This document shows positions 1-64,000 of a stretch of DNA of 64,000 nucleotides, piece by piece. Positions within the stretch are counted from its first letter, which is position 1; each line of letters starts with the position of its first letter. The notes beneath the pieces are model-generated. The model was not told the origin of the DNA, made no database searches, and saw only the letters and a list, made by a program, of their open reading frames with translations. The DNA is from Vulcanimicrobiota bacterium (GTDB lineage: Bacteria; Vulcanimicrobiota; Vulcanimicrobiia; Vulcanimicrobiales; Vulcanimicrobiaceae). The stretch covers positions 186,001 to 250,000 of the forward strand of contig DAHUXH010000013.1 of NCBI GenBank assembly GCA_027307235.1, in the 5' to 3' direction. The translations under genes and the position numbers were made by a program.

Positions 1-782
1 TCGCGGATTTCGGCGTTCCCACGACGGAGAAGATCGTCGGCGGTCTCAAGACCGTCGCCAAGCAAGAAGCATGGAAGACGAGCGATCAGGTCGTGGATCG
101 CTTCCAGCGTGACGTGGAGCGGTTTCTCACACTGCCCGGCGGTGAACTGCACGTCAACGGCAAGCGGCCGATGGTGATCTTCGTTGTCGGCGTCAACGGC
201 AGCGGCAAGACGACGACCATCGGCAAACTTGCGACGCGCTTGCAACGCGAGGGCAAACGCGTGCTCCTCGTCGCCGCCGACACCTTCCGCGCGGCGGCCG
301 CCGAGCAGCTCACGATCTGGGCGCAGCGCAGCGGTGCGGAAATCGTGCGCGGCACGGAAGGCGCCGACCCCGCGTCGGTCGTCTTCGATGGTATGCAGGC
401 CGCGAAAGCGCGCAATGTCGACGTCGCGATCGTCGATACCGCCGGACGCCTGCAAACGAAGACCAATCTCATGGAAGAATTGAAGAAGATGCGGCGCGTG
501 GTCGAACGCGAGACCGGCGGCGCACCGGGCGAAACGCTGCTCGTCGTCGACGGCACGACCGGCCAGAACGCGATTTCGCAAGCGCGGCTCTTTCACGAGG
601 CCACCCAGCTCACCGGCATCGTCATCACCAAACTCGACTCCACCGCCAAAGGCGGTGTCGTCGTCGCGATCGTCGATGCGCTGGAGATTCCCGTGAAGTT
701 CGTTGGTTTGGGCGAACAGCCCGACGACCTCCGGCCCTTCACGCCGTCGGAATTCGTCGGCGCAATCTTTGAAGGCGAGTGA
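1..782 (+). CDS. ftsY: Signal recognition particle receptor FtsY (5' end outside window)
   Basis: SRP receptor GTPase that docks ribosome-nascent chain-SRP complexes at the membrane. The reading frame is open from base 3, so the N-terminal part lies upstream of the window and the internal GTG at 93 is not the start. The SRP-type NG domain is clear: P-loop [10 protein letters not shown], the [11 protein letters not shown] insertion-box motif, DTAGRLQTK (G3) and [10 protein letters not shown] (G4), then [12 protein letters not shown] and a C-terminal FEGE, typical of the FtsY end. The FtsY-type [10 protein letters not shown]-loop and C-terminus separate it from Ffh. recA follows after 73 bp on the same strand. 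Confidence 0.95.
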
Positions 783-855
783 CCGGCACTTGGCACACCG
801 CCCTGCTAGTGTGATAGTAGAGCACACCGACACAAGAAAGAGAGAACGACAGCAG
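783..855 (+). promoter_or_regulatory. recA upstream region, possible promoter, no LexA box
   Basis: This 73-bp gap carries TTGGCA at 790-795 and CTAGTGTGATAG at 806-817, which can be read as a -35 and an extended -10. The TAGTGT element resembles the LexA-independent (RecA-NDp/PafBC type) recA promoters of actinobacteria, but the match is loose. I find no GAAC-N4-GTTC box here, unlike the imuA promoter in this window. The purine-rich run before the ATG supplies the ribosome site. Confidence 0.3.
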
Positions 856-1899
856 ATGGCAGCGCAAGACGAACGACAGGCGGCTCTCGGAAATGCCCTT
901 GCACAGATCGAGCGGCAATTCGGTAAGGGCGCGATCATGCGGATGGGCGAGTATCAGGAGCGCATGGCCTTCGAAGTCGTGCCGACCGGATCGATCGCTC
1001 TCGATCTCGCGCTCGGCGTCGGCGGGCTTCCGCGCGGTCGCATCATCGAAATCTACGGACCCGAGTCGGGCGGTAAGACGACGCTCGCGCTGCACGCGAT
1101 CGCCGAAGCGCAGAAGGGCGGCGGCACCGCGGCCTTCGTCGACGTCGAGCACGCGCTCGACCCGAATTACGCGGCCGCGATCGGCGTCGATCTCGACAAC
1201 CTGCTGGTCTCGCAGCCTGACACCGGCGAGCAGGCGCTCGAGATCGCCGAGATGCTCGTACGCAGCAACGCGGTTGACGTGATCGTCGTCGACTCGGTCG
1301 CGGCACTCGTGACCAAGGCGGAGCTTGAAGGCGACATGGGCGACGCACACGTCGGCCTGCAAGCGCGTTTGATGTCTCAGGCGCTGCGCAAACTCACCGC
1401 CGCGATCTCGCGCAGCAAGTCGGTGATGATCTTCATCAACCAATTGCGCGAGAAAGTCGGTGTGATGTTCGGCAATCCCGAGACGACCTCGGGCGGACGC
1501 GCGCTGAAGTTCTACGCCTCGATACGCCTTGACGTGCGCAAGCTCGAACAGATCAAGGTCGGCCAGGACGTCGTCGGCTCGCGCACGCGCGTCAAGATCG
1601 TCAAGAACAAAGTCGCGCCGCCGTTCCGTCAGGCCGAGTTCGATATGACATACGGTCGCGGCATCTCCAAGATGGGCTCGATTCTCGACGTCGCGCTCGA
1701 GCAGAATATCGTCGGCAAGAGCGGTTCGTGGTACACCTACGGCGAGCAGCGCATCGGGCAAGGCCGGGAGAACGCGAAGTCGTTTCTCGAAGAGCATACC
1801 GACGTCGCAAGCGAGATCGAAACGAAGATTCGCGAACACCTCGGGACCACGATGTCCCGGAACGGTCATGCGACCGCGGTTGCCGCCACTGAAGAATGA
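856..1899 (+). CDS. recA: Recombinase RecA
   Basis: DNA-dependent ATPase for homologous recombination and the SOS co-protease. 347 residues, the normal length. ATG 856 is chosen because the protein then starts [11 protein letters not shown] and continues into the canonical N-terminal helix with GKGAIMRMG. Walker [10 protein letters not shown] is at residues 68-76 and the loop [17 protein letters not shown] is intact. It ends in a short tail rather than the acidic tail of E. coli RecA. recX overlaps its stop by four bases, so the two are co-translated. Confidence 0.98.
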
Positions 1900-2354
1900 G
1901 CACGTCGGCGCGGGTCACCGCGCTACGGATGCTCGCACAGCGTCGTCTGACGCAAGCGCAGCTTTGGCAGAAACTCGAACGCCGCGGATTTCCCGATGAG
2001 GATATCCGCGCCGCTGTCGATCGCTGCCGGTCCGACGGTTTGCTCGACGACGCACTCTTTGCGTTGCTCTTCGTCGAACAGAAGCGTAAGCCGCTCGGCA
2101 ACGCGCGCCTGGTCGGCGAACTCATCAAACGAGGCATCGATCGTGATGCAGCCGCAGCCGCCGTACAGTCCGGCGAGACGACTGAGTCGCAGCGTTGCGA
2201 CCTCGCGCTGCAACGCATCTTCGCCAAGAAACCGGATGTGAGTTATCCCACGGCGGCCCGCGCGCTCGAACGCGCCGGATTCCCCGCCTCACTCATCTAC
2301 GCAAAACTACGCGATCACGCATCCCGCCTAGGCCCGCTCGCCGGCCTGATCTAA
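1896..2354 (+). CDS. recX: Regulatory protein RecX
   Basis: Small three-helix-repeat protein that binds RecA filaments and limits recombinase activity. 152 residues with the family pattern [24 protein letters not shown] and the following helical repeats; the basic, alanine-rich sequence fits. The ATG overlaps the recA stop (ATGA), the usual recA-recX coupling. Two bases after its stop begins the first ~105-bp palindromic repeat of the window. Confidence 0.9.
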
Positions 2355-2356
2355 CG

Positions 2357-2462
2357 TAAGGAAGCGCTGATTTCCGCCAGGCCGTCGTTGCGGAGAGCCT
2401 CGTGTACCGTAGTACACTTCGGCTCTCCGCGCCTCGGCCTGACGAAAATCAGCGCTTCCTTA
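2357..2462 (-). repeat. Intergenic palindromic element, copy A (UNCG hairpin family)
   Basis: Imperfect 106-bp inverted repeat starting two bases after recX. Outer arms TAAGGAAGCGCTGATTT and its complement, a CAGGCC/GGCCTG stem, an inner GCGGAGAGCC/GGCTCTCCGC stem and the apical GTGTAC-CGTA-GTACAC. Read on the minus strand the apex is C(UACG)G, an ultrastable UNCG tetraloop, so I assign the minus orientation. Sister copies are at 15659, 20311, 20751 and 26775. It could act as a transcription end or mRNA-stabilising hairpin, or be a REP-like/MITE element. Confidence 0.9.
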
Positions 2463-2499
2463 TGTCCATTGGGGCGGGCGTTACGGGCATAACTGCGTC

Positions 2500-3189
2500 A
2501 TGGCGATTCCGACCATTTTGATTGCCGAGGACGACCGGTCGATCCGCGAGCTGTTGACGCATCATGTCGAGCGCGAGGGCTTCGGCGCGATTGCGGTGGC
2601 CGATGGGAATGCGGCTCTGCGGATCGCGCGCGCGGGCGTGGATTGCCTCGTGCTCGATATCGGTCTGCCCGGCATCGACGGCTTTGACGTGTTGCGCACG
2701 GTGCGCCGCGAGCATCTGGAGGTGCCCGTCCTCCTCCTGACGGCGCGAACCGAGGAGGTCGATCGCGTCGTCGGCTTTGAGATCGGAGCCGACGATTACG
2801 TCTGCAAGCCGTTTTCGCCGCGTGAGGTGATCGCGCGCATCAAGGCGATGCTTCGGCGTGTCGGTCGGCCGTACACCGCCGACGCCCCCGTACTGCGCTT
2901 CGGGCGCCTGGAGATCGACGCGCAGGCGCGCGAGGCGCGCGTTGATGGCGTCGACGTGAAGCTCAAGCCGCGCGAATTTGCACTGCTCTTGGAGCTTGCC
3001 TCCAACCCGGGCGTCGCGCTCTCGCGCGAGCGCCTGCTCGAGCGCGTATGGGGTTTCGATTTCGACGGCGACGAGCGGACTGTCGACGTGCACGTTCGCC
3101 GATTGCGCGCGCGCATAGAAGAAGCGCCGAATCTTCCACCGCTGGTTGGGACCGTGCATGGCTTCGGCTATAAGTTCCTTCGATCGTAG
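2500..3189 (+). CDS. OmpR/PhoB-family response regulator
   Basis: Two-component transcriptional regulator, 229 residues. Receiver domain at residues 4-118: acidic pair D11/D12, phospho-acceptor D53 in LVLDIGLPGIDG, switch T81 and K103 in CKPFSPREV. A winged-helix effector domain at about 130-228 ends with RTVDVHVRRLRARIEEAP and GTVHGFGYKF, the OmpR-family recognition helix and wing. The partner kinase gene overlaps its 3' end. The target genes cannot be told from this window. Confidence 0.93.
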   Translation: MAIPTILIAEDDRSIRELLTHHVEREGFGAIAVADGNAALRIARAGVDCLVLDIGLPGIDGFDVLRTVRREHLEVPVLLLTARTEEVDRVVGFEIGADDYVCKPFSPREVIARIKAMLRRVGRPYTADAPVLRFGRLEIDAQAREARVDGVDVKLKPREFALLLELASNPGVALSRERLLERVWGFDFDGDERTVDVHVRRLRARIEEAPNLPPLVGTVHGFGYKFLRS

Positions 3190-4330
3190 ACGCGCCTGCC
3201 GCTTCGCGCGGCTCGCCGAGGCGATCTGCGACGCCGCGCGAGAGCGTCCCGTGCCGCTGCTTGTGTTGCGCGTCCCATCATTTGAACGGATTGCTTGGCA
3301 GCGCGGGCGACGGGCCGCGCGCGCGGCGGAACAGCGCACGCAAGCGGTGATCGAACGCATCTCCGAAAGCTTGTTGCGCGCGGGAGATGCCGTCGCGCAC
3401 GAACCCGACAGCGATCGCTTCGTCGTCGCCATGCTCGACCTTCCGCGCGAGGCCGCCACGCACAACGCGCAGCGCATGCCGCTGCCGCTGGACTGTCGAG
3501 CGGTTCTCGAACGTTTGGCCGCGCGCTTGGAGTTTGAAACCGGCTTCGCGGCCGACACGGGTTGGACGATCGTCCGCGATCCGGAAGCATGGTCGCTCGC
3601 ACGCGAGATCGACACCGCCCTGGAACGCGGCGCGCGGGAGCGCGAACGGTATGCGTTCTTCACCGCCGTCGGACACGAGCTTCGCACGCCGCTCACGTCG
3701 ATTCGCGGATATCTCGAAACGATGCTCGGCGACGACATCGACGAATCGACCCAACGCCGGTTTCTCGAAGTCGCGCAGCGCGAAGCGCTTCGGCTCACGC
3801 GTTTGGTCGAGGGCATGTTTGAGTTTTCGTTGCTCGATCTTTCCGCCGATGCGCTGCTGGCGTCGTCCTGCGATCTCGCCGAACAGATTGCGATGGCCCT
3901 CGACACCGTGGAGCCAAGCGCGGCCGCGCGTGACATCACGCTCTGCAGTCGCGTGCCCGGCGGTATCCGGCTCGGGCTCGATGCGCTCGCATGCACGCAT
4001 CTCTTCGTGAACGTGCTCGGCAACGCGATCAAATACGGACGAGACGCCGGTGTCGTGCGGGTCTCGACGGTGCGCTGCGAGCCGTTCGTCACCATCTTCG
4101 TCGACGACGACGGTCCCGGCGTTCCGGTCGAGGATCGCACGCGGGTGTTCGAACTGGGCGCACGCGGACATGACGGCGGCCGTCCGGGCTCAGGCGTCGG
4201 GCTCGCACTCGTGAAGACGATCGTCGATCGCGCGGCGGGAACGATTCGCTGCGTGCAGTCGCCGCTGGGCGGCGCACGATTCGAGATCCATTTGCCGACG
4301 CGAGCGGAGTTACGCAACGGCGTGTCGTAG
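3158..4330 (+). CDS. Sensor histidine kinase, apparently soluble, with GGDEF-like N-terminal region
   Basis: Partner of the preceding regulator. ATG 3158 overlaps the regulator by 32 bp; an earlier TTG at 3146 is possible. The kinase core is complete: H-box FFTAVGHELRTPLTSIRGYL with H173, N-box NVLGNAIKYG, G1 VDDDGPGVP and G2 GSGVGLALVK. No transmembrane segment or signal peptide is visible, so it is probably cytosolic. The first ~130 residues (LLVLRVPSFERI..., then DSDRFVVAMLD) have the spacing of a GGDEF fold without the GGDEF signature, so a degenerate, non-catalytic sensory version is likely. Confidence 0.88.
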   Translation: MASAISSFDRRRACRFARLAEAICDAARERPVPLLVLRVPSFERIAWQRGRRAARAAEQRTQAVIERISESLLRAGDAVAHEPDSDRFVVAMLDLPREAATHNAQRMPLPLDCRAVLERLAARLEFETGFAADTGWTIVRDPEAWSLAREIDTALERGARERERYAFFTAVGHELRTPLTSIRGYLETMLGDDIDESTQRRFLEVAQREALRLTRLVEGMFEFSLLDLSADALLASSCDLAEQIAMALDTVEPSAAARDITLCSRVPGGIRLGLDALACTHLFVNVLGNAIKYGRDAGVVRVSTVRCEPFVTIFVDDDGPGVPVEDRTRVFELGARGHDGGRPGSGVGLALVKTIVDRAAGTIRCVQSPLGGARFEIHLPTRAELRNGVS

Positions 4331-4340
4331 ACAACCGCCC

Positions 4341-4859
4341 GTGGCAGCGTTTCGGAAACCCGGGCAACGACTCTTTCATGAAGCTGCCGTTTCGTCACGC
4401 GTTCGCGACTTGGGAGCGACGCTCTCGCGCGACTATGCGGGCAAGAATCCGCTCTTCGTCGGAATACTCAACAGCGCCGCGACGTTTCTCGCCGATCTGG
4501 TGCGAGCTGTGGATATTCCGTGCGAATACGATTTCGTAGCCCTGACGCCGGTCTCACCCCAAACCGGCGGTCTTTTTTTAAAGGACACCGCGACGTCGCT
4601 CGAGGGAAGGCACGTGATCGTCGTCGGCGCCTCGACATCCTCGGCGCGGGCGGTGGAGTACGTCGCTCGCTCGTTTGCCGCGCGCGTTCCCGCCTCGCTC
4701 GCGATCTGCACCCTACTGAAGCACACGGAGCTGTGCGCCGATGACGTTCACAGAGCCTACCACGCCTTGAGCGTCGAGAGCGATGCGGTGGTGGGGTACG
4801 GGCTCGATCACTTGGGACACTATCGCGAGTTGCCGGATCTGTATGCACTGGACGCATAA
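4341..4859 (+). CDS. Hypoxanthine phosphoribosyltransferase-like protein, degenerate PRPP loop
   Basis: 172 residues, GTG start 10 bp after the kinase. The overall pattern matches HPRT: GILNSAATFLADLVRAVDIP with CEYDFVALTPV (family: DL.R.I..P...DF...SSY), and near the end VGYGLDHLGHYRELPDLYAL (family: VGYGLDY...YRNLP). The PRPP-binding loop, normally an acidic ED/DD followed by DTG, reads VIVVGASTSSARAVEYV, so the catalytic acidic residues and the TG turn are missing. It may have lost transferase activity and act as a binding or regulatory protein; a divergent enzyme cannot be excluded. Confidence 0.7.
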   Translation: MAAFRKPGQRLFHEAAVSSRVRDLGATLSRDYAGKNPLFVGILNSAATFLADLVRAVDIPCEYDFVALTPVSPQTGGLFLKDTATSLEGRHVIVVGASTSSARAVEYVARSFAARVPASLAICTLLKHTELCADDVHRAYHALSVESDAVVGYGLDHLGHYRELPDLYALDA

Positions 4860-6156
4860 CCTCATACGCGCTCTTGCCGTCACGCTCATCATGGCGCTGC
4901 TGCCGCGCACGGCTGCGTCGCTCGAGCTGCATTCGATCCAGCAGGCTGCCGCGAACTTCCAAAGCAGTGACGCCCATCTTCAAGAGATGTTTCGCGCGGC
5001 GCTGCTCGACACCGGAAAGCTGGCCGAGTATGCGCCCGACGGGACGGCGTACGTGAAGACCGGCGACATACCGGCAGAGTGGCTGCGAGACGCGAGCGCT
5101 CAGTCGCGCCCGTATCTGTTCTTCGCAAAGACCGACCCCGAGGTGCGCGGTCTTTTGCGAGCCATCATCGAGCGCATGGCCAAGTACCTGCAGATCGATC
5201 CCTATGCCAACGCATTCACCTCCGACTACCGCGTCTGGGAGCAGAAGTTCGAGCTGGATTCGCTTGCGTATCCGGTGATGCTGGCGTGGAGTTATTGGAA
5301 GACCACCGGCGACACGTCGATCTTCGATGACAACTTCGCCAAGGCGCTCGACAAGATTCTCGCGACGATGCAGCGCGAGCAAGACCATCCGCGCAGCTCG
5401 CAGTACCAGCACAAGGAACTGCAGGACGGCAAAGGCCGTCCGGTCGGCTACACCGGTATGATCTGGACCGGCTTTCGTCCCTCGGACGACGCCTGTTACT
5501 ACAACTATTTGATTCCCTCGGAGATGATGGCCGTGGTCGCGCTCGGCGACATCTCGGAGATCGAGAAGACCGTCTTTCGGAATCTGATCAAAGCGCACGC
5601 CGCCACGGCGCTGCGCGATGAAGTGCAGCGCGGCATTCAAACCTACGGCTTGGTGTACGTTCCGAAGTACGGTTACGTGTACGCCTATGAAGTCGACGGA
5701 CTCGGGCACGCGATTCTCACTGACGACGCGAACGTCCCGAGCCTCCTCTCGGCTCCGTACATCGGCTATACGTCGGCGAGCGATCGCTACTATCAGAACA
5801 CGCGCGCATTCCTGCTCTCCCAGGACAATCCGTCGTATTACACCGGCAAGGTGGCGCGCGGCATCGGAAGCTATCACACGCCCGATCGCTGGGTGTGGCC
5901 GCTCGCGCTCGTGATGGAGGGGCTGACGGCCACGTCGGCAAGCGAGAAACAAGACGTCATCAATCAATTGCTCGCAAGCGATCCGGGCGACCACTTGCTG
6001 CACGAGTCGTTCGATCCCGACGACCCGGCGCATTACACGCGCGTCGATTTCGGCTGGCCGAATGCGCTCTTCTCGGAGTTCGTGCTCACCTCGTTCAGCG
6101 GCGTGAACGAGATACCGATGGGCGACACCTCCGACTTGGAGTTTCGCTCCGAATGA
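4843..6156 (+). CDS. Secreted glycoside hydrolase family 125 (exo-alpha-1,6-mannosidase-like)
   Basis: GH125 enzymes are metal-independent exo-alpha-1,6-mannosidases with an (alpha/alpha)6 barrel. 437 residues from ATG 4843, which overlaps the end of the HPRT-like gene; this start gives a clean signal peptide (LIRALAVTLIMALLPRTAAS). Diagnostic motifs are KTGDIPAEWLRDASAQSRPY, FTSDYRVWEQKFELDSLAYP, YTGMIWTGFRPSDD, IPSEMMAVVAL and RVDFGWPNALFSEFVL. No lipobox, so a free periplasmic or secreted enzyme. It lies 19 bp before purA and may share its transcript, without an obvious functional link. Confidence 0.87.
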   Translation: MHWTHNLIRALAVTLIMALLPRTAASLELHSIQQAAANFQSSDAHLQEMFRAALLDTGKLAEYAPDGTAYVKTGDIPAEWLRDASAQSRPYLFFAKTDPEVRGLLRAIIERMAKYLQIDPYANAFTSDYRVWEQKFELDSLAYPVMLAWSYWKTTGDTSIFDDNFAKALDKILATMQREQDHPRSSQYQHKELQDGKGRPVGYTGMIWTGFRPSDDACYYNYLIPSEMMAVVALGDISEIEKTVFRNLIKAHAATALRDEVQRGIQTYGLVYVPKYGYVYAYEVDGLGHAILTDDANVPSLLSAPYIGYTSASDRYYQNTRAFLLSQDNPSYYTGKVARGIGSYHTPDRWVWPLALVMEGLTATSASEKQDVINQLLASDPGDHLLHESFDPDDPAHYTRVDFGWPNALFSEFVLTSFSGVNEIPMGDTSDLEFRSE

Positions 6157-6175
6157 ACTCACGAAAGACGTCAGC

Positions 6176-7429
6176 ATGACGAACAAAGCCGACGTCGTCG
6201 TCGGCATTCAATGGGGTGACGAAGGTAAGGGACGCATCGTCGACCTCTTCGCCGAACGGTACGACATCGTCGCGCGGTTCGGCGGCGGCGACAACGCCGG
6301 GCACACGATCCAGGTCGGCGACGTCAAGATCGCGCTGCGCATCGTTCCCTCCGGGGCACTTCAGAAGCATACGGAGTTGTTCATCGGCGGCGGCGTGGTT
6401 GCTGGTCTGGCGGGGTTGGTCGCGGAGATCGACGCGCTGCAGCACGTCGGCGTCGATCCGGCTCGAATCAAGATATCCGATCGCGCGCAGATCGTCTTTC
6501 CGTATCATCCCATGCAGGATCGCGCAAGCGAGGCTGCGCGCGGCGAGCAGAAGATCGGCACGACCGGACGGGGCATCGGTCCCGCCTACGTCGATCGCGC
6601 CGGGCGCAACGGCATCACGATGGGTGACCTCGCGCGCGGCACCTACCTCGAAAAACTTCGCCTCAATCTCGAGCAGCGCGCAGAACTGATTCGCGCCGAC
6701 GGCTCGATGGACGCTTCTCAGATACTCGAGCAGACCGCGTTGCTCGCTGCGCGGATCACGCCGCACGTTGTCGACGGCGTCGACTACGTGCACGGCGCGC
6801 TCGAAGGCGGCCGCGCCGTCCTCATCGAGGGGGCGCAAGGGTCGCTGCTCGACGTCACCTATGGCAGCTATCCGTTCGTGACGAGTTCGCACACCATCGC
6901 GGGTGGTGCGTGCACCGGCCTCGGGATCGGACCCGGTGCGATCGATCGCGTCATCGGCATCGCGAAGGCCTACTGCACCCGCGTCGGCGGCGGCCCGTTC
7001 CCGTCGGAACTCCTGGGCGAGCGCGGTGACGCGTTGCGGGTCGCGGGCCACGAGTTCGGGACGGTGACCGGCCGTCCTCGGCGGTGCGGTTGGTTCGACG
7101 CCGTCGCCGCGCGCTACGCGGCGAGGCTCAATGGTCTCACGTCGCTCGTCATCACCAAGTTGGACGTGCTCTCGGGCATCGAGCGCCTGGGCGTGGTCAC
7201 CGCGTACCGCGACGGCGGTAAGCCGGCCGGCTTCGAGGCGATCGGGTCGGCGCAGTTCGAGACCGAGGTCGAAGAACTCGACGGCTGGTCGGAGCCGATC
7301 GCGCACGTTCGCCGGATCGCCGATCTCCCCGCCGCCGCACGGCGCTACATCGCAAGGCTCGAAGCCGCCGTCGGAGTTCCCGTCGAGGTCGTCTCGGTGG
7401 GACCCGAACGAGCGCAGCTCGCGCGATGA
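6176..7429 (+). CDS. purA: Adenylosuccinate synthetase PurA
   Basis: Catalyses the GTP-dependent condensation of IMP and aspartate, the first committed step to AMP. 417 residues, normal length. The N-terminal signature VVGIQWGDEGKGRIVDL (catalytic Asp and P-loop), GGDNAGHTI, GTTGRGIGPAY, EGAQGSLLDVTYGSYPFVTS and VTGRPRRCGWFDAV are intact. ATG 6176 follows the mannosidase by 19 bp. Confidence 0.97.
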   Translation: MTNKADVVVGIQWGDEGKGRIVDLFAERYDIVARFGGGDNAGHTIQVGDVKIALRIVPSGALQKHTELFIGGGVVAGLAGLVAEIDALQHVGVDPARIKISDRAQIVFPYHPMQDRASEAARGEQKIGTTGRGIGPAYVDRAGRNGITMGDLARGTYLEKLRLNLEQRAELIRADGSMDASQILEQTALLAARITPHVVDGVDYVHGALEGGRAVLIEGAQGSLLDVTYGSYPFVTSSHTIAGGACTGLGIGPGAIDRVIGIAKAYCTRVGGGPFPSELLGERGDALRVAGHEFGTVTGRPRRCGWFDAVAARYAARLNGLTSLVITKLDVLSGIERLGVVTAYRDGGKPAGFEAIGSAQFETEVEELDGWSEPIAHVRRIADLPAAARRYIARLEAAVGVPVEVVSVGPERAQLAR

Positions 7430-7482
7430 AAGCAAGCGTGAGTCAAACTTTCCTGACCAACCGAGTTAAGGGAGGTGCGGCC

Positions 7483-7596
7483 GTGTCCGAAACCAACATA
7501 AGGTGGCAATCGGTGAGTCGTTACCGTCTCACCACGAGTCGCCGAACACGGACGTTTGGCGCCTATGGCCATGGTCGGCCGCACAACCGAGGGTAA
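7483..7596 (+). CDS. Possible 37-residue basic peptide upstream of fliF
   Basis: A GTG at 7483 lies 6-7 bases after a very strong ribosome site (AAGGGAGGTG, 7468-7477) and opens a 37-codon frame ending TAA at 7594-7596, only 9 bases before the fliF TTG start. The peptide is rich in Arg (RYRLTTSRRTRTFGAYGHGR) with no recognised domain. It could be a leader whose translation delivers ribosomes to the weak fliF start, or a chance frame under an unrelated ribosome site. Confidence 0.3.
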   Translation: MSETNIRWQSVSRYRLTTSRRTRTFGAYGHGRPHNRG

Positions 7597-7605
7597 GAAC
7601 AGAGT

Positions 7606-9294
7606 TTGGATCGCATCGCACAACAGTGGAGCGACCTGGCCGGCCGGCTGCAGACCTTCTGGCGGAACCAGAACCGGCAAACCCGCATGCTGGCCATCAC
7701 GGGTGGGATCATCGTGCTCGGCATCGTCGCCGGACTGACGATGCTCTACAGCCGCGGCCCCGCCTACGACACACTCTTTTCAAACCTTTCGGCTGACGAC
7801 GCGGCTGCGGTCACTCAGCACCTCAAGGACGACAAGATTCCCTACCATCTTTCGGCCGACGGAAAGACCGTCTATGTTCCCGCCGACAGCGTCAGCGACG
7901 AGCGCGTCGCGATCGCCGGCACCGGGGTCATCAAGAGCGGCGGCGCCGGCTGGGAACTCTTCGATCGCACCAATTTCGGCATGACCGCGTTCGAGGAGAA
8001 GATCGACAAGACGCGCGCCGTCGAAGGCGAGCTGCAGCGAACGATCGACGGTCTCGAGCCGATTCAGGCCTCGCGCGTCCAAATCGCGGCGCCGGATCAA
8101 ACGCTGTACACGAGCACGCAGGCGCCGACGACCGCCTCCGTCGCGATCACGACCAAGCCGGGGCAGTCGCTTGACGCGCAGCAAGTTCGTGGTATCACCA
8201 TGCTCGTCGCCAACGCCGTCGACGGCCTCAAGCCCGCCGACGTGACCATCGTCAATCAAAACGGTCAGATTCTCTTGCCTGCGGGCGGCGCCATCGGCGC
8301 ACTCGGCGACGGTTCGGCCAACGGTGTCGACGCGTTGAAGATGACGCAGGAGCAACTGCTCGCCAAGCAACGCTACGAGTCCGACCTTCAGCAGCAGATC
8401 CAGTCGATGCTCGACTCGACGCTCGGCAAAGGCCGCGCGGTCGCGCGCGTCTCCACCGACATGAACTTCGACGCCAACTCGTCGGAGAGCAAGACGTACG
8501 CACCGCAAGGGACGATCCTCTCACAGCAGAGTCAGCGCGAATCGTACAACGGAACGCAGCCGCCGCGACAAGCCGCGATCGGCGTGCCCGGCACGACCAG
8601 CAACATCGGAACCTATCAAGCGATCCAGCAGCCGCAGCAGAACGGCCGCTACAACAGTTCGAAGGTTACGACCAACTACAACATCTCCGAGGTGAACGCC
8701 AAACACATCGACGCACCCGGCAAGGTGACGCGCACCAGTGTTTCCGTTCTCGTCGACTCCAATCCGATCGTGCCGCAGAGCGCGACCGGCGCCGTTGCCG
8801 GCACGGCGGCCGCGTATCAGGTCACGCAAGCCAACGTCGTGCAGATTCGCAACGCGGTCGTCGCGGCGGCCGGTTTGAACCTCGCGAGCGGCGACCAGGT
8901 TTCGGTCGAGCCGATTCCGTTCAATCCGGCGGTCGAGGCGCAGAACGCGCCGCCGTCGGCGGTCACCGGTACGGTGCTCGGTATTCCGCTCTGGGTGCTG
9001 CTTGCGCTCGGCGGCGTCGGAGCGCTTGCGCTGATCGGCTTGCTCGCGACGCGTTCACGCCGCAGCTCGTCGTTCCACCCGTCGATGGAACTGCCGTCGT
9101 TCGACTCGTCGCTGACCGAAGAGTTGCCGCCGTTTGAAGAGCATCCCATGCTGGACGGCTCGCCGACGCTGGCCGCACCGGTGCGCTCAGCTGCCGACCT
9201 GACGCGCGAGCAGATGATCGAGTACGTGACCACGGTTGCTCAAGAGAGTCCCGAATCCATCGCCAAACTGCTGAAGCTCTGGCTGGCCGAATGA
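7606..9294 (+). CDS. fliF: Flagellar MS-ring protein FliF
   Basis: Inner-membrane ring on which the flagellar basal body is built. 562 residues, the usual size. Transmembrane helices at about residues 27-48 (MLAITGGIIVLGIVAGLTML) and 460-485 (PLWVLLALGGVGALALIGLL) flank the YscJ/FliF and FliF_C periplasmic domains; GGAGWELFDRTNFGMTAFEEK and QLQRTIDGL-type ring motifs are visible. The C-terminal tail (EYVTTVAQESPESIAKLLKLWL) is the FliG-binding peptide. The TTG start (7606) is weak; see the small ORF before it. First gene of the flagellar run; fliE and flgB/C are not upstream. Confidence 0.96.
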   Translation: MDRIAQQWSDLAGRLQTFWRNQNRQTRMLAITGGIIVLGIVAGLTMLYSRGPAYDTLFSNLSADDAAAVTQHLKDDKIPYHLSADGKTVYVPADSVSDERVAIAGTGVIKSGGAGWELFDRTNFGMTAFEEKIDKTRAVEGELQRTIDGLEPIQASRVQIAAPDQTLYTSTQAPTTASVAITTKPGQSLDAQQVRGITMLVANAVDGLKPADVTIVNQNGQILLPAGGAIGALGDGSANGVDALKMTQEQLLAKQRYESDLQQQIQSMLDSTLGKGRAVARVSTDMNFDANSSESKTYAPQGTILSQQSQRESYNGTQPPRQAAIGVPGTTSNIGTYQAIQQPQQNGRYNSSKVTTNYNISEVNAKHIDAPGKVTRTSVSVLVDSNPIVPQSATGAVAGTAAAYQVTQANVVQIRNAVVAAAGLNLASGDQVSVEPIPFNPAVEAQNAPPSAVTGTVLGIPLWVLLALGGVGALALIGLLATRSRRSSSFHPSMELPSFDSSLTEELPPFEEHPMLDGSPTLAAPVRSAADLTREQMIEYVTTVAQESPESIAKLLKLWLAE

Positions 9295-9319
9295 TGCAGC
9301 TGATGACGGAGACGCGTTA

Positions 9320-10393
9320 ATGCTCGACTCGCCCATCGTCAACTTCTCGGGCTCGGAACAACCGCTCGCGCAACCGGCGTTTCCGACGCCTGAGGTCGAT
9401 ATCTCGGGTCCGGAAAAAGCCGCGATCTTGATCATCACCCTCGGGCTCGAACTCTCGGCAAACGTCTTCAAGTTCTTGCGGCAAGATGAAGTCGAGCGCA
9501 TCGTGCTGGAAGTCGCGAAGCTGCCGACCGTCTCGCTTGAAAAGCGTGACGCGGTCATCCAAGAAGCCTATCAGCGCGCCATCGCGCTGAAGTACATCAA
9601 CGAAGGCGGCATCGAGTACGCCAAGGAGATCCTGGAGCGCGCATTCGGCTCGGGGCAAGCCGACGATCTGACGAGCCGGCTGTTCTCCGCGCTCAAGCAC
9701 GGCAATCCGCTCGAACTCATCAAGAACACCGAACCCGCGCAACTGCTGCAGTTCGTGCAGGACGAGCATCCGCAGACGATCGCGCTCATCCTGGTCTATA
9801 TGAACCCCGAGCAGGCCGGTGCGGTGATCTCGGCCTTGCCGCCGGAACTGCAGTCCGACGTCGCCATGCGCATCGCGATCTTGCAGAAGACCGCACCCGA
9901 AGTGCTCGAACAACTCGACGAACTGCTCGGCCGCCGACTGCTTGTCAGCGGCGCGGACTTCGCGAAGGCCGGCGGCGTGCAATCGCTCGCGAACGTCATG
10001 AACTTCGTCGATCGGGAGACCGAGAAGAACATTCTCGACGGCCTCTCCAAGCGCGACCCGGACCTCGCAACCGAGGTCAAGAACCTGCTCTTCGTCTTCG
10101 AAGACATCGCCAACCTCGACGACCGTTCGATCCAGCGCATCCTCAAGGAAGTCGACGGCAAGGACCTCGCCTTCGCACTCAAAGGCGCCGAAGAAGACAT
10201 GCTCAACCGCATCTACCGGAACATGTCATCGCGTGCCTCGACGTTGCTGCGCGAAGAGATCGAACTCCTCGGCCCGGTGCGGATGCGCGAAGTCAGCAAG
10301 TCGCAACAGGCGATCGTCGATGTCATTCGCACGCTGGAAGAAAACGGGCAAATCATCATCGCGCGCGGCGCCAAAGACGAACGACTCGTCTAG
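9320..10393 (+). CDS. fliG: Flagellar motor switch protein FliG
   Basis: C-ring component that joins FliF to the switch and interacts with MotA. 357 residues. Motifs: GPEKAAILIITLGLELSANVF at the start of the N domain, EHPQTIALIL (EHPQ motif of the middle domain) and the C-terminal region LLFVFEDIANLDDRSIQRILKE with charged residues for torque. It starts 25 bp after fliF; an N-terminal extension of about 30 residues precedes the conserved part. Confidence 0.96.
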   Translation: MLDSPIVNFSGSEQPLAQPAFPTPEVDISGPEKAAILIITLGLELSANVFKFLRQDEVERIVLEVAKLPTVSLEKRDAVIQEAYQRAIALKYINEGGIEYAKEILERAFGSGQADDLTSRLFSALKHGNPLELIKNTEPAQLLQFVQDEHPQTIALILVYMNPEQAGAVISALPPELQSDVAMRIAILQKTAPEVLEQLDELLGRRLLVSGADFAKAGGVQSLANVMNFVDRETEKNILDGLSKRDPDLATEVKNLLFVFEDIANLDDRSIQRILKEVDGKDLAFALKGAEEDMLNRIYRNMSSRASTLLREEIELLGPVRMREVSKSQQAIVDVIRTLEENGQIIIARGAKDERLV

Positions 10394-10399
10394 CGATTC

Positions 10400-11260
10400 A
10401 TGGGCCGCATCGTAAAGAGCGCGCGAGTCGCGAGCGACACGTATCGCGTCGCGGTTCCGCGCATCGAACCACCCCAGCCGCCGCATCATGGTGCGGCGGC
10501 CGACAGTTCGTCGCCTGATGCGCAGGACGTCGCTTCGTTTTCGGATTCGCAGCCGTTCGAGCAGCCTCCGGCCGCCATCGACTGGGCTGCCTTGCACAGT
10601 GCGGCATCCGAACTCATCGAACGTACCGGCATCGAGGCCGAGATGTTGATTCGTGACGCTGAGGCTCGGGCGCTCGATCTGATCTCCGCCGCGCACGGCG
10701 GCGCGGCGGAGGTGACGCAGGCCGCCCGAGCCGACGGCATCGAAGCCGGACGGATCGAAGGACGCGAGCAGATCGACGCGGAGATGGCGGAGATGATCGC
10801 CACCTTGCGCGAATTGGTCGAAAGCGCTCGCGATCAGCGTCGCACGTTCATCGAAGGCGCCGAACCCGAGATTCTCAAACTTGCCGTCGACATCGCCGAA
10901 CGCATTCTTCATCGTGAGGTTGCCCTCGACGAGAATGCCGTCGTAGAGATCGCGCGCAACGCGCTCACACGGGTGATAACCCGCGAACGGATCACGGTGC
11001 GCGTCAATCCGGCTGATGCGGCGGCGCTGCGCCGGCATCGTGAAGCGCTGCTGACCGACGGCGACGCGGATCACGCGCGCATCGTCGAGGATCAGCGCGT
11101 GGATCGCGGCGGCGTCGTCATCGAGACCGACGCGGGCACGGTCGATGCGAAGATAGCGACGCAACTGCGCGAAGCCCGCCGCCTCTTGCACGTCGAAGAC
11201 GAGAGCGTCGGACCGGCCGAGCAGCCGTCGGTCTTGCGCGCGCCGGCGCAAGCCGGATAG
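10400..11260 (+). CDS. fliH: Flagellar assembly protein FliH
   Basis: Peripheral stator of the export ATPase: it binds FliI and delivers it to the gate. 286 residues with a poorly conserved Pro/Ala-rich first 60 residues, a helical middle with GIEAGRIEGREQIDAEMAEM (GxxxG-like repeat of FliH) and the V-ATPase E-subunit-like C-domain (ILKLAVDIAERILHREVALDE, and RGGVVIETDAGTVDAKI). It lies between fliG and fliI with 6- and 8-bp gaps. Confidence 0.88.
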   Translation: MGRIVKSARVASDTYRVAVPRIEPPQPPHHGAAADSSSPDAQDVASFSDSQPFEQPPAAIDWAALHSAASELIERTGIEAEMLIRDAEARALDLISAAHGGAAEVTQAARADGIEAGRIEGREQIDAEMAEMIATLRELVESARDQRRTFIEGAEPEILKLAVDIAERILHREVALDENAVVEIARNALTRVITRERITVRVNPADAAALRRHREALLTDGDADHARIVEDQRVDRGGVVIETDAGTVDAKIATQLREARRLLHVEDESVGPAEQPSVLRAPAQAG

Positions 11261-11268
11261 CGGGAAGC

Positions 11269-12585
11269 GTGAGTATCACGCCGTTTTCCGCCGAACCGTA
11301 CCGGTCGCTGCTGCGCGATGCCGATCTCATGCGCCAGTACGGCAAGGTGCGTCAAGTCATCGGGGTCGTGATCGAAAGCAACGGTCCGAACATGGCGATC
11401 GGCGAGACCTGCACCATCTCGTATAAGCGCACCGCCGAACCGGTGCTCGCCGAAGTCGTGGGCTTCCGTGACAGCAAGGTGCTGATCATGCCGCTCGGCG
11501 AGTTGATGGGCATCGGCGCGGGCAGCGACGTAATGTCGCTGGGAAAACCGCTGGAGATCGGTGTCTCCGAACATCTCCTCGGGCGTGTCCTCGATGGACT
11601 CGGGCGCCCGATCGACGGACGTCCGCTCGCCATGCCCGAACGCGACGCGGTCGTCACCGCGGCGCCGCCGGCCGCGCTCTCACGCCGTCGCGTGACCGAA
11701 CCGCTCGCGCTCGGCATTCGCTCGATCGACGGCTTGCTCACCTGCGGCCGTGGGCAACGCGTCGGCATCTTCGCCGGCAGCGGTGTCGGGAAATCGACGA
11801 TTCTCGGCATGATCGCGCGCAACACGGCAGCCGACGTCAATGTCATCGCGCTCGTCGGCGAGCGCGGTAAAGAAGTGCGCGACTTCATCGAGCGCGACCT
11901 TGGCGTCGAAGGCTTGCGGCGCAGCGTGGTCATCGTGTCGACCAGCGATCAACCGGCGCTCGTGCGGATCAAGGCGGCGTTCGTGGCGATGACGGTCGCC
12001 GAGTACTTTCGCGATCAAGGACTCGACGTGATGTTCATGATGGACAGCGTCACGCGCTTTGCGATGGCACAGCGCGAAGTGGGACTCGCGATCGGCGAGC
12101 CGACGACGACACGCGGATATACGCCCTCGGTGTTCGCCGCGCTGCCGCGTCTGCTGGAGCGCGCGGGCACATCCGAGCGGGGAACGATCACCGGCCTGTT
12201 CTCGGTTCTCGTCGAAGGCGACGACCAGAACGAGCCGGTCGCCGACGCGGTGCGCTCGATCCTCGACGGACATATCGTGCTCTCGCGCCGCTTGGCCTCG
12301 GGTAATCACTACCCGGCGATCGACGTGCTGCAAAGCGTGAGCCGCGTCATGCCCGATGTCGTCGACGTCAATCACTTCTCGGCCGCCTCCGCCGTGCGCG
12401 ACGTGCTCGCAACCTATCGCGAGGCCGAAGACCTGATCAACATCGGCGCCTACGTTCCGGGCAGCAATCCGCGCGTCGATCTGGCGCTCTCGAAGATGGA
12501 AGCGATCCGCCACTTTCTGCGTCAGGGCATCTACGAGACCACCTCGTACGAGCAGGCGATCGCGTCACTGCTCTCGGTTGCGTGA
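11269..12585 (+). CDS. fliI: Flagellum-specific ATPase FliI
   Basis: Hexameric ATPase of the flagellar type III export apparatus, an F1-beta homologue. 438 residues with a GTG start. Walker A GIFAGSGVGKST is at about residues 165-176, Walker B is VMFMMDSVTRFAMAQRE, and GERGKEVRDFIE and YPAIDVLQSVSRVM are the flagellar/F1 signatures. The FliJ stalk gene overlaps its stop codon. Confidence 0.97.
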   Translation: MSITPFSAEPYRSLLRDADLMRQYGKVRQVIGVVIESNGPNMAIGETCTISYKRTAEPVLAEVVGFRDSKVLIMPLGELMGIGAGSDVMSLGKPLEIGVSEHLLGRVLDGLGRPIDGRPLAMPERDAVVTAAPPAALSRRRVTEPLALGIRSIDGLLTCGRGQRVGIFAGSGVGKSTILGMIARNTAADVNVIALVGERGKEVRDFIERDLGVEGLRRSVVIVSTSDQPALVRIKAAFVAMTVAEYFRDQGLDVMFMMDSVTRFAMAQREVGLAIGEPTTTRGYTPSVFAALPRLLERAGTSERGTITGLFSVLVEGDDQNEPVADAVRSILDGHIVLSRRLASGNHYPAIDVLQSVSRVMPDVVDVNHFSAASAVRDVLATYREAEDLINIGAYVPGSNPRVDLALSKMEAIRHFLRQGIYETTSYEQAIASLLSVA

Positions 12586-13046
12586 TGAAGAAATTTCATT
12601 TTGCGCTCGAGCCGGTCTTGCGCCATCGCCAACGGGTCGAAGACGATCGCGCACAGCAGCTTGCGCAACGCATGCGCCAACTCGAAGATGCGGAAGGCGA
12701 TCTGCGCCGTCTCGATCAGGAGTTCGGCGAATGCGCGGGAGCGCTGCGGGCCAATCACCGCTCCTTCGAGACCGAGGAACTGCGCCACTACTGCGCGCAC
12801 CTCGAGTATCTCGACCGCGCGATCACCGCGCAGATTCGTGTCGTCGCCGAGCGGCGCGTCGCCGTCGACCGGGCGCGCCAGACCCTTATTTCGGCGGCCA
12901 AAGACCGCAAAGTCGTCGATGCCCTTCGCGAACGCCGTCATGGCGAGTACGTCGCCGAGGAACTGCGCACCGAGCAGAACGAACTCGACGATGGGAATTC
13001 CCGGCGGTACGTGCCGGTACAGCCAGCTTCGGGAGGAACACCGTGA
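12585..13046 (+). CDS. fliJ: Flagellar export protein FliJ
   Basis: Coiled-coil stalk of the FliI ring, about 153 residues. It opens MKKFHFALEPVLRHRQRVEDD, the FliJ start pattern, and is almost all charged helix (heptads rich in Arg, Glu, Leu). ATG 12585 overlaps the fliI stop by one base (TGATG); a GTG at 12582 is equally close. Position after fliI fixes the identity where sequence alone would only say coiled coil. Confidence 0.88.
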   Translation: MKKFHFALEPVLRHRQRVEDDRAQQLAQRMRQLEDAEGDLRRLDQEFGECAGALRANHRSFETEELRHYCAHLEYLDRAITAQIRVVAERRVAVDRARQTLISAAKDRKVVDALRERRHGEYVAEELRTEQNELDDGNSRRYVPVQPASGGTP

Positions 13047-13708
13047 TCGTCACCCGTCGCCGCCGCAAGCGCATCCCTTGGCGGCGTTTCCTCTTCCCGC
13101 TCGTCGCGATCGCTCTGGTCGTGTTCGCGTTCGTTTGGCCGCCGTCGCAGCGCGTCATTCTCGCAGGTCCGCTCGCTCCGGTCTGGCACGGCGCGGCTAA
13201 CACCTACGCGGTCGCCGCGCGCCCGTTCAACTTCGCGGCGCAGAATCAAGTCATCACCGATCGCGCGCATGAGATCACCGTGCTGCAAAAGCAGGTCGCC
13301 GATCAGCAGTCGCAACTCGCCGACAAGGATCGGAAGATCTCGCAGATGCAGACGCAGATCGATCAGGGCGCGCAGCAAGCCGCCGCAGGTCGCTCCGGCT
13401 CCGCGCGGCCCGCCGCCGCTCCCAGCGGTGCGCCGAATGCAGCCGCCGTGCCGAATGCGAGCGGCCCGAGCGCCGCGCCGGCGGGCGATCTCTCGGCCAA
13501 CGCGAGCGCCGACATGCGCCGCACTGCGCAGTACTGGAGCTCGATGGACCCGGAGAACGCGGCGAAGGTGATCGCGCGTCTGCCGGTCAATTACGTCGCC
13601 CGCATTTTCTCTCTGATGTCCGCGGATTCGGTCGGCGCGATTCTCGATGCCTTGCCGCCGGCGCTCGCGGCGCAGATCACACAGGAGCATCCCGAGTTTC
13701 GACGTTAG
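13043..13708 (+). CDS. MgtE_N-domain flagellar protein (MotE/YlxF-like)
   Basis: 221 residues from a GTG with a good ribosome site (GGGAGGAA), overlapping the fliJ stop. A basic N-terminus and one membrane helix (FLFPLVAIALVVFAFVWPP) are followed by a periplasmic coiled coil (about 65-115), an Ala/Pro linker and a C-terminal MgtE_N-like domain (YWSSMDPENAAKVIARLP, then AILDALPPALAAQI). The same layout occurs in MotE of rhizobia, a MotC chaperone, and in YlxF next to fliJ in Firmicutes. A stator- or rod-related role is likely by context. Confidence 0.75.
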   Translation: MIVTRRRRKRIPWRRFLFPLVAIALVVFAFVWPPSQRVILAGPLAPVWHGAANTYAVAARPFNFAAQNQVITDRAHEITVLQKQVADQQSQLADKDRKISQMQTQIDQGAQQAAAGRSGSARPAAAPSGAPNAAAVPNASGPSAAPAGDLSANASADMRRTAQYWSSMDPENAAKVIARLPVNYVARIFSLMSADSVGAILDALPPALAAQITQEHPEFRR

Positions 13709-13737
13709 CTTCTGAAGGCGTCGCGATCGCGCGCGAC

Positions 13738-15048
13738 GTGTCATCCGACGTCTTCACTCCCATCGGCGCCTATCTCGCGCTCGGCACGCCGGGCGCGTCG
13801 TGCTTGCTCGAGAGCGTTGACCACAACGGGCGCATCTCTCGCTATTCGTTCGTGGGCATCGACTACGCCGCGCAAGCGTCCTTCGACGTCGCACCCGATC
13901 TGCTCGATCGGATGCGTGCGTTCGTGAGCGAGCACCGGCCGTCGGGTCCGGCCGCCCCGCTCGGCGGCGCGCTGGTCGCCTTCGCCTACGACGCGGCGCG
14001 AGCGTTCGCACCGTTGTCGTCGCGCCCCGCCCAAGTCCCGCGAATGCCGGCAGCGTATGCGGCGATTCCGACGACCTGGTTGATCTTCGATCACTTTACC
14101 GATCGTCTCACGATTTGGTGCGCGCGTGCCGGCGAGCACGAGGCGCACCAGGCGATCGACGCGTGCATCGATCGTTTGCTGCGTGCCCAACCGGCGATCG
14201 CGCAGCCGGTTCGCGGCACGATGCCGGTCGAGTGCAGCCTCGATCACGATGCGTTTCTCGCGCTGGCTGCCCGTGCGAAGCAACGTATTTTCGACGGCGA
14301 CATCTATCAAATTCAGCTCGGCATTCGCTTTGCGTGCGCGTTGCACGGGGCACCGCTCGACCTCTATCGCGCTTTGCGCTCGCGCAACCCCTCGCCCTAC
14401 ATGTTCTTCGTCGACGCGCCGTTCGGTGCGGTGCTGGGGGCATCGCCCGAATTTCTCGTGCGCTTCGAGCGCGGCACCGCACGCATCCGGCCGCTCGCGG
14501 GAACGCGTCCGCGGGGAGCCGACCTCGCCGAGGACGCACGCATCGGAGCCGAGTTGCTCGCCGATCAAAAAGAGCGCGCCGAGCATGTGATGCTCGTCGA
14601 TTTGGCGCGCAACGATCTGGGAGCGGTGAGCGAATATGCGAGCGTCACCGTCGAAGAACTGATGCGCCTGGAACGCTATAGCCACGTCATGCATATCGTC
14701 TCGGAGGTCAGCGGTCGCGTTCGTTCCCAGCATGACGCGCTCGACGTTTTCGCCGCGTCATTCCCAGCCGGCACGGTCACGGGAGCGCCGAAAGTGCGTT
14801 CGATGCAGCTCATCGACGAGATGGAACCGACGACGCGCGGTTTCTACGCCGGAAGCGTCGGGCGTTGGTCGTACGGCGGCGATTTCGATTCGTGCATCTC
14901 GCTGCGCGGCGTGCACGTGCATGACGGCCGCGCGTACTGGCAAGCATCGGCCGGTATCGTCGCGGACAGCGATCCGGAATCGGAGTATCGCGAGGTGTTG
15001 CACAAGACCGGCATCGTTCGCAGCGTCTTGGGAGTCGATGTGCCGTGA
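13738..15048 (+). CDS. trpE: Anthranilate synthase component I (TrpE; PabB less likely)
   Basis: Chorismate-utilising enzyme of 436 residues, GTG start. Motifs: GDIYQIQLGIRF, SPSPYMFF-like NPSPYMFFVD, GASPEFLVRF, PLAGTRPRG, DLARNDLGAV and FPAGTVTGAPKVRSMQLIDE. The alanine in PLAGT is the residue seen in TrpE, whereas PabB has lysine (PIKGT), so anthranilate synthase is favoured. The N-terminus is short compared with classical TrpE, with little of the feedback (tryptophan-binding) region. It and trpG interrupt the flagellar run between the MgtE_N gene and fliK. Confidence 0.85.
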   Translation: MSSDVFTPIGAYLALGTPGASCLLESVDHNGRISRYSFVGIDYAAQASFDVAPDLLDRMRAFVSEHRPSGPAAPLGGALVAFAYDAARAFAPLSSRPAQVPRMPAAYAAIPTTWLIFDHFTDRLTIWCARAGEHEAHQAIDACIDRLLRAQPAIAQPVRGTMPVECSLDHDAFLALAARAKQRIFDGDIYQIQLGIRFACALHGAPLDLYRALRSRNPSPYMFFVDAPFGAVLGASPEFLVRFERGTARIRPLAGTRPRGADLAEDARIGAELLADQKERAEHVMLVDLARNDLGAVSEYASVTVEELMRLERYSHVMHIVSEVSGRVRSQHDALDVFAASFPAGTVTGAPKVRSMQLIDEMEPTTRGFYAGSVGRWSYGGDFDSCISLRGVHVHDGRAYWQASAGIVADSDPESEYREVLHKTGIVRSVLGVDVP

Positions 15049-15641
15049 AGATGCTCTTCGTCGACAACTACGACTCGTTCGCCTACAACATCGTGCATTT
15101 GATCGTGTCGGCCGGTGCATCGATCGATCTGGTGCGCGCCGACGACGAGCATCTCACGGCGCGTTCGCTCGACGGCTACGATGCACTGGTGGTCGGCCCA
15201 GGTCCCGGCAATCCGTCGGAGATTCCGCGCGCGCTCACGGTTTTGCGCGAAGCCTTCGCGCGCCGCACGCCCGTCTTTGGAGTTTGCCTGGGATTACAGG
15301 CGATCGGTGAAGCGCTCGGCGCGCGCGTCATTCACGCACCGCGTCAGATGCATGGGAAAATCTCGCCCATTCGGCATGATGCAACCGGTCTGTTCGCCGG
15401 CCTCCCGTCGCCGTTCAATGCGACGCGCTACCACTCGCTCTGCGTCGAGGAGGCGAGTCTGCCGCCCGAACTGCGTGTCATCGGCCGCAGCGACGACGGC
15501 GTCGTGCAGGGCATCGCGCATCGCGACCTGCCAGTCGCTGCCGTCCAATTCCACCCCGAATCCATCCTCAGCGAACACGGCCTCCAGATCGTCCAAAACT
15601 TCCTACACCTAGCCCGCCCAGCTACGCACAGTCCAACCTGA
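15045..15641 (+). CDS. trpG: Anthranilate synthase glutamine amidotransferase component (TrpG/PabA)
   Basis: Class I glutamine amidotransferase that supplies ammonia to TrpE. 198 residues; GTG start overlapping the trpE stop. It opens MLFVDNYDSFAYN, has the oxyanion strip VVGPGPGNP, nucleophile C81 in FGVCLGLQ, and catalytic His/Glu in VQFHPESILSEHG. PabA and TrpG cannot be separated by sequence and the protein may serve both pathways. Repeat copy B starts 17 bp downstream. Confidence 0.92.
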   Translation: MKMLFVDNYDSFAYNIVHLIVSAGASIDLVRADDEHLTARSLDGYDALVVGPGPGNPSEIPRALTVLREAFARRTPVFGVCLGLQAIGEALGARVIHAPRQMHGKISPIRHDATGLFAGLPSPFNATRYHSLCVEEASLPPELRVIGRSDDGVVQGIAHRDLPVAAVQFHPESILSEHGLQIVQNFLHLARPATHSPT

Positions 15642-15658
15642 AACCATTCGGAGCACGA

Positions 15659-15762
15659 GGGAAAGGCCTGATTCTCGTCAGGCCGAGGCGCGGTGGGGCG
15701 ACGTGTACTACGGTACACGAGCCCCTCCGCAACGAAGGCCTGGCGACAATCAGGACTTTCCC
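15659..15762 (+). repeat. Intergenic palindromic element, copy B (UNCG hairpin family)
   Basis: 104-bp imperfect palindrome after trpG, opposite in orientation to copy A: the plus strand carries the apex GTGTAC-TACG-GTACAC, a C(UACG)G tetraloop. Outer arms GGGAAAGGCCTGATT and complement differ from copy A, and the inner stem is GCGGTGGGGC/GCCCCTCCGC (one mismatch) instead of GCGGAGAGCC/GGCTCTCCGC, so several changes are compensated. The internal loops GAGGC and AACGAA are unchanged. The putative -35 of the fliK promoter begins at the next base. Confidence 0.9.
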
Positions 15763-15790
15763 TAACTTTGGGCGAGGTGGTGGCCGATGA
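15763..15790 (+). promoter_or_regulatory. Putative sigma-28 (FliA-type) promoter for fliK operon
   Basis: TAACTTTG at 15763-15770, a 12-base spacer and GCCGATGA at 15783-15790; the -10 matches the flagellar consensus GCCGATAA in 7 of 8 positions. It lies 60 bp before the fliK start and directly after repeat copy B. The same TAA-rich -35, 12-base spacer and CCGA -10 recur before motA and cheY, which strengthens the call. The usual spacer for this consensus is 11. Confidence 0.45.
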
Positions 15791-15849
15791 TCCTTGGGTA
15801 GGGCATCGTATGCCCTGTTCACTCATGGAAGGGAGGTGAGAAGAAAACA

Positions 15850-17448
15850 GTGAGTTCCATACCCATAGTGATCGGCGCGCTCATACCCGATTCGGCCGGT
15901 CCCACCACCACCTCGCAGGCGAGTCGTCCTCTTGGGGACGCGCGTTCCGGCGACGTGATCGGCGGACTGTTCGGATCGATGCTGACGGCGCAGCTGGCCG
16001 TCCCCGTGGCAATGCCGCTGGCAGTGCCCGGCGCGGCAGCGAGCGCACAGCCGGTCGGAACCCTGGTCGATCGGCTCGCGAACCAGATCGCGGACGCCCT
16101 CCAACGGTTGCTCCCGGCCGCGGCCGCTGCACCCGGCGGACGGTCCAAACTGGTCGCGATGATCACCAAGGCTCTTTCCCCACCCGGTCAAGGACCACCG
16201 AAACCAGGCTCTCTGGTGCAACGGCTCGCGGCAGTGATCCGAAGTATCGAGAGGGCACCAACCAGTATCCCAGGGCAGCAGAACGATATCGCGGGACACC
16301 TCTTGGACGCCAACTCGGCGAAAGAACTCCCGGCCCGGCAAGAAACAGCAGCGCAGACGTCATCGGACGCCGGCGCGGTTGCGCTTGCCCGGGAATTGAT
16401 CGCTCAGGCAGCAACGCTTCCTGCGGCGGCGATGACGCAGCCGGCCGTTCCCAATGCGGGGGCGACCAGTCGTGAGAACACGCCAAACACCGCTGTCCCA
16501 TCCAACGCCGATGCTGCCAGCGCGCAGCTCATCGGCGCGCTCCTCAACGCCCAGCCGGCGCACGCTTCGCCGGGAATACCCCCGCCGCAACCGGCGACCG
16601 CTGCACCGGGCAGCGCGGACGCGCCGCCGCCGATCGTTTCGGCGGGGTCGTCGATCCAAGCCAGCGACGTGCTGGCGCGGGTTCTCGCTCGGGCAGTTGC
16701 ATTCGATCAACGCCAAAACGGTTCGGGCGTCGCATCGCCGTCCTCGCAGAGCGGTCCGCCGCTTACGCAGGACGCGGTCTTCGCACGGCTCGCCGCGGCA
16801 ATCGCCAACGCCGGCTCGTCCGGTTCGCAAGGCGGCTCCGCCTTCGACCAGTCGGCCACGCACGGCGATTCGAGCGATCTGCTCGGGTCGCGTCAACCGT
16901 CCACGTCAACGACGTCGCTTGCGCAAACCGGCTCCGCACTCGCGGGTCCGAATTTCGTGCAAACGCTGTCGTCGACACAACTTCCCAACTCGATCCCATC
17001 GTACACACACGGCGGCGATCCGAACGCGATCGTCGATCAAGTCCTCAAAGGCTTGGTCGTGCGAAGCGACGGCACATCGTCGCAGGTCAGCATCCGGCTG
17101 GTTCCCGACCATCTCGGTGAGGTTTCCGTGAAGCTCACCGTCGACGGCGGAACGGTCAACGCCAGCATCGTTGCTCAGAACGGCAGCGTTCGCGACACGT
17201 TGGTCGCCAATCAACAACACCTGGCTCGTGCGCTCGCAGACTCCGGATTGACGCTCGGCGGCTTTTCGGTCGACGTCTCGGGCGGCAACGCGGGCCAATC
17301 GAACGAACGCTTCGCGCGTCCAAAACCGTCTTCGCGTCAACACTCAGTCGATGCGAATGCCGACGGCACGCAGGCGATCGTCAACACCGCGTTCGGACCA
17401 CCGCTCTTGGGCGGCGCGAACGCGAGTCTCTTCAGTTATCTCGCATAG
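15850..17448 (+). CDS. fliK: Flagellar hook-length control protein FliK
   Basis: Secreted ruler that ends hook growth and switches export specificity. 532 residues, GTG start after a strong ribosome site (GGGAGGTGAG). The first ~380 residues are low-complexity Ala/Pro/Ser/Gln, as usual. The C-terminal Flg_hook domain is at about 395-485: VSIRLVPDHLGEVSVKLTVD (family: L.P..LG.V.V.L) and LARALADSGLTLGGFSVDVS. It starts the hook gene set fliK-flgD-TIGR02530-flgE. Confidence 0.88.
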   Translation: MSSIPIVIGALIPDSAGPTTTSQASRPLGDARSGDVIGGLFGSMLTAQLAVPVAMPLAVPGAAASAQPVGTLVDRLANQIADALQRLLPAAAAAPGGRSKLVAMITKALSPPGQGPPKPGSLVQRLAAVIRSIERAPTSIPGQQNDIAGHLLDANSAKELPARQETAAQTSSDAGAVALARELIAQAATLPAAAMTQPAVPNAGATSRENTPNTAVPSNADAASAQLIGALLNAQPAHASPGIPPPQPATAAPGSADAPPPIVSAGSSIQASDVLARVLARAVAFDQRQNGSGVASPSSQSGPPLTQDAVFARLAAAIANAGSSGSQGGSAFDQSATHGDSSDLLGSRQPSTSTTSLAQTGSALAGPNFVQTLSSTQLPNSIPSYTHGGDPNAIVDQVLKGLVVRSDGTSSQVSIRLVPDHLGEVSVKLTVDGGTVNASIVAQNGSVRDTLVANQQHLARALADSGLTLGGFSVDVSGGNAGQSNERFARPKPSSRQHSVDANADGTQAIVNTAFGPPLLGGANASLFSYLA

Positions 17449-17457
17449 GAGAACAGC

Positions 17458-17949
17458 ATGGCGAGTCCAGTCCCCCCAACTGGAAATCCCCTGCCGATTC
17501 AGGGGCTGATCGGGAATTCACCCCAGAACCTCGGCGCAAACGCGCAGACTGGTGCGAATAGCCTGTCGGCGAACGATTTCCTGGGGTTATTGACGGCGGA
17601 ACTTGCGAATCAGGATCCGACCAAACCGGTCGACGACACGCAGTCGGTTGCGCAACTCGCGCAATTCTCCGCGCTCTCGGCGACCACGCAGCTCTCGGAC
17701 CAATTCGCGGCGTTCCAGTCGAACTTCTCAGTCCTGCAATCGACGTCTTTGGTTGGAAAGAACGTCACCGTCGTGACGTCCGATTCAAACGGCAAGACAT
17801 CGAATCTCAGCGGCACGGTCGCATCGATCAAGGTCCAGAGCGGCGTTCCGCTCTTCACGATGAACGATGCCAGCGGTAAGCCGATCGCCGATCAAAACGG
17901 CAAGCCGCAGCTCTTCGCGCTCTCGCAGATCGTCGGCGTCGGAGGCTAA
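17458..17949 (+). CDS. flgD: Flagellar hook-assembly scaffold FlgD
   Basis: Hook cap that guides polymerisation of FlgE. 163 residues. The conserved N-terminal region is SANDFLGLLTAELANQDPTKP, then QSVAQLAQFSALSATTQL, followed by a VGKNVTV segment of the short beta domain. It lacks the longer C-terminal tudor/FNIII part of enterobacterial FlgD, a common short form. Nine bases separate it from fliK, and the next gene begins right after its stop. Confidence 0.92.
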   Translation: MASPVPPTGNPLPIQGLIGNSPQNLGANAQTGANSLSANDFLGLLTAELANQDPTKPVDDTQSVAQLAQFSALSATTQLSDQFAAFQSNFSVLQSTSLVGKNVTVVTSDSNGKTSNLSGTVASIKVQSGVPLFTMNDASGKPIADQNGKPQLFALSQIVGVGG

Positions 17950-18348
17950 ATGGATACGCAGGACATCAACCGGGTATCACAATCGGTCATTCTGCCCGGA
18001 CCGGCTCCGGTCAAGGGAACGCCGGTTCAGATCCCGCCGGCTTCCGCTCCGAGTTTCCGTGAGGTACTCGAGCATGCCGGAACACCGTCGGGTACGCCGC
18101 TGCGTTTTTCGGCGCACGCACTCTCGCGCTTGCAATCACGCAACATCAGCCTGACCAACGCCGACGTCGCGCGCATGAACGAGATGGCCGACAAGGCGGC
18201 AGCCAAAGGTGCGAAACAGTCGCTCTTCATCATGAACAACGTCGCCATGGTGGTCAGCATCAAGAACCGCACCGTCATCACCGCGGTCGATCAAGACTCG
18301 ATGAAGGAGAACGTGTTCACCAACATCGACTCGGCGGCGATCATTTGA
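17950..18348 (+). CDS. Flagellar operon protein, TIGR02530 family
   Basis: 132-residue conserved flagellar protein of unknown molecular role, always found between flgD and flgE in Firmicutes-like operons. The family core is present: LRFSAHALSRLQSRNISLT, DKAAAKGAKQSLFIMNN and VVSIKNRTVITAVD, ending with VFTNIDSAAII. It is proposed to be a hook-assembly accessory or secreted factor; that is inference from position. The 96-bp gap before flgE contains GC-rich inverted repeats (around 18383-18420) and a ribosome site, nothing else visible. Confidence 0.88.
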   Translation: MDTQDINRVSQSVILPGPAPVKGTPVQIPPASAPSFREVLEHAGTPSGTPLRFSAHALSRLQSRNISLTNADVARMNEMADKAAAKGAKQSLFIMNNVAMVVSIKNRTVITAVDQDSMKENVFTNIDSAAII

Positions 18349-18444
18349 CTCAGCAACACTCGATCGGGGTGGACCGCATAGCGGGGCCCCGGCGCGGCGC
18401 CGAAAGAATGACGCGCCGCGAACGCCACGTGAAAGGTTAAAAGC

Positions 18445-20310
18445 ATGGCTTTCGATTCATTGTTCACGGGGATATCGGCACTCAACTCGTACCAGAGTTG
18501 GATCGATTCCATCTCGAACAACATCGCAAACGTTGACACGACCGGCTTCAAGGGCCAGCGTATGACGTTTGCCGACTTGATTTATCAACAGCTCGGATTC
18601 GCTTCGGGCGCCACGCAGACGCGCGGCGGCATCAATCCGCAGCAGCTCGGTCTGGGCGTGAAGGTCAACACGGTTGACACAGTCTTCGCGCAAGGCGGCC
18701 TTCAAACGACCGGAATCAACACCGACGTCGCGCTCAACGGTGACGGGTTCTTCATCTTGCGCAACACCGACGGCAGCGGCATTCCGGCGTACACGCGCGA
18801 CGGTGCGTTCACGCTGAACTCGCAAGGCCTGCTGATCGATCCGGCGACGGGTCTCTCCGTGCAGGGCTTCCAGGCCAACGCGGCTGGTGTGGTCACGCAG
18901 TCGGGCCTTCCCGGCAACATCACGATTCCGCTGGGGTTGACCGAACAGGCAACCGGCACGGGCTTCGGCGCGAAGATCGGACCGAACTCGAACGACAAAG
19001 TGTTCGATATGCAGTTGGGCGGCAATCTGGACCAGACGCAATGGTCGCAGGCCTTCCTCAACAGCGTCGGCGCGTCGGGAACCGCAGGCACGCCGTTCAC
19101 CGTCTCGACCACGATCATCGATTCGCTCGGCGTTTCGCACCAGGCGAAACTGACCTACACGCCCGATGCCACTGGTGCGGTGGCGGCGACGCAGGTGACG
19201 ACCAACGCGGCACTGGTCACAGGCAATCTGCTCAACGGCGTCGTGCTCAACCAAGGCACGAAGTTCAACGGCACGATCACGACGACGGTCGACAATCCTG
19301 CCGACGGATTCGCTACCGTGACCGACGGCTCGACGACGATCAAGAACGTGGTGCCCGGGCAGCAGATCAATCTCGACGGCGTTCAGTTCACGGTCGGCAC
19401 GTTCGTCGCGGCCGATGCCGGTAAGACGGCCAATATCGTGGTCACACCGGCGCAGAGCGGCTTGCCGGCGCAGGTCGACGACGCCAACGGTGTGGCGCAT
19501 GCGCCCGCCACGCGCTGGAAGGTGTCGGTGAGCTTCGACGACGGCACCACCTTCCAAAATCTCAAGACCGCCGGCACGATCAGCGCGGCCAATGTCGTCA
19601 CGGCACCCACCTTCGGGTCGTCGTCATCCGGAGACCTCGGGTATGCCTACTTCGACCAGAACGGCCAGTTCATCAACACGTCGTCGGTCGTGACCTCGGC
19701 CAGCGCCAACGGCATCACCGCCAACGCGCCCGGCTTGCTTCACGCCACCGGCCAACAGCCGGGGACGCAGGCCGCAGATGAACTCGACATCCTGTCCTGG
19801 GGACCCGGCGCGGGGAATGGTGCGACCGCTCCGACCGGTGCGGGCGCTCCGGCGACCGGGCCGATCGGCCTCGATTTCTCGAACAACGCGAGCCTTGCGT
19901 CCGGCTACACCGCGAGCGTCATCAATCAGAACGGCTTCGGCGCCGGGACGCTCTCAAACATCACGATCGGCCAAGACGGAACGATCACCGGCGCATTCAC
20001 GAACGGCCAAGACCGCACCCTCGCGCAACTGGCCGTCGCTACGTTCCAGAACGAGGGCGGGCTCAGCCGCGTCGGCGGCAATTCGTTCCAGCAGACGGCC
20101 GCATCCGGCTTGGCGCAGGTCGGCGTGGCCGCGCAAGGCCGGTTCGGGTCGATCGTCTCGGGCGCGCTCGAGCAGTCCAACGTCTCGCTCTCCCAGGAGT
20201 TCACCAACCTGATCTCCGCGCAGCGCGCGTTCGAAGCGAACACGCGCGGCATCGAGACCGCAGACCAAAATCTGCAAACGATCATCCACATCAACGCCAC
20301 CGAAAACTAG
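18445..20310 (+). CDS. flgE: Flagellar hook protein FlgE
   Basis: Subunit of the hook. 621 residues, longer than the ~400 of enterobacteria, with the extra length in the outer D2-like domains (about 170-470). The N-terminal rod/hook signature is LFTGISALNSYQSWIDSISNN with IANVDTTGFKGQR, followed by DVALNGDGFFIL, and the C-terminal helix has QSNVSLSQEFTNLISAQRAFEANTR. It is preceded by AAAGG 10 bp before ATG 18445. The stop codon directly touches repeat copy C. Confidence 0.95.
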   Translation: MAFDSLFTGISALNSYQSWIDSISNNIANVDTTGFKGQRMTFADLIYQQLGFASGATQTRGGINPQQLGLGVKVNTVDTVFAQGGLQTTGINTDVALNGDGFFILRNTDGSGIPAYTRDGAFTLNSQGLLIDPATGLSVQGFQANAAGVVTQSGLPGNITIPLGLTEQATGTGFGAKIGPNSNDKVFDMQLGGNLDQTQWSQAFLNSVGASGTAGTPFTVSTTIIDSLGVSHQAKLTYTPDATGAVAATQVTTNAALVTGNLLNGVVLNQGTKFNGTITTTVDNPADGFATVTDGSTTIKNVVPGQQINLDGVQFTVGTFVAADAGKTANIVVTPAQSGLPAQVDDANGVAHAPATRWKVSVSFDDGTTFQNLKTAGTISAANVVTAPTFGSSSSGDLGYAYFDQNGQFINTSSVVTSASANGITANAPGLLHATGQQPGTQAADELDILSWGPGAGNGATAPTGAGAPATGPIGLDFSNNASLASGYTASVINQNGFGAGTLSNITIGQDGTITGAFTNGQDRTLAQLAVATFQNEGGLSRVGGNSFQQTAASGLAQVGVAAQGRFGSIVSGALEQSNVSLSQEFTNLISAQRAFEANTRGIETADQNLQTIIHINATEN

Positions 20311-20412
20311 GAAAAGCGCTGATTTCCGCCGGGGCTTCGTTGCGGAGAGGCTCGTGTACCGTAGTACACTTAGCCTCTCCGCGCCTCGCCCCGACGAAAA
20401 TCAGCGCTTTTC
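20311..20412 (-). repeat. Intergenic palindromic element, copy C (UNCG hairpin family)
   Basis: 102-bp palindrome beginning at the base after the flgE stop. Apex GTGTAC-CGTA-GTACAC, so the UACG tetraloop form is on the minus strand as in copy A. The middle stem is CGGGGC/GCCCCG and the inner stem GCGGAGAGGC/GCCTCTCCGC, each changed on both arms relative to copies A, D and E. A fragment of the right arm (CGTCGAAAATCAGCGCT, 20417-20433) is repeated just downstream. Confidence 0.9.
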
Positions 20413-20452
20413 CACACGTCGAAAATCAGCGCTAGTCCAGGGTTCACTTATG

Positions 20453-20493
20453 AAACCAGCGGCTCGGGATTGTTCTGGGGCGCTGGTTTTTTT
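20453..20493 (+). terminator. Rho-independent terminator after flgE
   Basis: Stem AAACCAGCG (20453-20461) pairs with CGCTGGTTT (20481-20489), loop of 19 bases, followed by a run of seven T in total (20487-20493). It ends the hook transcript 24 bp before flbD, so flbD probably has its own start or depends on read-through. This is the clearest intrinsic terminator in the window. Confidence 0.7.
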
Positions 20494-20516
20494 CTGAGGG
20501 TGACGAAAGGTCGGGG

Positions 20517-20708
20517 ATGATCGCTTTGACGCGTTTGAACGGGCAGGCCTTGCTCATCAACTCCGACCTGATCGAGGCCGTCGAAGAGACGCCCGACACC
20601 GTCGTCACCCTGACATCCGGGAACAAGCTCATCGTCCGCGACTCGATGCTCGACATCCAGAACAAAGTCGTCGACTTCAAACGCCGCATCTACGCCCCCC
20701 CGCAATAA
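20517..20708 (+). CDS. flbD: Flagellar protein FlbD
   Basis: 63-residue protein of the FlbD family: MIALTRLNGQALLINSDLIE, then VVTLTSGNKLIVRDS, which matches the small Firmicutes/spirochaete FlbD usually encoded between flgE and motA. Its biochemical role is unknown. It is unrelated to the Caulobacter transcription factor of the same name. GAAAGG precedes ATG 20517. Confidence 0.9.
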   Translation: MIALTRLNGQALLINSDLIEAVEETPDTVVTLTSGNKLIVRDSMLDIQNKVVDFKRRIYAPPQ

Positions 20709-20750
20709 CCCAAGCCTCAGTAGCCGCCCTAGCGAAAAGATCCCCAAGCC

Positions 20751-20856
20751 CTTAGGACGTCTATTTTCCGTCAGGCCGAGGCGCGGAGAGCCGAAGTGTA
20801 CTACGGTACACGAGGCTCTCCGCAACGAAGGCCTGGCGGAAAAGAGACATCCTAAG
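20751..20856 (+). repeat. Intergenic palindromic element, copy D (UNCG hairpin family)
   Basis: 106-bp palindrome 42 bp after flbD, plus orientation with apex C(TACG)G. Outer arms CTTAGGACGTCTATTTTCC and complement are unique to this copy, while the core (GTCAGGCCGAGGCGCGGAG and onwards) is identical to copies A and E. Part of the right arm is duplicated immediately downstream. Confidence 0.92.
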
Positions 20857-20890
20857 CAACGAAGGCGTGGCGGAAAAGAGACATCCTAAG
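20857..20890 (+). repeat. Tandem duplication of the right arm of copy D
   Basis: 34 bp repeating 20823-20856 with one substitution (AAGGCGTGGCGG versus AAGGCCTGGCGG). The substitution breaks the GGCC pairing. The last bases (CTAAG) overlap the proposed motA -35, so the duplication may have supplied part of that promoter. Confidence 0.85.
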
Positions 20891-20914
20891 GTTAGCCGGG
20901 GCGGGGCCCGATAT
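20887..20914 (+). promoter_or_regulatory. Putative sigma-28 (FliA-type) promoter for motAB
   Basis: TAAGGTTA at 20887-20894 (6 of 8 to TAAAGTTT), 12-base spacer, CCCGATAT at 20907-20914 (6 of 8 to GCCGATAA), 42 bp before the motA start. Same geometry as the fliK and cheY candidates. Confidence 0.42.
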
Positions 20915-20955
20915 CGTAAGAAGATAGTAAACATCCGCTAGCGGAGAGACTCGCT

Positions 20956-21792
20956 TTGGACCTGGCAACGCTAATCGGCCTCATCTTGGGCTTCGGAGCC
21001 GTTTTCTTCGCCGGAGCGGTCGGAGGCACGGACCCGCATATCGTCTTCGGCCGCTATGAGGCGATCGTCCTGATCGTCGGCGGCACCTTCGGGGCCAGCA
21101 TGACCGGCTTCCCGATGCGCACGTTCATCCGCGGATTTGTCGGCGGACTGCGCACCGTGTTCGTCGAGGTCGATTTCCACGAGCGCGAGATCATCACCAC
21201 ACTCGTGACCTTCGCCGAGAAGGCGCGCCGCGAAGGGCTGTTGGCGCTCGAAAACGAGGCGGCCGCGCTCGACGACGAGTTCATGCGCCGCGGGATTCAG
21301 TTGGTGATCGACGGACGCGACACCGAGATCATCCGCCGCGTGCTCGAAACCGAAGTCAGTCACGTGCAAGAGATCGGCACCAAATCCGAGGCGGTCTTCA
21401 CCTCGCTCGGCGGATACTCGCCGACGCTGGGCATCATCGGCACCGTGCTCGGGCTGATCGGCATGCTCAAGGGTCTTTCCACCATGGGCGCGAGCACGAA
21501 CGTCGCCGGGAGCATCGGTGTTGCGACCGCGCAGGCGTTCGTCGCGACGTTCTTCGGCATCATGCTCGCCAATTTGATGTGGCTGCCGATGGCGACGAAG
21601 ATCAAAGAACGATACGGCCAACTGCTGCTGATCCGTGAGATCATGATCGAAGGCATCCTCGCGATTCAAGCCGGCGACAATCCGCGCTTGCTCGAAGAGA
21701 AACTCGTGGCATTCTTGGATCCGAAGGAACGCGAGTCGGAGATCGAAGAAGGCGGCGCCGTGGAAGCGGGATACTCCGCGTCATCGGCATAA
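20956..21792 (+). CDS. motA: Flagellar motor stator protein MotA
   Basis: Proton (or sodium) channel subunit of the stator. 278 residues, TTG start after GGAGAG. Two N-terminal helices (LIGLILGFGAVFFAGAVGG and EAIVLIVGGTFGASM), the cytoplasmic loop with charged residues (AEKARREGLLALENE, contact with FliG), and the paired C-terminal helices GYSPTLGIIGTVLGLIGML and FVATFFGIMLANLMWLPMA. It is followed by motB after 14 bp. Confidence 0.95.
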   Translation: MDLATLIGLILGFGAVFFAGAVGGTDPHIVFGRYEAIVLIVGGTFGASMTGFPMRTFIRGFVGGLRTVFVEVDFHEREIITTLVTFAEKARREGLLALENEAAALDDEFMRRGIQLVIDGRDTEIIRRVLETEVSHVQEIGTKSEAVFTSLGGYSPTLGIIGTVLGLIGMLKGLSTMGASTNVAGSIGVATAQAFVATFFGIMLANLMWLPMATKIKERYGQLLLIREIMIEGILAIQAGDNPRLLEEKLVAFLDPKERESEIEEGGAVEAGYSASSA

Positions 21793-21806
21793 CCTAAACG
21801 CTCGAC

Positions 21807-22586
21807 ATGGCGCAACCAGCCAAAGTTGCCGCGCGCGCGGCCGAGTCGAAGTTCCGCAACCGCCAGGAGGAGCAGCAGCTCGAGACCGCCGGCATGATGC
21901 GCTGGCTGTTGACCTACGCCGACATGATCACGCTCATGTTGGCGTTGTTCATCATCTTGTTCGCGATGTCGACGGTGAGCCGCGTCAAGGTGCAGCAGTT
22001 CGCGAAGCTCGTATCAGGCGGCTTCAACAACACCTGGTCGGTCAATCAGCCACCCAACGGCGGCACCAACGGATCACAGAGCTTCAACGCATCGACCAGC
22101 ATCCCGCAGATCGCGCAGCAGCTCGCCCGGTACGTACAGCAGAATCATCTGCAGAAGCAGGTGCAGGTGCAGGTGACGGCGCGCGGTCTGGTCGTGACGC
22201 TGCTCTCGGACAAGTCGTTCTTCAACAGCGGCAGTGCAGAGTTGCGCCCCGGGACCCAAAAAATTCTCGACGTGGTTGCCACCTTCTTGAAGAAGAACCG
22301 CAATCAGATCCGCGTCGAAGGCAATACCGACAACGTGCCGATCGACACGGCGCTGTACCCGACCAACTGGGAACTCTCGACGGCGCGCGCCGTCGGCGTG
22401 GTGCGCTACTTTGTGGAGAACGACAGCATTTTGCCCACACGCCTCTCGGCCGCAGGGTACGGCGAGTTTCATCCGCGAACACCGAACGCAACATCCGGCC
22501 AGCGGCAAGAAAACCGTCGCGTCGACATCGTCCTCTTGAATGGGGCGAGCGATAGCGGCGGCGACGAGAGCGTGGTATCTCAGTGA
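21807..22586 (+). CDS. motB: Flagellar motor stator protein MotB
   Basis: Peptidoglycan-anchored stator subunit, 259 residues. The single membrane helix begins WLLTYADMITLMLALFIILFAMS with ion-binding D39. Plug/linker region to about 100, then an OmpA-like peptidoglycan-binding domain (FFNSGSAELRPGTQKIL, RVEGNTDNVPI, NWELSTARAVGVVRYF, GQRQENRRVDIVLL). The ion used cannot be decided from sequence alone. Confidence 0.95.
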   Translation: MAQPAKVAARAAESKFRNRQEEQQLETAGMMRWLLTYADMITLMLALFIILFAMSTVSRVKVQQFAKLVSGGFNNTWSVNQPPNGGTNGSQSFNASTSIPQIAQQLARYVQQNHLQKQVQVQVTARGLVVTLLSDKSFFNSGSAELRPGTQKILDVVATFLKKNRNQIRVEGNTDNVPIDTALYPTNWELSTARAVGVVRYFVENDSILPTRLSAAGYGEFHPRTPNATSGQRQENRRVDIVLLNGASDSGGDESVVSQ

Positions 22587-22604
22587 GAAAGGGCAGCGGC
22601 AACC

Positions 22605-23597
22605 GTGTCTAGCCTTTCCCAAGAAGAAATTGACGTCCTCATCTCACAGATTTCGTCGGGTGAAAAGCAGCCGTCGAAACTGGGTGCCGAGGGCAAGCGC
22701 GTCAAGAGTTTCGACTTTCGCTTCAACAAGCGTTTGGACAAATTCTCGACCAATCAATTGCAGACGCTGCGCACGCTGCACGAGAACTTCACCCGGTTGC
22801 TGAACAACTCGCTCTCGGTGTACCTGCGGACGCGCGCCGAGGCGACGATCGTATCGATCGAACAGATCAGCTACGGTGATTTCATAGCGTCGATCGGCAT
22901 GCCGTCGATCTTGTCGATCTATTCGATGGACCCGCTGCCCGGCAGCGGCATCGTGCAAGTCGACCTCAACCTGGTGTTCTCGATCATCGATCGCTTGCTG
23001 GGCGGGCCAGGCTGGTTCCCGTCAAAACTCCGCGATCTCACTGACATCGAGCGAACCCTCATGCAGCGCTTTATGGCGCGCATGCTCAACAGCTATCGTG
23101 AGTCGTGGAACTACCTGCTGACGCTCTCGCTCAAAATTGAAGCGCTCGACTCCAATCCGCAGTTCATCCCGCGCATCATTCCCCTCGACCAAATCGTCGC
23201 GTACGTCTCGATGGAGCTGAAGATCGGCGAGATGTCCGGCACGATGAATTTTTGCTTGCCGTACTTGGTGATGCAGTCCATCGGCCAACAACTCAGCGAT
23301 TTCCAGTGGTCCCCGAGCATCGCGGCCGGACGGGGAATGACCGAAGAGGACGTGGCGCGTTTGGCGCGCAACGTCGAGCGCACCGACATCGACATCGACG
23401 TGGAGTTGGGGCGCACGACCGTCTCGCTGCGCGATCTTGTGGCGCTGCAGTGCGGTGACGTCGTGGTGTTCGATCGGGCAACGACGGATTCGCTGGCTGC
23501 TAAGGTGAACGGGAAAGAGAAATTCCGGGTGTTTCCGGGAGTCTTCAAAGATCGTTTGACGGCGCAGATCGCGCGCGTTCTTTCTGACGAGGAGTAG
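22605..23597 (+). CDS. fliM: Flagellar motor switch protein FliM
   Basis: C-ring protein that receives CheY-P. 330 residues, GTG start. The N-terminal CheY-binding peptide is SLSQEEIDVLISQI. The CheC-like middle domain has YGDFIASIGMPSILSIYSMDPLPGSG with LLGGPG, and a SpoA/FliN-like C-terminal domain (DIDIDVELGRTTVSLRDLVALQCGDVV) follows. It is 18 bp after motB and 11 bp before fliY. Confidence 0.96.
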   Translation: MSSLSQEEIDVLISQISSGEKQPSKLGAEGKRVKSFDFRFNKRLDKFSTNQLQTLRTLHENFTRLLNNSLSVYLRTRAEATIVSIEQISYGDFIASIGMPSILSIYSMDPLPGSGIVQVDLNLVFSIIDRLLGGPGWFPSKLRDLTDIERTLMQRFMARMLNSYRESWNYLLTLSLKIEALDSNPQFIPRIIPLDQIVAYVSMELKIGEMSGTMNFCLPYLVMQSIGQQLSDFQWSPSIAAGRGMTEEDVARLARNVERTDIDIDVELGRTTVSLRDLVALQCGDVVVFDRATTDSLAAKVNGKEKFRVFPGVFKDRLTAQIARVLSDEE

Positions 23598-23608
23598 GCA
23601 ACAAGCAC

Positions 23609-24496
23609 ATGCCCGACATGAAGCAGCTCGCCGACACGATGCTCGCATCGGCCGCGACCGTCCTCGGCCGGCTGGTCGAAGTGACGGCGAACGCGCCGAG
23701 CGCGACGCGCAACGATCACGAAGGCTCGATTCGAACGGACGGAGACGAATTGGTTGCGCTCACCGAGATTCCGTCGCTGGGGGTCTCATTCGTGCTGCGT
23801 GTTCCATCGGCCGACATGCAGAAGATCGTCAGTGAGATGCTCGGGGGCATCGACGATGGCGGCGAGATGGGGGCGATGCAGCTCTCGATCATCTCGGAGA
23901 CGGTCTCACAGATTGCCGTCGCGATGGCCGAGGCGCTGGCGCAGCATCACGGAGCATCGCAAGAAGGCATCACCGCCGCGCTGCTGACCGATGCGACCAA
24001 CGTGCCGCCACCGCCGTTTGAGTCCTACGACGGCGTCATCGATGCCGGAGCGATGCAGCCGCGCTTGAGCATCGATTTCCCGGGAGTCGTGCTGGCGCGC
24101 TTGGGGGCTGACGTCACCGCCGTGCAGTCGCCGCCGCACGCCGAAAAAACCGTCGCAAGTCTTGCCGCGAAGCCCGCCGCGCCGGCACCGGCCGCGCAGG
24201 GCGTGAGCTACACGACCATGCGTCCGACGCAGTTGAATCAACCCGCGCCGGGGCAAGCCAGTCTCGACCTCGTGCACGACGTTCCGCTGCAGATCAGCGC
24301 GGTGCTCGGGCGCACGGTGATGCCGCTGCGCGACGTGGTCTCGCTGCAGTCCGGCGCGGTGTTCGAGCTCGACAAAGAGGCGACGGAGCCGATCGATCTG
24401 TACGTCAACAACATCCTGATCGCCCGCGGCGAGGTCGTTGTCGTCGACGAGAAGTACGCCGTCAAGATCAGCGAGCTGAATCCGCAGCTCGGCTGA
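23609..24496 (+). CDS. fliY: Flagellar switch protein FliY (CheC-like domain plus FliN domain)
   Basis: 295 residues. The C-terminal 75 are a FliN/SpoA domain (DVPLQISAVLGRTVMPLRDV, then NNILIARGEVVVVDEKYAVKI). The N-terminal ~190 residues form a divergent CheC-type region (LSIISETVSQIAVAMAEALAQ), and an Ala/Pro linker joins the two. The catalytic E/N pair of CheC phosphatases is not obvious in this copy, so CheY-P hydrolysis here is doubtful; the separate CheC at 32441 keeps the pairs. FliY replaces FliN in Firmicutes-like motors. Confidence 0.88.
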   Translation: MPDMKQLADTMLASAATVLGRLVEVTANAPSATRNDHEGSIRTDGDELVALTEIPSLGVSFVLRVPSADMQKIVSEMLGGIDDGGEMGAMQLSIISETVSQIAVAMAEALAQHHGASQEGITAALLTDATNVPPPPFESYDGVIDAGAMQPRLSIDFPGVVLARLGADVTAVQSPPHAEKTVASLAAKPAAPAPAAQGVSYTTMRPTQLNQPAPGQASLDLVHDVPLQISAVLGRTVMPLRDVVSLQSGAVFELDKEATEPIDLYVNNILIARGEVVVVDEKYAVKISELNPQLG

Positions 24497-24502
24497 CGGG
24501 TT

Positions 24503-24856
24503 ATGCCGGAAGGTCTGCTGTGGAACTATGTGACCGCGCTCGCGGTCGTGGGGCTCTTGCTCCTCGGCCTCTATTCGGTCGTCTCCACCTTGGCCCGCGG
24601 CCGGATCGTGTCCGGCTCGCAGAAGCATTTGGTATCCGTGATCGCGTCAACCGTGCTTTCGCAGCACACGACGCTGCACGTCGTCAAAGTCGGCTCACGG
24701 TATTTTCTGGTGGGCGGCGGTTCGGGCAATCTCGCGATGCTCTCCGAATTGCCGTCGAACGAGGTTGAACCGTGGATCGACGAGCAGCGCGCAACGCTGA
24801 CTCGCCAGACCGATGCGATCGCCGGTGTCCTGCGCCGGATGAGACTGCGGCGTTGA
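24503..24856 (+). CDS. fliO: Flagellar biosynthesis protein FliO
   Basis: 117-residue small membrane protein that helps assemble the FliP ring. One N-terminal helix (NYVTALAVVGLLLLGLYSVVSTL) is followed by a basic segment and a compact cytoplasmic domain with STVLSQHTTLHVVKVGSRYFLVGG, the FliO pattern (L...LHVV..G...LVG). Its stop overlaps the fliP start. Confidence 0.85.
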   Translation: MPEGLLWNYVTALAVVGLLLLGLYSVVSTLARGRIVSGSQKHLVSVIASTVLSQHTTLHVVKVGSRYFLVGGGSGNLAMLSELPSNEVEPWIDEQRATLTRQTDAIAGVLRRMRLRR

Positions 24857-25668
24857 GGTTGCGCGCGCTCGGCGTTGCGTTCTTGCGCCGTCATCGATGG
24901 ATACTGCTCGGCTTTGCGGCGGCGGCGCTCGCACTGTTCGTCGTTCCGGAACTCGCGCGCGCGCAGACCGCTCCCACCGCTCCCACCGTGCCGATCCCGA
25001 ACATCAACATCGGCCTCGGCCAAGCGAAGAACCCAAGCCAAGTCGTCGGCGCGCTGCAAATCTTGCTGCTGCTCACGGTGCTCACGCTAGCGCCGACGCT
25101 GCTGGTGCTGGTGACGTCGTTCACGCGCATCGTGATCGTGCTGTCGTTCGTGCGCCAGGCGCTCGGCACGCAACAGGTGCCGCCGAACCAAGTTCTGGTC
25201 GGTCTCGCGCTACTGCTGACGTTCTTCGTGATGAACCCGGTCATACGCGACGTCAACATTAACGCGCTCCAGCCGTATCTGCAGAACAAGATCTCGCAGC
25301 AGGTCGCGTTTGACCGTGCCTCGCAGCCGCTTCGGGCGTTCATGTTCAAGCAGACCCGCGAGAAAGACATCCAGCTCTTTTACTCGATGACCAAAGAGCC
25401 GCGCCCGGCCCAGCAGCGCGACGTTCCCAGCTACATCCTGGTGCCGGCGTTCGTCCTCTCCGAACTCAAGACGGCGTTCATCATCGGTTTCGCGATCTAC
25501 GTGCCGTTCGTCGTGATCGATATGGTGATCGCAGCCGTCTTGCTCTCGATGGGCATGATGATGATTCCGCCGATCATCATCTCGCTGCCGTTCAAGATCT
25601 TGGTCTTCCTTTTGGTCGACGGATGGAACTTGGTCGTGGGCGCGCTCTTCCAGAGTTTCCGGCAGTGA
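24853..25668 (+). CDS. fliP: Flagellar export gate protein FliP
   Basis: Core of the FliPQR export gate. 271 residues from TTG 24853, which overlaps the fliO stop (TTGA) and gives a signal peptide (WILLGFAAAALALFVVPELARAQ), as most FliP proteins have. Motifs: TSFTRIVIVLSFVRQALGTQ, PPNQVLVGLALLLTFFVM, ILVPAFVLSELKTAFIIGF and MMMIPPIIISLPFKILVFLL. The in-frame start at 24772 would lie deep inside fliO and lengthen the N-terminus with a non-conserved Arg/Asp-rich stretch, so I reject it. Confidence 0.95.
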   Translation: MRLRALGVAFLRRHRWILLGFAAAALALFVVPELARAQTAPTAPTVPIPNINIGLGQAKNPSQVVGALQILLLLTVLTLAPTLLVLVTSFTRIVIVLSFVRQALGTQQVPPNQVLVGLALLLTFFVMNPVIRDVNINALQPYLQNKISQQVAFDRASQPLRAFMFKQTREKDIQLFYSMTKEPRPAQQRDVPSYILVPAFVLSELKTAFIIGFAIYVPFVVIDMVIAAVLLSMGMMMIPPIIISLPFKILVFLLVDGWNLVVGALFQSFRQ

Positions 25669-25675
25669 ATCGCGC

Positions 25676-25945
25676 ATGAGCTACGGAGAAGCGATCTCGT
25701 TCGGCCAGCAGGCGATCTTGACGGCATTCGTCGTCGCCGCACCGGTGCTGATCCTGAGCATGATCGTCGGCTTGACCATCTCGATCGTTCAAGCGGTAAC
25801 GCAAATCCAGGAACCGACGCTGACGTTCATTCCGAAGATTTTGGTTTCAGCCTTGGCGATCTTGTTCTTCGGCCCGTTCATGCTCGGGTTGCTCACCGAC
25901 TTCACGGCGCGCATGATCACGAGCATTCCGACTCTCGTCCGATAA
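25676..25945 (+). CDS. fliQ: Flagellar export gate protein FliQ
   Basis: 89 residues, two membrane helices (FVVAAPVLILSMIVGLTISIV and VSALAILFFGPFMLGLL) linked by QAVTQIQEPTLTFIPKI, the FliQ family signature. It packs around the FliP5-FliR ring of the type III gate. Gaps of 7 and 4 bp to fliP and fliR. Confidence 0.95.
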   Translation: MSYGEAISFGQQAILTAFVVAAPVLILSMIVGLTISIVQAVTQIQEPTLTFIPKILVSALAILFFGPFMLGLLTDFTARMITSIPTLVR

Positions 25946-25949
25946 TCGT

Positions 25950-26729
25950 ATGCCCGACGTTTTCGGCCTGACGGTAGCGCAGCTCGAGACGTTCTTTTTC
26001 ATCTTTCTGCGCGTCAGCGTGATGCTCTCGATCTTTCCGATTTTTTCATCGGTGCAGATTCCACGCTTGGCGCGGGTCGGTTTCGGTCTGCTTATCGCCT
26101 TCGTGCTTTACGGCAGCGTGCCGCTGATGACGCCGCTCACGAGCTTCTATGATCTGCTGGCGGCCACGGTGTCACAGGCGTTGCTCGGCATGATCGTCGG
26201 CTTCGTCGCATCGCTGGTCTTCTTGGGCGTGCAATTCGCGGGCGAGATCATCGACATCGAGATTGGGTTCGCGGTTGCGAACATCATCAGCCCGCAGACA
26301 CAGCAGCAAGTCACGGTCATCGGTGAGTTTCAACTGACGATCGCGACGCTGCTCTTCCTGATCAGCGATGCGCACCACCTCTTGCTCCAGGGTATCTCGG
26401 GATCGTTCAACGTGCTGCCGCTGCCCTACATCGCGCTGCACCCGGCGATCGCGGGGAATGTGACCATCTTCCTATCAAGTGCGATCAGCGACATCGTAAA
26501 AATCGCCGCGCCGCCCGCCGTCGCGCTGTTCCTGACGAACGTCGCGCTTGCGTTCATGGCGCGCGTCGCGCCGCAGATGAACGTCTTCGTCGTGGGGTTT
26601 CCGATTCAAGTCGGAATCGGCCTGATCCTGATCGCCGTCAGCCTGCCCATTCTCGGCGACGTCATGCCGCAGATGTTCGCCCAAGTCCCCCAGCAGATGA
26701 ACCAAATCATGCAAGACCTCCGAGTCTAA
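25950..26729 (+). CDS. fliR: Flagellar export gate protein FliR
   Basis: 259 residues with six or more hydrophobic helices; the signatures FFFIFLRVSVMLSIFPIFSS, GMIVGFVASLVFLGVQFAGEI and NVFVVGFPIQVGIGLILI are typical of FliR. Completes fliOPQR. Normally followed by flhB; here an opposing lipoprotein gene and repeat copy E intervene. Confidence 0.94.
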   Translation: MPDVFGLTVAQLETFFFIFLRVSVMLSIFPIFSSVQIPRLARVGFGLLIAFVLYGSVPLMTPLTSFYDLLAATVSQALLGMIVGFVASLVFLGVQFAGEIIDIEIGFAVANIISPQTQQQVTVIGEFQLTIATLLFLISDAHHLLLQGISGSFNVLPLPYIALHPAIAGNVTIFLSSAISDIVKIAAPPAVALFLTNVALAFMARVAPQMNVFVVGFPIQVGIGLILIAVSLPILGDVMPQMFAQVPQQMNQIMQDLRV

Positions 26730-26774
26730 CCCACTCCACCACGAGGTAAAAACTTCAGCTCAGCCCCCACCTAT

Positions 26775-26878
26775 TAGGAAGTCGCGGTTTGCGTCAGGCC
26801 GAGGCGCGGAGAGCCGAAGTGTACTTCGGTACACGAGGCTCTCCGCAACGAAGGCCTGGCGCAAATCCCCGGCTTCCC
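26775..26878 (+). repeat. Intergenic palindromic element, copy E (UNCG hairpin family)
   Basis: About 104-bp palindrome between the convergent ends of fliR and the propeller lipoprotein gene. The core is identical to copy D except at the apex: GTGTAC-TTCG-GTACAC (26819-26834), so UACG has become UUCG, another member of the stable cUNCGg loops. Outer arms (GGAAGTCGCGGTTTGCG and partner) are less well paired than in the other copies. It ends two bases from the stop of the minus-strand gene. Confidence 0.9.
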
Positions 26879-26880
26879 CG

Positions 26881-27897
26881 CTAGAAGTAGGTGAATTGGC
26901 CGATCGCGTTGCCCGTCGTCTCGGTGAAGTACAGGCGCTGATCGAGACCGATGGTGAGCGCGGTCGCGCCGCTGCCGGCGGTCGGAATGGTCGACAGATG
27001 GGTGACGGTGTTGCTGGTCACGTTGAATTGCAGAATCGCATTGGCGCCCGAGTCGGCGATATAGAAGTTGCCATCGGCGCCGCGGACGAGTCCGAGCGGC
27101 GTCACCGCTCCCGCGAGCGAGTAGTCCGTCGCGGTGCCGCCCACGGTCATGCGCGCGATTTTCTTGGCGCCGGTTTCGACGAACCACAGCGCGTTGTCGC
27201 TGCCGTTGACGATGAAGATCGGATCGGCGTTCGCCGTTGGAGTGGGAAACTCGACGATGCCGGGCGTCGCGGCCGTCGCGGTCGGTGCGATGCGGCCGAC
27301 CTTCGAAGCGTTCGCCTCGGTGAACCACAGATTTCCGTCTTGGCCGGTTGTGATGTCGGCTGGTCCGGCGTTTGCCGTCGGGATCGCGAACTCGGTGAGC
27401 GTGCCGTTGGCGATGCGCCCGATCAGATTGGCGCTCTGCTCGGTGAACCATAGGTTGCCGTCGGGTCCGACGGTGATACCGCCGGGATTGGACGCCGGCG
27501 AGGTGAGGGCGAAACTGGTGAAGAGCTTCGTCACGGGATTGTACTCGCCGATCGCTCCCGCGCCGCTCTCGGTGAACCACAGGTTGCCGTCGGCGGTGCG
27601 GGTGATGCCGCTTGGGGCCGCTCCGCCGGTTGGGATCACGGCCTGCGTGATCGACCCCGTGCTGGTGAGTTGCCCGAGCAGATTGGCGCCTCGTTCCGTG
27701 AACCACAGCGTTCCGTCGGGCGCACTGACGATCACCGCCGGCGCCGAGTTGAGCTGCGGGAGCGGGAACTCGGCCGCGACGGCGGGCGGGTTGGGCGGCG
27801 GGGCGGTGGGCGTCGCGTTGACCAGGGTGCCCTTACATGCCGAAAGCATGGCGGCTCCGAGACCAAGGGCGATGACCAACCTGGGGGTACGATTCAC
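26881..27897 (-). CDS. Lipoprotein with seven-bladed Vgb-like beta-propeller
   Basis: 338 residues. N-terminal lipobox LGLGAAMLSACKG predicts lipid anchoring at Cys21, then a Pro/Ala linker and seven ~42-residue blades of the form DGNLWFTE-x-GANxIGRI-x-TEF-x-GPxDITxG, the virginiamycin B lyase (streptogramin lyase) fold. Streptogramin lyases need specific His/Glu residues; I could not confirm them, and the family is mostly of unknown function, so antibiotic resistance should not be assumed. It interrupts the flagellar genes between fliR and flhB on the opposite strand, and a longer homologue is at 41893. Confidence 0.85.
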   Translation of the reverse strand: MNRTPRLVIALGLGAAMLSACKGTLVNATPTAPPPNPPAVAAEFPLPQLNSAPAVIVSAPDGTLWFTERGANLLGQLTSTGSITQAVIPTGGAAPSGITRTADGNLWFTESGAGAIGEYNPVTKLFTSFALTSPASNPGGITVGPDGNLWFTEQSANLIGRIANGTLTEFAIPTANAGPADITTGQDGNLWFTEANASKVGRIAPTATAATPGIVEFPTPTANADPIFIVNGSDNALWFVETGAKKIARMTVGGTATDYSLAGAVTPLGLVRGADGNFYIADSGANAILQFNVTSNTVTHLSTIPTAGSGATALTIGLDQRLYFTETTGNAIGQFTYF

Positions 27898-28052
27898 GAA
27901 GAAGTCTCCTCGAAAGAGCGAAAGCAGCGCCGCGCGCCGACGGCCTCACTTATTGGCAGGCCGCGCGGCCATTCCCGCAAGCCGGGGACGCGAAGAACGC
28001 GGCGATTCAGCCGAAAACGTAAAGGAAACGATGGCGAAGAACAGAGCGTTCG

Positions 28053-29117
28053 ATGCCGAAGCCTGACCAAACCGAGAAGGCGACACCAAAGCGCCTTTCC
28101 GAGGCGCGTCAGCGAGGCCAGGTTGCCCGAAGCACGGAGTTGGCCGGCGCGGTCGTCTTTTTCGCGTCGGTCTTCGTATTGAATGCGTTCGCGGGCAGCA
28201 GTATCACCGGGATCGGCAACGTGCTGCGCTCCGCGATAGCCAACGCGTTCACGCTCGACACGCTGACGATACGCTCGGTGTGGCTGCTCTTCGTGCAGGC
28301 ACTTGCCGGAGCGGGATTCCTGTTAGCGTTTCTCTTCGCCGTGTCGCTGGTTGTCGCGCTCGCCGTGAACTTTCTGCAAGTGGGGTTTCTCTTCACGCTC
28401 AAACCGTTGCAACCCAGCTTCAGCAAAATCAATCCGCTCAGCGGGTTCAAGCGTATCTTTTCCAAACAGGTCGTCGCCAATCTCGCCAAACAATTGGTCA
28501 AATTGTCCGCGGTCGTGGTGCTGGTCTTCGGGACCATCGCGGGGAATCTCGACTTCTTCGCGCGCATCGGCAACTCGTCGCTGGGCCAGACGCTGGTCGC
28601 CGTCAGCGGCCTCATCTACGGCATCGCGTGGAAGTTCGGGCTGATGCTCGTCATCGTCGCGCTCCTCGATTACGTGTACGAACGCTGGCAGTACCACGAA
28701 GGCCTCAAAATGACCAAACAAGAGGTCAAGGACGAGGCCCGTCAATACGAGGGAAGCCCCGAGCTGCGTGGCGCCCTCAAACGCCGCCAGCGCGAGTTCG
28801 CCCGCCGGCGCATGATGCAGGCCGTTCCGCGCGCGACGGTCGTGGTCACCAATCCGACCCATTTCGCGGTGGCGATCGAATGGGACGAGGTGAAGATGGA
28901 GGCGCCGGTCGTCACGGCGAAAGGCAGCGATCTGCTCGCGAAGCGCATTCGCGAACTGGCGCGCGAATCGGGGGTCCCGATCATGGAAAATCCGCCGCTC
29001 GCGCGGACGCTGTACGACAACGTGGAGTTGGATCAGGCGATTCCGCCGAACCTGTATGCGGCGGTCGCTCAAGTCATCGCCTTCGTGTACAAACTCAAAC
29101 GCCGGACGATCGCGTAG
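28053..29117 (+). CDS. flhB: Flagellar export switch protein FlhB
   Basis: 354 residues. N-terminal membrane domain with four helices, starting KATPKRLSEARQRGQVARS. The cytoplasmic domain has the autocleavage motif NPTH (N267-P268) in VVVTNPTHFAVAIEW, and ends ENPPLARTLYDNVELDQAIP. Switches export from rod/hook to filament substrates, acting with FliK. The ribosome site before its ATG is weak; a better one (AAAGGAAACG) precedes an overlapping 11-codon frame at 28031. Confidence 0.96.
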   Translation: MPKPDQTEKATPKRLSEARQRGQVARSTELAGAVVFFASVFVLNAFAGSSITGIGNVLRSAIANAFTLDTLTIRSVWLLFVQALAGAGFLLAFLFAVSLVVALAVNFLQVGFLFTLKPLQPSFSKINPLSGFKRIFSKQVVANLAKQLVKLSAVVVLVFGTIAGNLDFFARIGNSSLGQTLVAVSGLIYGIAWKFGLMLVIVALLDYVYERWQYHEGLKMTKQEVKDEARQYEGSPELRGALKRRQREFARRRMMQAVPRATVVVTNPTHFAVAIEWDEVKMEAPVVTAKGSDLLAKRIRELARESGVPIMENPPLARTLYDNVELDQAIPPNLYAAVAQVIAFVYKLKRRTIA

Positions 29118-29131
29118 GATAGGTTCAGCAG

Positions 29132-31261
29132 ATGGCAGCCGTGCAAACCAGTGCCCCGGCCCAGGGAGGCCTCGCGCAGACCATCCGCGGGTCGATGCCG
29201 ATTTGGATCGCGGCCGCGTCGATCATGCTTGTGCTGCTGATGATCGTGCCGATCCCGTACTGGCTGCTCGACGTGCTGCTCTCGCTCAACATCGCCGTGG
29301 CGCTGGTCATCATCGGGACGACGCTGTACACGGAGCAGGCGCTGGGGTTCTCGGTCTTCCCGACGTTGCTGCTGATCATCACGCTCTTCCGGCTCTCGCT
29401 CAACATCACCGCGACGCGCTCGATCTTGCTGCACGGCTTCGCCGGCGACGTCATCGCGTTCTTCGGTCAGATCGTCGTCGGCGGAAACTACGCGGTCGGC
29501 TTCGTCGTCTTCCTGATCCTTATCATCATTCAGTTCGTCGTCATTACCAACGGCGCGGGGCGCGTGGCCGAAGTCGCGGCACGTTTCACGTTGGACGCGA
29601 TGCCCGGCAAACAGCTTGCCATCGACGCCGATCTCAACGCCGGGCTCATCACCGAAGCTGAAGCGCGGCAGCGCCGCAAAGACATCCAGCGGTCGGCCGA
29701 TTTTTACGGCGCGATGGACGGTGCTTCGAAGTTCGTTCGCGGCGACGCGATCGCCGCGCTCATCATCGTCGCGATCAACACGGTCGGCGGATTCATCGTC
29801 GGCATGGCGCAACTGCACATGACGTGGCAGCAGTCGCTGACCACGTTCACGCTGCTGACCGTCGGTGAAGGCATCGTCACGCAGGTCCCGGCGCTGCTGA
29901 TCTCGACCGCGACCGGCATCATCGTCACGCGCGCGGCATCGGAATCGAATTTCGGCACGGATTTGACGCGCCAACTCACCGCGCAGCCCAACGCGCTCTT
30001 GATCGCCTCGGTCGTCACCGCCATCTTCGGATTCGCGCGTCTCGTGCCGTTGGTGATGTTCCCGATCTCAGCGCTGCTGCTGTTCGCCTATTTCCGCCAG
30101 CGCGGCCTCCAGCGGGCGGGCCTCTTGCCGGGACCGACCGGTGTGGCGCCGGGCGCCGCACCCACGGCGACAACGGCGTCTCCCGCGCGTCCGGCTGAGA
30201 GCGTCGTGCCGTTGCTCTCGTACGACCCGATGGAACTGGAGATCGGCTTCGGCTTGATCCCGCTCGTCGATGTCAACCAAGGCGGCGATCTGCTCGAGCG
30301 CATCACGCTCATCCGCCGTCACGCCGCGCGCGATCTCGGCATCGTGGTCCCGCCGATTCGCGTGCGCGACAACCTCCAGCTCAAGCCGAGTTCGTACATC
30401 ATCAAGATTTACGGCCTGGAAGTGGCGCGAGCGGACGTGATGGTGAGCCGATTGCTCGCGATGAATCCCGGCACGGCGACGGCGCCGCTCGACGGGATCG
30501 CGACGACCGAACCGGCGTTCAATCTGCCGGCGCTGTGGATTCCCGAATCGTCGCGCGGCGAAGCCGAGATGGCCGGCTACACGGTCATCGATCCGACCAG
30601 CGTGATCGCGACGCATATCACGGAGATCATCCGTTCGCACGCGCCAGATTTGCTCGGCCGCCAAGAGACCTCGGCGCTGATGGACAATATCAAGTCGCAT
30701 TATCCGGTTGTCGTCGACGAACTCGTTCCCGGATTGCTAACCGTCGGCGAAGTCCAGCGCGTGCTTCAAAATCTCTTGCGCGAACGCATTCCGGTGCGCA
30801 ATCTCGTGCTGATTCTGGAAACGCTGGCCGATGCGGGGCGCACCAGCAAGGACGTCGACTATCTGACCGAACGCGTTCGCAGCGCGCTGGCGCGGCATAT
30901 TTGCGCGGAATACGCCGAGGACGGGCTGCTCTCGGTGATCACGGTCGACCCGCGCTTGGAGTCGCTGCTCGGCGAGGCGGTTCGTCGCGGCGAGGATGCG
31001 TACGCGCTGCTCGATCCGAACACCGTTGCGCGCGTGTATGCGTCGCTGACGCGCCAGATCGCGACCGCGCAGTCGGGCGGCTTGCATCCGATCGTGCTGA
31101 CCTCACCGTCGATTCGTCTCGCGCTCAAGCGATTGACCGAACGCGCCGCGCCGCAATTGGTGGTGCTGTCGTACTCCGAGATCGCTCCGGGATTGCGCGT
31201 GGAGTCGATCGGCCAGATCACCACCACCGAGGCCGCTCCCGAGCCGCTGACAACGCCCTAG
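29132..31261 (+). CDS. flhA: Flagellar export apparatus protein FlhA
   Basis: 709 residues. Eight N-terminal membrane helices with the FHIPEP-family segments (FPTLLLIITLFRLSLNI, VVFLILIIIQFVVITNG, RFTLDAMPGKQLAIDADLNAG, SATGIIVTRAAS as STATGIIVTRAAS). Cytoplasmic ring domain from about residue 350 with GFGLIPLVDVNQGGDLLERI, and RLALKRLTERAAPQLVVLSYSE near the end. It docks substrate-chaperone complexes. No flhF/flhG follows; the PilZ gene comes next. Confidence 0.96.
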   Translation: MAAVQTSAPAQGGLAQTIRGSMPIWIAAASIMLVLLMIVPIPYWLLDVLLSLNIAVALVIIGTTLYTEQALGFSVFPTLLLIITLFRLSLNITATRSILLHGFAGDVIAFFGQIVVGGNYAVGFVVFLILIIIQFVVITNGAGRVAEVAARFTLDAMPGKQLAIDADLNAGLITEAEARQRRKDIQRSADFYGAMDGASKFVRGDAIAALIIVAINTVGGFIVGMAQLHMTWQQSLTTFTLLTVGEGIVTQVPALLISTATGIIVTRAASESNFGTDLTRQLTAQPNALLIASVVTAIFGFARLVPLVMFPISALLLFAYFRQRGLQRAGLLPGPTGVAPGAAPTATTASPARPAESVVPLLSYDPMELEIGFGLIPLVDVNQGGDLLERITLIRRHAARDLGIVVPPIRVRDNLQLKPSSYIIKIYGLEVARADVMVSRLLAMNPGTATAPLDGIATTEPAFNLPALWIPESSRGEAEMAGYTVIDPTSVIATHITEIIRSHAPDLLGRQETSALMDNIKSHYPVVVDELVPGLLTVGEVQRVLQNLLRERIPVRNLVLILETLADAGRTSKDVDYLTERVRSALARHICAEYAEDGLLSVITVDPRLESLLGEAVRRGEDAYALLDPNTVARVYASLTRQIATAQSGGLHPIVLTSPSIRLALKRLTERAAPQLVVLSYSEIAPGLRVESIGQITTTEAAPEPLTTP

Positions 31262-31289
31262 GCCTAGGCCCACGTGATGTCGTAGACCC

Positions 31290-31964
31290 GTGTCGATGTT
31301 CAAGTCGCTCTTCGGCGGTGGCCGTTCCAAGATCCCACTCTCGGAGCTTCCGCAACTGCATTCGTTTGTCGAAGTCAAGGCCGGTGGCCGGCCTACCCGG
31401 TCGGTGGCCGTCGAGAAGGTCGGGCCGAGCGATATCGTCACAGCGGAAGCCCTCGGGAAGCCTGGCGAAACGGTCGTGGTCGTCTACACCACGCCGATGG
31501 GACGCTACCGCTTTCAGTCCCGCATCGCATCGGTGCAGGCCGGCACGACGACCGTCGCCATGCCCGCGTCGGTCTCGCAACTGAGCGACGCCGTCGGCGG
31601 TGCTCAGAAGCGTTCGAGCTTGAGGATGGATGCGCTCGTCACCGGGCAATGGCGGTTTGCTCCCGCCAAGAAAGGGATCGGGACGTACGCGCGTGCCAGT
31701 ATTCGCGACATTAGCCGGGGCGGCTGCTCCTTGATTCTCGATCGCGAACTGCCGCGCGGCAGCATGGTGGAAGTAAAGCTTTTGTTGAGAAGCGACGCCA
31801 ACATTGAGCTCTTGGCTGAGGTCATGCGCACGCAGACGATCGAAACGTCGGGCAAAATCTCGCACGGATTGCGGTTTCTCGGGCCTACGCCGGAGCAGGA
31901 CCACGCCATACTCGACTTCATCAACAAGAAGCAGACCGATCTTCGCAGCCGCGGCCTCGCCTAG
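31290..31964 (+). CDS. PilZ-domain protein, YcgR-like flagellar brake
   Basis: 224 residues (GTG 31290; ATG 31296 is equally likely). An N-terminal YcgR-N/PilZN-like beta domain (residues ~10-100) precedes a PilZ domain with both c-di-GMP-binding motifs: KRSSLR (RxxxR) and DISRGG (D/NxSxxG). It would bind c-di-GMP and slow the motor by contact with the switch or stator. Position after flhA and before cheY supports motility control. Confidence 0.87.
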   Translation: MSMFKSLFGGGRSKIPLSELPQLHSFVEVKAGGRPTRSVAVEKVGPSDIVTAEALGKPGETVVVVYTTPMGRYRFQSRIASVQAGTTTVAMPASVSQLSDAVGGAQKRSSLRMDALVTGQWRFAPAKKGIGTYARASIRDISRGGCSLILDRELPRGSMVEVKLLLRSDANIELLAEVMRTQTIETSGKISHGLRFLGPTPEQDHAILDFINKKQTDLRSRGLA

Positions 31965-31979
31965 GAGGGGCGGCTCCCT

Positions 31980-32007
31980 TAAAGGACAGTGGTCGGAGAG
32001 CCGAAAA
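31980..32007 (+). promoter_or_regulatory. Putative sigma-28 (FliA-type) promoter for che operon
   Basis: TAAAGGAC (31980-31987), a 12-base spacer and GCCGAAAA (32000-32007; 7 of 8 to GCCGATAA), 75 bp before cheY. The remaining leader contains GTGG/CCAC complementarity (about 31990-32026) and a CACG-TTGT-CGTG hairpin (32061-32072) just before the ribosome site; I do not recognise it as a known riboswitch. Confidence 0.48.
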
Positions 32008-32081
32008 GGTGAGCAAGGACGGTCCACACCCGGAATTCGGATTGTACACGGATCGTCGTCACGTTGTCGTGGGAGCAAGGG

Positions 32082-32444
32082 ATGAGCAAGAGGGTCCTCA
32101 TCGTCGATGACGCCGTCGTCATGCGCATGATGATCAAAGGCATTTTGTCGAAGAACGGCTTCGATATCGTCGGCGAAGCGCAAAACGGTGCAGAAGCGGT
32201 CGACAAGTACAAACAGTTATCGCCGGACCTGGTGACGATGGACATGGTCATGCCGGAGATGGACGGCATCACCGCCGTCAAGAACATCGTGGCCATGGAT
32301 CCAAACGCGAAGATCATCATGTGCACCTCGATGGGTCAACAAGCGCTCGTGGTCGAGGCTATACAAGCCGGAGCGAAGTCGTTCATCACCAAGCCGTTCC
32401 AGCCGCCGAAGATTCTCGAGACCATCGCGAAGGTGCTGTCATGA
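32082..32444 (+). CDS. cheY: Chemotaxis response regulator CheY
   Basis: 120-residue stand-alone receiver. VLIVDDAVVMRMMIKGIL holds D9/D10, the phospho-acceptor is D54 in TMDMVMPEMDGI, followed by CTSMGQ (switch Thr/Ser) and FITKPFQPPKI (catalytic Lys). ATG 32082 follows AAGGG closely. The stop overlaps cheC (ATGA). It carries the CheA signal to FliM/FliY. Confidence 0.95.
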   Translation: MSKRVLIVDDAVVMRMMIKGILSKNGFDIVGEAQNGAEAVDKYKQLSPDLVTMDMVMPEMDGITAVKNIVAMDPNAKIIMCTSMGQQALVVEAIQAGAKSFITKPFQPPKILETIAKVLS

Positions 32445-33052
32445 CCGGCCAGTCGATGAACCTCAACGACCTGCAGAAAGACGCACTGAAGGAAGTCGGC
32501 AACATCGGCGCGGGTCATGCCGCGACGGCGTTGTCGCAGTTGCTCAACACAAAGATCAATCTGAGCGAGCCGCGGATCGAAGTCATCAAATTCCGCGATC
32601 TCGCCACCCGCGTCGGCTACGAAAATCGCATGGTGGCCGCGCTGCACATGTACGTCCGCGGCGAAGCACCCGGCCAGATGGTCGTGCTGTTCGACCGCGA
32701 ACAAGCCCTCGATTTCGTGAGCACGTTCTTGAAGCGCGTGGTCGGCGAGATTCAGATCTTCGATTCGATCGCCGACTCGACGCTCAAGGAATTGGGCAAC
32801 ATCGTGGCCGGATCGTATCTGACCGCGATCATCCAGCTTACCGGCATGAATCTGCTGCCCTCGGTGCCGACGCTGTCGTACGGCACGATTCAAGCGGCAT
32901 TTCGCACGCTGATGTCGATTCTTCCCGATCAAGACGTCTTCTTGATTGAATCCAGCTTCCTGGACAAAGAGAAAGAAGTCGCCGGGCAGTTCATCTTGAT
33001 TCCGGAAACGGGATCGCTTGGTCCGTTGCTGTCGGTCTTCGGCGTCGAGTAG
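32441..33052 (+). CDS. cheC: CheY-P phosphatase CheC
   Basis: 203 residues. Both phosphatase motifs are present: LKEVGNIGAGHAATALSQLL and LKELGNIVAGSYLTAIIQL, each with the conserved Glu and Asn three apart. It would hydrolyse CheY-P and so end the signal, the role of CheZ in enterobacteria. The downstream CheD partner of Bacillus is not in this window. ATG 32441 overlaps the cheY stop. Confidence 0.92.
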   Translation: MTGQSMNLNDLQKDALKEVGNIGAGHAATALSQLLNTKINLSEPRIEVIKFRDLATRVGYENRMVAALHMYVRGEAPGQMVVLFDREQALDFVSTFLKRVVGEIQIFDSIADSTLKELGNIVAGSYLTAIIQLTGMNLLPSVPTLSYGTIQAAFRTLMSILPDQDVFLIESSFLDKEKEVAGQFILIPETGSLGPLLSVFGVE

Positions 33053-33087
33053 CAATGATGCTCGCGGCGCGCTGGTGTTGCGTTTAG

Positions 33088-35031
33088 ATGTCTGACGAGC
33101 TTTTCGATCGGGGCGAGTTCGTACAATACTTCCGCGATGAAGCGGAAGAATTGCTGCAGCAGATCGATGCCGATCTGCTCAAGCTGGAAGATTTTCTCGA
33201 CAGCGGTCACGCCGACGGCGAAATCGTCAACTCGCTGTTTCGCGCGCTGCATACCCTCAAGGGCAGCGCGGGCATGCTCGGCTTCACCGACGCACAGAAC
33301 CTCGCGCACAAACTCGAGAATCTCTGCGATCTCCTGCGTAAGGACCGTATGCCGCTCTCGGAGACCGGCATCAACATCCTTTTCGGCGGACGCGACTTCC
33401 TCACCGAACTCGTTGAAGCTGCGATCAACGGCACTCAAGCGCCGCGCGACCCGAGCGAGTTTGCGAGCCACATCGATTCATTCGTCGCCGTCTACGAGCA
33501 GACGTCGCATCTGATCGAAGGCACGGTCACCGAGCGAAAATACGAAGAGGTCGTCGCCGAAGAAGCGCGACCGAGCGCGGCTGCCGATATCGACGCATTT
33601 GAAGCCGAAGTCCAGCGTTTGCTCGAGCAGGCGCAGGCGCAGAAAGCAGCAACGCCCCAGCCGGCGGTGCAGCCCGCGCAGAAACCGGTCGAAGCCGCCC
33701 CGAGCACAACCCCGGCCGAGCCGGCAGCCAAAGCCGAGGAGACCGCACCGGCGGATGCGGCCAAGGCGCAGACGGCCAAGCGTGCCTCGTCACATCAAAC
33801 CATTCGCGTCGACATCGACCGCCTCGACACACTGCTCAATCTGGTCGGCGAATTGGTCATCAACCGCACGCGGATATCCGATATCGCCGGCACGCTCGAA
33901 CGGCTGCTCGCGGACAAGACGTTCACCTCGTCGCAAGCATTGATCGGACCCTTGGCCAAGGACCTCGCCGATTCGTCGGCATTGCTGGCGCGGACGACCA
34001 ACGAGATTCAAGAGTCGATCATGAAGGTCCGGATGGTTCCCATCGGCCAGGTCTTCGATCGCTTCCCGCGGCTGGTTCGGGACGTTGCCAAGGCGCGCGG
34101 CAAAGAAGTGCAGTTGCAGATATCAGGCGCCGATACCGACCTCGACAAAACGATCGTCGACGAGATCGGCGATCCGCTCATGCATCTGCTGCGCAACAAC
34201 GTCGATCACGGCATCGAAACGCCGGAGGTTCGCGAGTCACGCGGCAAATCGCGTCACGGCACGATCTCGCTCAACGCGTATCATGAAGGTAATCAGATCA
34301 TCATCGAAGTCGCAGACGACGGTAACGGGATCGATCTGGCACGAGTGCGCGAACGCGGCATCAAGCAAGGCCTGATCTCGGCGGACGACCGTTTGAGCGA
34401 TCGCGAGATCATCGAATTGATCTTCACTCCGGGTTTCTCGACGGCCGAGACGGTCTCCGACGTGAGCGGTCGGGGTGTCGGCATGGACGTCGTCAAGAAG
34501 ACGATCTCACGCCTCAAGGGTGTGTTCGACGTCGATTCACGCACGGGCGCCGGCACGACCTTCACCATCAAGCTGCCGCTGACGCTGGCGATCATTCAGG
34601 CCCTCTTGGTGCGCGTGGCCGACGAACTCTATTCGATCCCGCTCGACTCCGTCATCGAGTCGCAGCGCGTCGAGATGCAAGACGTCCGCACCGTGCACGG
34701 TAACGAAGTGATCACGCTGCGCGGGCAAGTCGTGCCGCTCGTGCGCATCGCTGACTTTTTCGAACTTGGCGGTAAGCGCGATCCGGACAAGGTGATGACC
34801 GTGATCGTTGGGCTCGGCGGCCGCCAGGTTGGCCTCGTGGTCGACTCGTTCCAGGGCGAGCAAGAGATCGTGATCAAGCCGCTCTCGGACGTGGTCGGAC
34901 GAATCCCGGGCATCTCCGGCGCGACGATTCTCGGAAACGGCTCGATTTCACTGATCATCGACGTGCACTCGCTCGTGAGCGAGGCATACACGGACGGCAA
35001 GGTTGCGCGCGCGGAATTTTCAGGAGTATAA
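33088..35031 (+). CDS. cheA: Chemotaxis histidine kinase CheA, no visible P2 domain
   Basis: 647 residues. Domain order: Hpt (P1, 8-110) with phospho-acceptor H55 in FRALHTLKGSAGML; an Ala/Pro/Glu-rich linker of about 100 residues (160-235) where P2 would be; dimerisation P3 (QTIRVDIDRLDTLLNLVGEL); ATPase P4 with LLRNNVDHGIE (N-box), DDGNGID and GRGVGMDVVKK; CheW-like P5 from about 515. The linker does not resemble a folded P2, so CheY may be phosphorylated without a docking domain. Confidence 0.94.
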   Translation: MSDELFDRGEFVQYFRDEAEELLQQIDADLLKLEDFLDSGHADGEIVNSLFRALHTLKGSAGMLGFTDAQNLAHKLENLCDLLRKDRMPLSETGINILFGGRDFLTELVEAAINGTQAPRDPSEFASHIDSFVAVYEQTSHLIEGTVTERKYEEVVAEEARPSAAADIDAFEAEVQRLLEQAQAQKAATPQPAVQPAQKPVEAAPSTTPAEPAAKAEETAPADAAKAQTAKRASSHQTIRVDIDRLDTLLNLVGELVINRTRISDIAGTLERLLADKTFTSSQALIGPLAKDLADSSALLARTTNEIQESIMKVRMVPIGQVFDRFPRLVRDVAKARGKEVQLQISGADTDLDKTIVDEIGDPLMHLLRNNVDHGIETPEVRESRGKSRHGTISLNAYHEGNQIIIEVADDGNGIDLARVRERGIKQGLISADDRLSDREIIELIFTPGFSTAETVSDVSGRGVGMDVVKKTISRLKGVFDVDSRTGAGTTFTIKLPLTLAIIQALLVRVADELYSIPLDSVIESQRVEMQDVRTVHGNEVITLRGQVVPLVRIADFFELGGKRDPDKVMTVIVGLGGRQVGLVVDSFQGEQEIVIKPLSDVVGRIPGISGATILGNGSISLIIDVHSLVSEAYTDGKVARAEFSGV

Positions 35032-35038
35032 CGGACAC

Positions 35039-35548
35039 ATGACGACGATGGATCATCAAGCCAACAAGCAGCTTTCCGGCGAGGTAGTGCAGGTTGTCTC
35101 CTTCCACCTCGGATCCGAGGAGTACGGTGTCGACATCGGCCAGGTTCAGGAAATCATCCGGATGGTCGAGATCACGCACGTGCCGCGCGCTCCGCATTTT
35201 ATGGAGGGCGTCATCAACCTGCGCGGGCAGTTGATCCCGATCATCGACTTGCGCACGCGCTTCGGAATGAAGCGCGCGGAGGCCACCAAGAGCACCCGGA
35301 TCGTCGTCACCGAGATCGGCACCAAGCGCGTCGGCATCGTCGTCGACAGCGTCAGCGAAGTGATCAACATTCCGATCGAGAACGTCGAACCGGCTCCCGA
35401 GATGATCGCCGGCGTCGGCACCGAGTACATCCAGGGCGTCGGCAAGATGAACGATCGCCTCATCATCATGCTCGACCTGACCATGGTCATGAGCGGTGAA
35501 GAGAAACAGGAACTCGCGAGCCTGGAAGAGTCCCTGACTGCCCGCTAA
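35039..35548 (+). CDS. cheW: Chemotaxis coupling protein CheW
   Basis: 169 residues. Adaptor between receptors and CheA: VVSFHLGSEEYGVDIGQVQEI, then VPRAPHFMEGVINLRGQLIPIIDLR (signature NLRG), and GIVVDSVSEVINI. ATG 35039 is used; the GGAG at 35022 is rather far and an ATG at 35048 is possible. Last gene of the che set: no MCP, cheR, cheB or cheD follows. Confidence 0.93.
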   Translation: MTTMDHQANKQLSGEVVQVVSFHLGSEEYGVDIGQVQEIIRMVEITHVPRAPHFMEGVINLRGQLIPIIDLRTRFGMKRAEATKSTRIVVTEIGTKRVGIVVDSVSEVINIPIENVEPAPEMIAGVGTEYIQGVGKMNDRLIIMLDLTMVMSGEEKQELASLEESLTAR

Positions 35549-35579
35549 GCATCCGGCCGGGAACTTCCTAAGAAATTAG

Positions 35580-35608
35580 TTGACAAAGGACGCGGGCTGC
35601 GGTATCTT
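35580..35608 (+). promoter_or_regulatory. Sigma-70-type promoter of the blaI-M56 operon
   Basis: Perfect TTGACA (35580-35585), 17-base spacer and TATCTT (35603-35608), 38 bp before the GTG start of the repressor. The palindrome at 35610-35627 starts one base after the -10, so a bound repressor would block initiation. Confidence 0.85.
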
Positions 35609-35609
35609 G

Positions 35610-35627
35610 CTCTTAAATACTTAAGAG
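35610..35627 (+). promoter_or_regulatory. Palindromic operator, probable BlaI-family binding site
   Basis: Perfect inverted repeat CTCTTAA-ATAC-TTAAGAG covering the transcription start region. It is unusually AT-rich for this locus. The sequence differs from the TACA/TGTA half-sites of staphylococcal BlaI/MecI, as expected for a distant homologue. Autoregulation is inferred from position. Confidence 0.75.
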
Positions 35628-35646
35628 TAAGACCCGGAGGAGCAGC

Positions 35647-36033
35647 GTGCCGCGGAAGAAGTCGTCCACCCTCACCGAAGCGGAACTGCGGATCATGGAG
35701 ATCCTATGGACCCGTCCGCGCGCGACCGTGGCGGAAGTGACGGCCGCATTGCCGCCCCCGCCGATCGCCTACAACAGCGTCCTCACGACCATGCGGATTC
35801 TGGAACAGAAGGGCTACGTCGATCATGAGGAGGACGGGCGCGCGTATGTCTACCGCCCGCTTGTCGGGCGCGAAGACGCGGCGCAATCGGCCGTGGGACA
35901 AGTGCTCTCGAAGTTTTTCGGCAACCGGTCGAGCGCGCTTGCGCTGCGCCTGATCGAGACGGAGCGCCCTTCCGACGAAGAACTCTCCCGCCTGCGCGCG
36001 CTCATCGAACGCTATGACGGGGACCAGTCGTGA
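35647..36033 (+). CDS. blaI: BlaI/MecI-family transcriptional repressor
   Basis: 128 residues, GTG start after GGAGGAG. Winged helix: LTEAELRIMEILWTRPRATVAEV, NSVLTTMRILEQKGYVDHEEDGRAYVYRP, then a C-terminal dimerisation helix pair. In the known systems the BlaR1 membrane protease triggers cleavage of BlaI and derepression; the next gene is such a protease, overlapping by four bases. No beta-lactamase gene is nearby, so the regulated output may be only the operon itself or distant genes. Confidence 0.92.
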   Translation: MPRKKSSTLTEAELRIMEILWTRPRATVAEVTAALPPPPIAYNSVLTTMRILEQKGYVDHEEDGRAYVYRPLVGREDAAQSAVGQVLSKFFGNRSSALALRLIETERPSDEELSRLRALIERYDGDQS

Positions 36034-38318
36034 ATCCGGCGATCGGCGTGCTTGAATCGGCGGCACGCATCGTCGTTGCCGTGCTCCTCAATGGCCTGTG
36101 GGAGGCCGCGGTCATCGCGGCGATAGCATGGATAGTGCTGCGCGTCGTTCGCGACGCCAGCGCGGCCACGCGCTATGTCATCTGGTGCATTGCGCTGTTC
36201 GCGGCGATGCTCTTGCCGCTGGTCACGACGCTGACGCAGGTTCACGCTGGAGCGCAACCGCACCCCACGGTGACCGTCACCAAGCCGAGTATCGTGGCGG
36301 CTCCTTCGAGCGCTATTCAAGCGGCGCAAACCAAACCTGTGACGAGCAGGCCCGTGACGTCGCAACCGGTGGCGACCGGACCCGCGCTCGTGCCGGCGCA
36401 TCTGGAGCGGCCGCACATCGAATTGCCGAACCTGGCTGCTTCCGTCGCGTTCGCTTTGTGGGGTGTGGTGGCGCTGGCGCTGCTCGCTCGTCTCGCGTTT
36501 GCCTTTGCGAAACTCGAGTCGCTCAAGCGCGATGCGCTCCCGGTACCGGTCGCGTATCGCGATCGTCTCGCTCGCTGGCTCGGTGCTTCAAAGGGGACGC
36601 GCGACGTGCGCCTGTGCACGATCGACGAGATCGACGTGCCGGTTGCGGTTGGCATCTTCGACTCGATGATCTTGTTGCCGAAGCACCTCTTCGAGGCACT
36701 TTCCGACGACGAGGTCGATCGGATCACCATCCATGAACTCGCGCATCTGCGGCGCGGCGACGACTGGGTCAACGGCGTGCAGCGTGTCGCTGAAGCACTC
36801 CTGTTCTTCAATCCGGCGATTCGTTGGATCGCGCATCATCTCGACATCGAGCGCGAGGTCGCATGCGACGACTGGGTGCTGGCGGCGACGAGCGACGTCA
36901 AGCCCTATGCCTTTTGCCTCACGAAGATGGCGGAAATAACGGCGTGGCCGCATAAGGCGTTGCCGGCTCCCGGCGTGTTCGTGACACGGCGCAGTCTATC
37001 GATTCGCGTGGAGCGATTGCTGCACAGCGGCCGCAACGTCGCCACGCAAATCTCGCCGGCGGCAACCTTCGCGATTCTTGTTCTGATCGCGGCGTTTGGG
37101 ATCGCGCTGCAATTCGTCACGCCGTCGATCGCGTTCGCTCCCGATCAAGCCGTCATCGTGCCCACGGTGGCGCATGCATCGGCTGAACCCACCCGCGTAC
37201 ACGATGAGGCGCGCAGATTCTTCGACCAGGTCCTGAGCGGGCGGCTCGACTACGCGTCGATGGGATACGGCAACATCTCCGCGCAGGATCGCGCCAATCT
37301 GGATGCGATCGCGCAACGCGTTCGCCGGTTGGGTCCCGTCGAAAGCCTGACATTCTTGGGTGTGTCGGCCGGCGTCAATCATGAAACGTGGTATCACTAC
37401 GCCGTGGCGCAGCGACGCGGGCCGTCGATTCTCGCCCTTGCTGTCGGCACGAACGGCCGTACGACCGGCGTGCAGTTCGGTACCGAGGACAACGTGATCG
37501 CTCGCGACGGTAACGTCACCACCTCGCCTGCCCCGGTGCGGTATGCGGCAGCGCATCTCGGCGAAATTCCGGAACCGCCCGTCATCGTTCCCGGTCAGGA
37601 CGTCCACGTTCCGGCTCAGGATATTCACGTGCCAGGACAAGACGTACACATTCCTGCGATCGACGTGCACGTTCCGGCGATCAACGTCCACGTGCCGCAG
37701 GTTCATGTCAACGTGTCGCAGGTGCAGGTCAACTGTGCGAGCTGCAGCCTCGAGCACGTCGACTGGAGCGGTCGCGATTTGAGCAGCGCGACATTTCAGG
37801 GCGCCGATTTCGAACACGCGACATTGCACCATGTGAACTTCTCGAAGGCAACCATCATCGGAAGCGATTTTGAACACAGCAACCTTCGCGGCGCGAACTT
37901 CTCGTCGGCACAGCTCTCAGGGTGCGACTTTCAGAACGCTACGCTCGGTGGAGCGATCTTCACGGGAGCGAGCATCTCGGGGTGCGATTTCAGCGGGCAG
38001 GCGCTCGAACCGTCGCAAGCGCGCGACATTCTCAGCACGTGTTCCGGGTGCGATTTCTCGCGCGCGAACCTCCGTCATGTCGACCTGTCGAATGTGCGGC
38101 CGAACGGACAAGATTGGTCCGGCGCGGATCTCGAAGGGGCGAACTTATCCGGGGCGGTACTGACGAGCATCGATCTCTCCCGTGTGAATCTGAGCGGGGC
38201 GAATCTCAACGGGACCGTTTTCCAGCACTGTGATTTTTCGAACGTAAACGTGAGCGGCGTCGACATATCAAAAGCACACTTTGTCGACACCGTCCTTTCC
38301 GGTGCCGTGAACCGGTAA
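36030..38318 (+). CDS. M56 (BlaR1-like) membrane metalloprotease fused to pentapeptide repeats
   Basis: 762 residues. N-terminal membrane helices (about 10-60 and 135-160), zinc site H235-E-L-A-H239 in ITIHELAHLRRGDDW with a conserved ACDDWVLA (third-ligand region), and a further helix near 350. Residues ~385-510 form an extracytoplasmic region with no penicillin-binding motif I can see. Then come seven VHVP-type repeats (~520-560: HVPAQDIHVPGQDVHIPAID) and about 190 residues of pentapeptide repeats (LSGANLNGTVFQHCDFSNVN pattern). The usual BlaR1 sensor is thus replaced by a repeat-rich tail, so the ligand is unlikely to be a beta-lactam. Co-transcribed with blaI. Confidence 0.85.
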   Translation: MNPAIGVLESAARIVVAVLLNGLWEAAVIAAIAWIVLRVVRDASAATRYVIWCIALFAAMLLPLVTTLTQVHAGAQPHPTVTVTKPSIVAAPSSAIQAAQTKPVTSRPVTSQPVATGPALVPAHLERPHIELPNLAASVAFALWGVVALALLARLAFAFAKLESLKRDALPVPVAYRDRLARWLGASKGTRDVRLCTIDEIDVPVAVGIFDSMILLPKHLFEALSDDEVDRITIHELAHLRRGDDWVNGVQRVAEALLFFNPAIRWIAHHLDIEREVACDDWVLAATSDVKPYAFCLTKMAEITAWPHKALPAPGVFVTRRSLSIRVERLLHSGRNVATQISPAATFAILVLIAAFGIALQFVTPSIAFAPDQAVIVPTVAHASAEPTRVHDEARRFFDQVLSGRLDYASMGYGNISAQDRANLDAIAQRVRRLGPVESLTFLGVSAGVNHETWYHYAVAQRRGPSILALAVGTNGRTTGVQFGTEDNVIARDGNVTTSPAPVRYAAAHLGEIPEPPVIVPGQDVHVPAQDIHVPGQDVHIPAIDVHVPAINVHVPQVHVNVSQVQVNCASCSLEHVDWSGRDLSSATFQGADFEHATLHHVNFSKATIIGSDFEHSNLRGANFSSAQLSGCDFQNATLGGAIFTGASISGCDFSGQALEPSQARDILSTCSGCDFSRANLRHVDLSNVRPNGQDWSGADLEGANLSGAVLTSIDLSRVNLSGANLNGTVFQHCDFSNVNVSGVDISKAHFVDTVLSGAVNR

Positions 38319-38332
38319 GCGCGCGGCCGATC

Positions 38333-38365
38333 CCATCAGCGTAAGCTGATAATTCTTTGATGGGC
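38333..38365 (+). terminator. Possible hairpin terminator after the M56 gene
   Basis: CCCATCA (38333-38339) pairs with TGATGGG (38359-38365), and inside it TCAGC-GTAA-GCTGA forms an alternative hairpin with a GNRA loop. No good T tract follows, so it may be a weak or factor-dependent terminator. The remaining ~65 bp before the next gene hold only its ribosome site. Confidence 0.3.
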
Positions 38366-38430
38366 GCACTCGTTGGAGGCGCCCCGGGCATCGTACTATT
38401 CGTGTAAGGTTGACTTCAGAAAGGTTCACC

Positions 38431-40614
38431 ATGCATCCTGGGCTCACAAAGCGAGCAATGATTCTCTCGGCCTACGCGCTGCTGTGGACGTGCGTTGCAA
38501 GCGCCCAAACACCCGCCTCGCTCAGCATTCCAAGCGTCGACGCACCGTCGCTAGATCCAAAAGCCGACGTTAGCGCATGGAAGAATGCGGCGACGGTGAC
38601 CTTGCCGTGGGACGTTCAACATCAAGCAAAAGCAACGGAGCAGACGACCGCGCGCATCGGTACCGATGGAAAGTTCATCTACGTTCGCTTCGACGTCACG
38701 CAGCGCGAGGCACTGCTGGCGCAGCAGCACACGAACAACGTCGGCGACGGCACCGACGACGAAGTCTGGATCGACCTGTGGCCTGACGGCAATTCTGGGT
38801 TCTATTATCAGTTCGCGGCAACGTCGAACGGCACGCACTTTCAATATTCGTCCGAAAATAGCGCCTACGAGCCGACGTGGGAGTCGTACGGTACGGCCTA
38901 CGCGGGCGGCTTCACGGTGACGATGAAGATTCCGCTTGCGATCATGCGCGGCGTGGGACATGGTGGATGGAAGGCGCAGTTCGTTCGCGTCGTTCGTTCG
39001 ACCGGAGAACGTCAGGTTTGGAGTTACGATCGCGCGCAAATCGGCGCGGACGACGTGCGCTATGCGGGTGTGCTCACCGGAATGAAGGCCGTCGCCGCAG
39101 CGCGTCCGCAGCCGCGCGTCGGGCTCTACACGCTCGGACAAGTCGGTTCGCGGGCGTCGGGATTGAGCACGTCGCGCGTGGGCGCCGATGTTTCGATTCC
39201 GATCACGTCGACCGCATCGTTCGTTGCGACGCTGCACCCGGATTTCTCGAACGTTGAGGTCGATCAGCAGACCATCTCGCCGACCGCCTTTCAACGGTTC
39301 TTCAACGAGGTGCGTCCGTTTTTCACGCAGCTCAACAACAACTTCAACAACTTCGACTGCGATGTCTGCCCCGGCATAAACGAACTCTACACGCCCGGCA
39401 TTCCGACGCCGCGCGACGGGTATGCGCTCGAAGGAAAACAAGGCCCGATGTCCTTCGGAGCCTTCGACGCGCTCGGCGTGGGGCGAACCGATGCCGCGCA
39501 GTCGATCGGGTACCAGACCCCCGACAATCATTGGCGCTTCTCGGCACAACGCGTCGCCGCCGATCGAGCATCCGTTCACGACGACATCGATACCACCGGT
39601 TTTTCGTTTAATGACGGCAAGCACGTGGACGCCTACTTCAACTACGGCAGCGATAGCGGAAGCAATGTGCTGCTCGGCAATCAGGCGCAACGCTACGACG
39701 GCGGCGGGTTTGTGGCGACGAACACGTTCGGCTTCGGTGTGTCGGCGCGCAAAATCGGTCTCTATTACAACCCGGTTGACGGCCTTGTTCAACATCCTGA
39801 CATCGCCGGCTACGGAACGTACGCGGCGAAGATCTGGTTGTTCGACGACAAGTCGAAGATGAACAGCGCCGGAATCTCCGGGTTCATCGACCGCTATCAC
39901 AACATGAGCGGTGCGCTCGATCAAACCGACTCGGCCATCACCCTCGACGCATTGACCAAGAGCCGTATAGACGTACAGGTTTTCCTCGGTTCGAGCTACT
40001 TGCTGCAGAACTTCGCGTGTAGCGCGGCGACGTGCGTCTTCACGCCGATCTCGCAGAACGGCGTGAGCCTGACGTGGCACAGCGGCACGGTAAACAACCC
40101 CGGGAATTTCCCCAATCATGCCGGCTCGTCGACACCGACGAACATCTCGTACAACACCGGACGCTTCGGCCCCGGACGGTTGGACTCGTGGTTCCGCAGC
40201 ACCACGATGCGCGCCGGGACGCGCGGCACGATCTCGCTTGAGCTCGACAGCACGCGTCAAGCTCTCGACAGCGGCGGAGCCAACATTCAGTGGCTGGAAC
40301 GCTTGGGCTACACGTATGCCACCGGGCCGGATTCATCGCTTGCCGTCGGCGTGCGGCGCATCGTGGGCACCGCGCCGGAAGTCTTCGCGGCCGCGCCCTC
40401 GACGTGCACCACAGTCGGCAATCCGGTCGTCAACGCGCAGGGCGTGGTTGTCTTCCAGCCATGCACCGGCGCGTGGAATCTGTCGTTCGCGTATCACCAC
40501 CGCACGCCGCACGACGAGTTGTTCTTCGCCTACGGCGACGCGAGCCAGCTCTCGACCGTGCCCGGCTACATCGTGAAGCTCATCCACTACTTCGGAGCCG
40601 AAAAAGGCACGTAG
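38431..40614 (+). CDS. DUF5916-type outer-membrane protein with CBM9-like N-domain, paralog 1
   Basis: 727 residues. ATG 38431 follows AAAGG and gives a signal peptide (MILSAYALLWTCVASAQ). Residues ~35-200 resemble the carbohydrate-binding family 9-like domain (DGTDDEVWIDLWPDG, FQYSSENSAYEPTWES). The rest shows the DUF5916 pattern (LHPDFSNVEVDQQTISPTAF, FFNEVRPFFTQ) and alternating strands suggesting a C-terminal beta-barrel ending in a charged/aromatic strand. Function unknown; such genes often sit with exported enzymes. A close paralog is at 45525, the last ~140 bp being almost identical. A LexA-like box lies 25 bp after its stop. Confidence 0.72.
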   Translation: MHPGLTKRAMILSAYALLWTCVASAQTPASLSIPSVDAPSLDPKADVSAWKNAATVTLPWDVQHQAKATEQTTARIGTDGKFIYVRFDVTQREALLAQQHTNNVGDGTDDEVWIDLWPDGNSGFYYQFAATSNGTHFQYSSENSAYEPTWESYGTAYAGGFTVTMKIPLAIMRGVGHGGWKAQFVRVVRSTGERQVWSYDRAQIGADDVRYAGVLTGMKAVAAARPQPRVGLYTLGQVGSRASGLSTSRVGADVSIPITSTASFVATLHPDFSNVEVDQQTISPTAFQRFFNEVRPFFTQLNNNFNNFDCDVCPGINELYTPGIPTPRDGYALEGKQGPMSFGAFDALGVGRTDAAQSIGYQTPDNHWRFSAQRVAADRASVHDDIDTTGFSFNDGKHVDAYFNYGSDSGSNVLLGNQAQRYDGGGFVATNTFGFGVSARKIGLYYNPVDGLVQHPDIAGYGTYAAKIWLFDDKSKMNSAGISGFIDRYHNMSGALDQTDSAITLDALTKSRIDVQVFLGSSYLLQNFACSAATCVFTPISQNGVSLTWHSGTVNNPGNFPNHAGSSTPTNISYNTGRFGPGRLDSWFRSTTMRAGTRGTISLELDSTRQALDSGGANIQWLERLGYTYATGPDSSLAVGVRRIVGTAPEVFAAAPSTCTTVGNPVVNAQGVVVFQPCTGAWNLSFAYHHRTPHDELFFAYGDASQLSTVPGYIVKLIHYFGAEKGT

Positions 40615-40638
40615 AGCCAGGCTCCATGGGGAGATTGC

Positions 40639-40662
40639 CGAATCGAACATGTGTTCGATTCG
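40639..40662 (+). promoter_or_regulatory. Orphan LexA-type SOS box with decayed promoter
   Basis: CGAACATGTGTTCG (40644-40657) inside a 24-bp near-perfect palindrome (one mismatch). The flanks match the imuA promoter at 47682: the DUF5916 stop and GGGGAGATTG are shared, but TTGACA has become TTGCCG and TAGGAT has become TCGGAT. The next gene starts 130 bp away, so SOS control of it is doubtful though not excluded. Confidence 0.7.
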
Positions 40663-40790
40663 GATCGCACTTCCGGAAGGTGCCGAGAACCAATTCGGAG
40701 GAAGTTGAGCATCGGCGGCTGTGTCCGCTATATGCCACGGCCTGGTTCGGTAATAGCAGTTCGACGTGATTCATACGTAGAGGCGGTACC

Positions 40791-41891
40791 ATGACGTTAT
40801 CTCGTGCAGCCGCCGTGGCCGCCGCGTTGGCCGTTCTGCTGGCGGCATGCAGTGGTGGAGCGGGCGGCTCGATGCCTCCGGCATCGACGCCGACCCCTCC
40901 GGCATCGACGCCGACCCCTCCGGCGACGCCTTCCGCTTCTACAAGTTTCACGTTTTCCGTGAACGCAAGCGTCAAGTCAGTGGCGATTACGCTCAACACG
41001 GTCAACGGCGCCCCGCCGTCGAGCATAACCAGCGTAACGGCCAACATCACCCAGCCATGCTCGCCGTGTGCGGTGAGCGGTCCTTCGGTGCCGCCCGGCA
41101 GCGACAACTTCACAGTCACGGCTTTCGACGCGGCGAGCGGCGGCGGGAACCACCTTGCAGCGAACTCGTCGACATTTGCAATCGTATCCGGGCAGACGAA
41201 CAATAACACCGTTACGCTTGCGGGCATACCCGCAAGCTTCAGCATCACCGGCTTGCCCAGCGGCACGGCCGGAACCCCATTCGGTTCACCCAAATCGTTC
41301 GGTGTGGCGGTGAAAGACGCGGATGGGAATACGCTTACCGGCCCGTACGCGAATGCAGTCACGCTCACCGATAGCGATGCCAGCAGTTTGACGCTGGGCA
41401 CGGCGCTCTCGGTAAACGGCGGGTCAGCAGCCCAAAGCGTGCGAAGCACGGCGTCCACCGACGCGATGACGATCAACTACGGTGGGCTTGCAATTTCGCC
41501 GGCGGCGATTACCGCGAGCGCAACCGGCGCCGCGAACGGCACCGCGACGTTCAGTCCAACGCTGCAGCCGATCGTGTACTCCGGACCAACGTCGGGCGGC
41601 AATCCGGAGATCGACCTTTACGCAACCAGCGGCGCCGGCTCGAGCGGCACCTTCACCGCAAGCGAAGCCGGTTGGACGAACGCGCCCTATAACAAGTCGA
41701 TTACCGCGACCGAAAGCTCGGGCTGCAGCACGATTGCCACCACGTCTCCCGCGGGCGGCACGTCGTTCGGCACGACGTCCGTCGCTTCCCCGGCCGCCGG
41801 AACGTGCACGATGACGCTCAGTGATTTCAGCGGCGGCAATACGAAAAGCGTCACGATTACCTACACCACGTCGGGCTTGGGGGTCAACTGA
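40791..41891 (+). CDS. Putative lipoprotein with Ig-like domains, unknown function
   Basis: 366 residues. Lipobox LAVLLAACSGG, then a Pro/Thr linker with a repeated PASTPTPPASTPTPP, then all-beta sequence rich in Ser, Thr, Ala and Gly. Segments such as FTVTAFDAASGGGNHLAANS and FGVAVKDADGNTLTGPYANA resemble bacterial Ig-like (Big) domains and are shared with the N-terminal half of the next gene. No catalytic motif is seen. Two bases separate it from the next gene, which suggests one transcript. Confidence 0.7.
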   Translation: MTLSRAAAVAAALAVLLAACSGGAGGSMPPASTPTPPASTPTPPATPSASTSFTFSVNASVKSVAITLNTVNGAPPSSITSVTANITQPCSPCAVSGPSVPPGSDNFTVTAFDAASGGGNHLAANSSTFAIVSGQTNNNTVTLAGIPASFSITGLPSGTAGTPFGSPKSFGVAVKDADGNTLTGPYANAVTLTDSDASSLTLGTALSVNGGSAAQSVRSTASTDAMTINYGGLAISPAAITASATGAANGTATFSPTLQPIVYSGPTSGGNPEIDLYATSGAGSSGTFTASEAGWTNAPYNKSITATESSGCSTIATTSPAGGTSFGTTSVASPAAGTCTMTLSDFSGGNTKSVTITYTTSGLGVN

Positions 41892-41892
41892 C

Positions 41893-43602
41893 ATGAAACG
41901 ACTGCTCGGTCTCGTAGCGGTGACGCTGCTTGCGGCGTGCGGCGGCGGCGCGCACAACCCACTGCCCTCAACGCCGGCAAGCACGGCGGCAAAAGAGCGC
42001 GTCACCATCAAGATCGACGTGCCGAAAAACGGCAACGCCGCAACTCGCACACCTCAATACGTCTCGCAAGCCACAACGCAGATGGTCGTCAACGTGCAAA
42101 CCGGCTGCCCCGGCAACTGCGTCTCAGTCTCCGGTTATCCAACCACGGCTGCGCTCACGCCGACCTCCGGCGGCTGCACCAGCACGCTCGCGAACACGTT
42201 CTGCCAGCTCAGCCTCTCTCTCGCGCCGGGCAATTACACGGTAACGCTCACCGCGCAAGACGCGAGCAATACCGTGCTCTCGGCGGCACACAGCATTCCG
42301 TTCACCGTTCTCGCAGGAACGAACAACGTTCTCTCGCTCACGCTCGGCGGCATTCCGACGTCGGTGGTGCTTGTACCCAATGCCGCGTCCGCGCTTTCGG
42401 GCAACAACGCGAGCGGCTACACACTCAGTAACTGCGAATCACCGCAGAACGTGAGCGTGCTGGCCACGGACGCCGACGGCAACTATATCCTGGGACCGGG
42501 CGCGCCGAGTGTGAGTCTGACCTCGAGCAGCGGCAACGTGCTGATTACGGACGCGGGATCCGCCGCCCCCAATGCGTTCTCTCTGAACTGCCTTGCGGTG
42601 AACGGCGTACCCACGCCGTTGACGGCAACGGTGATACCCGCAGCCGCCAGCGGCGCAACGACGCTGACCGCGAACGTCAGTTTGACGCCGTTTCATTCCA
42701 TCGCCGGTACGGTGAGTGAGTTTTCTGTTCCGACCGGCGCTGCGAATCCTACTGGCATCGCTGCCGGACCCGACGGCGCGTTGTGGTTCACCGAGAATGG
42801 CGGCAACAAGATCGGCCGCATCACGACCACCGGCACTCTCACCGAATTCAGCACCGGCATCACCGCCAATGCGGGTCTACAAGGCATCACCGCGGGACCG
42901 GATGGCGCGCTCTGGTTCGCCGAATCCAACATCAGTAGGATCGGCCGCATCACCACCACCGGAACGGTCACCGAATTCAGCACCATCACAACTAATGCGG
43001 CTCCAGAAAGCATTATCACCGGACCGGACGGAGCGCTCTGGTTCATTGAGTCTTCCAGCGCCAGCAAAATCGGCCGCATCACGACCACCGGCACCGTCAC
43101 CGAATTCAGCACCGGCATCACCGCCAATGCGCTTTCATTTGGTATTACCGCCGGACCGGACGGCACGCTCTGGTTCACCGAACCCGGCGTTAACAAGATC
43201 GGCCGCATCACGACCACCGGCACCGTCACCGAATTCAGCACCGGCATCACCGCCAATGCGGCGCCAACTGGTATTACCGCCGGACCGGACGGGGCGCTCT
43301 GGTTTACCGAGAACAGCGCCAACAAGATCGGCCGCATCACCACGACTGGCACCGTCACCGAATTCAGCACCATCACAGCTAATGCGCTTCCATTGGGTAT
43401 TACCGCCGGACCGGACGGCGCGCTCTGGTTCACCGAGTCTTCCAGCGCCAACAAGATCGGCCGCATCACGACCACCGGCACCGTCACCGAATTCAGCACC
43501 GGCATCACCGCCAATGCGGCTCCATTCGGCATTACGGCCGGACCGGACGGCGCGCTCTGGTTCACCGAGTTCGGCACCGGCAAGATCGGCCAGGTGCAAT
43601 AA
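41893..43602 (+). CDS. Lipoprotein: Ig-like N-part plus seven-bladed Vgb-like propeller
   Basis: 569 residues from ATG 41893 with lipobox VAVTLLAACGGG. Residues 30-270 are Ig-like, akin to the upstream gene (TVTLTAQDASNTVLSAAHS, VLATDADGNYILGPGAPSV). Residues ~275-569 form seven blades of PDGALWFTE-x-NKIGRITTTGTVTEFSTGITANA; the first strand (GTVSEFSVPTGAANPTGI) can close the ring with the last. Blades differ at only a few positions, far more alike than in the homologue at 26881, pointing to recent internal duplication. Streptogramin lyase activity is not implied. Likely a surface or periplasmic binding protein. Confidence 0.8.
   Translation: MKRLLGLVAVTLLAACGGGAHNPLPSTPASTAAKERVTIKIDVPKNGNAATRTPQYVSQATTQMVVNVQTGCPGNCVSVSGYPTTAALTPTSGGCTSTLANTFCQLSLSLAPGNYTVTLTAQDASNTVLSAAHSIPFTVLAGTNNVLSLTLGGIPTSVVLVPNAASALSGNNASGYTLSNCESPQNVSVLATDADGNYILGPGAPSVSLTSSSGNVLITDAGSAAPNAFSLNCLAVNGVPTPLTATVIPAAASGATTLTANVSLTPFHSIAGTVSEFSVPTGAANPTGIAAGPDGALWFTENGGNKIGRITTTGTLTEFSTGITANAGLQGITAGPDGALWFAESNISRIGRITTTGTVTEFSTITTNAAPESIITGPDGALWFIESSSASKIGRITTTGTVTEFSTGITANALSFGITAGPDGTLWFTEPGVNKIGRITTTGTVTEFSTGITANAAPTGITAGPDGALWFTENSANKIGRITTTGTVTEFSTITANALPLGITAGPDGALWFTESSSANKIGRITTTGTVTEFSTGITANAAPFGITAGPDGALWFTEFGTGKIGQVQ
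42770..43602 (+). repeat. Seven tandem ~126-132-bp coding repeats (propeller blades)
   Basis: Units begin near 42770, 42896, 43022, 43154, 43283, 43409 and 43538. The part ATCGGCCGCATCACGACCAC through GAATTCAGCACC is nearly invariant; variation is concentrated in 3-6 codons after TGGTTC and after GCCAATGCG. Two length classes occur (with or without the GGC codon in STGIT and a Ser-Ser-Ser insert). Confidence 0.92.
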
Positions 43603-43607
43603 CGCAT

Positions 43608-43679
43608 ATGAAACGACTCCTCGGTCTCGTAGCGCTGGTTCACCGAGGAATGCGCCCACAGGTCGGTCACTTGAAATAA
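43608..43679 (+). pseudogene. Scar of a deleted propeller-lipoprotein gene
   Basis: A 24-codon frame whose first 26 bases (ATGAAACGACTCCTCGGTCT and onwards) match the start of the gene at 41893 with one difference, joined directly to GCGCTGGTTCACCGAG, which matches the blade sequence. Read in the blade frame the second part gives WFTEE then a short tail and stop. It is the 5' and 3' remnant of a second copy after an internal deletion. Confidence 0.75.
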
Positions 43680-43681
43680 CG

Positions 43682-45117
43682 ATGCGTCGCGCAGCGCTGC
43701 AAGCGGCGCTCATAAGCGCCGTTGTCTTCGTCTTGTATGCGGCACTTGCGGCGCGCGACGTCATGTTCGGCGATGGACCCGAGCTCACGTCAGCAGCAAT
43801 TTTAAATACCGTGGCGCATCCGCCCGGGTACCCGTTGTGGATTATGCTCGGTCACCTTGCTTCGCTGCTTCCCGCCGGGCCGTTGCCGTATCGCGTAAAT
43901 CTCACCGCGTGCGTCTCTCATTCGCTCACGGTTGGGCTCGTTTATGCTAGTGCGTACGTGCTCACGAAGCGACAGCTGCCCGCACTGATAGCGGCGATTG
44001 TTCTTGGACTGGGTTCGCCGCTTTTCGTCGTTTGGTCGCTGCAAGCCGAAGTGTTCTCACTGACCGATACGTTTGCGGCCGCGATCGTTCTGCTTTCCTT
44101 GATGATCATCGACCAGCCGCGGCGATGGCAGCTTGTGATTGCGCTGGCGGTCATCTTCGGTTTGGGTCTCTCGCACCAGACGACCCTTCTGCTGCTAGGA
44201 CCTGCGGCGCTGTGGGCGCTCTGGTGCGCGCGCCGCGCGATTCCGTGCACCGCTCAGGCCGCAGCTGTTGCTTTTCTCGCCGCAGCGTTGTTGCTCGTTG
44301 GTTTTGCGTTGCCGTACGTACACACGCTAATCATCTCGCAGCACATTCCCTGGCAGCTTGGGCGAGCGCGTTCTCTCTCCGAACTCCTTTGGGTGATCGA
44401 GAGAAGGGATTACGGAGGCGCGTTCTCGCTCGTCGGCGTTACGGCCGCACAAGGGGGGGACGTTTATCGACCGAACCTGGGACGATGCTTTCCAACCAAG
44501 GCTGGTTCTACAGCGACATCTTCGCCTCTCTACCGCCGCATGCAATTTTGCACCGCCGGTGATGCGGTCGATCAGCCTCCCGTGTATTTTCAAGGCGTCG
44601 AGCATTGGCGCCCCGACGTGACGATCGTGGTCTACGGCACGCTCAACGCAGTTGACTACGTTCGGCGGTTGCGGCAGCAAATCAACATCCCCGATCAGAT
44701 CGTCCTCATGCAAGATCCCGCCCTGCGTCGCGACGTCATCGCGTTCGAAAATCCCCACCGTCCACTCTACTGCGTTGGGGAAACCGGGATTCATGCGCCA
44801 GGCCCGCGCTACACACCGCAAGTGCTTGGCATCGTCTCGCGCATACTTCCTCGTGGAACACGTATCATCACGCCCGCAAATCTTCGCAGCATGGTCGCCG
44901 CACAATCCATTTCCGGCTACGGCAACGTGACGTCGAGCTATTGGCGTTCGAATGGCTTTTCGTTGCCGATTCGGGAATATTACGCGGGCGGATTCTTCAC
45001 CACGGGGTATTACGCGGAGCTGCTGCACGATCGCGGCGCGGCGCTCGCTGGTACCGCCGCGCGCAGCAGTATTCCGACAATCCCCTCATCGCGCAGCGGG
45101 TAGCGCATCTGCGCTAG
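43682..45117 (+). pseudogene. DUF2723 membrane protein (O-mannosyltransferase-like) with probable frameshifts
   Basis: The frame from ATG 43682 is formally open to 45103 (473 codons). The first ~240 residues are a good DUF2723 region: FGDGPELTSAAILNTVAHPP, GYPLWIMLGHLASLLPAGP and several membrane helices ending at ERRDYGGAFSL. The middle is then nonsense in this frame, while the +1 frame reads SNQGWFYSDIFASLPPHAIL, and sense returns with AGDAVDQPPVYFQGVEHWRPD. At the end another frame gives RWYRRAQQYSDNPLIAQRVA and stops at 45117. Suspected shifts: the G7 run 44453-44459, ~44551 and ~45048. A stretch of membrane helices may also be missing. Either a decayed gene or assembly errors. Confidence 0.7.
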
Positions 45118-45130
45118 CGAAGGAACTCGC

Positions 45131-45322
45131 ATGCAACGCAAGACATCCGTCGCCGCGGCCGCGCTTGCACTGGCTGCCTGCGGCGGCAGCAAAGCCGCCG
45201 AACTGGAACTCGTCGAGTCCGCCGCGGAACCGAACGACATACGCGGCATGTATCAGGACGCGAGGATCGAAGCCTTGCAGCGCCGTGGGTTGGCGGTGCT
45301 GCCGAACAGGCGAGAACGATAG
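45131..45322 (+). CDS. Small putative lipoprotein, unknown function
   Basis: 63 residues: basic start, AAAALALAACGG lipobox, then a short helical, charged segment (AELELVESAAEPNDIRGMYQ). Ribosome site AAGGAA precedes the ATG by 5-6 bases. I recognise no family. The 202 bp after it (45323-45524) hold no gene I can support, only the ribosome region of the next one. Confidence 0.55.
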   Translation: MQRKTSVAAAALALAACGGSKAAELELVESAAEPNDIRGMYQDARIEALQRRGLAVLPNRRER

Positions 45323-45524
45323 TGAGCAGCGGCGCATCTGCAAATATGAACGCGCAGGCGGTGCCCGACGACTTACTTTCCCACCTCATTACGGGCGCGG
45401 TCACGGTGCGGGTACGGAGCGCCCAGTGGTGGGTGCTCCGATCCCGCTCGTCACGGCATCGTTGCTCCAATCCGGGCGCTCCGGTAAGTTATGAACAACA
45501 CCCGCTGTTTCATGAGGTACCGGT

Positions 45525-47663
45525 ATGCGCCCCGCCCTGATACTCGCCGCTTTCTTGTGCCCACTGCTCTGGGCATCCAACGCATCCGCGCGGACGGAGT
45601 CGCTCGGCATGCCCAAGGTCGCGCCGCCGCCCTCGATCGACCCGAGAGGCGCACTTTCGACTTGGAAGGACGCGGCGACGGTAATGTTGCCGTGGGATGT
45701 GCAGCACCAGGCGAAGGCAACCGAACTCACGACTGCGCGCATCGGCACGGATGGAACATATATCTATGTGCGCTTCGACGTCAAACAGCGTGAGCAATTA
45801 CTTGCCCAGCAGCACACGAACAATGTCGGCGATGGCACCGACGATGAAGTGTGGATCGATCTGTGGCCCAACGGCAACGATGGTTTCTATTATCAATTCG
45901 CCGCGACGTCGAACGGCACGCACTTTCAATACTCCTCTGAAAACAGCGCCTACGAACCGACGTGGGAGTCACGCGGCACCGTCTATGATGACGGCTTCAC
46001 GGTGACGATGAAGATCCCGATCGACATCATGCGCGGCGTCGGCGGCGGTGGGTGGAAGACGCAATTCGTGCGCATCGTCCGCTCGACCGGTGAGCGCCAA
46101 ATCTGGAGTTACGGCTCGGCGCAGACCGATAGCGACGACGTGCGCTACGCGGGAATACTCAGCGGGATGAAGACGCTATCGGCTCTCCGTCCACAGCCGC
46201 GCATCGGGCTGTATACATTGGGAGAAGTCGGCTCGCGTGCTTCGGGTTTGAACACCTCGCGCCTCGGTGCGGACGTCGCGATTCCCGTCACCTCAACGGC
46301 GTCATTCGTGGCGACGCTGCATCCCGATTTCTCGAACGTCGAAGTCGATCAGCAGACCATCGCTCCGACGGCGTTCCAGCGTTCCTTCAACGAAGTTCGG
46401 CCATTTTTCACGCAGTTGGGTAACTACTTCAACAACTTCGATTGCATCGCATGCCCCGGCAGTTCGGAACTGTACTCGCCCGGCATCCCGACGCCGCGCG
46501 CCGGGTATGCGCTCGAAGGCAAGCAAGGCCCGATCTCATTTGCCGGATTCGATGCGCTCGGCTCCGGCCGTAACGATGCAGCACAATCACTTGGATACCA
46601 AACTCCCGACTATCGTTGGCGTTTCTCCGCACAACGCGTCACCGCAGACACAGCATCGGTTCATGACGACATCGAAACCACCGGCCTCTCATTCAACGAC
46701 GGCAAACACGTCGATGCTCATGTCAACTATGGTAGCGACAGCGGCAGCAACGTGCTCATCGCCAATCAGGCCCAACGCTACGACGCGGGGATGGGTTTGT
46801 ACTCGAACACCTTCGCCATCGGCGGATCGATCCGCAAAATCGGTCTGTACTACAATCCCGCCGACGGGATCATCCAGCATCCCGACGTGGCTGGCTATTC
46901 ATTCACAGCCAACAAAATCTGGCTCTTCGGCGACACGGCGAAATTGAACAGCGCCGGAATCTCTGGTTATGTTGACCGCTATCACAACATGAGCGGGATG
47001 CTCGATCAGACCGATTCAAATGTTACCTTCGACGCGCTGACCAAAAGCCGTATTGACGTGCAGGTCATTCTTGGTTCGAGTTACTTGCTGCAAAACTTCA
47101 GTTGCAGCGCGGCGTGCGTGTTCACGCCAATCTCGCAGAGCGGCGTGAGCGTGACGTGGCACAGCGGTACCTTCAACAGCTCCACCAAGTTCCCAGATCA
47201 TGGGTCTTCGGCGACGCCGACGAATTTCACGTACCGCACCGGACGCTTTGGGCCCGGCCGCCTCGACACGTGGTTCCGGAGCACGACGATACGCGCCGGG
47301 ATGCGCGGCAGCATTTCGTTCGAACTCGACAGCGCTCATCAAGCCCTCGACGGCGGCGCGACCAACGTGGAGTGGCTCGAACGCTTGGGCTACACGTACG
47401 CCACCGGTACTGACTCATCGCTTGCGGTCGGGGTGCGGCGCATCATAGGTACGGCCCCGGAAGTCTTCGCGGCGGCGCCTCCGTCGTGTACGAGCGTAGC
47501 GGCCGGCCCGTGCACCGGTGCGTGGAATCTGTCGTTTGCGTATCACCACCGCACGCCGCACGACGAGCTGTTCTTCGCCTACGGCGACGCGAGCCAGCTC
47601 TCGACCGTGCCCGGCTACATCGTGAAGCTCATCCACTACTTCGGAGCCGAAAAAGGCACGTAG
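45525..47663 (+). CDS. DUF5916-type outer-membrane protein with CBM9-like N-domain, paralog 2
   Basis: 712 residues, signal peptide MRPALILAAFLCPLLWASNASA. Same architecture as the protein at 38431: CBM9-like domain with DGTDDEVWIDLWPNG and a DUF5916 barrel with LHPDFSNVEVDQQTIAPTAF and FNEVRPFFTQ. It lacks a 15-residue loop near the C-terminus (between CTSV and PCTGAWN). The final ~140 bp are almost identical to paralog 1 although the 5' part has diverged visibly. It ends 57 bp before imuA; its downstream flank carries the functional LexA box. Confidence 0.72.
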   Translation: MRPALILAAFLCPLLWASNASARTESLGMPKVAPPPSIDPRGALSTWKDAATVMLPWDVQHQAKATELTTARIGTDGTYIYVRFDVKQREQLLAQQHTNNVGDGTDDEVWIDLWPNGNDGFYYQFAATSNGTHFQYSSENSAYEPTWESRGTVYDDGFTVTMKIPIDIMRGVGGGGWKTQFVRIVRSTGERQIWSYGSAQTDSDDVRYAGILSGMKTLSALRPQPRIGLYTLGEVGSRASGLNTSRLGADVAIPVTSTASFVATLHPDFSNVEVDQQTIAPTAFQRSFNEVRPFFTQLGNYFNNFDCIACPGSSELYSPGIPTPRAGYALEGKQGPISFAGFDALGSGRNDAAQSLGYQTPDYRWRFSAQRVTADTASVHDDIETTGLSFNDGKHVDAHVNYGSDSGSNVLIANQAQRYDAGMGLYSNTFAIGGSIRKIGLYYNPADGIIQHPDVAGYSFTANKIWLFGDTAKLNSAGISGYVDRYHNMSGMLDQTDSNVTFDALTKSRIDVQVILGSSYLLQNFSCSAACVFTPISQSGVSVTWHSGTFNSSTKFPDHGSSATPTNFTYRTGRFGPGRLDTWFRSTTIRAGMRGSISFELDSAHQALDGGATNVEWLERLGYTYATGTDSSLAVGVRRIIGTAPEVFAAAPPSCTSVAAGPCTGAWNLSFAYHHRTPHDELFFAYGDASQLSTVPGYIVKLIHYFGAEKGT

Positions 47664-47681
47664 GCAGGGCTCCAGGGGAGA

Positions 47682-47711
47682 TTGACAATCGAACATATGT
47701 TCGACTAGGAT
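47682..47711 (+). promoter_or_regulatory. SOS promoter with LexA box for imuA-imuB-dnaE2
   Basis: TTGACA (47682-47687), 18-base spacer, TAGGAT (47706-47711), and within the spacer the palindrome CGAACATATGTTCG (47690-47703; 16-bp perfect with flanking T/A). It matches the GAAC-N4-GTTC LexA box of Gram-positive and several other bacteria. It is 17 bp before the imuA ATG, so LexA would block polymerase binding. Confidence 0.9.
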
Positions 47712-47720
47712 GATCTCCCC

Positions 47721-48383
47721 ATGGATGCGGCCTTTCAAGAACTTCGCGAGCGCCTGGACGTGCGCCGCTCGCTTGTCCCGCTGCACCTCACGCCGCAGGC
47801 CGACGTGCTCGCGACCGGGGATGTGCAGCTCGACCGGGCTTTGGCTGGAGGCTTTCCTCGCGGCGGCCTGGCGACCATCGAAGGCGCCGGAAGCTCGGGG
47901 CGTTCAGCGATCGCGGCGCGCACGCTCGCGCAGGCTGCCCACGGCGGCCTCGTGGCCGCCATCGACGACGGCAGTCTCTACCCTCCGGCGCTCGCTGCGG
48001 CCGGCATCCCGCTCGACCGCCTGCTCATCGTTCCGGCGCGTACCCCGCTTGCCGTCGCCCGAGCGGTCGACGTGCTGTTGCGCTCGCGTATCGTCGCTGC
48101 GATGACCATGCCCGCGTCCTCGCTGCGCGCGACGTCATGGGCACGTTTCGCCACGCTCGCGCACCGCGCGGGAGTGGTGCTGCTCGTCGTCGGCGAGCGC
48201 GTACCGTCCGAAGTCGCCTTTGCCGCACTCCTGCGGTTGCAGTGTTCGATCGAGCGCGTTCGTTTTCACGGTGCGCGCGGTGTCTTGGCGAGCTTGGCGG
48301 GCTATGACGTGCGCGTTCGCGTGCTCAAGCACAAGCGCGCCGCGCCAGGTCTGACCGCGTGCGTCACCGTCGGTGAGGGATAG
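47721..48383 (+). CDS. imuA: ImuA, RecA-like mutasome accessory protein
   Basis: 220 residues. RecA-like core: QADVLATGDVQLDRALAGGFPRGGLATIEG (RecA: P.G...LD..LG.GGLPRG) followed by GAGSSGRSA, a P-loop in which the Lys-Thr of Walker A has become Arg-Ser, so ATP hydrolysis is unlikely. ImuA with ImuB and DnaE2 carries out damage-induced, error-prone translesion synthesis. First gene of an SOS operon; imuB starts three bases after its stop. Confidence 0.85.
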   Translation: MDAAFQELRERLDVRRSLVPLHLTPQADVLATGDVQLDRALAGGFPRGGLATIEGAGSSGRSAIAARTLAQAAHGGLVAAIDDGSLYPPALAAAGIPLDRLLIVPARTPLAVARAVDVLLRSRIVAAMTMPASSLRATSWARFATLAHRAGVVLLVVGERVPSEVAFAALLRLQCSIERVRFHGARGVLASLAGYDVRVRVLKHKRAAPGLTACVTVGEG

Positions 48384-48385
48384 AC

Positions 48386-49660
48386 GTGCTGCTCTGCGTC
48401 TGGGCCGGCGCTCGCGACGAGGATGTCCCCGGCATCGCGCGCGTCACGTGGGATGCGATGCTCGATGCTCTCGACGCGGTGTCGCCGTTGGTCGATGAGG
48501 AGCGTGAGGGTTTGGCGTACCTCGACATGCGCGGCATCGACGGCGATGCTCGCTGCTGGCGCGAGCGCGTTCATGCGGCGCTCGATCCGTTCGAACTGAC
48601 CGTGCGTGTCGGCATCGCGGATACGAAGTTCACGGCCAAGGCGGCGAGTTTCATCGGCGACGGAACCGTCTGCGACGCCGCCGATGCGCCGCGTCTGCTC
48701 GCACCGCTTCCGGCGGCGTTGCTCGAACTTGACGACCGCACCGGCAAACGCTTGGAATTGCTCGGCGTGCGCACGCTCGGCGATCTCGCACGTCTGCCGC
48801 ACGGTGCCTTCGTGCGGCGTTTCGGCGTGCGCTCGCGGCACTGGCACGACTGCGCGCGTGGTCTCGATCGCACGCCGTTTCTGCCGCGCGCGCACGCTCT
48901 GATCATCGATGCCGCCATCTTCGGCGAAGGCAGCGCGCACAGCGAATTGCAAGTGTTTCTCGCCGTGCGTCATCTGCTCGAACGGATCGGCCGCGATCTC
49001 GAACGCTTGGGAAAAAGCACGGGGCTCTTGCGCCTGTGGATTGAGCTCGAGAACGGCGACACGCGCGCGATCGACGTCACGCTCGCTCGTCCGACCGCCG
49101 ACGTGCGAACGATCTTCGACGTTGCGCGCGCGCGGCTCGAAGGCGAGCGATTCGATGCGCCGATCACGGGTCTGCGCGCTCGTGCGATACGCTTGGAAGC
49201 AGCGGGTGAGTCGCAGGGATTGTTCAACGCCAACGATCCCGACCCGCGGGCGGTAGCTGTCACGCTCGCGCGTCTCGAAGCCGTCCTCGGTGAACCCGCG
49301 TGCCGCGCGCGCACCGTGCGCGCGCATCCGCTGGAAGAGCGTTTCGCCTACGAACCGTTCGAGGCAGCCGGCGAGGCGCGCACGTCCGCGAGCGCCGCCG
49401 CGCAGGCGGTGCCGCAGCTTCGGCTGCTGACCGTGCGGGAGATCGCCGTACGGGTGCGCGACGGCATGCCGGCCGTCATCGATCTTTCGAGCGCGTCGCG
49501 TTGCGCGGTCATCGAGTGCGCGGGTCCGTGGCGCATCGAGGAGGGGTGGTTCGCAACGCCAATCGCACGCGACGAGTACGACGTGCTGCTCGACGACGGC
49601 GCGCTCTATCGCATCTACCGCCAAGGCGATCGCTGGTATGTGCGCGGCGCATACGACTGA
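48386..49660 (+). CDS. imuB: ImuB, Y-family polymerase-like protein without active site
   Basis: 424 residues, GTG start. It begins at a point equivalent to the interior of the palm domain (LLCVWAGARDEDVPGIARV, GLAYLDMRGIDGDA); the first ~70 residues that in polymerases carry the DxDxF motif are absent. The thumb (LELLGVRTLGDLARLPHGAF with RRFGVRSRHWHDCARG) and little-finger region follow, ending in LDDGALYRIYRQGDRWYVRG, the ImuB C-terminal pattern. It acts as the hub that links DnaE2 to the beta clamp. dnaE2 overlaps its 3' end by 23 bp. Confidence 0.86.
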   Translation: MLLCVWAGARDEDVPGIARVTWDAMLDALDAVSPLVDEEREGLAYLDMRGIDGDARCWRERVHAALDPFELTVRVGIADTKFTAKAASFIGDGTVCDAADAPRLLAPLPAALLELDDRTGKRLELLGVRTLGDLARLPHGAFVRRFGVRSRHWHDCARGLDRTPFLPRAHALIIDAAIFGEGSAHSELQVFLAVRHLLERIGRDLERLGKSTGLLRLWIELENGDTRAIDVTLARPTADVRTIFDVARARLEGERFDAPITGLRARAIRLEAAGESQGLFNANDPDPRAVAVTLARLEAVLGEPACRARTVRAHPLEERFAYEPFEAAGEARTSASAAAQAVPQLRLLTVREIAVRVRDGMPAVIDLSSASRCAVIECAGPWRIEEGWFATPIARDEYDVLLDDGALYRIYRQGDRWYVRGAYD

Positions 49661-52600
49661 ACGAGGGTACGCCGAACTTCACGCGCACTCCAATTTCAGT
49701 TTTCTGTGCGGTGCGTCGCATCCTGAGGAATTGGTTGATCGAGCAGCCGACCTTGGGCTTGCGGCTCTCGCCCTGACCGATCATGACGGCCTCTACGGAA
49801 TCGTCCGGTTTGCGCGCCACGCGCACACCCGCGGACTGGATGCGATCGTGGGCAGCGAGCTCAGCGTCGAAGGCCTCGGTGTTGTGCTGCTCGTCGAGAA
49901 TCAGCACGGTTATGCCAATCTCTGTGAGCTCATTTCGAGCGCACAACTGCGCGGCAGCAAGAATGCGGCGCGTTCCTCGTTCGATGATTTCACCGGTCGC
50001 ACCGACGGACTGGTGGCATTGGCCGCTCCAGAGAACGCGGAAGAAGCCGATCGTCTTCGCGCGCTTTTCGGCGAACGGTTTTTCATCGAACTGCAGCATC
50101 ACCTCACGCCCGATGATGCGCGCCGCTGCAACGATCTCATGTCCTTGGCGCGCACGTTGCGGATTGAGTGCGTCGCTACCAACGGCGTTCTGTATGCGTG
50201 CAAAGACGATGCGCCGCTTGCCGACGTGCTGACGTGCATCAAGGAGGCGACGACGCTCGACCAAGCGCACGCCGATCATCGCCTGCGCCCCAACGCCGAA
50301 TTTCATCTCAAACCGGCGCGCGTAATGCGACAGTTGTTCGCTGACGCGCCCGATGCGATCGCACGTACGCTCGACGTCGCACGGCGGTGCGCGTTTCGCT
50401 TGGAGAAACTCACCGGACAGTTTCCGCTGTTCGCGGTGCCCGAGGGGCAGACGCGTCAAGCCTATCTGCGAGAACTCGTTCTGCGCGGCGCGGGCGAACG
50501 GTACGGTTCGCCGCTCCCTTCCAACGTCGAGCGGCAACTCGACTACGAACTCGGCATCATCGCCAAGATGGATCTCGCCGGCTACTTTCTCATCGTATGG
50601 GACATCGTGCGCGCGGCCAACGAGATGGGTGTGCTCTGTCAAGGGCGAGGTTCAGCGGCGAACTCAGCGGTTTGCTATGCGCTCGGCATCACGGCCGTGG
50701 ACCCGGTCGGCATGAATCTGCTTTTTGAGCGCTTCATGTCGGAAGAGAGGCAAGAGATTCCGGACATCGACATCGACTTCGCGCACCAAGATCGTGAAAG
50801 AGTCATTCAATATGTCTACGATCGGTACGGACGCGCCAATGCGGCGATGGTTGCCGAAGTCATCAGCTATCACACGCGCTCGGCGGTGCGCGACGTCGGC
50901 AAGGCGATCGGTCTCTCTCCCGATCGCATCGAGGCGATCGCTCACGAACTCGATGCCGACGAATCGCTCAGCGAGATCGCGGGCGTCGAGCAACGGCTGC
51001 TCGCATTCTGCCGGCGCATCGACGGGTTTCCTCGCCACATGGGCATTCATTCCGGCGGGATGGTGATTACCCGCGATCCGCTGGTACGCGTCGCTCCGGT
51101 CGAATGGGCGACGATGCGCGATCGCACGATCGTACAGTGGGACAAAGATGATCTTCAAGAGCTCGGCCTGATCAAGATCGACTTGTTGGGGTTGGGGATG
51201 CTCTCGCTCTTGCGAGAAGCGTTCTCGATGCATCGGCGGTGCTTCCCGGATGCCGAAAATCCCTTGGCGCTCCACACCATTCCGCCTGACGATCCCGCGA
51301 CGTACGACATGATGCGGCGAGCCGATACGATCGGTGTCTTTCAGATCGAGTCGCGGGCGCAGCAGTCGATGTTGCCGCGCATGAAACCGGCGTGCTTTTA
51401 CGACATCGTCATACAGGTGGCGATCATTCGGCCGGGCCCGATTCAAGGTCAGATGATCCATCCGTTTTTGCGCCGCCGTTTGGGAGCGGAAGCGGTGACG
51501 TATCCGCATCCCAAGCTCAAGCCGGTGCTCGAACGAACGCTCGGCGTGCCGTTGTTTCAAGAACAGGGCATGCGCCTTGCGATCGAGGCGGCCGGGTTTT
51601 CCGCAGGCGAAGCGGACCGCTTGCGGCGTGCCATGGGGCATAAGCGCTCGCGTCAGCGCATGGATGACCTGCGTTCCGCACTCATCGACGGTATGGTGCG
51701 CAACGGCATCGATCTTGACGCCGCGGAGCGGTTGTTCAAGATGCTCGGCGGGTTCGCCGATTACGGTTTTCCGGAATCGCATGCGGCGAGCTTCGCGCTG
51801 CTGGCCTATGCGTCGGCATATGTGAAGTGCCGTTATCCTGCGATCTTCGCGGCGGCGATTCTCAACGTGCAGCCGATGGGGTTTTATTCCACGGAAGTGC
51901 TGGTCAACGATGCGAAGCGTCATGGCGTCGTCGTGAAGCCGGTGGAGGTCAATGCAAGCGAATACTGGACGCACGTCGACGGCGAAGGTGCGTTGCGGTT
52001 GGGGTTTCATCTTGTGCGCGAACTCGGATCGGTGCAGCGAGAACGGCTCGAAGCGGCGCTGGCTCAGGGGCGATTCGCCGGCATCCTCGATTTTGCGCGA
52101 CGCACGCGGTTGGAGAAAGATGCGCTGGACATGCTGGCGCTGGCAGACGCATTTTCACCGTGGTACTCATCGCGGCGTGAGGCGATGTGGGCATTGCGTG
52201 GACTGGACGAACGCGAAACACGCGGCGAACTCGGCAGGGTGATGGACGTCGATGAGCCGGAGGTACGCTTTACGCCGCTCTCATCGAAGAACGAAACGTA
52301 CTTTGACCTTTGGACGACCGGCGTGACGCCGCGCCGCCAAGCGATCGCGCATTTTCGCGACGTGCTGGAGCGCGAGCGAGTGATCGAAGCGTCACGCTTG
52401 GGGGAGATGCCGCCCAATCTCATCTGTCGCGTCGGCGGCATGGTGATCACGCGACAGCGACCGGGCACGGCCAAAGGATTCGTCTTTTTGACGATCGAGG
52501 ACGAGACCGGCTTAGTCAACGTCATCGTGCGACCGGACGTCTATCAACGCTACCGGCGGACGATCCGCACGTGCGACACGCTCATCGTCGAAGGCAAATT

Positions 52601-52700
52601 ACAAAAAGAGAGCGGTACGATCGACGTGCTCGCACGACACGTATGGAGCTTCGACAGCCACGGCATCCTCGAAGGCATCCGCAGCCACGATTTTCACTAA
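49638..52700 (+). CDS. dnaE2: Error-prone DNA polymerase DnaE2 (ImuC)
   Basis: 1020 residues, normal for DnaE2 and shorter than replicative DnaE. PHP domain at the start (AELHAHSNFSFLCGASHPEE, ALTDHDGLYG). C-family polymerase core: GRGSAANSAVCYALGIT, PDIDIDFAHQDRERVI with the catalytic aspartates (~374-380), HSGGMVIT, GFADYGFPESHAASFALLAYA, then an OB-fold near 930 (GGMVITRQRPGTAKGFVFLT). Does the translesion synthesis of the ImuABC mutasome. ATG 49638 lies inside imuB, indicating translational coupling. Confidence 0.96.
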   Translation: MCAAHTTERGYAELHAHSNFSFLCGASHPEELVDRAADLGLAALALTDHDGLYGIVRFARHAHTRGLDAIVGSELSVEGLGVVLLVENQHGYANLCELISSAQLRGSKNAARSSFDDFTGRTDGLVALAAPENAEEADRLRALFGERFFIELQHHLTPDDARRCNDLMSLARTLRIECVATNGVLYACKDDAPLADVLTCIKEATTLDQAHADHRLRPNAEFHLKPARVMRQLFADAPDAIARTLDVARRCAFRLEKLTGQFPLFAVPEGQTRQAYLRELVLRGAGERYGSPLPSNVERQLDYELGIIAKMDLAGYFLIVWDIVRAANEMGVLCQGRGSAANSAVCYALGITAVDPVGMNLLFERFMSEERQEIPDIDIDFAHQDRERVIQYVYDRYGRANAAMVAEVISYHTRSAVRDVGKAIGLSPDRIEAIAHELDADESLSEIAGVEQRLLAFCRRIDGFPRHMGIHSGGMVITRDPLVRVAPVEWATMRDRTIVQWDKDDLQELGLIKIDLLGLGMLSLLREAFSMHRRCFPDAENPLALHTIPPDDPATYDMMRRADTIGVFQIESRAQQSMLPRMKPACFYDIVIQVAIIRPGPIQGQMIHPFLRRRLGAEAVTYPHPKLKPVLERTLGVPLFQEQGMRLAIEAAGFSAGEADRLRRAMGHKRSRQRMDDLRSALIDGMVRNGIDLDAAERLFKMLGGFADYGFPESHAASFALLAYASAYVKCRYPAIFAAAILNVQPMGFYSTEVLVNDAKRHGVVVKPVEVNASEYWTHVDGEGALRLGFHLVRELGSVQRERLEAALAQGRFAGILDFARRTRLEKDALDMLALADAFSPWYSSRREAMWALRGLDERETRGELGRVMDVDEPEVRFTPLSSKNETYFDLWTTGVTPRRQAIAHFRDVLERERVIEASRLGEMPPNLICRVGGMVITRQRPGTAKGFVFLTIEDETGLVNVIVRPDVYQRYRRTIRTCDTLIVEGKLQKESGTIDVLARHVWSFDSHGILEGIRSHDFH

Positions 52701-52838
52701 CGAAGGAACAATTCGCGGAGGGGGGTATTCACGGCCCATGCAACGGGCGGGTCGTTGCCGCGCGGGTGTTTCTTGTGAACTCCCAGCCGAGGCTTCGCAG
52801 CTCCGTTGCATTTGTATTAAGCTACAACGGAGGACAGG

Positions 52839-54029
52839 GTGTTTTTTTTGAAACGAGCGGTTCCGGCATTCGGAATCGCGATGATCATTCTCAGTACCGG
52901 CTGCGCCGGAAGCAACGGCGGCAACTTGATGTTGCCGCAGACGAACGGGGTACGCCCCGCCCAATACGGCACCCCGAGCGCCCCGAACGCTGGACGCGGT
53001 ATGCACACGATGATGGCAACCAACCCGGCAGCCAACTGCGCGGCGCCGAGGTACGTCGATAGCGCGGGCAATTGCGTCGACTCCGAAGCAGTGCAGAGTC
53101 CGTCATTGCCGCCGCCGTCATACCTCGTACCGGAGCCGATTTTCGTCGGCGGCGGCTCCAAGTGGTACATCTGCAACGCGAACCTCGGTCAATGCCCCAA
53201 TCCGACGCCGCGTCCGTCGTCGCCGACGCTGAACACGACCTGCGCGAAGGGCCAAGGGGCTGCTGCGGACGCAGCCAACATTAGGATGAGAAATGGAGCG
53301 ATGGAATCCGTGAACCAAATCATCGCGAGCAGCCCGCAGCTACAGAGTCTAGTAGCAAATCTCGCAAACAACGGCATCAGTATCGGGATACAAGTCGACA
53401 CTCAAAGCGCCGGATACGCGTCCGGAATCCTGAACTCGGCGACCTCGAATGTTGATTTTTTCTCATCTGATTATGCAGATCCCGCCCACGAGTACATCAT
53501 CGTAAATGTCAATGACTTTAATGCTGATGTTGCAGCTGGCGCGGACCCCGCGGAGCTTCTCTACCACGAATTTGACCATTTTCAGGAGCAGCTTCTCGGA
53601 GCGCTAGCACCAGGCCCCTTATATGCAGCAGGCGCCACAGGCGGCTTTGCCTCAATCGGAGGATACACGTTCGGCTACGATATCGCGCCTATTCCTGGCT
53701 CCTCTCCCGGATTTCTGAGAGCCTCGAACGGATACGACGGCCTCGTTCACATGGCCATACACGATGACATAATGAATGCCTTCGGCGTGGATACGACTGC
53801 AGCGTTGGAGGAAGGTCTTGCCAAATCAACGACGCCACCCGCAAATCTTGGTGCGATGGTCGCGCAGCTACGCGGCCAGTCGGCGAATCTCTCAACAACG
53901 TTGAAATCTGGTGCTGCGAATTCGCTTCAATTGGGAAATCCACCAAAAAACGTTACATGTAGCCACAGTGTTTCAACGCAATCGGTGATGTTGGGCCGTT
54001 CTAGCCAATTCGAACCGGGTAGATACTAA
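52839..54029 (+). CDS. Secreted lipoprotein with HExxH motif, unknown family (copy 1)
   Basis: 396 residues. GTG 52839 is chosen because GGAGGA ends five bases upstream; a TTG at 52848 is the alternative. Signal and lipobox AFGIAMIILSTGCAGS. Residues 120-165 are a conserved linker (QCPNPTPRPSSPTLN), then a domain with ELLYHEFDHFQEQLLGAL: H243-E-F-D-H247 is an HExxH zinc motif. ALEEGLAKS (~325) could give the third ligand. I recognise no family; a zincin-type metallopeptidase is inference. The next gene starts in its stop codon. A truncated copy is at 54690. Less GC-rich in its second half than flanking genes. Confidence 0.6.
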   Translation: MFFLKRAVPAFGIAMIILSTGCAGSNGGNLMLPQTNGVRPAQYGTPSAPNAGRGMHTMMATNPAANCAAPRYVDSAGNCVDSEAVQSPSLPPPSYLVPEPIFVGGGSKWYICNANLGQCPNPTPRPSSPTLNTTCAKGQGAAADAANIRMRNGAMESVNQIIASSPQLQSLVANLANNGISIGIQVDTQSAGYASGILNSATSNVDFFSSDYADPAHEYIIVNVNDFNADVAAGADPAELLYHEFDHFQEQLLGALAPGPLYAAGATGGFASIGGYTFGYDIAPIPGSSPGFLRASNGYDGLVHMAIHDDIMNAFGVDTTAALEEGLAKSTTPPANLGAMVAQLRGQSANLSTTLKSGAANSLQLGNPPKNVTCSHSVSTQSVMLGRSSQFEPGRY

Positions 54030-54613
54030 TGGAGCGCAATTCAAGTATACTGATGACCATGCTGTTCTCATTCTGCAGATTCCGACGGCGGAGTATCTCT
54101 GCTGCAGTGATGTCTGTTCTTCTCGTCGGCGCAACGAGTTGCCCAGCGGTCGCGAGCCCAGTCATCTACATTATGTTTGCAAGCAGGCCCGTCAAGTCCA
54201 ACGCGTTATCGTCAGCAGAAGGAATCTTCTTAAAATATACGCTGGTTGAGGATAATAATGGGTACGGAGGGGGCGCCCTACTCGCGACCCTATCGGTCTT
54301 TGACGAACTCAAGAAGACGGTCGTGTACTATGTCGTAAATGAGAACCTGCGCATTGATGGCGTTCCGCTACGGTGCGACGGGGAGGGCACGGCCGCTGAC
54401 GTGCCCTTCGATGAGACTATCAATAGGCTGCATGTATGCAAGTCGCTTCCGTCGCATCTGGTAGCTGGCAAGACAAGGCTACTTCTAACGTACTGGCCCT
54501 ACAGCTGGCTCGGTCAGACGCAACTCGGCGTCGATGAGATTCAAACGCTGCCGATCGACTGTAACCTGCCGACCATTCCCGGGAAACCCGAAGCGACAAA
54601 CAACTCCAACTGA
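54029..54613 (+). CDS. Secreted protein of unknown function, partner of the HExxH lipoprotein (copy 1)
   Basis: 194 residues; ATG overlaps the upstream stop (TAATG). The basic N-terminus and hydrophobic segment (ISAAVMSVLLVGATSCPAVA) predict export, with cleavage near AVAS. The mature part (~145 residues) has SSAEGIFLKYTLVED, two or three cysteines (PLRCDGEGTA, LHVCKSLPSH, LPIDCNLPTI) and a mostly beta prediction. No family recognised. Strict pairing in both duplicates suggests it works with the HExxH protein, for example as inhibitor, chaperone or subunit. Confidence 0.55.
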   Translation: MERNSSILMTMLFSFCRFRRRSISAAVMSVLLVGATSCPAVASPVIYIMFASRPVKSNALSSAEGIFLKYTLVEDNNGYGGGALLATLSVFDELKKTVVYYVVNENLRIDGVPLRCDGEGTAADVPFDETINRLHVCKSLPSHLVAGKTRLLLTYWPYSWLGQTQLGVDEIQTLPIDCNLPTIPGKPEATNNSN

Positions 54614-54636
54614 TCGGCCCTCTGTCCCCGAAGCCG

Positions 54637-54668
54637 AGATCGCCGCGACAACAACGTCGCGGCGATCT
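54637..54668 (+). terminator. Perfect 13-bp hairpin after partner gene, copy 1
   Basis: AGATCGCCGCGAC (54637-54649), loop AACAAC, GTCGCGGCGATCT (54656-54668). No T run follows, so it may be a factor-dependent end or a structural element. A longer counterpart is at 56150. Confidence 0.5.
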
Positions 54669-54689
54669 GCTATCTTGCGGCATGCACGA

Positions 54690-55550
54690 ATGAGTTCTGT
54701 TGCTACGAACCTCGGTCAATGCCCCAATCCGACGCCGCGTCCGTCGTCGCCGACGCTGAACACGGCCTGCGCGAAGGGCCAAGGGGCTGCTGCGGACGCA
54801 GCCAACATTAGGATGAGAAATGGAGCGATGGAATCCGTGAACCAAATCATCGCGAGCAGCCCGCAGCTACAGAGTCTAGTAGCGAATCTGGCAAACAACG
54901 GCATCAGTGTCGGCATCCAATTCGACACCCAAAGCGCCGGGTACGCGTCCGGAATCGTGAACTCGGCGACTTCGAACGTCGACTATTCAAATTATTCGAA
55001 CCCAAATTTTGAGCGAATCACAGTTCACATGAACGATTTTGACGCTGATGTTGCGGCTGGCGCGGACCCCGCGGAGCTTCTCTACCACGAATTCGATCAT
55101 TTTCAGGAACAGCTTCTCGGAGCACTGCAGCCTGGCCCGTTTCTGCAATCGGGCGCCATCGTCGGCTCTGCGTCGATCGGTGGCTACATCTTCAACTTCA
55201 ATATTGCGCCAATTCCAACCGTACCCGGAAAATATCAGGCATCAAATGGATTTGATGGACTCGTACACATGACCATACACAACGACATCATGAATGCCTT
55301 TGGATCGGACACCACCGCAGCTTTAGAAGAAGGTCTTGCTGAATCCACGTCGCCGCCCGCGAATCTAGCGGAAGCCGTCACACAATTGAACGGGCAACAA
55401 GCGAACCTATCTACAAGAACAAGCTCAGGCCTCACGAGTCCAATTCAGTTGGCATCTGCACCAAGAAATGTTGCCTGCAAGACCAACGGTGTATCGACGC
55501 AGACGGCGATAATCGGCCGCTCGAATCAGTTCGAGTCGGGTGCATACTAA
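54690..55550 (+). CDS. HExxH protein, copy 2, without signal peptide
   Basis: 286 residues from ATG 54690 (MSSVATNLGQCPNPTPRPSS). It corresponds to residues ~115-396 of the copy at 52839, with the HExxH at H133-H137 (LLYHEFDHFQEQLLGAL) and ALEEGLAES retained. The export signal and lipid anchor are missing because the duplication started inside the parent gene, so the product should stay in the cytoplasm, if made at all: no convincing ribosome site precedes the ATG. An in-frame ATG at 54534 lies inside the previous gene. May be a pseudogene in progress or a store for recombination. Confidence 0.55.
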   Translation: MSSVATNLGQCPNPTPRPSSPTLNTACAKGQGAAADAANIRMRNGAMESVNQIIASSPQLQSLVANLANNGISVGIQFDTQSAGYASGIVNSATSNVDYSNYSNPNFERITVHMNDFDADVAAGADPAELLYHEFDHFQEQLLGALQPGPFLQSGAIVGSASIGGYIFNFNIAPIPTVPGKYQASNGFDGLVHMTIHNDIMNAFGSDTTAALEEGLAESTSPPANLAEAVTQLNGQQANLSTRTSSGLTSPIQLASAPRNVACKTNGVSTQTAIIGRSNQFESGAY

Positions 55551-56134
55551 TGACAGATGTTCATAACGTTTGCTCCGCGCTGTCTTCGTTCTGCAAAGGA
55601 CGAAACTCGAAAATCTCCGCCGCCATTGCGAGCGCGCTTCTGGCTAGTAGTTTCACTTGCCAAGCGCTAGCAAGTCCCGTCATCAACACCACCTTCCCCG
55701 GGCGTCCGGCGCAGGCTGCCACATTGTCCTCTGCTGAGGGGATTTTTTTGAAGTACACGTTGGTGGAGGCCGGAAAAAGTGACGGCGGAGGAACTATTCT
55801 AGCAACCCTTGCAGTTTTTGATGAAATCAAACATGTTGTTGTCTACTACGATGTAAGCACAGATATGCGCGTCGATGGCGCGCCATTGCGCTGCGATAAC
55901 GAAGGTACGCCTGCCGATGAACCATTCGAAGAAACCATCAATAGGCTGCACTTGTGCAAGTCACTCCCGTCGCATTTGGTAGCTGGCAAGACAAGGCTAC
56001 TTCTAACGTACTGGCCGTACCGGGATTGGCTTGGCTTCCCGCAACTCGGAGTCGATGAGATTCAAACGTTGCCGATCGACTGCAACCTGCCCACCATCCC
56101 TAGCGAACCCGAAGCAACGAACAACTCCAACTGA
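55550..56134 (+). CDS. Secreted protein of unknown function (copy 2)
   Basis: 194 residues, same length as copy 1, again starting in the stop of the preceding gene. The N-terminus is different but still exportable (AAIASALLASSFTCQALASP). The mature part keeps SSAEGIFLKYTLVEAG, PLRCDNEGTPADEPF, LHLCKSLPSHLVAGKTRLLL and IDCNLPTIPSEPEATNNSN. The conserved signal peptide suggests it is still a functional secreted protein, unlike its upstream partner. Confidence 0.58.
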   Translation: MTDVHNVCSALSSFCKGRNSKISAAIASALLASSFTCQALASPVINTTFPGRPAQAATLSSAEGIFLKYTLVEAGKSDGGGTILATLAVFDEIKHVVVYYDVSTDMRVDGAPLRCDNEGTPADEPFEETINRLHLCKSLPSHLVAGKTRLLLTYWPYRDWLGFPQLGVDEIQTLPIDCNLPTIPSEPEATNNSN

Positions 56135-56149
56135 CGGGTCCGATCGAAA

Positions 56150-56190
56150 AGAGGGATCGTCGCGACGAAAGATGTCGCGGCGATCCCTCT
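56150..56190 (+). terminator. 17-bp hairpin after partner gene, copy 2
   Basis: AGAGGGATCGTCGCGAC (56150-56166), loop GAAAGAT, GTCGCGGCGATCCCTCT (56174-56190), one G-T style mismatch. It lies between the convergent partner gene and the binding-protein gene and can serve both. It extends the copy-1 hairpin by four base pairs. Confidence 0.55.
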
Positions 56191-56218
56191 ACGTCTTGCG
56201 GCATGCGCCGAATGAGTT

Positions 56219-56962
56219 CTATGGCTGAGCGCGATAGTCCAAGCCGGCGTGTTGTAGGATCGTTTTGCCTTCGCCGTGCAGGATGTAATTGACGAAGCGT
56301 GTGGCGGCATCGGGGTGTGGGGCGTCGCGCAGGATCGCGATCGTGAAGGTGATGCGGTCGCGCAGCGACGCTTTGCCCGGCAGCGCGCGGAAGTGCAATT
56401 GACGCGCGACCGCTTCGGTGCGGTAGAAGAAGCCGACGTCTTGCTCTCCGATCTCGATGCGCGCCAGCAGATCTTCCTCCGGAAATATCTGTGCGGTGTT
56501 TTGGTCGTCGCCCAATATCTTTGACGCCAACGCCTCGCCCGCGAGCAAGCGCATCGCCTCAAGCGTGTAGTCGCCTTTGGGGTCCAAGCGTGGATCGGTT
56601 CGCCCGATGCGGATGCCGGGAAGCTGCAGTGCGTCGAGCAGCGCCGCCGGTCCCGAGGCCGCGGCGAAGGCCGATGCGTACCGTGAGCGGTCGCTCCAGC
56701 CGATCCCGATCGAGGTGCTCGCGAACGTCGTCGATGAGGCGACCCTCTCCCCGAGTCCGGCGACGAGCCGGGGATCGACGCTGATGAAGACGTCGGGCCG
56801 CGCTAGGCCGCCGGCGATGAGGTTGGCAAGTTTTCGCGAGCCGCCGGGCTCGCCGCGAAGGTCGATGCCCTGGCCGCGCAGGCTGGCCCTGACGGGGCCC
56901 TCCATGGGGCCGACCAGCGATCCGGCGTAGAGCACGGAGACGATCGTGAGAACCGCAAACAT
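56219..56962 (-). CDS. ModA/WtpA-like extracellular solute-binding protein
   Basis: 247 residues with AAAGGG 9 bases before the ATG. After a short hydrophobic start (MFAVLTIVSV) it reads LYAGSLVGPMEGPV, the oxyanion-binding opening of the WtpA/ModA class of ABC binding proteins, then LIAGGLARPDVFISVDPRLV, GRTDPRLDPKGDYTLEAM and FFYRTEAVARQLHF, which are typical ligand-loop and hinge segments. The substrate is probably molybdate or tungstate. No permease or ATPase gene is adjacent, so it is an orphan or the rest lies elsewhere. Confidence 0.75.
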   Translation of the reverse strand: MFAVLTIVSVLYAGSLVGPMEGPVRASLRGQGIDLRGEPGGSRKLANLIAGGLARPDVFISVDPRLVAGLGERVASSTTFASTSIGIGWSDRSRYASAFAAASGPAALLDALQLPGIRIGRTDPRLDPKGDYTLEAMRLLAGEALASKILGDDQNTAQIFPEEDLLARIEIGEQDVGFFYRTEAVARQLHFRALPGKASLRDRITFTIAILRDAPHPDAATRFVNYILHGEGKTILQHAGLDYRAQP

Positions 56963-57025
56963 GGGTTTGCCCTTTCAACGCGAAAGTGCCACGCCTTCCA
57001 GAGAACACGTAGGAGATGGACGACG

Positions 57026-57271
57026 GTGGCTGACCAGGAGAGCAACAGGCCGATGAACGGCGACTCCAATGCGGACGAGCGCGAACGAAACGTCGCGCAG
57101 ACGCTGATTTGGATCGGCGTCGCCGGCTTGACGGCGGCACTGGCTTTCACCGTTGTGCGCGTCATGACGTCGCGCCGTCCGCCCGATCCCACGAGTCGGC
57201 GCATTCAAGATCTCATCGACGAAGCGAATCGACTGCTCAAGACGCTTGACGACCAGCGACACGGGGCGTAA
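57026..57271 (+). CDS. Small single-pass membrane protein, unknown
   Basis: 81 residues, GTG start with AGGAG upstream. A charged N-terminus, one helix (TLIWIGVAGLTAALAFTVVRVM) and a charged helical tail (IQDLIDEANRLLKTLDD). It overlaps rlmD by 26 bp and so is probably co-translated with it. I recognise no family. Confidence 0.55.
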   Translation: MADQESNRPMNGDSNADERERNVAQTLIWIGVAGLTAALAFTVVRVMTSRRPPDPTSRRIQDLIDEANRLLKTLDDQRHGA

Positions 57272-58769
57272 GCAGCGCACCACCTCGCAGCGCACCACGT
57301 CGCTGCGAACGGGCACTGAGTACGACGTCGGCTTCAACGATCTCATCGCCAACGGTCAGGCGGTCGGCCGCATCGACGGCGCCGTCGTGTTCTGTTTCGG
57401 CCCGCTGCCCGGCGAGCAAGCACGCGTGCGCATCACGCAAGTCAAACAGAAGTACGCCGTCGGCGAACTGGTGCGGCTGCTCACCATCTCACCGCATCGC
57501 GCGCAACCGTTCTGCCGCGTTTTCGGTGCGTGCGGCGGCTGCCAATTGCAGCATCTTTCTTACGCCGCGCAACTGTCATGGAAGCGCGACGTCGTGCGCA
57601 ACGCGCTTTCGCGCATCGGCGGATTGGGCGACGTCGTCGTCCGCGAGCCGATCGGCATGGCCCTGCCGCGCGCTTATCGCAACAAGATGTCGCTGGTCGT
57701 CGATCACCGATTCAAGCCGACGGTCGGATTCTATCGTCAGCGTTCGCACGAGGTCGTGCCGATCGAAGCCTGCCCGATCGTCCAGCCGCAACTCGACGAC
57801 TACATCGCGCGCTTCAACTTGATGCGCTTGCATCCCGAGACGGCGCCGGCCGTGGTGTCGTCGCGGCATATCGTGGCACGGACCGCACGAGCAAGCGGTC
57901 AGAGCGTCGTCACCTTCACGACCGAGAAGCCCTCGGCCGACGTGGAGCGCGTCTCGGCGACCGTATTTGCGCAGTTGCCGGGAGCGGTCGGGATCGCCAA
58001 TTCCTTCGACTTGACCAGCGAGAACGCGATCCTCGGACGCAAGCATCGCGTCTTGCAGGGACAAGCCGAGATCGAGGAACGGATCGGCACCGTGCGCTAT
58101 CGCGTCTCGGCGGCGTCATTCTTTCAGGTCAACGTCGAAATCGTCGGAAAGATATTCGCATTCTTGGAAGCGGTCCTCACGCGTCCGCATCCCGTCGTCG
58201 ATCTCTACTGCGGCGCCGGAACGTTCAGTCTGTTTTTCGCTTCGCACGGATGCACCGTCCACGGCATCGAGGAAAACCCGTTCGCCGTCGCCGAGGCACA
58301 GGCCAACGCCGCGCTCAACGACCTTACCGCGCGGGCGACGTTTCACGCCGGGCAAGTCGAAACGCTGCTCGGGCAGCCGGAGGCCCGAGCGGCGCTGGAG
58401 GCGGCCCACATCGTCTTCCTCGACCCACCGCGCAAGGGAAGCGACGAGGCGACGCTGCGCCGTATCGTCGAGGCCAGTGTCCCCAACGTCTGGTACCTCT
58501 CGTGCGATCCGGCTACCCTCGCCCGGGATTTGAAATACCTCGTCGCCAATGGGTACGACATCGACGTCGTCCAGCCGTTCGACATGTTTCCGCAAACCGG
58601 CCACGTCGAGACGTTCGTCGGGCTCGTGAGCCGAGCGGAACGCGAAAAAGCGCGCGTCGCGCAGGCGTTTTCCGGCGCTCCGTTGCCGCAATGGCCGACC
58701 GACGACCAGTTTGCCAAAGATTACGAATCGCCACCGGAGTATCCCGACTTTGTCATCCGAAACGATTGA
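57246..58769 (+). CDS. rlmD: 23S rRNA (uracil-5-)-methyltransferase RlmD/RlmCD family
   Basis: 507 residues, TTG start. TRAM domain (YDVGFNDLIANGQAVGRIDGAV), iron-sulphur cysteines in CRVFGACGGCQLQ, SAM site DLYCGAGTFSLFF, FLDPPRKGSDE and the catalytic SCDPATLARDL with QPFDMFPQTGHVET. Whether it methylates U1939, U747 or both cannot be read from sequence. A C-terminal tail of ~40 residues (QWPTDDQFAKDYESPPEYPD) goes beyond the usual end. Confidence 0.9.
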   Translation: MTTSDTGRKQRTTSQRTTSLRTGTEYDVGFNDLIANGQAVGRIDGAVVFCFGPLPGEQARVRITQVKQKYAVGELVRLLTISPHRAQPFCRVFGACGGCQLQHLSYAAQLSWKRDVVRNALSRIGGLGDVVVREPIGMALPRAYRNKMSLVVDHRFKPTVGFYRQRSHEVVPIEACPIVQPQLDDYIARFNLMRLHPETAPAVVSSRHIVARTARASGQSVVTFTTEKPSADVERVSATVFAQLPGAVGIANSFDLTSENAILGRKHRVLQGQAEIEERIGTVRYRVSAASFFQVNVEIVGKIFAFLEAVLTRPHPVVDLYCGAGTFSLFFASHGCTVHGIEENPFAVAEAQANAALNDLTARATFHAGQVETLLGQPEARAALEAAHIVFLDPPRKGSDEATLRRIVEASVPNVWYLSCDPATLARDLKYLVANGYDIDVVQPFDMFPQTGHVETFVGLVSRAEREKARVAQAFSGAPLPQWPTDDQFAKDYESPPEYPDFVIRND

Positions 58770-59046
58770 CGTTCGCTACGTCGCCCAACTCGCGCGCATA
58801 GAACTCACCGACGACGAGGTGGAACGCTTCGGCGCGCAACTCGGAAACTTGCTCGACCATGTCGGCAGGCTCGCCGAACTCGATACGGCGAGCGTTCCCG
58901 CGACCGCGCAGGTGATCGAGTCGCGCAACGTGCTGCGCGACGATGTCGTGCGCCCGAGCCTCGACCGCGAGACGGTGCTCGCGCAGGCTCCCAAACGGCA
59001 GGGTGCGTTCTTTCGCGTGCCGCGCATCATCGCGGAGGCCGAGTGA
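58750..59046 (+). CDS. gatC: Aspartyl/glutamyl-tRNA amidotransferase subunit C
   Basis: 98 residues from TTG 58750, which overlaps the rlmD end by 20 bp and gives LSSETIDVRYVAQLARIELTD, the GatC start; an in-frame ATG at 58711 would add residues with no counterpart. Ends RETVLAQAPKRQGAFFRVPRII, the conserved GatC tail that wraps GatA. GatCAB converts Glu-tRNA(Gln) and Asp-tRNA(Asn) to the amides. Confidence 0.93.
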   Translation: MSSETIDVRYVAQLARIELTDDEVERFGAQLGNLLDHVGRLAELDTASVPATAQVIESRNVLRDDVVRPSLDRETVLAQAPKRQGAFFRVPRIIAEAE

Positions 59047-60539
59047 TGGACGCTCTCCACGAACGCAGCGCCGCGCAGGTGGCGCGCGCCGTCAATGCGC
59101 GCGAGGTCTCGGCCCGTGAAGTGACCGACGCCGTGCTCGCGCATGTCGATGGGATCGATGCCCATGTCGGCGCATATCTGACGACGCTGCACGACCTGGC
59201 GCGCGCGCAGGCCGATCGCATCGACGAACGCATTCGCCAAGGCGAGACGTTGCCGCTGGCGGGCGTTCCGGTTGCGGTCAAGGACAACATGTGTTTGGAA
59301 GGCACGCGGACGACGTGCGCGAGCAAGATTCTCGAACACTGGGTGTCGCCGTACACGGCGACGGCCGTTCAGCGCATCCTCGATGCAGGCGGCATTCCCA
59401 TCGGCAAGGCCAATCTCGACGAGTTCGCGATGGGATCGTCGTGCGAGAACTCCGCGCTCGGCGTCACGCGCAATCCCTACGACCTCACGCGCGTCCCCGG
59501 CGGCTCGACCGGCGGACCGGCGGCGGCGGTGGGCGCGTACGAGGCCGCGATCGGCTTGGGTAGTGATACCGGCGGTTCGATTCGCGAGCCTGGCGCATTC
59601 TGCAACCTGGTCGGATTCAAGCCGACGTACGGGCGCATCTCGCGCTACGGCTTGATCGCGTTCGCGTCGAGCCTCGACCAGATCGGTCCGCTCACCCGCA
59701 CCGTGCAGGACGCGGCGCTGGCGTATGACGTGATGGCCGGCAAGGATCCGATGGACGCGACCAGCGTCAGCCCGCCGCCCGAGGAACCGGCCGCCGGGGC
59801 GCTGCGCGCCGATCTGCGCGGCCTACGCGTCGGCATCGTCAAGGAATTCGCCACGCAAGCGCTCGGCGACGACATCGACGCCGTCTACCGGCAAGCCTAT
59901 CGCGATCTCGAAGCGCTCGGCGCCGAAATCGTCGAAGTCTCGCTGCCGACCGCCGACTACGGGCTTGCCACCTACTACCTGATCGCGCCTGCGGAGTGTT
60001 CGTCGAACCTTTCGCGTTTCGACGGCGTGCGCTATGGTTTGCGCGTCGACGCCGACGACGTCACGCAGATGTACGAACGCACGCGCGCGGCGGGTTTCGG
60101 TCCCGAAGTCAAACGCCGCATCCTCATCGGCACGTATGCGCTCTCCAGCGGATACTACGATGCCTACTACGTGCGTGCGCAGAAAGCGCGCACGCTCATC
60201 GCCAACGACTTCAAGCGTGCGTTCGCCGCATGCGATCTCATCGCGTGCCCGGCCGCGAGCCAACCCGCGTTCACGTTCAACGCCAAGAGCGATCCCTACA
60301 GCATGTACATGATGGACTACTACACGATTCCGATGTCGCTTGCCGGTCTGCCGGCGCTCTCCGTTCCATGCGGCTGGGTGACGCCGCCAGGCGGCGCAAC
60401 GCCGATGCCGATGGGCCTGCAGCTGTGCGCTCCCATCTTCGCTGAATCGCTCCTGCTCGGTGCGGCGCACGCCTACGAACAAGCTACCAAGCATGCTGAA
60501 AAACGCAAACCGGTCTTCCCCGAAGGAGCGCGCGCATGA
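59046..60539 (+). CDS. gatA: Aspartyl/glutamyl-tRNA amidotransferase subunit A
   Basis: 497 residues; ATG 59046 overlaps the gatC stop by one base (GTG 59043 also possible). Amidase-signature triad: Lys in VAVKDNM, cis-Ser in PGGSTGGPAAAVGAYEAAIG and nucleophile Ser in GSDTGGSIREPGAF. GFKPTYGRISRYGLIAFASS is the GatA signature. It releases ammonia from glutamine for GatB. Confidence 0.97.
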   Translation: MDALHERSAAQVARAVNAREVSAREVTDAVLAHVDGIDAHVGAYLTTLHDLARAQADRIDERIRQGETLPLAGVPVAVKDNMCLEGTRTTCASKILEHWVSPYTATAVQRILDAGGIPIGKANLDEFAMGSSCENSALGVTRNPYDLTRVPGGSTGGPAAAVGAYEAAIGLGSDTGGSIREPGAFCNLVGFKPTYGRISRYGLIAFASSLDQIGPLTRTVQDAALAYDVMAGKDPMDATSVSPPPEEPAAGALRADLRGLRVGIVKEFATQALGDDIDAVYRQAYRDLEALGAEIVEVSLPTADYGLATYYLIAPAECSSNLSRFDGVRYGLRVDADDVTQMYERTRAAGFGPEVKRRILIGTYALSSGYYDAYYVRAQKARTLIANDFKRAFAACDLIACPAASQPAFTFNAKSDPYSMYMMDYYTIPMSLAGLPALSVPCGWVTPPGGATPMPMGLQLCAPIFAESLLLGAAHAYEQATKHAEKRKPVFPEGARA

Positions 60540-61996
60540 CGGCGTGGGAAGCAGTGATCGGCATCGAGTGTCACGTCGAACTGAGGACCGCGAGCAAGAT
60601 GTTCTGCGGGTGTCAGAACGAGTTCGGCGGCGAGCCGAACACCAAAGTGTGTCCGGTCTGCCTCGGGATGCCCGGCGCGCTCCCGGTTCCGAACATGCGC
60701 GCCATCGATCACATGATTCGCGCCGGCATTGCGCTCGGTTCGGAGATTCCGGCGTTCTCCAAGTTTGACCGGAAGAACTATTTCTATCCGGACATGCCCA
60801 AGGATTATCAGATCTCGCAGTACGACATGCCGCTCACGCAGGGCGGTGTGGTGCGCTACTGGCTCGAGGACGGCACCATGAAAGAGTGCCGCCTGACACG
60901 GATTCACCTCGAAGAAGACACCGGGAAATCGACGCACGCCGGCTCCACCGACGGACGCATTGCCGGCAGCGCCTACTCGCTGGTCGACTTCAACCGCGCC
61001 GGTGTTCCGCTCATGGAATGCGTCTCCGAGCCGGACATTCGCAGCGCGGAAGAGGCGGTCGCCTATCTCGAGGCGCTCAAGCGCACATTCGTGCAGCTCG
61101 GCGTGAGCGACGTCAAAATGGAAGAGGGCTCGCTGCGCTGCGATGCCAACGTTTCGATTCGACCGATCGGCGCGAGCGAATACGGAACAAAGACCGAGAT
61201 CAAAAACATGAATTCGTTTCGATCGGTCTACCGTGCCATCGAGAGCGAAATCGAGCGGCAGATCGCGATCGTCGAATCCGGCGGTCGCGTCACGCAGGAG
61301 ACGCGCGGATGGGACGAGGCGCGCGGCGTCACGCATCCGATGCGCAGCAAAGAGCAGGCGCACGATTACCGTTACTTCCCCGACCCCGACCTCGTGCCGA
61401 TGGAGTTCAACGCGGCGACGATGGAAATTTTGCGCAGCACGCTGCCGGAACTGCCGACAGCGCGTTTCGAGCGCTACACCAAGCAGTTCGGGATCAACGT
61501 CAAGCAGGCGACGCAGCTTGTCGACAACGCGCAGCTTGCCGATTACTTCGATCAATGCGTCGCGGCATGCGGCAACGCGCACCAGTGCGTGAACTTCGTG
61601 CTCGGCGATCTCTCACGGCTCTCGAACGAGAGCGGGACGCCCGTGTATTACTCCAATGCACGCCCCGAGTACGTCGCCGAAGTGATCGACATGCTCGAGA
61701 AGAAGATCATCAACTCGAAGATCGCCAAGGAACTGATCGAGCGCATCTGGGAGGCCGCCGGTTCTCCCCGCGCGATCGTCGAGCGCGAAGGTCTCTCGCA
61801 GACGAGCGACCCTGGCGCGGTCGAGGGCTTTGTGAACGACGTGCTGGCCGCCAACGAAAAGGTGGTCGCCGAGTACAAGGCCGGGAAGACCAACGTGATG
61901 GGCTTCCTCGTCGGTCAGGTGATGAAGACGTCGCGCGGTAAGGCTGACCCGGCACTAGCGGGTGAACTGCTGAGGAAAAAGCTCGACGCCTCGTAA
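60536..61996 (+). CDS. gatB: Aspartyl/glutamyl-tRNA amidotransferase subunit B
   Basis: 486 residues; ATG overlaps the gatA stop (ATGA). IGIECHVELRTASKMFCGC, zinc-type cysteines C-x-C and CPVCLGMPG, KNYFYPDMPKDYQISQYD and the C-terminal YqeY-like tail with tRNA-binding helix (TNVMGFLVGQVMKTSRGKAD). It carries the kinase/transamidase site. Confidence 0.97.
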   Translation: MTAWEAVIGIECHVELRTASKMFCGCQNEFGGEPNTKVCPVCLGMPGALPVPNMRAIDHMIRAGIALGSEIPAFSKFDRKNYFYPDMPKDYQISQYDMPLTQGGVVRYWLEDGTMKECRLTRIHLEEDTGKSTHAGSTDGRIAGSAYSLVDFNRAGVPLMECVSEPDIRSAEEAVAYLEALKRTFVQLGVSDVKMEEGSLRCDANVSIRPIGASEYGTKTEIKNMNSFRSVYRAIESEIERQIAIVESGGRVTQETRGWDEARGVTHPMRSKEQAHDYRYFPDPDLVPMEFNAATMEILRSTLPELPTARFERYTKQFGINVKQATQLVDNAQLADYFDQCVAACGNAHQCVNFVLGDLSRLSNESGTPVYYSNARPEYVAEVIDMLEKKIINSKIAKELIERIWEAAGSPRAIVEREGLSQTSDPGAVEGFVNDVLAANEKVVAEYKAGKTNVMGFLVGQVMKTSRGKADPALAGELLRKKLDAS

Positions 61997-64000
61997 TGCT
62001 TGCAGATGAACGCACGCTCGACGCACTCGACTTCGACGCGGTGCGCGAGCGCGTCGTCGGCTCCACCGCCACCGAGCGCGGACGCGCGACGGCGCGCACG
62101 TTCGCACCCGACGTCCATTTCGATGCCGTCCGGCGCGAACAGCGCCTGACCAGCGACCTCCGCCTTCTCGTCGAGTCCCACGATTTCTTCATAGAAGCGG
62201 CGGTCGATCCGCGGGCTTTGCTCGATCGCGCCGCAGTGGGTTCGACGTTGTCCGCGATCGAAGCGCGCGGTGTCGGTGATGCGCTCGCGGCCGCCGCCGG
62301 TGCCTATCGGCGTGCGCGCGCGATCGAGAGCGACGCGATCGGCGCGCTGTGCGCGCGGTACGTCGCGCTCGACGACGTGCGTCGCGAGATTCATGAAGCG
62401 GTCGACGAGCGCGGCACCGTGCTCGACCGCGCCTCGCCCGCGCTCGCGCGCCTGCGCAAGAATCTGGTGCAGGCGCAAGCCGATGCGCGCGATCGCGTCA
62501 CCGCGCTGGTGCGCTCGGGAAAACATGCGCGTGCCATTCAAGATGCGGTGGTGACCATCCGAGACGGCCGCTTCGTGGTGCCGATCAAAGCCGAGTTCTC
62601 CGGCGAGTTTCCGGGTATCGTCATCGACACCAGTTCCAGCGGGCAGACGCTGTTCGTGGAGCCGCTCGCCGCACTTGATGCGAACAATCGCGTGCGCACG
62701 CTGCGGTTGGAAGAAGAACATGAGATTGCGCGCATTCTCGAAGCGCTCTCACGGCGCATCGGCGCGCGTGCGTCCGAGATCGACGCGGATGTCGAGGTGC
62801 TCGCACAGCTTGATCTGCGATGCGCGCGGGCACGCGTCGCACGCGAGATGCGTGCCATCGAACCCGAGTTGCGCGATGAACCCGAGATACGCATCGCCGA
62901 CGGACGTCATCCCTTGCTCGGTGATCGCGCGGTTCCGCAGTCACTCGTGCTCGACGACGCGACGCGCTTGATCGTGATCAGCGGGCCGAACATGGGCGGC
63001 AAGACGGTGGCGCTCAAGATGCTCGGTTTGTTCGTCACCATGACCTATTGCGGCATGCAGATTCCGGCGCAGCCCGGTTCAGCCATCGGGTGCTTCACCC
63101 ATCTCTTCGCCGACATCGGCGACGAACAGTCGATCGCGGACAACGCATCGACGTTCTCGGCGCACCTCGTGCGCATGCGCGAGGCGCTCGAAGCACCGGA
63201 CCGTCGCACGCTCGTCCTCGTCGACGAGATCGGCGGCGGTACCGAGCCGACCGCCGGTGCCGCGCTCGCGATCGCGATGCTCGAACGGCTGCTCGCGGCG
63301 TCGGCGCGCGGCGTGGTGACGACGCACGCAACCGAACTGAAACTCTTCGCGCACGCGGCGCCGCATGTGGCCAACGCGAGCGTGCGCTTCGATCCGCAGA
63401 CGTTCCGGCCGACGTATCACTTGGACGTCGGCGCGCCCGGCCAATCGCTGGCGTTTCCGCTGGCCCGCGCGCTCGGCATCGACGCTGGGATCGTCGAGCG
63501 TGCCGAAGCATTGCTCGAATCGCGCGAGCGCGACTACGAGTCGGCGCTCGCGGAAGTCGCGTCGCTGGGCGCGCAATTGCAGCGCGAACGCGATGAGGCG
63601 GCGCGCGAACGGCGCATCGCGCAAAGGGAACGGCAGTCGATCGAACAGGAACGCGTGCGTTTCGATGAGGAGCGCCGCAGCTTCGCCGAGCGCGCGGACG
63701 ACCGTCTGCGTTCGGCGCTGCGCGAATTTTCGACGGAATTGCAGCGTCGTGCTGAGGGACGTCGCGCCGCCGGGAAAGTGACCGCCGCCCAGAGCGCGCT
63801 GTTGGGACAGGTCGCGCAGGAGATGCGCCGCGATCTCGGCATCATCGAGCCGAGCGTCCCGGCGCAGACGGCCGCGATCGCACCGGGCGACCGCGTTCGC
63901 ATTCGGTCGCTGCGGCAAGACGGTATCGCGCTGGAAGATTACGGCGAGAGCATCCTGGTCGCGATCGGACCGATGAAGACCGTCGTCGCGAAGACCGACG
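61996..64000 (+). CDS. mutS2: MutS2 family ATPase (3' end outside window)
   Basis: The frame from ATG 61996, which overlaps the gatB stop by one base, is open to the window end (about 668 codons). N-terminal core/lever (LDALDFDAVRERVVGSTATE), clamp-level VVPIKAEFSGEFPGIVIDTS, Walker A SGPNMGGKTVALK (~63 kb), DIGDEQSIADNASTFSAHL and LVDEIGGGTEP (Walker B), then a long charged coiled coil (residues ~500-610) as in MutS2. The MutS mismatch-recognition domain is absent. The C-terminal Smr nuclease domain would lie beyond the window. In Bacillus MutS2 rescues collided ribosomes. Confidence 0.93.
   Translation, partial: MLADERTLDALDFDAVRERVVGSTATERGRATARTFAPDVHFDAVRREQRLTSDLRLLVESHDFFIEAAVDPRALLDRAAVGSTLSAIEARGVGDALAAAAGAYRRARAIESDAIGALCARYVALDDVRREIHEAVDERGTVLDRASPALARLRKNLVQAQADARDRVTALVRSGKHARAIQDAVVTIRDGRFVVPIKAEFSGEFPGIVIDTSSSGQTLFVEPLAALDANNRVRTLRLEEEHEIARILEALSRRIGARASEIDADVEVLAQLDLRCARARVAREMRAIEPELRDEPEIRIADGRHPLLGDRAVPQSLVLDDATRLIVISGPNMGGKTVALKMLGLFVTMTYCGMQIPAQPGSAIGCFTHLFADIGDEQSIADNASTFSAHLVRMREALEAPDRRTLVLVDEIGGGTEPTAGAALAIAMLERLLAASARGVVTTHATELKLFAHAAPHVANASVRFDPQTFRPTYHLDVGAPGQSLAFPLARALGIDAGIVERAEALLESRERDYESALAEVASLGAQLQRERDEAARERRIAQRERQSIEQERVRFDEERRSFAERADDRLRSALREFSTELQRRAEGRRAAGKVTAAQSALLGQVAQEMRRDLGIIEPSVPAQTAAIAPGDRVRIRSLRQDGIALEDYGESILVAIGPMKTVVAKTD

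Follow-up and report, generated by a model that had tools for sequence, protein, structure and literature searches.

The palindromes found in a 64-kb stretch of DNA from a Candidatus Eremiobacterota genome (hereafter the window) are probably copies of a mobile element of this phylum that is non-autonomous and MITE-like, targets CTAG and has the fold of one strand under selection. The copies form a family that is spread through the phylum; their base pairs covary, one strand is preferred, they are positioned at stop codons, and one clean insertion can be set beside its empty sites. Small palindromic repeats are common in bacteria and are usually treated as sequence families or as by-products of transposition. 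The present element combines mobility with phylum-wide base-pair covariation, and its orthologous copies, empty sites and single-copy genomes allow comparison, so that one can test whether it is the fold for which such repeats are retained, which strand matters and who benefits.

The window contains five copies (table 1); its genes were called with a simple codon-usage finder trained on the window itself. Copies B, C and D fold as RNA at −70.6 to −87 kcal/mol, with z of −10.7 to −15 against dinucleotide shuffles, and the tip motif has 10 matches in the window against 0.19 expected, both strands being counted. An earlier sequence-only reading, placed at 15659-20412 and so spanning copies B and C only, had described the stems of all five. 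On re-reading the sequences, the inner and middle stems are as it gave them (the middle stem being CAGGCC/GGCCTG, and CGGGGC/GCCCCG in C), with a T.T mismatch at 38.70 in the inner stem of copy B. It also had each outer arm pairing with its own partner; the arms are complementary, but in copies E and B the pairing is imperfect, with gaps or mismatches.

Table 1. Copies of the element in the window, with associated repeats and neighbouring genes.
Feature	Position	Strand	Context
Copy A	2356..2463	- (better-folding strand)	Covariance-model match G000:C10:188356-188463:-, top score in genome; neighbouring + strand gene has its stop codon TAA (2352-2354) at the base of the arm
Copy B	15657..15764	+	Flanked by pabA-like gene (ends 15641) and next + strand gene (starts 15850; presumably fliK-like, by position)
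Copy C	20308..20415	-	Begins at flgE stop codon TAG (20308-20310)
Partial second copy of copy C distal arm	20417..20439	+	Direct repeat family D3
Copy D	20750..20857	+	Flanked by 63-aa gene and motA-like gene
Tandem duplication of copy D right arm	20856..20889	+	Direct repeat family D2, 97%
Copy E	26773..26881	+	TTCG loop; right-arm base touches stop codon of - strand gene (CTA on + strand, 26881-26883)

The whole element is an inverted repeat of 106-165 bp without coding sequence, with ends TAGG...CCTA. On its favoured strand it forms a hairpin of about 106 nt, in which an outer stem of about 26 bp leads to a lower internal loop (5′ NAGG[C/A], 3′ [A/G]ACGA) whose invariant bases read A.G, G-C, then G.A beside C.A or A.G. 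Above this loop come a 10-bp middle stem, a 3x2 internal loop (GAA/GA) and a tip composed of a 6-bp stem and a 4-nt loop, TNNG being the commonest shared form. The internal-loop bases are invariant or nearly so across genera and the stem sequence is almost free. At 33·75 in the lower loop C·A swaps with A·G, an exchange that, in our structural reading, we take to fit a tandem sheared G·A motif. The sequence-only reading had held that changes at the apex stay within UNCG. Genome-wide this fails, with TAAG, TCTG, TATG, TTTG, TGAG and CATG all present in the same genome; among its 67 collected copies the loops are TACG in 39, TAAG in 5, TCTG in 5, TATG in 4 and others in the remainder, so that it is by chance that the five window copies show UNCG alone.

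The covariance model finds about 70 copies in the window's genome. The 67 distinct copies collected include many that were recognised by structure and not by the conserved tip, and exclude two (L005 and L043) at which contigs of this genome end inside the hairpin, their symmetric loops resembling assembly fold-back artefacts; these were left out as probable artefacts. FliI relatives at 75-87% identity are Candidatus Eremiobacterota. With a covariance model built from several genera, the element was found order-wide in 74 of 101 genomes and 30 of 39 genera, and two distant families of the phylum carry it with the same core; it was not detected in a same-class family sampled with a narrower, first covariance model. 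Genera differ in copy number, from 0 to about 70, and many genomes have a single copy. Exact 20-mers of the element have no match among 84,980 species genomes outside near relatives. Rfam gave no match in the window at gathering score; four relatives yielded just two weak ones, which lie at other places in the loci or score far below the gathering threshold. Our search of the literature on Eremiobacterota found no relevant account of such repeats.

Selection for structure, as opposed to recent copying alone, had been proposed from the five window copies, and a larger alignment bears it out. The test was tree-aware and used our own R-scape-style script (not R-scape), in which a G-test with average-product correction is compared with null alignments in which the inferred substitutions are placed anew on a FastTree tree. 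Across 76 distinct copies, 30 of the 43 pairs covary significantly at E<0.05 under this tree-based null, a signal that exceeds phylogeny, and the only significant pair outside the drawn structure is the non-canonical C·A/A·G at 33·75 in the internal loop. The signal from the window's genome alone (58 gapless copies) is weaker, with three pairs significant and none outside the structure; its summed covariation is greater than in all 500 shuffles and in every slid control. A set of 32 copies, 23 of them from other genera, has 91.6% of its cells paired versus 61% when shuffled, changes on both sides in 38 of 43 pairs, and a covariation score of 0.770 versus 0.200 for shuffled and 0.12-0.163 for slid alignments. 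The element being mobile, recent copying occurs as well.

The same conclusion can be drawn at orthologous sites, where the hairpins come from low-copy and single-copy genomes. Hairpins stand after rpsD and before rpoA in three genera, after tuf and before rpsJ in three genera, between a gene of 117 aa and pabB in four congeneric species, and downstream of a gene of 285 aa in six species of another genus (rpsD, rpoA, tuf, rpsJ and pabB being presumed identities, named from their sequences). Between two species at the pabB site (L199 vs L200) there are four double compensations and none of the 18 unpaired columns has changed, and between two genera at rpsD-rpoA 14 pairs have changed on both sides; pairs with both partners altered also occur at tuf-rpsJ. 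Some gene ends have thus retained the hairpin for a long time. The fold, not the sequence, is what evolution preserves. The hairpins in ribosomal operons (rpsD-rpoA and tuf-rpsJ; L054, L172, L211, L058, L186 and L222) occur in several genera and are sometimes the sole detected copy.

Both strands fold strongly, and folding energy is lower on the favoured strand in 94 of 99 copies. On that strand G.T outnumbers A.C by 113 to 46 in relatives and by 28 to 21 in the window's genome, and among one-sided changes G.T exceeds A.C by 67 to 21 on one strand (p about 9e-7). These counts bear on the possibility, already raised by the sequence-only reading, that complementarity is maintained by conversion between the arms. 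In its strict form, arm-to-arm copying alone, through template switching at a quasi-palindrome in replication, would keep the arms paired around a functionless fold, which we consider quite unlikely. Copying probably does contribute, because some arms have been wholly replaced yet are complementary (L010, L036, L305 and L307 have wholly different outer arms and an otherwise standard core) and because transversions make up over half of the double changes (double transversions to double transitions, 83 to 69 in the window's genome and 239 to 141 overall); arms are also duplicated beside several copies, with the junction at the loop in four. It is not the whole cause, because the loops are unpaired in every copy, fixed wobbles persist and one-sided changes favour G.T. 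Copying alone would erase the internal loops too, but across genera the loop bases hardly vary, if at all; it also sits poorly with wobbles that recur in fixed positions (U.G at 22.87 and G.U at 47.62), with a strand bias in one-sided changes, with covariation of the non-canonical pair 33.75, and with one inner-stem pair that is G.T, G-C or A-T in species of one genus, as in stepwise change. We conclude that selection on the fold is needed.

A single insertion was matched to empty sites, and it lies outside the window's genus; the window's genome itself yielded no close relative for such a comparison. Genera g20 and g37 have longer arms and numerous copies that are at least 92% identical, with ends TA-GGAGGCTGTC...GACAGCCTCC-TA. 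One copy of 161 bp in G019 is absent from the sister species G066 and G072. On one side its flank is 97% identical to that of G072 and 95% to that of G066, and on the other side the values are 89% and 85%, respectively. Both sister species carry the empty site GAGATCGCT-CTAG-CGGCGC (GCT-CTAG-CGG). In the filled site the insert is bordered by TTAG at one end and CTAG at the other, which we interpret as a duplication of CTAG followed by one later base change. The CTAG of the G019 site includes the stop codon of the adjacent gene. The element would thus insert at CTAG, usually one that holds a gene's TAG stop codon, with duplication of 4 bp. Hairpins would start at stop codons because the target CTAG often contains a TAG stop codon, and the stop codon would survive insertion because the 4 bp are duplicated. 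In the window's genome, the right arm contains the stop codon of an opposing gene in 48 of the 67 copies, and in 31 that stop is TAG.

Several features of the element recall known repeats. Like the bacterial MITEs RUP, ERIC and Correia (reviewed in PMC10969869; RUP and BOX in PMC3049150), it is a palindrome of roughly 100-200 bp without coding capacity, is intergenic and mostly 3′ of genes, varies in copy number across strains and species, and duplicates its target on insertion. Unlike in those MITEs, the arms are not conserved in sequence between copies and genera, the internal loops and the pairing being conserved instead, and conservation across a phylum and a target at CTAG and the stop codon also set it apart. 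With REP elements, that is, the GTAG and CGTC repeats that accompany RAYT transposases (PMC3733652, PMC2817692, PMC8266576), it shares palindromes lying downstream, between convergent or tandem ORFs, termini that often give a TAG stop, and G.T pairs in the stems. REPs are 20-40 bp long and tied to Y1 transposases, whereas the elements here are 106-165 bp long, make a 4-bp duplication and occur in a genome without a Y1 gene (PF01797, 0 matches in the window's genome); no unpaired GTAG or CGTC tag of the REP type, set on a 20-40 bp hairpin, is invariant in the hairpin of about 106 nt.

Integron attC sites conserve structure with sequence left free, prefer one strand and sit beside a stop codon, and the present element resembles them in that the fold of one strand is conserved over sequence and is placed at a stop codon. 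The element could then be a recombination site of the attC or REP kind, in which a tyrosine or Y1 recombinase acts on one strand, folded as single-stranded DNA, and the TAG stop codons that GTAG REP ends often supply (PMC3733652) count in its favour. We regard this as very improbable. Against it stand the missing Y1 transposase and the 4-bp duplication on insertion. The R and L boxes of attC were not found: paired AAC/GTT boxes are not seen, and the conserved AAC (75-77) faces GGC and not GTT. Cassette arrays are not seen either, and the outer stem is far longer. We know of no tyrosine or Y1 recombinase that duplicates 4 bp on insertion. An attC-like site was also considered as an account of a fold lying antisense to the adjacent gene, and was dropped on the same grounds, the boxes and the duplication.

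A host function in RNA is unlikely, if less so than a recombination site. Here the hairpin in the mRNA would mark or protect the 3′ end of the upstream cistron, as a block to decay, a terminator or an RNase III site, and mobile copies would be retained for that job. The position of the copies agrees with this, nearly all of them lying downstream of genes (35 convergent, 28 tandem and 1 divergent, n=67), as do the orthologous ribosomal-operon sites, the strong folding of both strands and the fact that Correia and ERIC elements alter mRNA processing (PMC10969869). However, the favoured fold is opposite to the strand of the adjacent gene in 48 of 67 copies in the window's genome and 40 of 58 in relatives, and on the same strand in other lineages; an early view that the fold always runs antisense to its neighbouring gene was dropped, since several lineages have the opposite arrangement. 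Both a T-rich tract after the hairpin and an upstream motif are absent: the T fraction is about 0.23 in the first 12 nt past the arm on the favoured strand, as against the T tract of an intrinsic terminator, and no promoter-like or terminator-like flanks are conserved. The range in copy number between genera also speaks against a host role.

For the MITE-like element that we favour, a protein would read the fold on a single strand, as RNA or single-stranded DNA, and the pair of tandem G.A loops, spaced by one helical turn, would present it with a single binding face. Selection on that recognition, together with arm-to-arm copying, would keep the arms complementary as their sequences drift. The reader of the fold is most likely the machinery that moves the element, and a host protein acting on transcripts comes second; a part in the element's movement is likelier than one in host expression because the favoured strand lies with or against the adjacent gene according to lineage. 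A more specific version is put forward tentatively: a structure-addressed MITE that would rely for its spread on recognition of one folded strand, with its two tandem G.A loops, by a protein, whose arms are free so long as they pair, which, unlike attC and REP, duplicates its target, and which is kept at ribosomal and other operons in single-copy lineages.

Several points count against the MITE-like explanation. No transposase linked to the element was found in searches with PF01797 and PF01609, a single insertion, in another genus, was matched to empty sites, TA is retained at the mirror-image ends of only 15 of the 67 copies in the window's genome, double changes are mostly transversions, which arm-to-arm copying would fit as well, and the strand that faces the gene differs between lineages. 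Nor does a fold that is purely selfish account for compensation at orthologous sites in one-copy genomes, and this compensation is the main argument for a reader that serves host expression. As for the mover, a few IS4/IS5-type genes were found, and an IS4/IS5-type transposase was rejected for this part: the genes lack the element's ends, no match to those ends lies near PF01609 genes, and several genomes rich in copies do not have the genes at all. No pairs of element ends 0.7-3 kb apart were seen in G019, G066 or G042, and a pattern search for autonomous elements that share these ends returned hairpins of three lengths only and one end pair about 40 bp apart.

The form of the element varies at some loci. 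A longer variant (L250-L255, in G019 and G066) has an extra hairpin within the inner stem, and a shorter one (L256-L259) has the core partly or mostly deleted. At four loci of the window's genome (L007, L016, L021 and L024) the copy is followed by an extra right half, which starts precisely at the hairpin loop and has the arm sequence of that locus a second time; such duplication of half an element is recurrent. Elsewhere in the same genome (L012-L014, C10:72587-72842) three cores stand in tandem, 87 bp apart, with truncated arms in common.
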